In this document: positions 1-39,135 of the stretch, in pieces | Layout: each line of letters begins with the position of its first letter | How positions within the stretch are numbered: position 1 is the first letter of the stretch | Source of the DNA: Chloroflexota bacterium | GTDB lineage: Bacteria; Chloroflexota; Anaerolineae; J036; Brachytrichaceae | Assembly: GCA_030550095.1 (NCBI GenBank) | Contig: JAUQQA010000022.1 | Location: forward strand, 1-39,135 | Length of the DNA stretch: 39,135 nt | Reading direction: 5' to 3' | The notes under the pieces: model-generated | Databases searched by the model: none | Told to the model about the DNA's origin: nothing | Seen by the model: the letters and a program-made list of their open reading frames with translations, nothing else | Translations under genes and position numbers: made by a program

Positions 1-180
1 GTGGTCAAACTCAAGCATGCTAAGACCGTCCAAGGCGAGACTATCGCCATCAAGGTCAAAGGCAAGCGCGTGTTTGTCAACGACGCCGAGGTAATTGCCA
101 CGGACATTGAGGCGAGCAACGGCGTCATTCACGTGATTGACGCAGTGATTTTGCCGCCGAGCTTCAAGAAGAAACTCTGA
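1..180 (+). CDS. Fasciclin (FAS1) domain protein, C-terminal fragment
   Basis: The first 180 bases read as one open frame of 59 codons ending in TGA. The GTG at position 1 is probably an internal valine codon, because the gene continues beyond the window edge. The peptide carries the last strand-rich half of a FAS1 domain: a [22 protein letters not shown] stretch is the conserved second FAS1 motif (here split by lysine-rich residues before it), followed by VILPP. FAS1 domains are usually secreted or cell-surface adhesion modules. Only the C-terminus is visible, so signal peptide, domain number and start cannot be judged. It converges on amt and shares a bidirectional terminator with it. Confidence 0.85.
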
Positions 181-201
181 ACTGAAGACTTGCGGGGCAA
201 A

Positions 202-242
202 AAAGAAACATCCTCGGCAGCTCCTGCCGAGGATGTTTCTTT
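202..242. terminator. Bidirectional intrinsic terminator between fasciclin gene and amt
   Basis: A perfect inverted repeat of 19 bp (arms 202-220 and 224-242) encloses a 3-base CTC loop. It is bordered by A-rich sequence on the left and T-rich sequence on the right, so each strand has a U-tract after the hairpin. It lies between two convergent genes, which is where a shared terminator is expected. Confidence 0.9.
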
Positions 243-258
243 CTGGCGCAAGCGCGCT

Positions 259-1746
259 CTACTTACCCGCCGTCCCTGGCAACGGCGAAGGGCGGTAGAT
301 GCTAGACGCAGGGCTGGGCGCACCAGGCGTGAAGTCCACGTCCTGCGGGTATGCGATCATGCCATGCTCCATCGCATCCAAGCCCTGGATTTCCTCCTCC
401 GCACTCACGCGCAGCCCCATGGTCTTCTTGATAAGGAAGAAGAGCGCGCCTGCTGTCCCGGCTGTCCAGATGCCGCACACGACCACGCCGATGAGCTGGA
501 TGATGAGCTGCCCCAAGCCGCCGCCGTAGAACAGACCCGTGACACCGTTCAACGAGCCGAAAAGCCCAAGCGCGAGCGTCCCCCAAGCGCCGCTCACGAG
601 ATGCACGGGGATCGCGCCCACTGGGTCATCAATCTTCAGCTTCTCCAGCACCGCCCCGAAGATCATCATCACCACGCCACCCACTGCACCGATGATGATG
701 GAGTCGAGCGGCGTCACGTAGGCGCAAGGGGCAGTAATCGCAACTAGGCCTGCAAGCACGCCGTTGAACGCGGCACCCACGTTTGCCTTGCGCGCGGTAA
801 TGTAGCCGTAGATCACAGCAGCTGCCGCACCTGCTGCCGCAGCCAGGTTGGTGTTTGCTGCGACCAGTGCCACAGCATCAGCGTTGGCGCCATACATTGC
901 GAGCTGGCTGCCGGGGTTGAAGCCAAACCAGCCGAGCCACAAGATGAAGACGCCCAAGCCGAAGAGCGTGACTGAGTGACCAGGGATCGCGTTCGCCGAG
1001 CCGTCCTTGTTGAAGCGCCCGATGCGCGGCCCAAGCGCCAGCGTGCCCATGAGCGCTGCCCATCCTCCAACGCTGTGCACCACCGTCGAGCCAGCGAAGT
1101 CACGAAAACCGCCGCCAGGCACCAAACCTGTGGTGTCGCCCAATGTCCAAAGCCATCCCGTCCCCCACACCCAGTGCCCAAAGATGGGGTAGATGAGCGC
1201 TGAGATTACAATGCTGTAGATGAGGTAAGCGCTGAACTTGGTGCGCTCTGCCATCGCACCTGAGACGATGGTGGCGGCAGTTCCGGCGAAGACGAGCTGG
1301 AACAACCAGAACGCCAGCAGAGGCGCGTTGCCTACGTCGCCGTTGGCGCCGTTGAGGAAAAAGCTGCTGGTGCCAAACCAACCGCTCTGCACGGCACCGA
1401 ACATCAGACCATAGCCCACTGCCCAGTAGGCAAGGCTTGCCATGACGAAGTCCATCAGGTTCTTCATCATGATGTTGCTGGCGTTCTTGGCGCGTGTTAA
1501 CCCTGCCTCCACCAGCGCGAAGCCTGCCTGCATGAAGAACACGAGGAAGGCCGCGACGAGCATCCACATCGTGTCAATGCCGCGCACAAGCTCACCAGGG
1601 GTCGGGCCTTCTGTGTCGCCGAAGGCGATTCGTCCGCCCACTAGGAACACCACTGCCGCAGCCGCGGCGCCGATCAAGCGTGTGCTCACGAAACGCGCGT
1701 AGTTCCGCAAACGAATGGGTGCAGAAGGAAGTGTGTTCAACATCAT
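259..1746 (-). CDS. amt: Ammonium transporter (Amt/MEP/Rh family)
   Basis: This 495-residue integral membrane protein conducts ammonium/ammonia across the cytoplasmic membrane. An N-terminal hydrophobic segment (about residues 24-42) may be a cleaved signal or an extra helix before the usual eleven membrane spans. The signature around DFAGSTVVHSVGG places one pore histidine at H224; the second conserved histidine is H382 in PVHLVSGAWG. The family motif VEAGLTRAKNASNIMMKN is intact. The start is ATG at 1746 or the adjacent ATG at 1743; no good ribosome binding site precedes either. No PII (glnB/glnK) gene is next to it, although amt is commonly paired with one. The upstream 390 bases contain a hairpin and a perfect Shine-Dalgarno sequence with no gene (see separate entries). 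Confidence 0.95.
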   Translation of the reverse strand: MMLNTLPSAPIRLRNYARFVSTRLIGAAAAAVVFLVGGRIAFGDTEGPTPGELVRGIDTMWMLVAAFLVFFMQAGFALVEAGLTRAKNASNIMMKNLMDFVMASLAYWAVGYGLMFGAVQSGWFGTSSFFLNGANGDVGNAPLLAFWLFQLVFAGTAATIVSGAMAERTKFSAYLIYSIVISALIYPIFGHWVWGTGWLWTLGDTTGLVPGGGFRDFAGSTVVHSVGGWAALMGTLALGPRIGRFNKDGSANAIPGHSVTLFGLGVFILWLGWFGFNPGSQLAMYGANADAVALVAANTNLAAAAGAAAAVIYGYITARKANVGAAFNGVLAGLVAITAPCAYVTPLDSIIIGAVGGVVMMIFGAVLEKLKIDDPVGAIPVHLVSGAWGTLALGLFGSLNGVTGLFYGGGLGQLIIQLIGVVVCGIWTAGTAGALFFLIKKTMGLRVSAEEEIQGLDAMEHGMIAYPQDVDFTPGAPSPASSIYRPSPLPGTAGK

Positions 1747-1901
1747 TGCCTGCGCTTAAGCTCTCAGGAACGTCATTGGAACGCCCACAACGAGGTGGCG
1801 AAGGCTGCTACCCTAGAACAGGGATAACGGTCGCCAATGCTGCTCGCGCGTCGTGGCGCAGCGCTAGGGATGCATGATTAGCCGAACCTAGGTATGCGTG
1901 C

Positions 1902-1911
1902 TCACCTCCTT
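1902..1911 (-). promoter_or_regulatory. Perfect Shine-Dalgarno sequence with no following gene
   Basis: Read on the minus strand, 1911 to 1902 is AAGGAGGTGA, the full complement of the 16S rRNA 3' end. It lies about 155 bases before the amt start. No start codon follows at normal spacing with an open frame: the GTG inside the motif opens a frame that stops after five codons, and the next ATG gives only three codons. It may initiate a tiny leader peptide or take part in RNA pairing. Confidence 0.45.
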
Positions 1912-1935
1912 GACCTCACTTGCTTGCGAGCGCTT

Positions 1936-1980
1936 CGAAAACAGAAAAGCCCGCTGATGCTCTCAATGCATCGCGGGCTT
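1936..1980 (-). terminator. Minus-strand terminator-like hairpin upstream of amt
   Basis: On the minus strand the arm 1980-1968 pairs with 1960-1947 through 13 base pairs with one bulged base and a 7-base loop. It is followed by a T-rich run (TTTTCTGTTTT, 1948-1938). The plus-strand side has no T-run, so termination should act on leftward transcripts. No leftward gene lies upstream: the next gene at 2140 runs rightward. It therefore either attenuates a long amt leader or ends an unrecognised small RNA. Confidence 0.65.
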
Positions 1981-2049
1981 CGTGGCTCGCCTTGAGTATT
2001 GTGCCTATATCTTACCACAAGGCGCGGGGCGACCCGGGTTAAGAAGATT

Positions 2050-2055
2050 TAAAAT
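2050..2055 (+). promoter_or_regulatory. Possible -10 box for the LCP gene
   Basis: TAAAAT matches the TATAAT consensus at five of six positions in an A/T-rich island within GC-rich surroundings, 84 bases before the ATG. I see no good -35 box at 16-18 bases upstream, so this is a weak call. Confidence 0.3.
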
Positions 2056-2139
2056 GCAGGCCCATCCCGCTAACCACGCTGCACACTCAAGACGCAACGC
2101 GACCAAAGGGGAAATGTGCTTGGAGGGGCATAGGGCACG

Positions 2140-4179
2140 ATGAAGTTGTACTTCAAGGTTTTCTTCACGACTGCGCTCGTTTTGGTGCAGCTCCTCGCTT
2201 CGGCGCTTGGTGTTGCTGATCTTGCACATGCGCAGCAAGACCCGACGCTTACACCTACACCTATCCCCATTCCTAAGCCTGCGCGAGCAGTGCGGTTGCC
2301 GCCCAACGTGTTCAACATCGCCCTGCTCGGTGTGGACAAGCGCCCTGATCGCGGCTTCATGAATACCGATGTGATCATCATCGCAAGCGTCAACCCAGAC
2401 GTGCCCGCGGTCACGCTGCTCTCCATCCCGCGCGACACCCTTGCTTACATCCCTGGTGTCGGTGTGCAGAAGATCAACACTGCGTACGCCATTGGCGGTC
2501 CTCGGCTCTTCAAGCAGACGATTCGCTACAACTTCGGGCTGGAAATTGATCACTACGCCATGGTGAACTTTGCGGGCGTGGTTCACGCTGTGGACGCGCT
2601 TGGTGGTGTGGATGTGATCGTCACCTGCCCGCTCAAACACACCTTCCCGCGCGACCCGTACTACATGGGTGGTCCCATCGTGGCGCGCGACTATGTGGAC
2701 AAGTTCACAGGCGAGGTTTGGCGTGCGGGGACGCGCGTGCCCTTGCTCACGATTGACCTGCCGCGCCCCGGCGTGTACACGCTCAACGGCTTGCAGGCGC
2801 TTGCTTACGTGCGCGCGCGCTACGGCGTGCCGGGCGGCGACGTGGATCGCGGTCGGCGCGAGCAACGCCTCGTGCGCGCCATGCTCGCCAAGGTGCGGCA
2901 AATTCAATCACCTGCGGCGCTCATTCAGCTTTACAACGCCGTCAAAGACGATGTTGAAACTGATCTCTCGCTGGAGGCGCTGTTGCGCTACGCCCTGATC
3001 GCTAGCAGGCTTGGCGATTCGGTGATCCGCAGCTTTTACATCAGCGGAAATGACAGCGCTGGTGAGGCGCTTGATCCCGCACTTGCGGGACTTCGCGCGA
3101 ACCGCGTTGCCTACATCGAGCGCGCGCTCAATGTCTCGCTCAATCAGCATGTTAGCGCTGGCATTCCTATCGAAGTGCTCAATGGCACGAATGATGCGGG
3201 CTTTGCGCTCGCTGCTGCGGATCGTCTGCGCGAGCTTGGTTTCACCATCACCGATGTGCGCGCCGCGGAGCGCCCCTATGCCCAGACCGTGATCCTCGAC
3301 CACACGACCACGAAGAAAGGCAGCCCCATTCCGCTCTTGTTGCGCACGTTTAACCTCTCGCCGAAGCAAGTGGTTGAGATGCCACGCAGCGACGGGCCAC
3401 GCCTCTCCGTGATCATCGGTCCAGACTTCAACCCTTGTTACTACGCGCCTTCGTTGCAAGCAACGGGGAGCGAGCCTGTGTCGGGCCGAGCCGTTGCTGA
3501 GGTCAAGTCGCCCTTAAAGCAATCAGTGGTGGCAGAGGCACCGCAGGCGCAAGCTGTGCAGGAGTTGCTCAACGACACAAGCGTCATCACCACTGCTACC
3601 GCGCTGCTCAGCGCGCAAGTGCCAGCCAGCTCAACGCTCCTAGTGCCCGGCACGCGCTTTGTGGTGCTGCCGAGCGTTGGTGCGAATGTGCGCGCCTCGC
3701 CGACACTCCGCGACTTCACCATCTTGGCGCGCCTTCCGAAGGGAGCAACAGGAGAGATCGTCGGGCGCAGCTTGGATGGCAAATGGCTTCAGGTCCGTCT
3801 CCCCGACGGTCGCCTCGGTTGGGTCAGCGCCGACTTGGTGCAAATCGTTGACGAGTCGGCAGAGCCAACGCCGACGCCAACACCACCGCAGCCAATGCCG
3901 ATGCCAACCTCAACACCGCCGCAGCCAACACCAACGCCCATCCCCGCCGACCGCCCCTACGTGATGGTGCCTGTGGGCGATGCTGTGAACGTCCGTGCTG
4001 CGCCGAGCTTAAACGCGCGGATCATCGGCTTGCTGCGCTCGCAGCAAACGGCGCCGATCTTGGGCAAAAGCGCCAACGGATTGTGGTGGCAAGTGCTCTT
4101 CCAAGGACAACCCGCATGGGTGAACGCTTCGGTGGTGACGACAGTGGGGAACTTGGTGAATGTGCCAGTTGTGGAATAA
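2140..4179 (+). CDS. LytR-CpsA-Psr (LCP) family protein with LytR_C and two SH3b domains
   Basis: This 679-residue secreted or membrane-anchored protein belongs to the LCP family, whose members transfer lipid-linked glycopolymers to peptidoglycan. A signal peptide or membrane anchor spans residues 5-30 (ending near AHA-QQD), followed by a Thr/Pro-rich spacer. The LCP catalytic domain runs from about residue 58 to 245 with the typical LLGVDKRPDRG, NTDVIII and SIPRDT motifs. A LytR_C domain covers about 341-430 (IPIEVLNGTNDAGFA). Two bacterial SH3 domains (about 507-575 and 607-675, each with NVRA.PSL-type signatures) are joined by a TPTPTPPQP linker. SH3b modules probably bind the cell wall. 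GGAGGGG at 2122-2128 supports the ATG start. A cyclophilin gene follows 12 bases downstream. The glycopolymer substrate is unknown. Confidence 0.9.
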   Translation: MKLYFKVFFTTALVLVQLLASALGVADLAHAQQDPTLTPTPIPIPKPARAVRLPPNVFNIALLGVDKRPDRGFMNTDVIIIASVNPDVPAVTLLSIPRDTLAYIPGVGVQKINTAYAIGGPRLFKQTIRYNFGLEIDHYAMVNFAGVVHAVDALGGVDVIVTCPLKHTFPRDPYYMGGPIVARDYVDKFTGEVWRAGTRVPLLTIDLPRPGVYTLNGLQALAYVRARYGVPGGDVDRGRREQRLVRAMLAKVRQIQSPAALIQLYNAVKDDVETDLSLEALLRYALIASRLGDSVIRSFYISGNDSAGEALDPALAGLRANRVAYIERALNVSLNQHVSAGIPIEVLNGTNDAGFALAAADRLRELGFTITDVRAAERPYAQTVILDHTTTKKGSPIPLLLRTFNLSPKQVVEMPRSDGPRLSVIIGPDFNPCYYAPSLQATGSEPVSGRAVAEVKSPLKQSVVAEAPQAQAVQELLNDTSVITTATALLSAQVPASSTLLVPGTRFVVLPSVGANVRASPTLRDFTILARLPKGATGEIVGRSLDGKWLQVRLPDGRLGWVSADLVQIVDESAEPTPTPTPPQPMPMPTSTPPQPTPTPIPADRPYVMVPVGDAVNVRAAPSLNARIIGLLRSQQTAPILGKSANGLWWQVLFQGQPAWVNASVVTTVGNLVNVPVVE

Positions 4180-4191
4180 TCAGCGCCGCAC

Positions 4192-4701
4192 ATGAAACAG
4201 TACAAAGCGCCACCGCCAATGGTGATCGACCCCACCAAGCGCTATCGCGCGATCTTCAAGACGGGCAAGGGTGAATTTGAGGCCATCTTGTTTGCAGATA
4301 AGGCGCCGATCACCGTAAACAATTTCGTCTTCCTCGCGCGCGAGGGCTTCTACAACAACACCACGTTCCACCGCGTGATCAAGGGGTTCATGGCGCAAGG
4401 CGGCGACCCCACCGGCACAGGGCGCGGTGGTCCGGGCTACCGCTTCGCTGATGAGTTCCATCCCGAATTGCGCCACGACGGTCCCGGCGTGCTTTCGATG
4501 GCAAACGCTGGACCCAACACCAACGGCTCGCAATTCTTCATCACACACGCAGCGACGCCTTGGCTCGACGGCAAGCACAGCGTCTTTGGCAAGGTTGTGC
4601 GCGGCATGGACGTGGTGCTCGCGCTCCCTGAGCGCGATCCTATGCGCGCAAAAGCGCCGGGCGAAGTGCTCTACAGCGTCACCATTATCGAGGAGGACTG
4701 A
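4192..4701 (+). CDS. Cyclophilin-type peptidyl-prolyl cis-trans isomerase
   Basis: This 169-residue protein catalyses cis-trans isomerisation of prolyl peptide bonds. The cyclophilin core is complete. [14 protein letters not shown] (residues 59-72) holds the catalytic arginine R61, and [11 protein letters not shown] (108-118) plus the [12 protein letters not shown] segment form the rest of the active site. There is no signal peptide, so it is probably cytosolic. A short extension of about 15 residues precedes the first strand. No clear ribosome binding site is seen; the gene starts 12 bases after the LCP stop and may be translated by coupling. murI follows 9 bases later. The length is typical for bacterial single-domain cyclophilins. 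Confidence 0.95.
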
Positions 4702-4710
4702 GCGCGTGCT

Positions 4711-5532
4711 GTGATCGGCGTCTTCGACTCGGGGATCGGTGGGCTGACGGTGTGGCGCGAGATCGTGCGCGCGCTGCCCGATGCGCCGACTCTCTACCTC
4801 GCCGATCAAGCGTTCTTGCCGTACGGTGAGCGCCCTGCCGCCGTCGTGCGGGAGCGAACGTTGACGTGTGTAGGCTGGCTTGCTGAGCAGGGGTGCGACC
4901 CAATCGTCGTGGCGTGCAACACGGCTTCGGCTGTGGCGCTCGAAGCAGCGCGGGCAGCGTTTCCGCATGTGAAGATCGTGGGCATGGAGCCGGCGGTGAA
5001 ACCCGCCGTGCAACAAACGCGCACGGGCGTGATCGGCGTGCTCGCCACCACCACCACCTTGCGCAGCGCGCGCTACGCTGCGCTCGTTGCGCAATGGCGC
5101 GCGTCCGCGGCGATCCTGAGCCAAGCTTGCCCAGAATGGGTCATTGCAGTGGAACAGTGCGACACGGGCGCGCAACTCCAACATGTCGTCGAGTCATGCT
5201 TGACGCCATTGTTGGCGAACAACGCGGACGCCATCGTGCTCGGATGCACGCATTTCCCCTTCCTGCTGCCTTGGATCGAGCAAGCGGTGGCGCGCTGGCG
5301 CGATGCCAACGCGCAATCCGCGCATGAAGTGCGTCTGATCGATCCTTCGCCTGCCGTCGCGCGGCAGGTGGCGCGGTTCTGGCAACCGCGTGTTGCCTTG
5401 TTGAACGATCGCGCGACGCACCGTTTCTTCACCACGGGCGACGCGGATCAGTTCGCGCGCGTCGCTTCGTTTTGGCTCGGTCAACCCACTCATGCTGCTG
5501 CGCTTACCCCCGCGCTGCAAGCTCTCGCCTAA
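4711..5532 (+). CDS. murI: Glutamate racemase
   Basis: This 273-residue cofactor-independent racemase makes D-glutamate for peptidoglycan. Both catalytic cysteines are present: C69 in VVACNTASA and C179 in LGCTHFPF. The N-terminal FDSGIGGLTV motif (residues 5-14) is intact. The start is GTG at 4711, chosen because AGGAGG sits at 4691-4696, overlapping the end of the upstream cyclophilin gene, and because the family motif begins right after it. The last 15 or so residues are alanine-rich and unremarkable. Together with the LCP gene this suggests a small cell-wall cluster. Confidence 0.95.
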   Translation: MIGVFDSGIGGLTVWREIVRALPDAPTLYLADQAFLPYGERPAAVVRERTLTCVGWLAEQGCDPIVVACNTASAVALEAARAAFPHVKIVGMEPAVKPAVQQTRTGVIGVLATTTTLRSARYAALVAQWRASAAILSQACPEWVIAVEQCDTGAQLQHVVESCLTPLLANNADAIVLGCTHFPFLLPWIEQAVARWRDANAQSAHEVRLIDPSPAVARQVARFWQPRVALLNDRATHRFFTTGDADQFARVASFWLGQPTHAAALTPALQALA

Positions 5533-5552
5533 GTCAATGACTAAACAACGCT

Positions 5553-6212
5553 ATGGATTTGCTTGACCTTGAACTCCACTGCCACACGCGATACTCGCCA
5601 GATAGCCTTGTGAAGTTGCCTGAGTTGATCGCGCACGCGCGCGCCGTTGGGCTACATCGCCTTGCGATCACCGACCACAACGAGATCGAGGGTGCGCTGC
5701 GGGCGCACGAAATGGCGCCAGACCTCATCATCGTGGGCGAGGAGGTGCTCGCGCAAGAGGGTGAGTTGCTTTGCTTGTTCATCCACGAGCGCATCCCGCC
5801 AGGGTTGCCCTTGGCAGAGACGATCGAACGCGTGCACGCGCAGGGTGGCATTTGCGGACCTTCGCATCCCCTCGATCCGCGGCGCGCGGGCATTGGCTTG
5901 GAGAACTTGCTGCGCTACATGCCGCACTTCGACTTCATCGAGGTCTTCAACGCGCGGCTGCGCGACCCCAGCAAGAACGCTGAGGCTGCGCGCATCGCAT
6001 TGGAGCACGACGTGCCTGGCATCTGCACCAGCGACGCGCACACCCTCGCCGAAGTGGGGATCAGCCGCACGCGCATCCGCCCCTACACCTCGCCTCAAGA
6101 TTTCGTGGCTGCGCTACGCAAGGCGGAGTTCGTGCCGCATTACAGCTCCCTCATGGCGAACATCGGCTCGCGGCTTGCAGTGCTCGCGCGTGAGTTGGGC
6201 TTGGCGCGCTGA
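5553..6212 (+). CDS. PHP-domain metal-dependent phosphoesterase-like protein
   Basis: This 219-residue protein has the polymerase and histidinol phosphatase (PHP) fold. Metal-ligand motifs are visible in order: ELHCHTRYSPDS (H9, H11, D17), TDHNEIEG (D41, H42), a glutamate near residue 62 in VGEEV, PSHPLD in the middle, and TSDAHTLAEVG near the C-terminus. It resembles the small stand-alone PHP proteins, some of which hydrolyse nucleotide or nucleoside phosphates, but the substrate here cannot be read from sequence. The start ATG at 5553 lies 20 bases after murI with no obvious ribosome binding site. The next gene begins about 100 bases downstream, or 3 bases downstream if a TTG start is used. 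Confidence 0.85.
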   Translation: MDLLDLELHCHTRYSPDSLVKLPELIAHARAVGLHRLAITDHNEIEGALRAHEMAPDLIIVGEEVLAQEGELLCLFIHERIPPGLPLAETIERVHAQGGICGPSHPLDPRRAGIGLENLLRYMPHFDFIEVFNARLRDPSKNAEAARIALEHDVPGICTSDAHTLAEVGISRTRIRPYTSPQDFVAALRKAEFVPHYSSLMANIGSRLAVLARELGLAR

Positions 6213-6314
6213 GCTTTGGGATCAACGGCGTTCACGTTTGACCAACGCGCGATCGCCGCGTTACACGCAGGCGCAATTACACTTGAGCAAAACCTTAGCG
6301 GAGCACAACACGCC

Positions 6315-8378
6315 ATGCCACAAAATCTCTGGAACGACCAAGAGGCGCTGGGGTTGAACCCTCTAGGGTTGCTCGTCTATCGCTCGCGCTTGCTCGGCGC
6401 TGATCGCAGCGTGGTCAACATCTTTGGTGGGAACACCTCGGTCAAAAGTGTCGAGCGCGATCATCTCGGGCGCGCGGTGAACGTGTTGTGGGTGAAGGGC
6501 AGCGGGAGCGACCTCGCTACGTGTACAGAGAAGGACTTCGCTGGTTTGAAGCTCGACGAGGTGTTGCCGCTCATGGCGCGCGACGCGATGAGCGACGAGG
6601 AGATGATCGCTTACCTCGCGCGTTGCCAATTCGAGCCGAACCGCCCGCGCCAATCCATCGAGACGCTGCTGCACGCCTTCACGCCTCACGCGCACGTGGA
6701 TCACACGCACCCTGACGCGATCATCGCGCTTGCCTGCGCGGCACGTGGTGAGGCGGCTGCGCGCGAGGTGTTCGGCGAAACCATGATTTGGGCGCCATAC
6801 ATGCGCCCAGGCTTTGCGCTGAGCAAATACATCGCTGAGCGCCTGCGCGAACATCCAGAAGCCACGTGCGTGATCATGGGCAAGCACGGCTTGATCACAT
6901 GGGGCGAGAACGCGAAGCAGTGCTACTTGAACACGTTGGCGCACATCCAACGCGCCGAAGAGGCGCTGCGCGAGGCGGAGCGCCGCGTTTTCGTTGCCGT
7001 CAGCCCGCATGCGCCGCAACTCACACCGCAACAACGCGCTGAGGTCGCCGCCGCGGTGATGCCCACGCTACGCGGCGCGGTCAGCGCCCAACGGCGCCAA
7101 ATCGTGCTCTTCGACGACGGCGAGGACGTGTTGCAGTTTCTCGCGCGCGCCGATGCCGAGCCGCTCTCCCAAGTGGGCGCGGCCTGCCCCGATCACCTCG
7201 TACACACCAAGCGCGTGCCGCTGTTTGTCCAGTGGGACGGGCAAGACGTTGTGGCGCTCAAGCAAGCGCTCGCGCAAGGCGTCGCTGATTACATCGCGCG
7301 CTACGCAGCGTATTTCCAGCGCCATAACGCCGACCCCAGCGTAAAGATGATGGACCCTGCGCCGCGCATTGTTTTGGTGCCGGGCTTGGGCATGTTCACG
7401 ACTGGGCGCGATGCCTTCCAAGCTGATGTGGCGCGCCAGCTCTATCACCGCGCGATTGCCGTCATGACGTTGTGCACGCGCGTGGACCAGTTCACCTCGC
7501 TGGATGAGCGTGAAACGTTCGAGATCGAGTACTGGCCTCTGGAGCTGTACAAGCTCACGCTCCGCCCGCCAGAGCGCGAGCTTGCTGGGCGCGTCGCGTT
7601 CGTCACGGGCGGCGCAAGCGGCATTGGTCGCGCCATCGCACGCCGCCTGGCGCAAGAAGGCGCGCACGTGGTGATCGCCGATATCAACCTTGAAGGCGCG
7701 CAAGCTGTCGCTGATGAGATTTGCAAAGCGCAAGGCTTCAAGCGCGCGCTTGCTGTGCGTTGCGACGTGACGCGCGAGGATGAAGTTGCGCGCGCTTTCG
7801 CCGAGATGGCGCGCGCCTATGGTGGTGTGGATATTGTGGTGAACAACGCCGGCATCGCCACCAGCGCGCCCATCGAGGAAACCACGCTTGCCGATTGGCA
7901 ACGCAACATGGACGTGTTGGCGACGGGTTATTTCCTCGTCGCGCGCGAGGCGTTCCGCATGTTGAAACAGCAAGGACGCGGTGGCGCGCTGGTGTTCATC
8001 GCTAGCAAGAACAGCGTTTACGCTGGCAAGAACGCCAGCGCCTATAGCGCGGCAAAAGCTGCCGAGCTGCACCTCGCGCGCTGCCTTGCCGAAGAGGGCG
8101 GCGCTTTCGGCATTCGCGTCAACAGCGTGTTGCCCGACGCGGTGCTGCAAGGCAGCGGCATTTGGAACAGCCGCTGGCGCGAGGAGCGCGCCAAAACTTA
8201 CGGCATTCGCCCCGAAGAGCTTGAAGCCTATTACGCGGCGCGCACCACGCTCAAGGTGAACGTCTTCCCCGAGGATGTTGCTGAGGCGGTGCTCTTTCTC
8301 GCTTCTGACCGCGCGAGCAAGACCACCGGCGCGATGCTAACCGTGGACGGCGGCGTCGCGGCAGCCTACGCGCGCTGA
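6315..8378 (+). CDS. Bifunctional class II aldolase / short-chain dehydrogenase (RhaD-AD type)
   Basis: The 687-residue product fuses an N-terminal class II aldolase/adducin domain (about 1-400) to a C-terminal short-chain dehydrogenase (about 420-687). In the aldolase half, the histidine cluster HAHVDHTH (residues 125-133) and a later GKHGLITWG motif provide the metal site. In the dehydrogenase half, TGGASGIG near 430 binds NAD(P), NNAG follows, and YSAAK near 577 is the catalytic YxxxK. Relatives include rhamnulose-1-phosphate aldolase/lactaldehyde dehydrogenase fusions, but no rhamnose genes are nearby, so the sugar is uncertain. I chose ATG 6315 because MPQNLWNDQEALGLNP matches the usual family N-terminus; a TTG at 6216 would add 33 residues that look unrelated. 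The family length supports the shorter form. Confidence 0.88.
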   Translation: MPQNLWNDQEALGLNPLGLLVYRSRLLGADRSVVNIFGGNTSVKSVERDHLGRAVNVLWVKGSGSDLATCTEKDFAGLKLDEVLPLMARDAMSDEEMIAYLARCQFEPNRPRQSIETLLHAFTPHAHVDHTHPDAIIALACAARGEAAAREVFGETMIWAPYMRPGFALSKYIAERLREHPEATCVIMGKHGLITWGENAKQCYLNTLAHIQRAEEALREAERRVFVAVSPHAPQLTPQQRAEVAAAVMPTLRGAVSAQRRQIVLFDDGEDVLQFLARADAEPLSQVGAACPDHLVHTKRVPLFVQWDGQDVVALKQALAQGVADYIARYAAYFQRHNADPSVKMMDPAPRIVLVPGLGMFTTGRDAFQADVARQLYHRAIAVMTLCTRVDQFTSLDERETFEIEYWPLELYKLTLRPPERELAGRVAFVTGGASGIGRAIARRLAQEGAHVVIADINLEGAQAVADEICKAQGFKRALAVRCDVTREDEVARAFAEMARAYGGVDIVVNNAGIATSAPIEETTLADWQRNMDVLATGYFLVAREAFRMLKQQGRGGALVFIASKNSVYAGKNASAYSAAKAAELHLARCLAEEGGAFGIRVNSVLPDAVLQGSGIWNSRWREERAKTYGIRPEELEAYYAARTTLKVNVFPEDVAEAVLFLASDRASKTTGAMLTVDGGVAAAYAR

Positions 8379-8423
8379 GCGCCGACCCGAAATCAGGGCA
8401 CTTGGTGAATAATTGCTAACAAC

Positions 8424-8450
8424 CGCGCCGTTCCACGTGCTCGCGGCGCG
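8424..8450. promoter_or_regulatory. GC-rich hairpin in the leader of the 8480 gene
   Basis: CGCGCCG (8424-8430) pairs with CGGCGCG (8444-8450) across a 13-base loop, about 30 bases before the ATG of the next gene. No T-run follows on either strand, so it is not a typical intrinsic terminator. An AATAAT box lies just upstream (8408-8413). It could be a leader structure or simply a product of high G+C. Confidence 0.3.
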
Positions 8451-8479
8451 CTCGGGACAATGTTCTAGGAGGGTGCCCC

Positions 8480-9010
8480 ATGAGTGAGCTTTTTGACCGT
8501 ATTCGCAACGCCCGCGGCTCGCTGGAGACGTTGATCGGCAAGCTGCCAGGCTACAAGGGCTACAAAGAGAAGGAGATGCGCCGCGAGGCAGACCGCCTGC
8601 TGCGTGAGGCGCTGGTGCGCGATCTCACGTTGCAACTCGACCGCCTCACTGCGCTTCAGGCGCGCGCCTTGGAGGCGCTCGGCGTGACGTGGATGAGTGA
8701 CTTCGCCGCGGTCAAGACCGCGCTGCAAACGTTGATTGACCGCGTGCGCTACGCCCCGCAGGGATACGCAGGGTTCTTCGATGCTGTGCGCGTGAAGGAA
8801 GAAGCGCTAGATGCGCTCGAGGCCTTCGATCGCCAGTTGCTCGATGTGCTCCCCGTGCTCAGCCAGGCGCTGGATGCGTTGGAGCAGGCGCTGAGCGACG
8901 CCCCGAGCAATGCGCCTAAGCTCAAAACGGCGCTCGAGGCGCTGAGCAAGACCGTCGCAAACGCAAGCGCGCTCTTCGCGCAGCGCAGCAAAGTCATCAC
9001 TGGCATTTAA
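8480..9010 (+). CDS. Unrecognised alpha-helical protein preceding an SPFH gene
   Basis: I do not recognise this 176-residue protein. It has no signal peptide or membrane segment and no obvious catalytic motif. Leucine and alanine are abundant, with long runs predicted to be helical: residues about 28-65 (charged, arginine/leucine-rich) and about 105-170 (repeating ALDALEQAL-like heptads suggesting a coiled-coil bundle). An early GYKGYKEKE segment is basic. The start is well supported by AGGAGGG at 8467-8473. It ends 22 bases before the SPFH-domain gene, which also has a good ribosome binding site, so the two are probably co-transcribed. A membrane-scaffold partner role is inference only. Confidence 0.8.
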   Translation: MSELFDRIRNARGSLETLIGKLPGYKGYKEKEMRREADRLLREALVRDLTLQLDRLTALQARALEALGVTWMSDFAAVKTALQTLIDRVRYAPQGYAGFFDAVRVKEEALDALEAFDRQLLDVLPVLSQALDALEQALSDAPSNAPKLKTALEALSKTVANASALFAQRSKVITGI

Positions 9011-9032
9011 CCCAATCAGGAGGTCTTAGGCT

Positions 9033-10043
9033 ATGCCCCGCATTTTGGATGTGATCGAATGGCCCGATCAGGGCCCGAACGACATCGTGAAGCGTGTGCC
9101 CGAGGTCGGCGCTGGCGACATTCGGCTCGGTTCGCAACTCATCGTGCGCCCCTCGCAAGCAGCGGTGTTCTTCCGCGACGGCAAGGCGCTCGATACCTTC
9201 ACTGAAGGACGCCACACACTCACCACAGCAAACCTGCCGCTGCTTTCCAGCCTGATCGGTTTGGTGACCGATAGCCGCAATCCCTTCCCCGCAGAGGTGT
9301 ACTTCGTCGCCACCAAAGAGTTCGTGGATATGAAGTGGGGCACGCCCAACGAGATTACCGTGCCTGATGCCGTCTTAGGCATGGTGCAACTGCGCGCCTT
9401 CGGTACCTACTCCATGCAGATCAAAGACCCGCAGCGCTTCGTTAACCAAGTTGTTGGCGCGCAAGGCTTTTACACCACCGGGCAAATCAACGACTACTTG
9501 CGCAGCATCATGGTGAGCGAGTTCGCCAGCGTGCTCGGCGCCGTGATGAAGACACGTTCGCTGCTCGACCTTGCCGCGTTGCAAGCTGACCTCGGCGCAG
9601 CGCTGCAAGCAAAAGCCGCCGACGACTTCGAGGCATTGGGGATTGCGCTGAAGAAAGCCTACGTGGTGAGCATTCAGCCGAGCGAGGAGACCGCTAAGGC
9701 CATTGCCACACGCAGCGCCATGGGCGCTGTCGGCGCAAACTATATGCAGTATCAAGCTGGGCAAGCGATGCGCGAAGCCGCGCAGAACGAAGGGCAGAGC
9801 CTCGCTGCGCTTGGCGCCGGCGCGGGTGCTGGTATTGGGATTGGGCAAGCGTTGGCGCAAGCAATGGCATCGGGCATGCAACAGCCGCCACCGCAACAAT
9901 CCACCACGCCACCTACAAAAGCGCAGATCCGCCAAGCGCTCACTAACTTGGACATTCGCTTCGCCAACGGCGAGATCAGCGAGGAGACCTACAACCGCCT
10001 CCAGGAGAACTTGCGCAAAGCGCTCGAGAGCGCGCCAGAGTGA
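9033..10043 (+). CDS. SPFH-domain protein with C-terminal SHOCT-like segment
   Basis: The 336-residue protein resembles the YdjI/virion-core-like branch of the SPFH (stomatin/prohibitin/flotillin) superfamily. The SPFH region covers about residues 1-215, starting DVIEWPDQGPNDIVKRVP and including a VRPSQAAVFFRDGK strand typical of this branch. It lacks an N-terminal membrane hairpin. A glycine/alanine/glutamine-rich linker (about 235-295) follows. The end, LTNLDIRFANGEISEETYNRLQ, is a SHOCT-like short helical motif; many relatives instead end in zinc ribbons. GGAGG just before the ATG supports the start. It is linked to the upstream helical protein and is followed by a flavoenzyme gene after 13 bases. 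SPFH proteins usually form membrane-associated scaffolds; the exact role is unknown. Confidence 0.85.
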   Translation: MPRILDVIEWPDQGPNDIVKRVPEVGAGDIRLGSQLIVRPSQAAVFFRDGKALDTFTEGRHTLTTANLPLLSSLIGLVTDSRNPFPAEVYFVATKEFVDMKWGTPNEITVPDAVLGMVQLRAFGTYSMQIKDPQRFVNQVVGAQGFYTTGQINDYLRSIMVSEFASVLGAVMKTRSLLDLAALQADLGAALQAKAADDFEALGIALKKAYVVSIQPSEETAKAIATRSAMGAVGANYMQYQAGQAMREAAQNEGQSLAALGAGAGAGIGIGQALAQAMASGMQQPPPQQSTTPPTKAQIRQALTNLDIRFANGEISEETYNRLQENLRKALESAPE

Positions 10044-10056
10044 AACAGGAGGAGAG

Positions 10057-11217
10057 ATGGCGGTGACCAGCAGCGCGCAAACGTTTGAGTACGTGGTCAT
10101 TGGCGCCGGCGCGATGGGCAGCGCGGCGGCGTATCACCTCGCGCGCGACGGTCGGCGCGTGTTGCTGTTAGAGCAATTCGCAGTAGGACACACGCGCGGC
10201 AGCTCGCATGGCGAGTCGCGCATCTTCCGCTTTGCGTACCCCAATGCGGACTACGCACAGCTTGCAATGCAGTGTAAGCCGCTTTGGCGCCAGCTCGAAG
10301 CGGAAAGCGGCGAGCGTCTGCTGATCGAGACCGGCGGCCTGGACCTCGCCGACGATCCCGAGGGGTTCAACGCAGTGGACGAGGTGGCGCGCACGTTGGA
10401 GCGCCTCGGTGCGGCGTATGCGTTGCTTGACGCCGAACAAGTGCGCGCACGGTTCCCCATGTTTAGCATGTCGCGGGAAGGGCGTGCCGTCTACTCGCCA
10501 GACGCGGGCATTTTGCTCGCCGATCGTTGTGTGCGCGCTTTTGTGCGCCTCGCCCAAGCGCAAGGCGCTGTGGTGCACGAGCACGAAGCTGTGCGCGCCA
10601 TTCACCCCGAAGGTGCGCACGTGTGGGTCGAGACGGCGCAGCAGCGCTACCGCGCACGCGCCGTGATCATCACCGCTGGTGCGTGGGTCAACGCGCTGCT
10701 CGCTGGATTGGGGTTTGCCTTGCCGCTGCGCATCGAGCGAGAGCAGGTCGCCTATTTCGACGCGCGCGGCAGCGCCGAGTTCCGCCCCGAGCGCATGCCG
10801 ATTTGGATCCACTACCGCGCCCTCATTGCTTACGGTTTCCCCGACCTGGGCAACGGCGTGAAGGCAGGATTCCATCATGCTGGGCACTACCTTAACAGCG
10901 CTGACGAAAACAACGGGCAACCCGACGCCGCCGACTTAGAGCGGCTCGGCAACTACATCCGCATGCGATTCCCCGCGCTCGACCCAACGCCGCGCAACGC
11001 GCTCACCTGCCTGTACACCAACGCGCCTGATGAGGACTTCATCATTGACGCACTGCCCAGCGTGCCAAATGTGATCGTGGCTTCGCCGTGTAGTGGGCAC
11101 GGCTTCAAGTTTGCTGTTGGAATTGGGCGCGCGCTCGCCGACCTCGTCCAGCACGGGGAGACCTCGTTGCACATTCGGCACACGCGCCGATTGGCAGCCC
11201 TGCTACAGCAGCTTTAG
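10057..11217 (+). CDS. Monomeric sarcosine oxidase-like FAD-dependent amine oxidase
   Basis: This 386-residue flavoprotein is of the monomeric sarcosine / N-methyltryptophan oxidase type (DAO family). The nucleotide-binding motif VIGAGAMGSAAAYHLA follows residue 12, and the diagnostic SSHGESRIFRFAYP segment follows near residue 47. The cysteine that carries covalent FAD in sarcosine oxidase aligns with C318 in LTCLYTNAPDEDF, and the later SGHGFKFAVG motif is also conserved. The likely reaction is oxidative demethylation of a secondary amino acid with hydrogen peroxide release; the substrate is not certain. AGGAGGAG at 10047-10054 fixes the ATG at 10057; the frame is open further upstream but that extension overlaps the SPFH gene and is not coding. 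There is no signal peptide. Confidence 0.9.
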   Translation: MAVTSSAQTFEYVVIGAGAMGSAAAYHLARDGRRVLLLEQFAVGHTRGSSHGESRIFRFAYPNADYAQLAMQCKPLWRQLEAESGERLLIETGGLDLADDPEGFNAVDEVARTLERLGAAYALLDAEQVRARFPMFSMSREGRAVYSPDAGILLADRCVRAFVRLAQAQGAVVHEHEAVRAIHPEGAHVWVETAQQRYRARAVIITAGAWVNALLAGLGFALPLRIEREQVAYFDARGSAEFRPERMPIWIHYRALIAYGFPDLGNGVKAGFHHAGHYLNSADENNGQPDAADLERLGNYIRMRFPALDPTPRNALTCLYTNAPDEDFIIDALPSVPNVIVASPCSGHGFKFAVGIGRALADLVQHGETSLHIRHTRRLAALLQQL

Positions 11218-11234
11218 CTGCGCAGGGCGACAGG

Positions 11235-11240
11235 TAGAAT
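11235..11240 (+). promoter_or_regulatory. Possible -10 box for ftsK
   Basis: TAGAAT lies 16 bases before the ftsK ATG, in the short gap after the flavoenzyme gene. The -35 region is poor (TTTAGC at 11213-11218, 16-base spacer). The same hexamer occurs just upstream of trmFO. Confidence 0.35.
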
Positions 11241-11256
11241 TAGAACACTTGTCCAA

Positions 11257-13770
11257 ATGGCGCGCTCCGCGAACCGCACCAGCGCCCAAAACGGGAAGAG
11301 CAAACCGCAACGCTCGGCAGCGTTGCCGCGGCTCAGCCTTGACACCTGGCTAGACATCCTCGGGGTTACGCTGCTGGGCTTGGCGCTGGTGACGCTTCTC
11401 AGCTTAATCTCGGCGCAGCGCACCCAGTTGCTGGAAGGGTGGCTTGGGGTGTTAAGGCTGATGGTGGGATGGGGCGTGTTCGCCGCGCCGCTCTTGCTTG
11501 GCGCGACGGGGCTTTACCTCGTTGTGCGCCGTTTCGGCGATCAGCTCCCCGTGCTCGTTGGCGTGCCACTGCGCCTCCTTGGCGCGCTGAGTGCTTATCT
11601 CCTCAGCCTGGGGCTTATTCATCTCATCACTGCGCTGCTGCAAGGGCGTGATGCGCGCCTCGTGGCGAACGAGGCGCAAGGCGGTGGCATGGTCGGGTGG
11701 GTGGTTGCCGCTGTCTTGCGCGGTGCATTAGGCGACTTGGGCGCCGTGATGGTGATGCTTGTGGGGTTATTTGCTGCTGCGATGCTCATAGCGCGCGTGA
11801 CGCTACGCCAGCTCCTCGAGGACGCACGCAGCTTGCTGACGCGCTGGCGCAGTGCGCCAGGCGCTGCCCTTGGCAACGAGCTCCCCATTGCTGATACCCC
11901 TGTTAGCCTCTCGTCCTCAGATGACTTAGTGATCAACGACGCGCGCACGCGCCGTTTGCGCACCCGCCCAACGCCGAATGAGAACCCGCCCTTGCGCATC
12001 ATTGGCGAGCCGCCCTCAGAGAGCGTCGTCATGGGCGCGCCGCGACGCATCCGAGGGCAGCTCAACCGCGTCCCTCCGCCGCGCCCGATCGGCGCTGGTG
12101 TTTCGCAGCAAGCGCGGCCCAATGCCGAACACACCGAGGTCGCACCAGCGCCGCTTGCAGCCTCGTCTGCTGTGGAGATACGCTCGCGGATGCAAGTGCA
12201 GCGCACATGGCAACTGCCCGACATCACGTCCTTGCTCGAGCCGGGCAGCGACGCAGCCACTGAAGAAGCCAACATCCGCCAAATGGCGGCGAAGATCGAG
12301 GAAACCTTGCGCGCGTTTGGCGCGCCGGGGCGCGTGGTCGAGGTGAATCGCGGACCGACCATCACTCAATTCGGCGTCGAGCCTGGGTTTGTGGAGATGA
12401 AAGGCGGTCGGCAGGTGAAGGTGAAGGTGAGCCGCATTGCTGCGCTGGCGGACGATCTCGCGCTTGCGCTTGCTGCGCCGCGCGTGCGCATTGAGGCGCC
12501 CGTGCCCGGGCGCAGCATCGTCGGCATTGAGGTGCCTAACGCCGAAGTCGCGCTGGTGGCGCTGCGCGATGTGATGGAGAGCGAGGCCTTCGAGGCGTTG
12601 CGTCGCAAGACGCCGTTGCCGCTCGCGCTTGGGCAGGATGTGAGCGGAAACCCTGTCGTTGCAGACCTCACCGCCATGCCGCACTTGCTCATCGCGGGCA
12701 CGACTGGCTCGGGCAAAAGCGTGTGCGTCAACAGCATCATCACGACCCTGCTTTGCCTACACACGCCAGATGACCTGCGCTTGTTGATGATTGATCCGAA
12801 GCGCGTGGAGCTGATCGGCTACAACGGCATTCCCCACTTGATTGCGCCAGTGGTGGTTGAGGTGGACAAATGCACCGACGTGCTCAAGTGGGCGACGCGC
12901 GAGATGGAAAGCCGTTATCGCCTTTTTGCGCGCTACGGCGCGCGCAACATCGCCGACTTCAACGCCAAAGCCGCGGCTGCTCAGCAACAAGCCGACGCCG
13001 ACCCCGACCTGCGCAAGCTGCCTTACATCGTGCTCATCATTGACGAGCTGGCAGACTTGATGATGGTAGCGCCCGAAGAGACGGAGAAGCTGATCTGCCG
13101 CCTGGCTCAAATGGCGCGTGCCACAGGCATTCACCTCATCATCGCTACCCAGCGCCCCAGCGTGGATGTGGTCACAGGGCTGATCAAGGCGAACTTCCCC
13201 GCGCGCATCGCCTTTGCCGTCGCCACCAGCGTGGATTCGCGCGTGATCCTCGACGCACCTGGCGCGGAGAAGTTGCTTGGGCGCGGCGACATGCTGTTCC
13301 TGCGCCCTGATCACGGCGCACCATTGCGTGCGCAAGGCGTGCTGGTGCGCGATGAGGAAATTCGTCGCGTGGTGGACTTTTGGCGTGCGCAAGCAGGCGA
13401 GAGCGCTGCCTTGCATGAGCCGCTAGCTGCAACGCAGGGGGCATTGCCCGACCTCCCACCGACCACGTCTGCGCCACCGCCCACCTGGGATGAGGCGCGT
13501 CAGTTGCGCGATGCTCTCGAGCTTTCGGCTGAGGGCAACCGCGATGAAAAAGACAAGCTGTTCAACGACGCTGTCGCTGTGGTGCGCATGCATGGTAAAG
13601 CCTCGATCTCGCTGCTGCAACGTCGCCTGCGCATTGGCTATACACGCGCAGCGCGCTTGATCGAGGAGATGGAAGCGCGCGGCATCGTCGGCCCAGCAGT
13701 GCCTGGTCAGCAGTATCGTGAAGTGTTCCCTCCTTCTGCCAACGAGTCGGAGAGATTGTCTCCAGATTAA
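11257..13770 (+). CDS. ftsK: DNA translocase FtsK/SpoIIIE
   Basis: This 837-residue protein pumps chromosomal DNA through the division septum. Four or so membrane helices occupy about residues 30-185 after a basic N-terminus. A proline/arginine-rich linker (about 215-300) is short compared with enterobacterial FtsK and similar to SpoIIIE. The motor follows: Walker A GTTGSGKS at 481-488, Walker B VLIIDELADL near 592-601, and the IIATQRPSVDVVTGLIKANFPARIAF-type region. The C-terminal winged-helix gamma domain (about 755-825), which recognises polar DNA signals, is present: KLFNDAVAVV through GPAVPGQQYREV. The ATG at 11257 has no strong ribosome binding site. No terminator is evident after it. 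Confidence 0.95.
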   Translation: MARSANRTSAQNGKSKPQRSAALPRLSLDTWLDILGVTLLGLALVTLLSLISAQRTQLLEGWLGVLRLMVGWGVFAAPLLLGATGLYLVVRRFGDQLPVLVGVPLRLLGALSAYLLSLGLIHLITALLQGRDARLVANEAQGGGMVGWVVAAVLRGALGDLGAVMVMLVGLFAAAMLIARVTLRQLLEDARSLLTRWRSAPGAALGNELPIADTPVSLSSSDDLVINDARTRRLRTRPTPNENPPLRIIGEPPSESVVMGAPRRIRGQLNRVPPPRPIGAGVSQQARPNAEHTEVAPAPLAASSAVEIRSRMQVQRTWQLPDITSLLEPGSDAATEEANIRQMAAKIEETLRAFGAPGRVVEVNRGPTITQFGVEPGFVEMKGGRQVKVKVSRIAALADDLALALAAPRVRIEAPVPGRSIVGIEVPNAEVALVALRDVMESEAFEALRRKTPLPLALGQDVSGNPVVADLTAMPHLLIAGTTGSGKSVCVNSIITTLLCLHTPDDLRLLMIDPKRVELIGYNGIPHLIAPVVVEVDKCTDVLKWATREMESRYRLFARYGARNIADFNAKAAAAQQQADADPDLRKLPYIVLIIDELADLMMVAPEETEKLICRLAQMARATGIHLIIATQRPSVDVVTGLIKANFPARIAFAVATSVDSRVILDAPGAEKLLGRGDMLFLRPDHGAPLRAQGVLVRDEEIRRVVDFWRAQAGESAALHEPLAATQGALPDLPPTTSAPPPTWDEARQLRDALELSAEGNRDEKDKLFNDAVAVVRMHGKASISLLQRRLRIGYTRAARLIEEMEARGIVGPAVPGQQYREVFPPSANESERLSPD

Positions 13771-13870
13771 GCGCGCTTGATCCCCACTTAACCCAATAGC
13801 TAACCTGAGCTTATCACTCATGCTCTAGCATTGTCGCCTGTTGAAGCATGTCCATAGGGTGAGGCACACC

Positions 13871-16800
13871 ATGAGCACCGAGCGAATGCTTCATCTTGCG
13901 ACTGCCCTCGCGTTGGCACTGGCTTCATTACCTGCTCTGCCGCAAGGCGCGCATGTTGCGCAGGCGCAAACCGTGCAGGTGATCACGCAGTGGACGTTTG
14001 GGACGCAAGGCAACGAGACGCTCACCCCACAAATCGGGAGCGGTTCTGCGGTCACCGTGGGCAACGTTTCTTTCACGTACGCGGCTGGTCTTGCGGGTAA
14101 CCCAGATCGTGGCTGGAACACCAGCAGCTACCCCGCGCAAGGCACTGGTAACAAAACCGCGGGTGTAGAGTTCCGCATCAGCACCACGGGGTGGCAGAGC
14201 ATCACGCTGCGCTATAACCATCGTTCGAGCAACACCGCAGCCAACACTTCAGTCGTGCGCTACTCGACCGACGGCGGCGCGAGTTACACCGAGATCGCAA
14301 CCTTCACCTTGCCGCCGGCGTCAGGCGATACATGGTTCACGCGCACGGTGGATTTCAGCAGCATCCCGGCCGTGAACAACCTTGCTGACTTTCGCGTGCA
14401 GATCGTGGCTGCCTTTGCACCGCCGACCAACACGGGGTATGTTGCAGCCAACGCTCCAACGAGCACCTACAGCACCAACGGCACTTGGCGGTTCGACAAC
14501 GTCACGTTCGAGGGCTTTGACCTCCCACCCACCGTTGTAGGCATCACACCCGCTGATGGGGCAACTGGTGTGCCGCTGGATAGCAACGTGGTGATCACCT
14601 TCAGCGAACCCGTCAATGTGAGCGGCGACTGGTTCTCGTTGAGTTGCACCACAAGTGGAGAGCGCAAACCAAGCTTAAACAATGTGGTGGTCAGTGGAGG
14701 GCCCACAACTTTTACGCTTGATCCCTTGCTTGACTTTGCAAGCCAAGAAACGTGCACGCTCACCGTGTCCGCTGCTGCAGTCAGTGATCAGGATACGAAT
14801 GACCCGCCAGATACACTTGAAGCGGATTTCACCGCGAGCTTCACCGTCCAGCGCCAATTGCCCGCGCTCTGCGCTGACCCTAATCTGGTCCCAATCGGGA
14901 GCGTGCAAGGACCAACGACCAGCAGCCCGCTCTCAGGCGCGGTGGTAACCGTGCGCGGCATTGTGGTTGGCGACTTTGAGACCAACGCCAAACTTGGCGG
15001 TTTCTACATCCAAAGCGAAACGCCCGATAACGACCCCAACACTTCCGAAGGGTTGTTTGTGAGCAACGGCAACAACGACTCAGTGAGCCTCGGCGAGCTG
15101 GTCGTCGTGACAGGGACGGTCGCTGAGCTTTCTGAGCAGACCAGCCTTGTTGGTGTCACCATCCTCTCGTGCGGCACAGTTGCATTACCGGCGCCCACCG
15201 ATGTTACACTGCCGTTCAGCACGCCCGACGACCCCGAGCGCTATGAAGGCATGCTGGTGCGCCTGCCGCAAGAGCTAACGGTGACTGACAACTTCCGTCT
15301 CGGCCGCTTCGGGCAACTCACGCTCTCCAGCGGTGGTCGCCTGTGGCAGCCCACGCAGATCGTCACGCCGGGTGCGCCAGCGCTTGCGTTGCAAGCAGCA
15401 AACGACCTCAACCGCATCATCCTCGACGACGACACTAACCAGCAGAACCCTGACCCGATCCGCTTTGGCGGCGGCTCGAACCCGCTCTCGGCGGCGAACA
15501 CGCTGCGCGGCGGCGACACAGTGAGCAACATCGTCGGCGTGATGACCTACGGCGGGGGTGGTGCTGCCGCAAGCCCTCCGGCGTATCGCGTGCGCCCGAT
15601 CGCGCCCGTCACCTTCACGGCGAGCAACCCACGCCCGCTCACGCCGCCGAACGTCGGTGGGAGCTTGCGCGTGGCAAGCACGAACTTGCTCAACTACTTC
15701 AACACCTTCGGCGCTGGCAACTGCACGCTTGGCGTAGGTGGCCCACCAACCGACTGCCGTGGTGCAAGCAATTCCATCGAATTCACACGCCAAGTCTCCA
15801 AGACCATCCCGATGCTGCTTGAGCTCAATGCAGACGTGATCGGCTTGGTGGAGCTGGAGAACGACGGCTACGGCGCAGACAGCGCAATCCAAGACCTGGT
15901 CGATCGCCTGAACGCAGCCACTGCGCCAGGTACGTATGCGTTCGTTAACCCTGACGCCGCTTTGGGAGTCACCGACGCACTGGGCACTGATGCGATCAAG
16001 GTCGGTATCGTGTATCGCCCCGGGCGCGTCACGCCGGTAGGTCAGACGGCAGTGCTCACAAGCGGCGCATTTGGCACGTTCGTGATCACCACCACGAATG
16101 GTTTTGCGACTACGCAGCGCAACCGACCGCCGCTTGCACAAGCCTTCCGTGATAACGCCACAGGCGCAGTGTTCATCGTTGTTGTGAATCACTTTAAGTC
16201 CAAAGGCTCAAGCTGCGCCGACAACGTCAGCCCCGTGGGTCCTGACCCAGACACGGGCGATGGGCAGGGCCACTGCAACCTCACCCGCCGCGCCGCTGCC
16301 CAAGAGCTTGCCGCCTGGCTCGCCACCGACCCCACCGGCACAGGCAGCCCCAACGTGCTCATCCTCGGCGACCTGAACAGCTACGCGCAAGAGGACCCGA
16401 TCCGCGACCTGAAGGCGGCTGGCTACATCAACCTCGCTGAGGCGCGCCTAGGGTTGCAGAGCTACTCTTACTCGTTCAACGGGCAATGGGGCACGCTTGA
16501 CTACGCGCTTGCCTCGCCGAGCCTCGCGCGCCAAGTCAGCGGCATCGCAAAGTGGCATGTCAACGCTGATGAGCCTTCGGTGCTCGATTACAACCTCGAA
16601 TTCAAGTCGCCCGCGCAACAAATTTCCCTCTTTGCCGCTGATCCCTTCCGCGCTTCGGATCACGACCCACTCATCGTCGGCTTGAGCCTCAACGTGCCGC
16701 CGCGCCTCTCAGCGATCAGCACATACGACACAGGACTTGGCGGGAACGGCGCCGAGATCATCGCCGTGCGCGGTGACCATGGCGCGTTGAGCAACAGCGG

Positions 16801-19300
16801 CGACCAGAGCTTTGATCTGCTCGACCTGAGCGACATCCTCGCGCCGCAGCTCCGCGTGCGTGTGGGTCCCACGGCAACGCTCAACGGGTTGAACGGATTG
16901 GCGATCCATCCCACGAAAGACCTCGTGCTTGCGGTGGCGGGGAGCGCTAGCCCAGCGGCGAACCCAGTGAACGGCAAAGTCATCGCCTACCGCCTCAGCA
17001 CAGGTGACTTCATCACTGAGGCGTTGGTCGGCATCCAGCCCGACGCGATCGCCATCTCACCCGACGGCACTTGGGCAGTGGTCGCCAACGAAGCTGAGGC
17101 GCCTCAGCAGAACGACAACGGTGGCCCGGGTTCGATCTCGCTCATTGACCTAAGCACGTTCGACCCTGATGCGCCGACGCCGCTCAGCGTGATCACGCTG
17201 CCGCTGCCCTCACAAGCAGGGACGCCCGGCTTTAGCGTCGGTCGTTACGACGACATCGGGCGATTGCTGATTGACAACACACCCGACACGCTCGAGCCTG
17301 AGAACGTCGCGTTCTCGCCAGACTCGCGCTTTGCCTTCGTCACGTTGCAGGAGAACAACGGCGTGGTGCGCGTGGAACTCTCCGCGCCCTACACGCTCAC
17401 GTTCTTCGGCTTGTATAGCACGACGCACTACGCCGACTTGACTAACGGCGGCGGCTATAACCCCACGCAACTGCTCACCGCATGGCGCGAGCCAGACGGC
17501 ATCGGCGTGTTGGACATTAGCGGCACGCGTTACTTCTTCACTGCCGACGAGGGCGACACGCGCCCCAGCCCGGGCAGCGCGGGCGTGCGCGGTGGGCGCA
17601 CCGTGAGCGTCTTCCGTGCAGATGACGGCAGCTTCGTCGCCGACACGGCAGGCAGCCTCGATGACCTCGCCGCGCGCTGGGGTCGCTATCCCGACACGCG
17701 CAGCAACCGCGGCGGCAGCGAACCAGAAGGACTTGATGCTGTGATCTTCCAAGGGCGCGCGCTTGTTGCTGTGGGCTTGGAGCGCGCGAATGCAGTGGTC
17801 GTGATCGACGTGACCGATCCCACGACGCCTACGCTCCTCACGTTGATCCCGACCGACGCTGCACCCGAGGGCATTAAGCTCGTCGCGCGCAACGATGCGC
17901 TCTACGTGCTGGCGGCAAACGAGGTTTCAGGCACGCTCACCATCGCGCGCGCGCCCGTCGGGCAACAGCTCTTCACGCAGCGCCGCGCGACGGCAAACGC
18001 CTTCCCGCTGCACGACGTGGTGGTGCTTGATCCCGACTTCGACCAGACCTTCACGGTAACGCTGCGCGTGGATCCAAGCAAGGGCGCGCTCGGCTTCGCC
18101 ACAGGCGGCAACCTCGCCAGCGTGGTTGACACCGCCACTGGCGTTTACACCTTGAGCGGCACGATCACCGACGTGAACGCGGCGCTTAAGACGCTCACCT
18201 TTACGCCAACAGTAGGCATCAGCGAGACCGTTGTCGTCTCGGTCACCGCAACGGATGGTGCGCAGAGCGACCTTGGGATCATCCGTCTCGAGGTCAACGC
18301 GAACGTCATCCTTGCGCTGACGGCAGCGCCGACCGTTTTGCCCGTGGGGAACCTCAGCACATTAACTGCGACGGTCACCGACTTGAGCGGCTTGCCTTTG
18401 AGCGGGGTTGTTGTCTCGTTCACAACGGATCTTGGCAGCGTGGTGCCGCCGACCGCTACCACCAACGCGAACGGCATCGCTACAGCGAGCCTGAGCCGCA
18501 CTGTGCCTGGCGCGGTGACCGCGCAGGCTGAGGCGCTTGGCGTGACGGCAACCGCGCAGGTGACCTTCCTCGTGGGCGCGCCTGCTGCAATCACCCTCAA
18601 CGCAACACCCTCGCTGATCTTCGCCAACGGCATTAGCCAAAGCGTAGTGATCGCGCAGGTGAGCGATGCGTTTGGCAACCCAGTGCCAGGCGTGAACGTG
18701 CAGTTCTTCGCAGGGATAGGCGTTTTCAGCCCCTCTAGTGGCACAACCGACGTCAGCGGGCGCGTCACTGCTACACTGACCTCCACCGTGCCAGGCACGG
18801 AGAACGTGAGCGCCTTCGCTGCTGGTCGCGTTGCCCAAGCGCAGATCACGTACCAGCAACCGCCTACCTCGCAGGTGAACCTCAGCGGCAGCTTGACCGC
18901 GATCACGCAAGCGCTTGGCATCGTGCGCCGCGGCGACGTGCTCACCTACCAAGTCACGATCACCAACACGGGCAACGGCGCGCTGAACAACGTGCTGATT
19001 GTGGCACCGATCCCGAACGGCACCGCCTACATCGCTGGTAGCGCCGATGGCGGCAGCTTTGTGGGGACTGGCGGCGCAAACCTGATGCCGCAAGTGGTGC
19101 AGAACGCAGTGGTGTGGTCGGGTAGCCTTGCGCCAGGCGCTGCGCACGCGCTGCGCTTTGCCGCGCAGGTGCAGCTTCTCGAGGGCACGATCACCTTCCA
19201 GCCGCGCGTTTACCTGGACAACGAGGACAGCGGCTTAGACTTGCGCAGCACCACCGACGTTGAGGCGTTCAAAGTCTTTCTGCCCCTCGTGCGGCGCTGA
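13871..19300 (+). CDS. Giant secreted nuclease (ExeM/NucH-like) with beta-propeller, Ig-like and DUF11 domains
   Basis: The 1809-residue product starts with a signal peptide (about 1-33, ending AQAQT). In order it then has a beta-rich N-terminal region, a Big_5 Ig-like domain (about 219-325, ITPADGATGVPLDSNVVITFSEP) and an OB-like domain (about 340-450). The endonuclease/exonuclease/phosphatase domain (about 597-935) shows STNLLNYF, VELEND, NHFKSKGS, LGDLNSY, TLDYAL and SDHDP, so its active site looks intact. A choice-of-anchor-I-like beta-propeller region (about 940-1380), a cadherin-like segment, two Big_1 Ig domains (near 1478 and 1573) and a DUF11 repeat (about 1684-1790) follow. It ends VFLPLVRR. 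The likely role is digestion of extracellular DNA, perhaps for phosphate. ATG 13871 is preferred over an in-frame TTG at 13841 because the signal peptide begins there and AGGGTGAGG precedes it. Confidence 0.88.
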   Translation: MSTERMLHLATALALALASLPALPQGAHVAQAQTVQVITQWTFGTQGNETLTPQIGSGSAVTVGNVSFTYAAGLAGNPDRGWNTSSYPAQGTGNKTAGVEFRISTTGWQSITLRYNHRSSNTAANTSVVRYSTDGGASYTEIATFTLPPASGDTWFTRTVDFSSIPAVNNLADFRVQIVAAFAPPTNTGYVAANAPTSTYSTNGTWRFDNVTFEGFDLPPTVVGITPADGATGVPLDSNVVITFSEPVNVSGDWFSLSCTTSGERKPSLNNVVVSGGPTTFTLDPLLDFASQETCTLTVSAAAVSDQDTNDPPDTLEADFTASFTVQRQLPALCADPNLVPIGSVQGPTTSSPLSGAVVTVRGIVVGDFETNAKLGGFYIQSETPDNDPNTSEGLFVSNGNNDSVSLGELVVVTGTVAELSEQTSLVGVTILSCGTVALPAPTDVTLPFSTPDDPERYEGMLVRLPQELTVTDNFRLGRFGQLTLSSGGRLWQPTQIVTPGAPALALQAANDLNRIILDDDTNQQNPDPIRFGGGSNPLSAANTLRGGDTVSNIVGVMTYGGGGAAASPPAYRVRPIAPVTFTASNPRPLTPPNVGGSLRVASTNLLNYFNTFGAGNCTLGVGGPPTDCRGASNSIEFTRQVSKTIPMLLELNADVIGLVELENDGYGADSAIQDLVDRLNAATAPGTYAFVNPDAALGVTDALGTDAIKVGIVYRPGRVTPVGQTAVLTSGAFGTFVITTTNGFATTQRNRPPLAQAFRDNATGAVFIVVVNHFKSKGSSCADNVSPVGPDPDTGDGQGHCNLTRRAAAQELAAWLATDPTGTGSPNVLILGDLNSYAQEDPIRDLKAAGYINLAEARLGLQSYSYSFNGQWGTLDYALASPSLARQVSGIAKWHVNADEPSVLDYNLEFKSPAQQISLFAADPFRASDHDPLIVGLSLNVPPRLSAISTYDTGLGGNGAEIIAVRGDHGALSNSGDQSFDLLDLSDILAPQLRVRVGPTATLNGLNGLAIHPTKDLVLAVAGSASPAANPVNGKVIAYRLSTGDFITEALVGIQPDAIAISPDGTWAVVANEAEAPQQNDNGGPGSISLIDLSTFDPDAPTPLSVITLPLPSQAGTPGFSVGRYDDIGRLLIDNTPDTLEPENVAFSPDSRFAFVTLQENNGVVRVELSAPYTLTFFGLYSTTHYADLTNGGGYNPTQLLTAWREPDGIGVLDISGTRYFFTADEGDTRPSPGSAGVRGGRTVSVFRADDGSFVADTAGSLDDLAARWGRYPDTRSNRGGSEPEGLDAVIFQGRALVAVGLERANAVVVIDVTDPTTPTLLTLIPTDAAPEGIKLVARNDALYVLAANEVSGTLTIARAPVGQQLFTQRRATANAFPLHDVVVLDPDFDQTFTVTLRVDPSKGALGFATGGNLASVVDTATGVYTLSGTITDVNAALKTLTFTPTVGISETVVVSVTATDGAQSDLGIIRLEVNANVILALTAAPTVLPVGNLSTLTATVTDLSGLPLSGVVVSFTTDLGSVVPPTATTNANGIATASLSRTVPGAVTAQAEALGVTATAQVTFLVGAPAAITLNATPSLIFANGISQSVVIAQVSDAFGNPVPGVNVQFFAGIGVFSPSSGTTDVSGRVTATLTSTVPGTENVSAFAAGRVAQAQITYQQPPTSQVNLSGSLTAITQALGIVRRGDVLTYQVTITNTGNGALNNVLIVAPIPNGTAYIAGSADGGSFVGTGGANLMPQVVQNAVVWSGSLAPGAAHALRFAAQVQLLEGTITFQPRVYLDNEDSGLDLRSTTDVEAFKVFLPLVRR

Positions 19301-19323
19301 GTCCGCCACCAAGTGGCGAGGTG

Positions 19324-19357
19324 CAGGCGGGAGAAGCATCATCTCCCGCCTGTTTTT
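19324..19357 (+). terminator. Intrinsic terminator after the secreted nuclease gene
   Basis: An 11-bp perfect GC-rich stem (19324-19334 with 19342-19352) with a 7-base loop is followed by TTTTT. It sits 24 bases after the nuclease stop and 15 bases before the convergent protease stop. The left flank has few A residues, so action on the minus-strand transcript is less certain. Confidence 0.88.
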
Positions 19358-19371
19358 GTTGGTTCGCCCCC

Positions 19372-22300
19372 TCATGGCAGGCGAATCACGTGTGGCAGAA
19401 ACACCTGCGAGCGCTGCGGCTCGATCCACGTGCCAATGGCGCCTGCCAGCGGCTCGGCATCCCCGAACAACACGACGTGGTAATACGCCGAGGGCGAAGC
19501 GGCTAACTGCGGCAGCGAGAGCGCGTAGGTCACCTGCACGGACGTGCCACCAGCAAGCGCCCCCGCCCAACGCACCACGTTAGAGATCGGCACACTGAGG
19601 CTCGGCGCAGAGGTCCACAGCGTCTCGCTCAGCAGCGACATGCTGAACGGCACGATGGCGACGAGCGCCGCGCTTGGCGCTGGCGTCGCGCCGAGGTTAG
19701 TGAGCCAAACGGTGGCTGTCACGCGCTCACCCCAACGTGGCTGCGTCGGCGTGATCTGCAACGTTGCGGTGAGCTGCGGAGCCTCGAGGCGTACCACAGC
19801 TTGGCGTGCGAAGCGCATGCCCAGATCGCTTAGCTCGAAGAAAGCGGTGACAGTGATAAGCGATCCTGGAGAGGCAGTTGGGGGCGCTGCCACGGTGAAC
19901 GTCCATGTGCTCACCGTCCCTGCATTGAGCGCGCCCTGCCACGCGCCCGCAAATGTTCCCCCTGCGCCTACCAAGTCCGAGGCGATCACCGTGCCGCCGC
20001 TCACCTCCGCCGAGAGGTGCACGCTGGCGCTGATCGCGCTGCGCCGAGCATCGTCCATAGCTGCACGTAAGACGAAGGTGATCGGCGCGCCGGCAGTTGG
20101 CGTTGCAGGGTGCGCATAGAGCGTTGATTCGCCCAGCCACGAGAGCCATCCCACTACGCGATTCATCAGGTCAACGCGCGCGTGCGCGTCGAGCACCTCG
20201 AAGGCGAAAGGCATGAAGACTGCGCGCCACCTCGATGGCGCTATCCACGTCGAGATGTGGGGGGTGATTGGCGCGCTGTGTGCAGTGCCTGTGTGTGCCA
20301 GCCCGAAGGGCTGGAGCCGATCGCCGCGCAACACCACCGCCGCGCTGCGCATGGGCTGCACGGCTGTGCTGAGGTTCCAGTTGTATGGGAATCGCCCGCC
20401 GGGTCCCGTGAGCAGCGTCCCACGTGCGAAGCCCGCTCCTATGGAGTGCTCGGGCGTGCCTGTCACGTTGCTCACCACATCGGCGAAATCAACATCGCCA
20501 ACGCCGAGATAGTGGCGCACGAAGGGGTGTGTAAGCGCGAGGTAATACAAAGCGGCTTGTGAAGTGAAGAACAAGCGCCCGCCGTGCTCAAGATAGGCGC
20601 TCAGCCGCTCCCCTTCGATGTTGGTGAGCGGGTCGAACCAATCGTAGGCGTTGAACCAGATCACCAGCGGGTACATTTGGAGCACGGACAAGGGCGGGCT
20701 GTGGCGCGCATCGCCGCCGAGGGTGCTCCAACGATCGGCGTGGTTGCCGAGCGCCGCGAGCGCGTTCAGGTAATCCGCCTCGCGGTCGAAAAAGCGGTCG
20801 TCGTCCACGAGCAAGATGCTGGCGGGCGTTTTGCTGCGCAGCATCACGTGGGCGCTGACGGCCGGCGCGCTGTTCAGTGTTGCGGCGAGCGTCACTGCGT
20901 CGGTGGTGTCCCACGTCGCCGTTGGCGGGATGTGCACCGTCACCGTGACGAGCGCAGCTTGACAAGGCGCGAGCGTGATCTGGGTGGGTGTGATCACCGT
21001 GTGCCACTGGTGACCACTCACTGTCAAGGCGATCGTCTCGGTGATGCCTGCCTCGCCTGTGTTGCGAATGCGCACCACATGCGTGATTGTCGTGCTGGGC
21101 AACGCAACGGGCACATCCCAGTGCGGGTCGGGCAGCGCAGCGACCGCCACACCTTGCGTTGGTCGTGGCGCAGCGAAAGCCGCAAGGGTGCGGCTGATCG
21201 CCGCTGCGCGCTCCTCCGCGCTGTGGATTGCCTCGATGCCAAAGCCAAACAACGCAGCGCGGTAAGGTAAACACGGCGCGGCATACACGCCTGCCCAAGC
21301 GTTGTTGCGCGCGTCACCCGCGTAGCGCGCGATGGGCATGCCGCGGTCGGCATTGCGCACTGCAAGCACGTCGGGCGAGCTCTGATTGTTCGCGCCGTCG
21401 CCGCCCGTGATGCTAAACGCGTGCCCTGCGAGCAATGTGCCTGGCGTGCCGATCACGCGCCACGAGGGTGCGTTGTCTTCTACCAGCGCTGCGTTCAGGC
21501 GTGCAAAGTACGGCGCTGGCGCAAAGGCGCCGTCGTAGAACGCCACGTCCTGCCCGCTGAGCAGCAAGTTGCGCCCTGCTGCGAGGTAGCGCGAGAGCGC
21601 GTCGCTCGCTCCGACCAAGCCCGGCGCGTCGAACGGCGCAGACCAAATCACCGCGTCGTAGCGCAGCAGGTCGGTGATCGTCGGCACGTCCCGCGGTGGG
21701 TCTTTCACGCGCTGCTCGTCGTATGCCAGGCGCAAGTCGTCGAGCGCGCGGCGATAGAACGCTGCTGCGCTTGCGTAATACCATGCACCGCTGTCCACCA
21801 GCAGCACGCGCTGTGTTGGCGTGAGCACAAACGGCGCCTCGGTGATCGCGCCGTCGGTCACGACGACGGTTTGCGTCTGCACGAGGTAGCCCGTCAACCG
21901 CGCCTCGAGGGTGTAGGTGCCGGCGGGCAAGTGCAACACGTAGTACCCTAGGCCGCTATCCGCGCGCGATTGCGCTGGCGTGTCCAACGCGCGCACGAGC
22001 GTTTGCGTCAGCGCTGTTCCGCTGGCCGCGTCCGTGACTAAGCCGCGCACGATCCCAGAGGGCAACGGCGAGAGCGCGAAGTCGAGCCGCTGTGCCTGCC
22101 CTGCCTGCACGATGCGCGGCGGCGAGGTGATGCCGGCGAAGCCGAAGGCGCTCGCCGTGAGCGTGTAGATGCCTGGCGGCGCGGCGAGGGCATAGCGCCC
22201 GAGCGCGTCAGTAGTGGCGCTTGGCGTGTGCGCGTTGCCGTGTGCCTGCACGCGCGCGCCGCTGATCGGCTGCCCAGCGTGCAACACATAGCCGGTGATC

Positions 22301-23805
22301 ACGCCGTGCGGCAAGACGCGCAACACCGCGCCATAGGCATCCACACGACCCCAGCCGCTGTCGTTGTTGGGCAACGATGTGGAGAGCGGCACGGCGGTGC
22401 TAGTGAGCACGAAGAGCGTCTGCGTCACGTCGAGCGTAGGGCTGACACTGCGCAGCAACGCGGCGATACCCGCGACGTGCGGTGTTGCCATCGAGGTTCC
22501 GCTGGCGCGCGCATAGCCGCCGCCAGGGAATGCCGAAACCACGCTGACGCCTGGCGCGACCACGTGCGGGCGCACCTCGCCAAACGGTGAAGGACCGCGG
22601 CTGGAGAAGCGCGCCACGTGGTCATCCTCATCGCTCGCGCCGACGCCAACCGCGCCTGGCAAACTTGCGGGCGAGCCAACAGTTTGTTCGCGCGGTCCTT
22701 CGTTGCCGTTGGCGAAGACGACGAAAATGCCCGCCGCGCGCAGCGCTTGCACATCGGGCAAAAACTCGGTGTCGCTGCCGTTCTCCGCCCCCCATGAATT
22801 GCTGAGCACGTCTGGCGCGCGGTTGGGGTCGCCGTTCGGCGCGAGCATGAACTGAAAAGCAGCGTGCAACCAGCTATAGTAGCCGAAGCCATCACCGTTC
22901 AGGCCCTTCGCTGCCATCCAACGCGCGCCAGGCGCGACGCCGATCCCGCCCTCGCCCACGAGGGTGCCCATGGTATGCGTACCGTGCCCGTGCAGGTCAG
23001 AAGGATAAGCGGCGCCTTCGTTCGTCGCGTCGAACCAGTTGTGCAGGTGGTCCGCTGCAGGACCGCCGTTCCAGCCGCGATAGCGCGGCTTCAGCGCGGG
23101 GTGATGCCAATCCACGCCTGTGTCAATGTTGGCAACCGTCACGCCGTCGCCGGTCACGCCCAACTCGCGCCAGACGCGATCGGCGCCGACACGTGCCACG
23201 CCCCACGTGACCTCGCCCGGCGCCAACGCGCCAACTTGCGCGTAGGTGCTGAGCGCCGTGCTCAGCGGTGTGCGCGCCTGCACTGTTGTCTCCAGGCGCA
23301 ACGGGCCCGGGAACGGCGGCGCTGCATCGGCGATCCACTTCTGCCAGCGGTCGAGCGTCACCTCGGCGACATCCTCGCGCGCGGCAAGCGCGCGCACCAC
23401 GTCGGGTGGGGCGCTGAGCGCGATCGCGTTGACGATCCACAACGCGCGCACTTCGCGCACGCGCGCAGCAACTGCTGGTTGCGCGAGGAACGCCAGCACA
23501 TCGCGTTGGCTGTGCGCGGCTAACGCTTGAAGATCAGCGACGAATGCGGCGCGCTGTGCTTTGCGCGTTGCGAGCGGCAGATCGAGCTGCTGCGAAACAC
23601 GGCGCGCATGCGCGCCTGAATCAAAGCGCACGAGCACACGCACGAGCGCATCCGCGGGCAAGACGCGCAGCGCGTCTTCCAACGCCGAAGAGAGCCGCAG
23701 GCGCTGCACGGGCGTGACGGGCTGCGCCTCAACGCGCGGGGCGTTCGTTGCCAGCCCCAAGACGAGCGCGCTGACAAGGAACAAGCGGGCGATTGCGCAA
23801 ACCAT
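19372..23805 (-). CDS. Secreted subtilisin-like (S8) serine protease with long C-terminal extension
   Basis: The 1477-residue preproprotein has a signal peptide (about 1-28, ending RVEAQP) and an inhibitor-I9-like propeptide region (about 30-190). The peptidase S8 domain (about 205-490) has its catalytic triad visible: D228 in NIDTGVD, H274 in HGHGTHT and S438 in [19 protein letters not shown] holds the oxyanion asparagine. Two carboxypeptidase-regulatory-like beta domains follow (about 502-650). Two similar segments (from about 668 and 997) each begin [RS][VI]LLVD and contain a hydrophobic VIW strand, a glycine-rich turn and LxxSGQ/FFTSQ; they look like flavodoxin/GATase-type folds. Ig-like and DUF11-like domains complete the chain, which ends [11 protein letters not shown]. 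The start ATG lies only 57 bases from the divergent xylose isomerase start. Substrate is unknown. Confidence 0.88.
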
Positions 23806-23822
23806 GAAGTCGCCAGTACACT
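23793..23822 (+). promoter_or_regulatory. Possible promoter for xylA
   Basis: TTGCGC (23793-23798) and TACACT (23817-23822) are separated by 18 bases, 40 bases before the xylA ATG. Each hexamer is only a moderate match and the -35 box falls inside the first codons of the divergent protease gene. The short 57-base gap must hold both promoters. Confidence 0.25.
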
Positions 23823-23862
23823 ACACCTTGACCAACGTTTCGGCAAACGAGGAACACCAGCC

Positions 23863-25029
23863 ATGTCCGATTACACCCCAAAACCCGAGCACAAGTTCAC
23901 GTTTGGTCTGTGGACGGTCGGCAACGTCGGTCGTGATCCGTTTGGGCAACCTGTGCGCGAGGCGCTCTCACCTGCGGACATCGTGTACTTGCTCGCCGAG
24001 GTCGGCGCGTACGGCGTCAACTTCCACGACAACGATTTGATCCCGATCGACGCGACGCCCGCCGAGGCAGAGGCGATCAAGCGCGCCTTCCGCAAGGCGC
24101 TGGATGACACTGGCTTGAAGGTGCCCATGGCGACCACCAACTTGTTCAGCGATCCGATCTTCAAGGACGGCGCCTTCACCAGCAACGACCCCAAGGTGCG
24201 CGCCTATGCGCTGCAAAAGGTGATGCGCGGCATTGACCTCGGCGTGGAGTTTGGCGCGAAGGTGTACGTTTTCTGGGGCGGGCGCGAAGGCAGCGAGACC
24301 GACGCTGCGCGCGACCCCGCCACCGCGCTTAAGCGCATGCGCGACGCGATCAACTTCCTGTGCGAATACGTGATCGACCAGGGCTACGACATCAAGTTCG
24401 CGCTCGAGGCAAAGCCCAATGAGCCACGCGGCGACATTTACCTCTCCACCACAGGGCACATGCTGGCGTTCATCGAGACGCTCGACCACCCCGAGATGGT
24501 GGGCGTGAACCCTGAAGTCGCGCATGAGCACATGGCGGGGCTGAACTTCTTGCACGCCGTGGCGCAAGCCTGGGAGGCGGGCAAGCTCTTCCACATTGAC
24601 CTCAACGACCAATACGCCGCACGCTACGACCAAGACTACCGCTTTGGCTCGCGCGATCTCAAGGCGGCGTTCTTCTTGGTGAAGTTCCTTGAAGATGTGG
24701 GTTATCAAGGCTCGCGCCACTTCGACGCGCACGCCTACCGCACCGAGGACTACGAGGGCGTGAAAGACTTCGCGCGCGGCTGCATGCGCACGTACCTCAT
24801 CCTCAAGGAGAAGGCGCAGCGCTGGAACGCCGACCCCGAAATCCAGGCGCTGCTGGCGGAGATCAACGCCGACGACGGCAGCATGGCGCCCTTCCTCGGA
24901 AAGTACAGCCGCGAGACCGCCAACGCGCTCAAAGCGTATGCCTTCGACCGCGTTGGGCTGGGCAAGCGCGGCTGGAAGTACGAGCGCCTCGATCAACTCA
25001 CGATGGAGATCTTGCTCGGCGTGCGGTGA
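23863..25029 (+). CDS. xylA: Xylose isomerase (class I, actinobacterial type)
   Basis: The 388-residue enzyme interconverts D-xylose and D-xylulose (and D-glucose/D-fructose). It matches the short class I form found in actinobacteria: [17 protein letters not shown] near the N-terminus, catalytic H55 and D58 in NFHDND, and metal ligands in [34 protein letters not shown] and [10 protein letters not shown]. Length is typical. No xylulokinase (xylB) or xylose transporter gene is nearby, so pathway context is missing. A weak GAGGA lies 10 bases before the ATG. Its TGA overlaps the GTG start of rnhB by 3 bases (GTGA), suggesting translational coupling. Confidence 0.95.
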
Positions 25030-25682
25030 AGCAGTTGCCCTCGCTGGAACACGAGCAGATCTTTTGGCGCGCCGGCTTCGTCCACGTCGCAGGGCTGGAC
25101 GAAGCCGGGCGCGGCGCATGGGCGGGGCCTGTGGTCGCTGCTGCGGTGATCTTGCCGCCCGACCCTGCAATTGCAGCAACACTTCACGGCGTCACCGACT
25201 CCAAGCAGCTCACGCCGCAACAGCGCGAAGCGCTGCGCGCGCGCATCGTCGAGGTGGCGCTTGCGTGGGGCGTTGGTGAAGCGAGCGCTGCGGAAATTGA
25301 CGCGCTGGGCATCGTCACCGCCACGCGCTTGGCGATGCAACGTGCGCTCGATGCGTTGGCGCTTGCGCCCCACGCGCTGCTGATTGACGCACTGCGATTG
25401 CCGGCTGTGTCGCTGCCGCAACGCGCCTTCCCACGCGCTGATGCGCTCAGCCTCTCCGTCGCGGCGGCCTCCATCCTCGCTAAAACCACGCGCGACGCGC
25501 GCATGGCGGAGCTGGAGATGCAAGCGCCGGGTTACGGCTTTGCACGGCACAAGGGCTATGGCACGCGCGGCCATCAGCAAGCCTTGCGCGCGTTAGGTCC
25601 TTCCGCGTGGCATCGGCGCAGCTTTCGCCCTGTGCAACGCGCGCTTGCGCCCGCGCTTGTGCAAGAAGCCGAGCCGCTGTAA
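25026..25682 (+). CDS. rnhB: Ribonuclease HII
   Basis: The 218-residue enzyme nicks RNA in RNA-DNA hybrids and removes misincorporated ribonucleotides. The acidic site is visible: D and E in [13 protein letters not shown] (about residues 24-36), an aspartate in LIDALRLP, and a further aspartate in [24 protein letters not shown] is the conserved substrate-binding region, and [11 protein letters not shown] follows. GTG at 25026 is the start, overlapping the xylA stop. The last 25 residues ([19 protein letters not shown]) are a slightly long tail. It converges with the acyltransferase gene with only 12 bases between the stops and no visible terminator. Confidence 0.95.
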
Positions 25683-25694
25683 GCCTTGTGCGCT

Positions 25695-26711
25695 TCAGTT
25701 GCGCCGCGCCGTGAGCGTGAACAGACGCACGTCTTTGCCGCCGAGTTTGTATTTGTATTCCTCGCCGCCCTGCAAAAAGTCGAACACCCGGAAGCCCTCT
25801 GCAATGGCTTTCTCGATCAAGCGCGCGATCAGCACTTGCCCAGGGCTGAGGTAGGCGAAGCGCTGCGGGTCAAGCCCCGAGTTGTACACCAGCACGGCGT
25901 CGCGGTAGGTGAAGTTGAGGTACGTCGCCGCGCGCACGCCCTCCACCTCGAGAAACGCGAGCTGCAAGCGCCCGCGCTCGAACATCGCGCGCGCGATGGC
26001 GTGAAAGAAGCGCGCCATGCGCGGCGTCATGAACGCGGCTTTCTCGGGTGTTGAGGCTTTCATCAGGCGGATGAAGTCGTCCACGTCCTCCGCCAGGCGC
26101 GCGGCGTCCTCCGCGAAGGTGACGCGCACCTCCTCGCTGGCGCGGCGCAGCTTGCGTTGCAATTCGCGCCGCTCCTTGCCGTCTAGCATCATCAGGTATT
26201 CCTCGAACGAGCGCGGCAAGGCCACCTGCGGGCACACATCCTCGAAGGAGACGCGCGGCTGCCAGCCCTCCGCCGCGAGCAGCTCACAAAAGCGCGTGAG
26301 CGTGGGCGAGCCTTCGCGGATGTTGCACAGGCTGAGCACGTGCCAGGGTGGGCAATCAGCGCTCTTGAGGAAGTTGAGGATGCCGCGCAGCACGGCTTCC
26401 TCGTGCCCACGCGCCACGATGAAGTCGAGGTAATCGGAAACCTCCTTGCAGCCAATGAACGCTGCGGTGACGACGCCGTGCGCGTCTTCGGCGAAGAACA
26501 AAGGCGCGATGCCCACCAGCTCCCCACCTTCGCGCAACGCCACAATGCGCATCTCGCCTTCGCCGAGCGTTGACCACCACGTTTGTTGCCACGCGCAGGT
26601 GAGGAACAGCGTGTCGTGATGGGAGCGGGCGAGCGCGCCGTCCCATTCTGCCGCGAGCGCGTCGAACGCAGTTGGCGAGTCGAATACCTGGAGCTGCATG
26701 GCGCGCCTCAC
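25695..26711 (-). CDS. GNAT-fold acyltransferase (FemAB / BcsL-CelD-like)
   Basis: The 338-residue protein fits the double-GNAT family represented by PF13480, seen in cellulose/exopolysaccharide acyltransferases and FemAB-like proteins. Visible features are an early FLTCAWQQTWWSTLGEG motif (about 36-52), LVGIAPLFF, and near the C-terminus AATYLNFTYRDAVLVYNSG followed by RVFDFLQGGEEYKYKLGG, the last being highly characteristic. An arginine/glutamate-rich helix (about 180-215) links the halves. No signal peptide is present. The GTG at 26711 overlaps the def stop as GTGA; an in-frame ATG at 26699 would shorten it by four residues. The acceptor is unknown; it may act on a surface polysaccharide or an amine. 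Confidence 0.85.
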   Translation of the reverse strand: MRRAMQLQVFDSPTAFDALAAEWDGALARSHHDTLFLTCAWQQTWWSTLGEGEMRIVALREGGELVGIAPLFFAEDAHGVVTAAFIGCKEVSDYLDFIVARGHEEAVLRGILNFLKSADCPPWHVLSLCNIREGSPTLTRFCELLAAEGWQPRVSFEDVCPQVALPRSFEEYLMMLDGKERRELQRKLRRASEEVRVTFAEDAARLAEDVDDFIRLMKASTPEKAAFMTPRMARFFHAIARAMFERGRLQLAFLEVEGVRAATYLNFTYRDAVLVYNSGLDPQRFAYLSPGQVLIARLIEKAIAEGFRVFDFLQGGEEYKYKLGGKDVRLFTLTARRN

Positions 26712-27220
26712 GCCGTGCTGCGTGCGGGCTTCGGCTCCACGCGCCAGACGCGATCTGGCGCCACGAGCCGGTCGAGGAACAAGATGCCGTCGAGATGGTC
26801 AATCTCGTGCAGGATGGCGCGGGCGAGCAAGCCCTCCGCCTCGAGTTTGTAGCGTTGACCATTGCGGTCGAGCGCGCGCACGGTGATGCGCGCCGGGCGC
26901 GCCACCTCGCCTTGCCAGCCCGGAATTGAGAGACAGCCCTCGACGCCGATCTCCTCTTCTTCAGAGCGCGCCACCACCTCAGGGTTGATCAGCACGTAGA
27001 GCTTGCCGCTGCCGGGGATTTTTTCATCAGCCTCGATCTCGACCACAGCGATGCGCTGCGAGACGCCCACCTGCGGCGCAGCAAGCCCGATGCCGTCCGC
27101 CGCGTGCATCGTCTCGATCATGTCGTCAATGAGTCGCTGCGTTTCCTTGGTGATCTTCTCGACCTTCTTTGCCTTGCGCCGAAGCACAGGGTCGCCGATC
27201 TTGCGAATGGGTCTGTTCAT
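26708..27220 (-). CDS. def: Peptide deformylase
   Basis: This 170-residue metalloenzyme removes the formyl group from nascent N-terminal methionine. All three motifs are intact: GIGLAAPQVG (43-52), EGCLSIPG (94-101, metal ligand C96) and HEIDHLDG (138-145, metal ligands H138 and H142 with catalytic E139). Length is typical of bacterial type 1 deformylase. ATG 27220 is followed directly by the expected MNRPIRKIGDPVLR. No methionyl-tRNA formyltransferase gene (fmt), its usual neighbour, is seen. The stop overlaps the start of the acyltransferase gene. The 51-base gap upstream to the aminotransferase stop contains TACACT on the minus strand but no good -35. Confidence 0.95.
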   Translation of the reverse strand: MNRPIRKIGDPVLRRKAKKVEKITKETQRLIDDMIETMHAADGIGLAAPQVGVSQRIAVVEIEADEKIPGSGKLYVLINPEVVARSEEEEIGVEGCLSIPGWQGEVARPARITVRALDRNGQRYKLEAEGLLARAILHEIDHLDGILFLDRLVAPDRVWRVEPKPARSTA

Positions 27221-27271
27221 CGGTGTTCGCCAAATGCGCGCGCGAAGTGTACACCTGCTGCGGCAGCAAGC

Positions 27272-28423
27272 TTAAGGCGTGAAGCGCGCGCGGATCACCG
27301 CTAGCCCGCGCAGCAACGCTTCGTGCGCCACCAAGCATGAGATCATCAGGTGTGCGCCGCTCGCGCAGCCGTAGAAGTAGCCGGGATGCACCAGGACGCC
27401 GTGCGCCAGCAGGTCGAGCACGAGCTGTTCTTCGTCCTCGCCTGCTTCGCGGCCCAGCACGCGTGGAAACAAGTAATAGCCGCCTTGGGGCGCGCGTGTG
27501 TGCAGGGTGGGGATCGCGGCGAGCTGCGCGAGTGCCAGGTCGAGCGCCTCGCGCACGCGCGCGCGCATCTGCGCCACGAACATCCAACCGCGCGCGAACA
27601 ACGTGGGCAGCATGAACTGGATCAGCGCGTTGGCGCCGAGATACATGTCGTTGAGCAGCTCCAAGCGCGCAGCGTAGCGCCGTGCAGCAGGCGCATTGAG
27701 CGCGATCCACCCTAGCTTGAGGTCGGGCAGAGCAAACATCTTGGAGATGCCGTTCAGCGTGAACACGGGCAGCTCAGGATGTAGCGTGGCGAAGGGCGGC
27801 GTGTGTGTGACGCGATAGGTGAACTCGGCGAACACCTCATCGCAGATCACCGGCACGCCGAGTTGGGTCAACGCAGCGATGGGCTGCTGCACGATCATCC
27901 CGGTTGGGTTGTGTGGCGAGATCACCAACACCGCGCGCGTGCGCGCATCGGCAGCAGCGCGCAGCGAATCCTCGTCTATTGCCCAATCCGCTTCCTCGAC
28001 TAAGCGATATGTGCGCAGCTCGATGTGATGTGCCGCTGCGAGGTGCTCGAACAGAGGATAGGTTACCTCTGGCGCGAGCACGTTGTCGCCGGGGTCAGCG
28101 AGCAGTGTGAACAGCAGCCCGTATGCCTCGCTTGTGCTGGCAGTGAGGAAGATGTGATCGGGCGAAAGCGCAAGCGGCGGTGTGCGTTGCGCGTAATAGG
28201 CGCAGATCGCCTCGCGCGCTGGCAAGGCGCCGCGCGGGTCGGGATCGTAGCGGCGCACGCGCCAGTACGCCTCTGCGGCTTCGCGCAGCACGTCGGGCGG
28301 GAAGAGCAACCCTTGGTGTGTCGGGTTGCTGCTGGTGAGGTCCACGTAGCCGGCGCTCGCGCGGCGCGCGCGCTCGATGGCGTTTTCGCTCAGGTCAGCG
28401 CCAGCGAGGAAGCCGCTGCTCAT
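27272..28423 (-). CDS. PLP-dependent aminotransferase (class I/II)
   Basis: The 383-residue fold-type I enzyme has the Schiff-base lysine K228 in [16 protein letters not shown] and the cofactor-ring aspartate D195 in [17 protein letters not shown] (169-175) and the C-terminal arginine region complete the active site. The AYYAQR... [12 protein letters not shown] region matches amino acid aminotransferases of the aspartate/alanine group. The amino-donor specificity cannot be decided from sequence. Its ATG overlaps the trmFO stop (ATGA, 28420-28423), so the two genes are almost certainly one transcript. No signal peptide. Confidence 0.9.
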
Positions 28424-29787
28424 TCTGTTTGGGCGGCTATTTCGGCTGTTGGTGCGATGCCCAGCGCATCGAGCACAGAGTGCAGGTCGCGCAACGCGCG
28501 CTCAGCGTAAGCGGCGCCGCGCAAGCGCTTGTCGCGTGGCGGCTGCGCCAACGGCGGCAGGATGCCGAAATTCGCCTTCATCGGCTGGAAGTGCTTGGGG
28601 TCGGCATGCGTGATGTAATGGCACAGCGCGCCGAGCATGGTGGTCTGCGGCAAGGTGATCAGCGGCTCGCCGCGCGCCAGGCGCAGCGCGTTGATGCCTG
28701 CAAGCAAGCCGGTTGCCGCGTTGCCCGCGTAGCCCTCGACGCCGGTGATCTGCCCGGCGAAGAACAGGGTGGGGCGCGGCTTGAAGCGCAGCGTCGGCTC
28801 TAAAAGCACTGGCGCGTTGATGAAGGTGTTGCGGTGCATTTGCCCGTAGCGCACGAACTCCGCGTTTTGCAGCCCGGGGATGAGGCGGAAGACGCGATCC
28901 TGCTCGGGGTACTTCAAGTTGGTCTGAAAGCCGACGATGTTGTAGAGTGTGCCGGCGATGTTGTCCTGCCGCAGTTGCACCACGGCATACGGGCGCTTGC
29001 CCGTGCGTGGGTCGCGGATGCCCACGGGGCGCATCGGACCGAATGCCAGTGCCTCGCGCCCACGGCGCGCCATCACCTCGATCGGCAAGCAGCCCTCGAA
29101 GAAGCGCTCATCTTGCAGCTCGAAGTCGCGCAGCGTCACCGTCTCGGCGCTGAGCAGCGCGTCCACGAAGCGCTCGTACTCCTCGCGCGTCATCGGGCAA
29201 TTGATGTAGTCGCCTTCGTCGCTTTGGTTGCGCCCGTAGCGCCCTGCGCGGAAGGCGATGCTGAAATCAATCGAGTCCACCGTGACGATGGGCGCGATGG
29301 CGTCCCAGAAGTAGAGATATTCACTGCCGCTCAGCCGCGCGATGTCTTCGGCGAGCGCGTCCGAGGTGAGCGGGCCTGTGGCGACGACCGCGATGGTGTC
29401 CTCGGGTAGGCGCGTCACTTCCTCGCGCACGACCTCGATGTTGGGATGCGATTCGATGCGCTCGGTGACGATGCGCGCGAACACCTCGCGGTCCACTGCT
29501 AACGCGCCCCCTGCAGGCACGGCGGCTTGCTCAGCGCAGGCGAGGATGAGGGAGCCGAGCGCGCGCATCTCGCGCTTGAGCAGTCCTGGTGCTTTGTCGG
29601 GTTGATCGGCGCCGAGCGAGTTGCTGCACACCAGCTCGGCGAGATAACCGCTGGTGTGTGCGGGCGTCATCTTGCGTGGGCGCATTTCGTAGAGGCGCAC
29701 CTTGCCGCCGCGTTCGGCGATCTGCCACGCTGCCTCGCAGCCAGCAAGCCCGCCGCCGATCACAACAATGGTGGGCGTGTGTTGCAT
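28420..29787 (-). CDS. trmFO: tRNA (uracil-5-)-methyltransferase, folate/FAD-dependent
   Basis: The 455-residue enzyme methylates U54 in the T-loop of tRNA using methylenetetrahydrofolate and FADH2. The FAD-binding motif [11 protein letters not shown] starts at residue 10. The family signature [10 protein letters not shown] holds catalytic C54, and [15 protein letters not shown] holds the second conserved cysteine. [14 protein letters not shown] and the C-terminal [26 protein letters not shown] are also diagnostic. ATG 29787 lies 9 bases after a TAGAAT box, so the mRNA may be nearly leaderless; no ribosome binding site is visible. The aminotransferase gene overlaps its 3' end. Confidence 0.97.
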
Positions 29788-29796
29788 CGTCAGCGA

Positions 29797-29802
29797 ATTC
29801 TA
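29797..29802 (-). promoter_or_regulatory. -10 box immediately upstream of trmFO
   Basis: On the minus strand TAGAAT ends 9 bases before the trmFO ATG. This spacing would put transcription start at or within a few bases of the start codon. No Shine-Dalgarno sequence is present, which fits a leaderless or near-leaderless mRNA. No clear -35 is seen. Confidence 0.45.
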
Positions 29803-29833
29803 GCGGGGCGCGCGCACCTGCTGAGAAGCGCGC

Positions 29834-30925
29834 TCACACCGCAACACCGCTGCGCCGCAGCGCCTCGATCACGTCGTCCACCGGCAGCTCATCGCATGTG
29901 CACGGACCGATGGGGTCTTGCACGTCGTCCTCGCCGAGCAGCACGCGAAAGGTGTTGAGCACCGCCCAGCTAAGCACCTCGAGGTCGTAACCCCCTTCGA
30001 GGATGAGGATCAAGCGCCCGCCGCACAGCGCATCGCTCAACGCGCGCAACACGCGCACCATGCGCCCAAACCCCGCCAGCGAGACGCCCATGTGTGCCAG
30101 AGGATCGCGCCAGTGCGCGTCGAAGCCGGCAGAGACAACTAGGACGTTGGGCTTGAACTGATACGCCAGCGGCACGATCACCTCGTCGAACACGCGCGCG
30201 TAGCCGAAGTCGCCCACGCCCGCAGGCAAGGGGATGTTCACGGTCGCGCCCAGCCCTGCGCCCGTGCCGCGCTCGGTAACGCCCCCTGTGCCGGGATACA
30301 TGCCGCGCCCGTACTCGTGCACCGAGACGAACAACACGCGCGGGTCGTCGTAAAAAATCGCCTGCGTGCCGTTGCCGTGGTGCACGTCGAAGTCCACGAT
30401 CATCGCGCGCTCGGGCTTGGTGTTGCGGTGGTGCCGTTGCGCCGAGGGCGACCATGTGCCGTCGGTGGTGTCTTCAAGCTCGCCCAACGCCTGGAGCGCG
30501 GCGAAGGCGACGTTGTTGAACAGGCAAAACCCCTCGCCGTGATTGGGGAAGGCGTGGTGCCCAGGCGGGCGCACCAGCGCGAACGCGCGGCGCACGCGCC
30601 CCGACATCACCGCCTCGGCGGCGGCGACGCTCGCGCCAACGGCGAGCGCAGCGGCGGAAAACGACGCGCCGTTGAGGTACGTATCCACGTCGAGCGCCGC
30701 CTGCCCGCGCGCCGAGAGCGCATACACGCGCTGAATGTACTGCGGCGTGTGCACGCGCGTGAGCATCTCGAACGAAGCCGGCGAAAACGGCAGCGTGCTC
30801 AGCGCAGACCACACGTCGCTTGCGCGCAAGCGCTGCATGATCGCCTCCAGGCGGCGGCGATTCTCAGGGTGGAACGGATGATCGTGTTCGAGGAAGAGCG
30901 GGTCGTAGAGGATACCAACGCTCAT
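29834..30925 (-). CDS. Histone deacetylase / acetylpolyamine amidohydrolase / AcuC family hydrolase
   Basis: This 363-residue zinc hydrolase belongs to the arginase-deacetylase superfamily. The motifs appear in order: HPFHPENRRRLEAI near the N-terminus, RPPGHHAFPNHGEGFCLFNN (active-site histidine pair), VDFDVHHGNGTQAIFY (zinc ligands), VVSAGFDAH (third zinc ligand) and LEGGYDLE (catalytic tyrosine). Bacterial members deacetylate polyamines, acetoin-pathway proteins or other acetyl-amides; the substrate is unknown. ATG 30925 is chosen because it lies 10 bases after the MFS stop, has GAGAG just before it, and begins MSVGILYDP as expected; an upstream in-frame start would run back into the MFS gene. 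It is probably co-transcribed with the MFS transporter. Confidence 0.92.
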   Translation of the reverse strand: MSVGILYDPLFLEHDHPFHPENRRRLEAIMQRLRASDVWSALSTLPFSPASFEMLTRVHTPQYIQRVYALSARGQAALDVDTYLNGASFSAAALAVGASVAAAEAVMSGRVRRAFALVRPPGHHAFPNHGEGFCLFNNVAFAALQALGELEDTTDGTWSPSAQRHHRNTKPERAMIVDFDVHHGNGTQAIFYDDPRVLFVSVHEYGRGMYPGTGGVTERGTGAGLGATVNIPLPAGVGDFGYARVFDEVIVPLAYQFKPNVLVVSAGFDAHWRDPLAHMGVSLAGFGRMVRVLRALSDALCGGRLILILEGGYDLEVLSWAVLNTFRVLLGEDDVQDPIGPCTCDELPVDDVIEALRRSGVAV

Positions 30926-30935
30926 GATCGCTCTC

Positions 30936-32291
30936 TCACGCGAGGCGCCTTGCGCTGGGCTGTGGCTCGGTGAGCAACGTCCAGACAAGCAGGCTGCCCA
31001 GGATCAAAATGAAGGCATTGGCCAAGAAGGGACCGCTGTGGTTCACGTCGTAAAGCGCGCCCATGATCACCGGTCCGATCACCTGCCCCACTGACTGCGC
31101 CAGCGTGTACATGCCGAAGCCGATGCCGCGCTGGTGTGCGCTGAGCAAGTCGGCGACGAGCGCTTGTTCTGCGGGCACCGCAGCCGCATAACACACTGCC
31201 TCGAGCGTGGCGAACACCGTGAGCGCGGCGATCACCATCCACGGCTGTGGGAAGAGCAGCGGCATGAAGGGCAACGTGAAGGAGAACGCGCCGCTGGTCG
31301 AAAGCCCCACCACGATCGGCAACCGTCGCCCGACGCGGTCAGCGATGCGCCCCAGCCGCGAGGGGAGAAATGCCCACGCCAGCGCCGCGGGCAAGTACGC
31401 CATCATGATGAACACCAAGTTAGGCGTCACGCGGTCGTGGATGTACACCAAGATGAACGGCGAAAGCCCATAGGACGACGCCATGGTGAGCACCACGATC
31501 GCCATCAGCCGGAAGAGCTGCGGGTTCAGCGCTCGAACGGCTTGCCAATCGGGCACGGTGTTCTGCGTGAGGGTCGGCGGGCGCGTCTCTGGCACGTAGC
31601 GCAACGCGCGCCATATCCCCAGCAACACGCCGCCCGCGAAAAGCCCAAACACCAAGCTCCACACTTGCTGCGTGATGCGCAGCTCGCCTTGCAGGTTGAA
31701 GCCGAACAGCAGCAGGATCGGCAACGCGATCAAACCGCCGATGATCCCGCCGCGATACTGTGCCTCTTCGGTGTAGCCAAAGCTGGCGCCGCGCCCCGCC
31801 TGTCGCGCGAGGTCGGCGGTGATGGTGTATGCCGAGAGCAGCAGCAATCCGAGCGCAAAGCCTTGCACGGTGCGCGCGAGGAACAGCAGCGTGATGGCAA
31901 AGCGCGCGTCGGTCTCGATGTGCAGCGCGCCGAGCGAGAGCGTTAACTCGCGCGCGAGCGCAAACAGCACCATGGCGACGAACATCAAGCTCACAGCGAG
32001 CACCAAAAACGGCTTGCGCCCAAAACGATCCATGCTGCGCCCGACGATCGGGCGCGCGAGCGCCGTCATCAGCGCGGGAATGGCGAACAGCAGCCCCGTC
32101 TCTTTGCCGCTGGCGCCGAAGTTTTGCGCGTAGATCGGCAGCGCCACCACCAACGCCGCTGTCGCCAACGAAGCCAGGCGCACCACCATTTGCAATTGGT
32201 GAAGATGGTGTTGGGCGAGCGACTCAAGCGCCGTCGTCGGTTCTGCCGCGTGCGCTAACTCGGCAGGGGCACTCTGGACAGTTTGCTGCAT
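30936..32291 (-). CDS. Major facilitator superfamily transporter
   Basis: The 451-residue membrane protein has about twelve predicted hydrophobic spans. The loop 2-3 motif GRSMDRFGRKPF and the loop 8-9 counterpart GRIADRVGRRLP are the two half-repeats of MFS motif A. The first 35 residues are hydrophilic and alanine/glutamine-rich, ahead of span 1. It resembles drug/proton antiporter-like members, but substrate and direction are not evident. ATG 32291 is preferred over the adjacent TTG codon at 32294. The deacetylase gene follows after 10 bases, suggesting linked function. It begins 66 bases after the stop of the helicase gene on the same strand. Confidence 0.92.
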   Translation of the reverse strand: MQQTVQSAPAELAHAAEPTTALESLAQHHLHQLQMVVRLASLATAALVVALPIYAQNFGASGKETGLLFAIPALMTALARPIVGRSMDRFGRKPFLVLAVSLMFVAMVLFALARELTLSLGALHIETDARFAITLLFLARTVQGFALGLLLLSAYTITADLARQAGRGASFGYTEEAQYRGGIIGGLIALPILLLFGFNLQGELRITQQVWSLVFGLFAGGVLLGIWRALRYVPETRPPTLTQNTVPDWQAVRALNPQLFRLMAIVVLTMASSYGLSPFILVYIHDRVTPNLVFIMMAYLPAALAWAFLPSRLGRIADRVGRRLPIVVGLSTSGAFSFTLPFMPLLFPQPWMVIAALTVFATLEAVCYAAAVPAEQALVADLLSAHQRGIGFGMYTLAQSVGQVIGPVIMGALYDVNHSGPFLANAFILILGSLLVWTLLTEPQPSARRLA

Positions 32292-32307
32292 CAAGTACGG
32301 TCTTGGA

Positions 32308-32313
32308 ATTGTA
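32308..32313 (-). promoter_or_regulatory. -10 box upstream of the MFS gene
   Basis: On the minus strand TACAAT (five of six consensus positions) lies 16 bases before the MFS ATG, in the 65-base gap after the helicase gene. No -35 match is seen at the right spacing. It suggests that the MFS-deacetylase pair has its own promoter, separate from the helicase operon. Confidence 0.4.
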
Positions 32314-32356
32314 AGCCCCGCGCGCGGCAGCGAGGGACTGATGAGCGCGCCCAGCC

Positions 32357-35300
32357 TTACGCTGACTCGCCGAACACGGCGGGATGCTCAGCAAGTTGCG
32401 CGGCAAGGTCCCGATCGTAGCGGATGGTGATCACGGTGTAGCCTTTCTCGCGGAGCTGTTGACGCTGCGCCGCGTCGCGCGCGCGTTGTTCGGGCGCGTC
32501 GTGCACGCTGCCGTCGCAGAAGATGAGCGTGCGCGGCGCGTAGAAGAAATCCGCCACGCATCCTTCCTCGGACACGTGATGCTGCGCCTCGGTGGGCAAA
32601 CGCAAGCGGCGCTCGGCAAGCGCGTTGAGGAACGCGCGCTCTAAGTCGGAGCGCGCATCGGTGCGCGCACGCAGGAACGCGAGCTGCTCGTGCCAACTGC
32701 GATTGCCGTAGCGGTGCAGCGCGTCTGCGCGGCTCAGCGCGAGCAGTGCATCGCGCACCGCGTGTCGGTCGAGCCAAAGTGCGTGCTGCTGGTTGTCGAA
32801 GCTGAGCAAGCACTCGTAGCACGCCTTCGCGCAGGTCTCGCTCGTGTTCGCGCCGGTGTCGGGGTCGAAGTGGCACACCGCCAGCGCCTCGCGCGCGCAA
32901 CGGGCGAACGCGCGCGGCGAATGCGCCAACTGCGCCAACACGCCCAGGCTGCCCTCGGCGTTCTCGTAGAAGAGCACGCGCCGCCACGCGCCCTCGCCGA
33001 CCACGTCCACGCCCAGCTCGGATTCCTCCAGCTCAAACACGCGCCCGATGCCGCGGCGCAGCGCGTAGGCGAGGCTCCACCACCACCCCTCTTCTGCTGC
33101 GGGGTGTTCAGGGCGGAACAGCAGCACGTCTTGCGTGACGCGCACGGTGAGCGCAACGCGCTCAGGCGCGCTGGTGGCGGTTGGCGGTCTATCCCGTCGC
33201 GTGCCTTGGTTGTCATCTTCGCGCGCGAATTCGCCGCTCTCCAAGTGCACGGGGAAATCGGGCTGCGCGCTGTGCCCGCGGTTGATGAAGTGCAGCTCCG
33301 CCGCCAGCGCGTAGGTGAACGCGCCCAGCACTGCGCCTTCGGTGCTGACCAGATCAGCGTGCTCTTGCTGGCTGTTGCGCAGGTCGTATGCCAAGCGAAC
33401 GCGGTAGTGTCGGCGTGAACGCTCCTCTTCGTCCGAGGTGATGCGCTGGGTGCGGCGCAGGCGCACGTTGGGCATCTCCAGCGCAATGACAAGCTCGCTG
33501 TGCCCCTCGCCCACAGGCGAATGGCATGAAGGGCACAGGTCCGCGCTCAACTGCGCGCCCCGCTCGATCAGCGCGCCGCACACGTTACACGCGCGCACGC
33601 TGGTGCGCCGATTCGCTAGCCCGCCGGCTGGCGCTTGAAAGCTGCTCACCTCCCACTTCTCGCCCTCGTGATACACGATGTTCCTCGGCGCGAACTCAGT
33701 GAGCGCAAGCGTGCGCGGTCGGCTGATGAACTCGCCCTCGCTGCCGCGCGGCACCCACGCGCGCACTGGCAGCGCGGGGAAGTTGTAGCCGGGCAAGAAC
33801 CCCTCCGCAGCGAGATAGCGGTAGGGGTAAAAGTCGCTCTCCTCGCGCTGCACGTCTTCTTGCAACAACAAGCTGCGCTGGCGCACGGCTTGGTTCATCT
33901 TTTGCTGCGCCTCATTTCGCTCATCTCTGCTCAGCCGTGGTATCTGGAGGCGCTGTTGCGCCGCGAGCAATTCCGCTTGGACGGTGCGATAGAGCTCGCG
34001 CCAGCGATCAAAGGCGCGGTCGAACCGCTCCGCTGCGCCCGCGATCACCTCGCGCACCCACTGCTCCGACCACCACGCGGTTTGTTGCAAGCGCTCGTGG
34101 TCGCGCGCCAGCGCCTGCATCACACGCTCGAGCACGCGCTGGCGTCGCGCCTCGGAAAGCTGGAGCTGCTGGCGCACGTCTTCTCTGAGGGGCAGCGCCT
34201 CCTCGTCCTCGAGCACGATCACATCGCCGATGGATTCCTTCAGCGGTAGCCCCACCTCGGCAAGCCATTCGGCGTGGATGTGCGTGCGCAGCAGCGCCTG
34301 GTTCGCCAACTCCAACCGCGGCGGGCGCACGCTGCCGACGACCATCGCCTCACGGTGGCGGAAGAAGTATTGGTCGTGCTGGTTGTAGGCGCCGCAGTAG
34401 GTGAGGATCAAGCCGGGTTGCCCCTGGCGTCCAGCGCGCCCGCTGCGCTGCGCGTAGTTGGCGGGCGTTGGCGGCACGTTGCGCAGGTGCACCAGCTCCA
34501 GCGTGGCGATGTCCACGCCCAGCTCCATCGTCGGCGAGCAGACGAGGTAGGGCAAGGGGCGCTGTGGATTGTCGCCACGGAAGCGCGCCTCGCGCCGTTC
34601 GCGCTCGCCCGGCGTCACCACCTGCGCGGTGTGCTCGCGCGCCTCCATTGTGATCAGGGCGCAGGGCGGCGTGCGATACAGCGCTTGAAAGAAGGCGTTG
34701 ACCCCTGTGTTGAGCTGCTTTGCGCCTGGGATGCGCCGGCGCGTGATTGGGTCAGGGGATGGGGCCGTGCCGTCGCCCAGCTCCCAGCACAACGCCGCGT
34801 GGTTAAGCTGGTAACTCCCCTCTCCAAGCAGGTGCAGCAAGTCATGGCTCACGAGCAGATCGCACAGCGCTCGGATGAAACGCTCGTAATCGGGGATGCT
34901 GCCGAGTTCGCGTTGCAAATAGCGCCCGATCGCGCTGCGCTCGCCGAGCGAGACCACGCCTCTGCCTCTGCCGTTGGCGGCGGTGTTCACCATCGCTAGC
35001 TTCGCCTCTTGCAGGCGCTCCTCCGGCTCAAAGCCCCAGAACGGGTTTAGCTCTTGTTCGACGCGGCGGCGGAAGGTGCTTTGTGTTTCGGGTTGCAGGC
35101 AGGGCGCGTTGATCGCCAACTTGCGCCGCAGGTAATCGAGCACGGCGCGCACCACGACCTTGCGCTTCTCGGGCGGGTGCTGCGCCAGCGGCGCCAGCGC
35201 TGCATCCGTCTCCCAGCGCGCGTCGGCGCAGCAATCTTGCAAACCGCGATACGCGATGCGCAGCAGCCCTACCTGCTCCAAGTTCGGGCGCGTGAAGCGC

Positions 35301-37408
35301 CAGCCCCGGCTCAAGTCCGCGTAGAGACGATACTCCAGCACCTCGGTGAAGGCGCGTTCCTTCGCGCGCCATCCCTCCGTGCCTGCGTTCAAGTCGGGGT
35401 TGTTGCCATACTCGCGCGGCGTCAAGCCGCACTGCGCCAGTTGTTCGCGCACTGCCTGTGCGACTTCGGCTCTGCCCAGCGGCGAGCGTTGGCGCAGAGC
35501 GGCGTAGAGCGCGCTGCGCAGCAACGTCACCTGCACGAAGTCGTTGAAGTGCCCTGCTTGCAACGAGGCATCTTGGCGGTTATCGGTGAAGGTGAGCAGC
35601 TTGTCACGCAAGCCATGCTTTGGCGCCTCGCGCAGCAGCGTCATCGCCATCACCGTTGTTGCGCTGCTGCGCCCTTCCGCCGTCAGCCCGCCTAACTTGA
35701 CGAACTCGCTGTCGTGCAGCGTGTAATACTCGCCGCAGTTGAAGCAAATCAAAAACGGCTCCGGCTGCCACCACATTTGAACCGCGCCAGGGCGCTGGGT
35801 TGTGCTGAGCTTGCCGTCGGGGGATACCCACACGCGCTCCCCTTGGTACGCTCGCCGATCACGCTTCAGCTTGCCCTGCGCCTCGAACCACTCCTCGGGT
35901 AGCTGGACCTCTTCGTCCTCCGCGGCGAGCATGAGATAGCCGCGCTGTGCTCCGTCCTCCTGCTCGAAGTCTGAGAACGCCGAGACCGGCACCACGTCTT
36001 TGGATCGGCGCACGACGTGGTAATACTCCTGTCCGCATTGGCGGCAAAAGCGCAGCGGCACCAACAGCCGACCGTCCTCAAGCTGGAGCTGCCCGCTGGT
36101 GCTCAACACGCGGCGATCGGGCGGCTCGAGCGTCGCTTCGACCGTGCGCCCTTGGCTGACAAACTGATGCAGCTTGAAGCTGAACACGGGACGCCCGCCT
36201 TCGCGCAGTTGCGCGCCATGCACCAGCCAGCGCTCCAACGTCGCCGCGCACTCCTGCGGGTCGCGCCCCACGCTCTTGCTGAGCGCCTGAGCGACCTCCG
36301 AGAGCGGCTTTGGGTCGCGCCGACGCAGCCGCCCGTCTGCCTCTGCCACTACCCCGAGCGCGCCTTCGATCCAGCGCGCCAACGGATGCGCGCGGAACGC
36401 CGCTGGGTCGTTCGGCGGCGGGTCGTCGAAGCGCGCGCGCAGCGCGTCGTGCTCGTCTTCGCGCAGCGGTCCGGCGGTGATCGTGCGCAGCGTCTCCTCG
36501 ATCACCTCGTCCGCCGTGAAGGGATGCCCGAAGAAGCGCGCGGCGAAGTCAGCGATGGTGGCGCGGCGTTGCTCGGGCGTGCTGGTGCGGTCCGCCACCA
36601 TCGTCGCGCTGGTGCCGATGTGGATCAAGCCCTCGGCGGCGGAGCGCGCCTTCAGCCGACGCACCAACATCGCCACGTCCGCGCCTTGGCGCCCGCGGTA
36701 AGTGTGCAGCTCGTCGAAGACCAAAAAGCGCAGCGCGTTCTCACCGAGCAAGCCCCGATCCGCGAAGCGCAGCATCAGCAGCTCCACCATCACGTAGTTG
36801 GTGAGCAGGATGTGCGGCGGGTTTTGGCGCAGTCGCTGGCGTTCCTCCTCGGGGGTCTCGCCGGTGTACTTGGCAAACGTGAGCGGGAAGGTGCCGACGC
36901 CGTGGCGACGCTCGTACTGCGCCTTGAAGCGCTGCAGGGCGTCGAGCTGCGAGTTCACCAGCGCGTTCATCGGATACACCACGAGCGCGACGACGTGCTG
37001 CGGGCGCAGCAGGTTTTGGCGCAGCACAAAGTCGGCGATCGGGATGAAGTAGCACAGGCTTTTGCCCGAGCCCGTGCCGCTGGTGACCACGAAACTGCGC
37101 CCTTGCGCGGCGAGGTCCAGCGCGTCTGCCTGGTGTTGGTGCAGGCGCAACGTCGCGCCGTCGGGGGTGCGAAAGATCGCTGCTGTGGTCGGGTGGATCG
37201 CCCCTTGTTGCGCCAGCGCGTCCAACGTCTGCGCGGGCTGGTAGCTCGGGCTGAGCTGGAGCAACGGCTCGGGCCACAGCTCGCCCTTGTCGTGCATCAC
37301 CTGCTGGTCCACGAACTCGCGGATGCGCGGGTCGGCGATGGTGAGGTAGCTGCGCACGAAGTCGCGGTAGGTGCGGATCAGCGTCTCGTGCAGGTCGAAG
37401 ATGCTCAT
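32357..37408 (-). CDS. Large DUF1998-type DEAD/DEAH helicase with C-terminal Vsr/DUF559-like nuclease domain
   Basis: This 1683-residue protein is a superfamily 2 helicase. Motif I is TSGTGSGKS (about residue 107), motif Ia is VVYPMNALVNSQ, motif II is the DELH box (about 231) and motif III is GTSAT. Motifs V-VI are LGVDIATLE and AQRSGRAGRQGQ (about 991). Two CxxC pairs, CRQC (about 454) and CFNC (about 555), lie between the RecA lobes. CNVC/CPSC (about 1276-1293) forms another probable zinc site. KACYECLLSFDNQ with LDRH (about 1529) is the DUF1998 cysteine motif. The last 90 residues, with VADFFY (about 1619), IFCDGSVHD and GYTVITIRYDRD, look like a Vsr/DUF559-type nuclease. ATG 37408 follows the PIN stop by 16 bases and has AAGGGGGA before it. 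The family is related to helicases of DISARM, Druantia and MrfA, but the exact subfamily is not settled. Confidence 0.85.
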   Translation of the reverse strand: MSIFDLHETLIRTYRDFVRSYLTIADPRIREFVDQQVMHDKGELWPEPLLQLSPSYQPAQTLDALAQQGAIHPTTAAIFRTPDGATLRLHQHQADALDLAAQGRSFVVTSGTGSGKSLCYFIPIADFVLRQNLLRPQHVVALVVYPMNALVNSQLDALQRFKAQYERRHGVGTFPLTFAKYTGETPEEERQRLRQNPPHILLTNYVMVELLMLRFADRGLLGENALRFLVFDELHTYRGRQGADVAMLVRRLKARSAAEGLIHIGTSATMVADRTSTPEQRRATIADFAARFFGHPFTADEVIEETLRTITAGPLREDEHDALRARFDDPPPNDPAAFRAHPLARWIEGALGVVAEADGRLRRRDPKPLSEVAQALSKSVGRDPQECAATLERWLVHGAQLREGGRPVFSFKLHQFVSQGRTVEATLEPPDRRVLSTSGQLQLEDGRLLVPLRFCRQCGQEYYHVVRRSKDVVPVSAFSDFEQEDGAQRGYLMLAAEDEEVQLPEEWFEAQGKLKRDRRAYQGERVWVSPDGKLSTTQRPGAVQMWWQPEPFLICFNCGEYYTLHDSEFVKLGGLTAEGRSSATTVMAMTLLREAPKHGLRDKLLTFTDNRQDASLQAGHFNDFVQVTLLRSALYAALRQRSPLGRAEVAQAVREQLAQCGLTPREYGNNPDLNAGTEGWRAKERAFTEVLEYRLYADLSRGWRFTRPNLEQVGLLRIAYRGLQDCCADARWETDAALAPLAQHPPEKRKVVVRAVLDYLRRKLAINAPCLQPETQSTFRRRVEQELNPFWGFEPEERLQEAKLAMVNTAANGRGRGVVSLGERSAIGRYLQRELGSIPDYERFIRALCDLLVSHDLLHLLGEGSYQLNHAALCWELGDGTAPSPDPITRRRIPGAKQLNTGVNAFFQALYRTPPCALITMEAREHTAQVVTPGERERREARFRGDNPQRPLPYLVCSPTMELGVDIATLELVHLRNVPPTPANYAQRSGRAGRQGQPGLILTYCGAYNQHDQYFFRHREAMVVGSVRPPRLELANQALLRTHIHAEWLAEVGLPLKESIGDVIVLEDEEALPLREDVRQQLQLSEARRQRVLERVMQALARDHERLQQTAWWSEQWVREVIAGAAERFDRAFDRWRELYRTVQAELLAAQQRLQIPRLSRDERNEAQQKMNQAVRQRSLLLQEDVQREESDFYPYRYLAAEGFLPGYNFPALPVRAWVPRGSEGEFISRPRTLALTEFAPRNIVYHEGEKWEVSSFQAPAGGLANRRTSVRACNVCGALIERGAQLSADLCPSCHSPVGEGHSELVIALEMPNVRLRRTQRITSDEEERSRRHYRVRLAYDLRNSQQEHADLVSTEGAVLGAFTYALAAELHFINRGHSAQPDFPVHLESGEFAREDDNQGTRRDRPPTATSAPERVALTVRVTQDVLLFRPEHPAAEEGWWWSLAYALRRGIGRVFELEESELGVDVVGEGAWRRVLFYENAEGSLGVLAQLAHSPRAFARCAREALAVCHFDPDTGANTSETCAKACYECLLSFDNQQHALWLDRHAVRDALLALSRADALHRYGNRSWHEQLAFLRARTDARSDLERAFLNALAERRLRLPTEAQHHVSEEGCVADFFYAPRTLIFCDGSVHDAPEQRARDAAQRQQLREKGYTVITIRYDRDLAAQLAEHPAVFGESA

Positions 37409-37424
37409 CGCGTCTTTTCCCCCT

Positions 37425-37931
37425 TCAACACTTGAAGCCAAGGCGTCGGAGCATTTCAAACGTGTTGATGAATTCAACGCCAAAGTGCCTGCAAACATTC
37501 GGCAACTTCACGTGCCCATGCACTCGCTCCGTTCTCGGGTCTATGTACTCTTGGCGTTCTGCTTCCAGCGTCACGACGATTTGCCCGCTTGCGGCTGCTT
37601 GGGCTACAACCCAAGGGTCAGCGCTCGCAAGAAAGGTTGTTGCATGTTGCGGCTCGTAGCGCTCAATGACCAATTCGGCAATCTCCTGATACTTGGCGCT
37701 CACAGCCAGCCCTGGCTGTAGAAACAACGTGGCGTTTGCCTTCGCCCAGTCGCTGAGCGCATCAGATTTTCTGTTTGTCAGCTCATCAAACACCGCGGCG
37801 CAGCTTATCCATTTTCCTTGCTTGCCCCATCGCTCCAGACTTCTCCAGAAGCTTGGGAATAGATCGAAGGCATAGTATTGCTGATATGCAGTGATGAACA
37901 CGCTGGTGTCAATGCAAAACTTCTTTTGCAT
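37425..37931 (-). CDS. DUF4411-like PIN-domain protein, putative toxin ribonuclease
   Basis: The 168-residue protein has a PIN fold: D8 in FCIDTSVFI, a mid-protein DEL (about residues 46-48) and ADPWVVAQAA near residue 106 supply the acidic metal site. The segment YYAFDLFPSFWRSLERW is typical of the DUF4411 family, which is commonly encoded next to XRE-ImmA/IrrE proteins as a toxin-antitoxin pair. The stop of the upstream regulator overlaps this ATG by one base (TGATG), so translation is probably coupled; a GTG three bases earlier is possible. My hand count over 37441-37920 gives about 54% G+C, well below the helicase gene (62-72% in sampled lines). RNase activity is inferred from the fold, not shown. 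Confidence 0.85.
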   Translation of the reverse strand: MQKKFCIDTSVFITAYQQYYAFDLFPSFWRSLERWGKQGKWISCAAVFDELTNRKSDALSDWAKANATLFLQPGLAVSAKYQEIAELVIERYEPQHATTFLASADPWVVAQAAASGQIVVTLEAERQEYIDPRTERVHGHVKLPNVCRHFGVEFINTFEMLRRLGFKC

Positions 37932-39112
37932 CACTGGTTGTGGGCGCGCAGGACGTGCTGGCTGAGTGTTGCAGGGGAGACGTTGAGCAATTGCGCCGCT
38001 TCAGTGATCAGCAAGCGCCCACTGCTCACTGCTTGCACCACAGCCTCAACCAAAGGGCGGCCGTTGCGAGCGTGCAGGTTGGCGCGAAGGCTCCCTCCGC
38101 TGCCCTCAGCTTTCTGCGCGTGCACTTGGTCATGCTGTTCCTGGAGATCATGCCACACCTCGAGAAAGCGCGCCTCGTCTATCAGCCTTAGCGCCCGCGC
38201 GCGCACCAGCGCAGCGAGATTGCTCACGAGGAAGTAGCGCGCCTGTGCTTCCACCTGCTTGAGCACGTCCCCATCCTGCACCGCGCTGCGCTGCCAGCGC
38301 TCGACGAACAGCTCGCGTGGCATCAGCACCTCTGCAGCGACGCGATTGCAGAACACCTCCACCTGCAACCCTTCCTGCTGCTGAGCCTCGAAAACTGCCG
38401 CTGGGTTAGAGACCCCTGTCGTGCCAATCCAAAGGTGCGCCAGCTCATGCGCAAAGGTGAAAATACGCCCTGCAACGCTGTCACGCGCGTTGATGAAAAT
38501 CACCGGCGCGTAAGGGTCTGCCAATGCGAAGCCTCGAAATTCATCCACGCTCAGCGGGCGATGGGCATTGCCCTGAGCAACGCCGCTTTGTAGGACAAGG
38601 ATGCCTGCTTGCTCTGCGTGCTGAACGAGGCGGCTCAGGTGACGCTTTAGATCGTTGAGGCCGCTCGCTGTGGGCAAAGGCAAGTTCAGCCTCTCGCGGA
38701 TATCCTGTGCCACCTGTTCGGGATCGGCATCTGGGCGGTAACGCCCCACGAAGGACAACCGCGCAAAGCCCTGCTCTGCTCGCCATTCGCGTAACCAGTC
38801 GCGTTTGCGCAGAGCATCGTTGAGCGTGTCCTCCAACTCAGGGCTGAAGTGAGGACGTTGAGAGGTATTCGGTGTGCGAAAGTCAACGATGGTCGGGAGT
38901 AGCGTAAGCGGCGGCCGCTCGAGGAAGAAGTAACCGATAGGCACATGCAACGCGCCGGCAAGCTTCCACGCTTGGCGCCACGTCGGAAACGCGCTGCCTT
39001 CCTCCCAAGCGCGGATCTTTGCTTGCCTGACGCTCAAGCGCTGCGCCAACTGCTCATGCGTCAACCTTGCGCGCTCGCGCGCCCAGCGCAGCATGTGTCC
39101 CTTGATCGGCAA
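37931..39112 (-). CDS. XRE-family regulator fused to ImmA/IrrE (DUF955) metalloprotease
   Basis: The 393-residue protein begins with a helix-turn-helix (about 7-60; MLRWARERARLTHEQLAQRLSVRQAKIRAWEEG). The ImmA/IrrE peptidase domain (about 120-275) has the zinc motif HELAH at 222-226 and a downstream NRVAAEVLMPRE segment supplying a further ligand. A C-terminal helical region (about 350-393), VEAVVQAVSSGRLLITEAAQLLNVSPATLSQHV, looks like a second helix-turn-helix. It probably represses its own operon and acts as antitoxin to the overlapping PIN gene. The TTG at 39112 has GAGAGG about 5 bases before it; ATG 39094 is an alternative. The frame stays open to the window edge, so a start further upstream cannot be excluded. 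Confidence 0.87.
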   Translation of the reverse strand: MPIKGHMLRWARERARLTHEQLAQRLSVRQAKIRAWEEGSAFPTWRQAWKLAGALHVPIGYFFLERPPLTLLPTIVDFRTPNTSQRPHFSPELEDTLNDALRKRDWLREWRAEQGFARLSFVGRYRPDADPEQVAQDIRERLNLPLPTASGLNDLKRHLSRLVQHAEQAGILVLQSGVAQGNAHRPLSVDEFRGFALADPYAPVIFINARDSVAGRIFTFAHELAHLWIGTTGVSNPAAVFEAQQQEGLQVEVFCNRVAAEVLMPRELFVERWQRSAVQDGDVLKQVEAQARYFLVSNLAALVRARALRLIDEARFLEVWHDLQEQHDQVHAQKAEGSGGSLRANLHARNGRPLVEAVVQAVSSGRLLITEAAQLLNVSPATLSQHVLRAHNQ

Positions 39113-39135
39113 TCGAACCTCTCCGCGCTGCGCTC

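Follow-up and report, generated by a model that had tools for sequence, protein, structure and literature searches.

C-terminal sorting signals on multidomain proteins exported by the Sec pathway are known from the LPXTG/sortase, PEP-CTERM/exosortase and GlyGly-CTERM/rhombosortase systems. In type IX secretion, the signal similarly lies past beta-rich domains of Sec-exported proteins and is associated with PorU, a peptidase of the C25 family; this signal is a domain (CTD) of about 80 residues. Much shorter is the YLP-box, represented by two NCBIfam models of 11 and 10 positions, NF050076 (sort_motif_YLP; cut-off 15 bits) and NF053834 (ultrashort_CTERM; cut-off 10 bits). Both are named 'YLP-box putative sorting motif', and are therefore labelled putative by NCBI itself. 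No paper on a bacterial YLP-box motif was found among the matches listed in a search of open-licence PMC papers.

The window, i.e. the whole stretch of 39,135 nucleotides analysed here, hosts two convergent genes whose stop codons are separated by 71 bases. Translation of the ORFs confirmed both the reading frames and the C-termini given in a preliminary description of the sequence. The first gene (13871..19300, plus strand) encodes an extracellular endonuclease of the ExeM/NucH family (NF033681, 620 bits), in which choice-of-anchor I, Big_1 and DUF11 domains are recognized by Pfam and NCBIfam models. The longest ORF begins at a TTG at 13841, and the ATG at 13871 yields what looks, by eye, like a typical signal peptide, MSTERMLHLATALALALASLPALPQGAHVAQA, predicted to extend up to ...AQA (13871..13966). 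The nuclease terminates with the sequence VFLPLVRR (19274..19297, plus strand). The second gene (19372..23805, minus strand) encodes a giant exoprotease of the S8 subtilase family. The protein features a predicted signal peptide, similarly read by eye, up to ...VEA (23725..23805), a Peptidase S8 catalytic domain (22348..23151; PF00082, residues 219-486, E 2.7e-49), a C-terminal part predicted by AlphaFold as a run of beta strands, and a tail (19375..19407) with the variant FLPHVIRLP, all on the minus strand. Relatives of the protease (orthologues L031-L043) have been found in Thermoflexales, Candidatus Roseilinea and further Chloroflexota genomes. The convergent nuclease-protease pair is conserved in the relative locus L032, and the pair is present also in G002 (L128). 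Both tails had been described as located directly after DUF11-like domains. This is correct for the nuclease (18926..19213, plus strand; PF01345, residues 1696-1791, E 1.5e-7) and does not apply to the protease, in which Pfam detects no DUF11 at E<=0.001. Elsewhere in the window (32357-37498) a DEAD/helicase protein of 1713 residues with a MrfA Zn-binding domain is encoded, which is unrelated to the tail.

According to the preliminary description, no curated family of sorting signals covers such tails. In fact, the nuclease tail is found above both YLP-box cut-offs when the last 50 amino acids (20.4 bits for NF050076, 17.4 for NF053834) or the last 300 (15.3 and 12.7) are searched. Scores depend on the search, as NF050076 reached 18.6 bits in the genome search and 12.9 bits, under the cut-off, in the full-length scan, where NF053834 was not among the matches at E<=0.1. 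The nuclease tail thus adds a further example to a kind of motif that is annotated already, with which it shares the exact C-terminal position and the [YF]LP core. The protease end FLPHVIRLP differs in this respect, since neither model matches its last 50 amino acids at E<=10, and is to be taken as a box-like variant rather than as a scored member. At the same threshold NF050076 and NF053834 match 12 and 15, respectively, of 80 collected tails. Most tails escape both, and the models therefore probably see only part of the set. NF050076 matched also in 12 of 14 control genomes, above the cut-off in two, and hence the short YLP-box models are not specific if used alone.

The consensus derived from the collected sequences is [YF]-L-P-x-[VI]-x-R at the exact C-terminus of Sec-exported proteins in which the preceding domains are unrelated. 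In a logo of 86 tails, partly circular because most of the conserved positions were fixed by the DNA search pattern, [YF] is found in 83 sequences, L in 82, and P is followed by a mostly hydrophobic residue, [IV] (82/86), any residue and R (78/86). The stop is located four residues past P in 77 of the 86, and little information is present upstream of position -3. The search pattern, [FY]LPx[VIM]x[RS]-stop with F allowed also at the L position, is blind to variant tails and to those with a terminal K or a TAG stop codon, and misses the protease of the window. One genome (G026) has no matches to the pattern, yet carries a tailed ORF (L185).

With the reversed pattern as control, strict tails number 5 vs 0 in the genome of the window, 120 vs 19 in 31 genomes (this one plus 30 relatives) and 595 vs 255 in 300 Chloroflexota genomes. 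Their distribution in the latter set is patchy. In sums added by hand from the 300-genome table, an excess of tails over controls is found in families f33 (191 vs 23, 21 genomes), f43 (51 vs 5, 7 genomes), f66 (48 vs 5, 7 genomes), f1 (24 vs 2, 7 genomes) and f16 (42 vs 15, 9 genomes), and none in families f14 (34 vs 34, 19 genomes), f38 (74 vs 92, 21 genomes), f41 (4 vs 3, 30 genomes), f39 (3 vs 3, 21 genomes) and f31 (2 vs 2, 16 genomes).

Orthologues of the protease, identified by protein similarity and not by the tail, back the consensus independently of the search pattern. Ten of them include the stop: five have canonical ends (FLPIVAR, FLPIIRRTTP, FLPIVVR, FLPLVVR, YMPLLSR), three degenerate ones (HHPLVGR, HLPIVRRP, YHPSVARR), and in two the end is changed and extended. 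The last two (L038 and L039) have a longer end, with SFPIVWNNQF...ITPVVR where the tail would be, and have thus naturally lost or altered the tag. LPxVxR is invariant in all six aligned nuclease C-termini, four of the five rows besides that of the window having been fetched for their tail.

Tailed proteins are mostly exported. In 80 regions, corresponding to about 76 of the 120 strict matches plus four chosen for variant tails of the genome of the window, a signal peptide was scored in 61/66 complete tailed ORFs vs 131/433 other complete ORFs of at least 150 residues (Fisher p about 8e-23); the test is crude, home-made and lenient, as 30% of the controls pass it. Twenty further regions gave 22/27 vs 71/235. 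The tail pattern used to choose the regions places no requirement on signal peptides; the 22/27 count retains ORFs truncated at their 5' end, the 61/66 count excludes them, and each of the two tail counts includes one evident false positive (L109, L149). The enrichment at secreted proteins anticipated in the preliminary description is therefore borne out by both sets. Samples unselected for tails, from which 5'-cut ORFs were also excluded, are less rich. In 400 kb of the genome of the window a loose tail was found on 2/99 ORFs with a signal peptide, one of which (REHIPALP) looks false, and on 0/203 others; in regions sampled at even spacing from three tail-rich genomes, tails were found on 0/95, 1/92 and 1/78 ORFs. 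Only a small part of the exported proteins, then, carries the tag.

The enrichment in signal peptides, the unrelated domains and the position of the tails in structural models, described below, make a recognition element, as already proposed, the best reading of the data. The tail is probably an ultrashort C-terminal YLP-box tag on Sec-exported proteins, with a putative role in sorting or retention; a function of this type is likely. A tailed protein would first cross the membrane via the Sec pathway. Once outside, the free tail might be bound by a receptor or an enzyme of the envelope, and perhaps be cleaved or transpeptidated. Binding would place or retain the protein at the cell surface.

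Candidate readers of the tag have been searched in 25 tail-rich and 25 tail-poor genomes, hand-picked from the strict-pattern counts. The annotated clusters recurring next to tailed genes are common families, such as ABC transporters, histidine kinases and a Glu/Gln-type tRNA synthetase. Peptidases of the C25 (PorU/gingipain) family were found in 24/25 tail-rich and 2/25 tail-poor genomes. They are present in 56 of the 300 genomes, which host 377 strict tails vs 55 controls; the other 244 have 218 vs 200. Forty C25 loci were fetched, and a cluster made by a tailed giant protein, a membrane-tailed protein and C25 recurs among them in several families. The giant, which may end as ...YFIPLIGR, carries DUF11 repeats in L190 and L195. 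The membrane-tailed partner has DUF11 in L181 and L195, and a Lysostaphin_N match under the cut-off in L200. Proteins with a C-terminal membrane helix and a basic end were observed beside C25 in L181, L189, L193, L195 and L200, and also in L236, L237, L238, L240 and L241. Among the neighbours other than C25, 13/223 are tailed in these loci and 2/265 in the evenly spaced sample from three genomes; the p value of 0.001 overstates the case, because the C25 loci are related and one of the 13 (L199) is itself the divergent C25 of G243, unflagged by BLAST, and others may be C25 too. H and C residues of catalytic type are kept in 42/42 C25 sequences. The C25 of G243, presumably Chloroflexus aggregans, has PorU (NF033707) as its best NCBIfam match, at 169.6 bits, far under the cut-off of 420 bits, and is accordingly a Pfam C25 member and not a PorU equivalog. 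In some loci (L183, L184, L187, L188, L197) C25 is found near a small PqqD-like protein. This protein was recognized by NCBIfam scan in L183; elsewhere it was judged visually, on its size and its C-terminal end. L183 encodes in addition a radical SAM/SPASM protein and an HprK-related kinase-like protein, a set reminiscent of a peptide-maturation cassette that includes a gingipain-family protease.

These associations suggest a mechanistic sub-case of the tag hypothesis, tentative and on balance improbable, in which a C25 peptidase, docked on the membrane-tailed protein encoded next to it, reads the tag as a sortase. Co-occurrence, gene clustering, retention of the catalytic residues and resemblance to PorU all favour it. 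On the other hand, C25 was not detected at E<=10 in the genome of the window, G002, G027 and G264, which have 5, 3, 2 and 3 strict tails, respectively, even though G001, of the same genus as the first, has one C25. Many C25 copies end themselves with the tail or a variant of it (e.g. ...VPLVQR), and may be mere substrates; the PorU cut-off, as said, is missed. The tailed ExeM nuclease family, taken as control, is moreover distributed much like C25 (19/25 tail-rich vs 2/25 tail-poor genomes), so shared ancestry or a shared exoprotein repertoire may account for the profile. As an enzyme co-occurring with the tail, C25 is an incomplete candidate. As the nuclease control and the lack of C25 in the genome of the window weaken the case, C25 is kept here only as a rival explanation and as a lead that can be tested.

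The analogy with type IX secretion is likewise partial. Sec export, a C-terminal signal past beta-rich domains and a C25-family peptidase in most tail-rich genomes are shared features. The tail differs in being eight residues long and not a domain, and the genome of the window lacks C25. No type IX CTD model was found among the nuclease and protease matches at E<=0.1, and SprA (TIGR04189) scored 0/18, in a search which had no positive control. A wider scheme can be drawn for Chloroflexota, which reportedly lack the common outer-membrane genes, in which a PorU-like C25, held by the adjacent-encoded membrane-tailed partner, would read the eight-residue YLP-box and attach or place giant exoproteins in an unusual, multilayered envelope, lineages such as the genus of the window having lost or replaced the enzyme. 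So formulated, the scheme is doubtful.

Tails might alternatively act as C-terminal stability elements, for instance by protecting proteins from, or exposing them to, a tail-specific extracellular protease, without any role in location. The placement at the very end of the protein, with a terminal Arg, fits this idea, as may the presence of several proteases or other exoenzymes among the tailed proteins. We consider this explanation unlikely.

Less plausible is the notion that Ig-like domains simply end structurally in the tail, as their last strand or as a cap. Many tailed proteins do finish in beta-rich domains, against which a few hydrophobic residues could pack. However, the 80 tailed C-termini match 64 Pfam families, and the commonest of these, DUF11, accounts for only 8; subtilase, M23, M14, RCC1, Kelch and C25 domains are all found within 300 residues of the end of tailed proteins. 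Choice-of-anchor domains owe their name to their occurrence beside varying anchors; choice-of-anchor Q is matched by 9/80 tailed C-termini, choice-of-anchor I by the nuclease of the window. The C-terminal regions of nuclease and protease were modelled by AlphaFold with mean pLDDT of 83.1 and 83.4, respectively. The last strands end at residue 233 of 245 in the former and 312 of 328 in the latter. Both tails lie past them as coil with declining pLDDT (76 to 65 and 73 to 57 in the last blocks), and not as a strand of the fold that precedes them; the placement is moderate evidence, because the alignments are shallow (6 and 13 rows).

Recognition of the tail by a classical sortase is very improbable. 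Sortases (PF04203) are common in the phylum, and LP is found within the tail motif as in LPXTG. They occur in 24/25 tail-rich genomes, but also in 21/25 tail-poor ones (Fisher p 0.35), are missing in the tail-rich G307, and were rejected as partners on these grounds. Neither window tail contains LPXTG, and in contrast to LPXTG, PEP-CTERM and GlyGly-CTERM proteins, tailed proteins lack a membrane helix: a helix-like segment within the last 70 residues was found in 1/80, and a lipobox-like site in 3/80. The missing helix sets the tails apart also from PEP-CTERM-type exosortase substrates. The corresponding enzyme (TIGR04178), absent in G000, was found in 2/25 tail-rich vs 6/25 tail-poor genomes, and the exosortase/archaeosortase hypothesis has been discarded. 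The co-occurring transpeptidase envisaged in the preliminary description has thus no counterpart among sortases or exosortases, neither of which tracks the tail. That the two C-termini of the window are alike by mere chance, an idea to which the non-canonical protease tail lacking a YLP-box match lends some colour, is hardly credible given the 120 vs 19 matches in 31 genomes, the 61/66 signal peptides and the protease orthologues ending with FLPIVAR, FLPIIRRTTP, FLPIVVR and FLPLVVR.

A short tag found on many exported proteins offers a handle on how proteins are placed in the Chloroflexota envelope. With its spread over the lineages, the C25 cluster and the catalogue of tailed proteins in hand, the search for the machinery becomes testable. 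Thirteen strict tails are hosted by a genome which we take to be that of Roseiflexus sp. RS-1, and ten by one that is presumably that of C. aggregans. The tag is therefore not simply tied to an outer layer, and a signal restricted to such a layer is made less probable by the Roseiflexus tails. R. castenholzii has been reported to have no outer membrane, and a diderm-like envelope is described for Chloroflexus aggregans in published cryo-tomography work. Outer-membrane-like layers are reported from cryo-tomography in some Chloroflexota devoid of LPS or BamA genes (PMC7332563, PMC13319060); the second paper, dated 2026, refers to mono- or neoderm architecture. BamA and LPS genes are reported as absent in Chloroflexales (PMC7332563), a further difference from type IX secretion. 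Tails can also be locally reiterated. In G243, region 7700-15447 of L141 encodes three paralogues in tandem, each about 780 residues long and ending with GVYLPMI[VI]R, and a fourth tail of this type is found just upstream.
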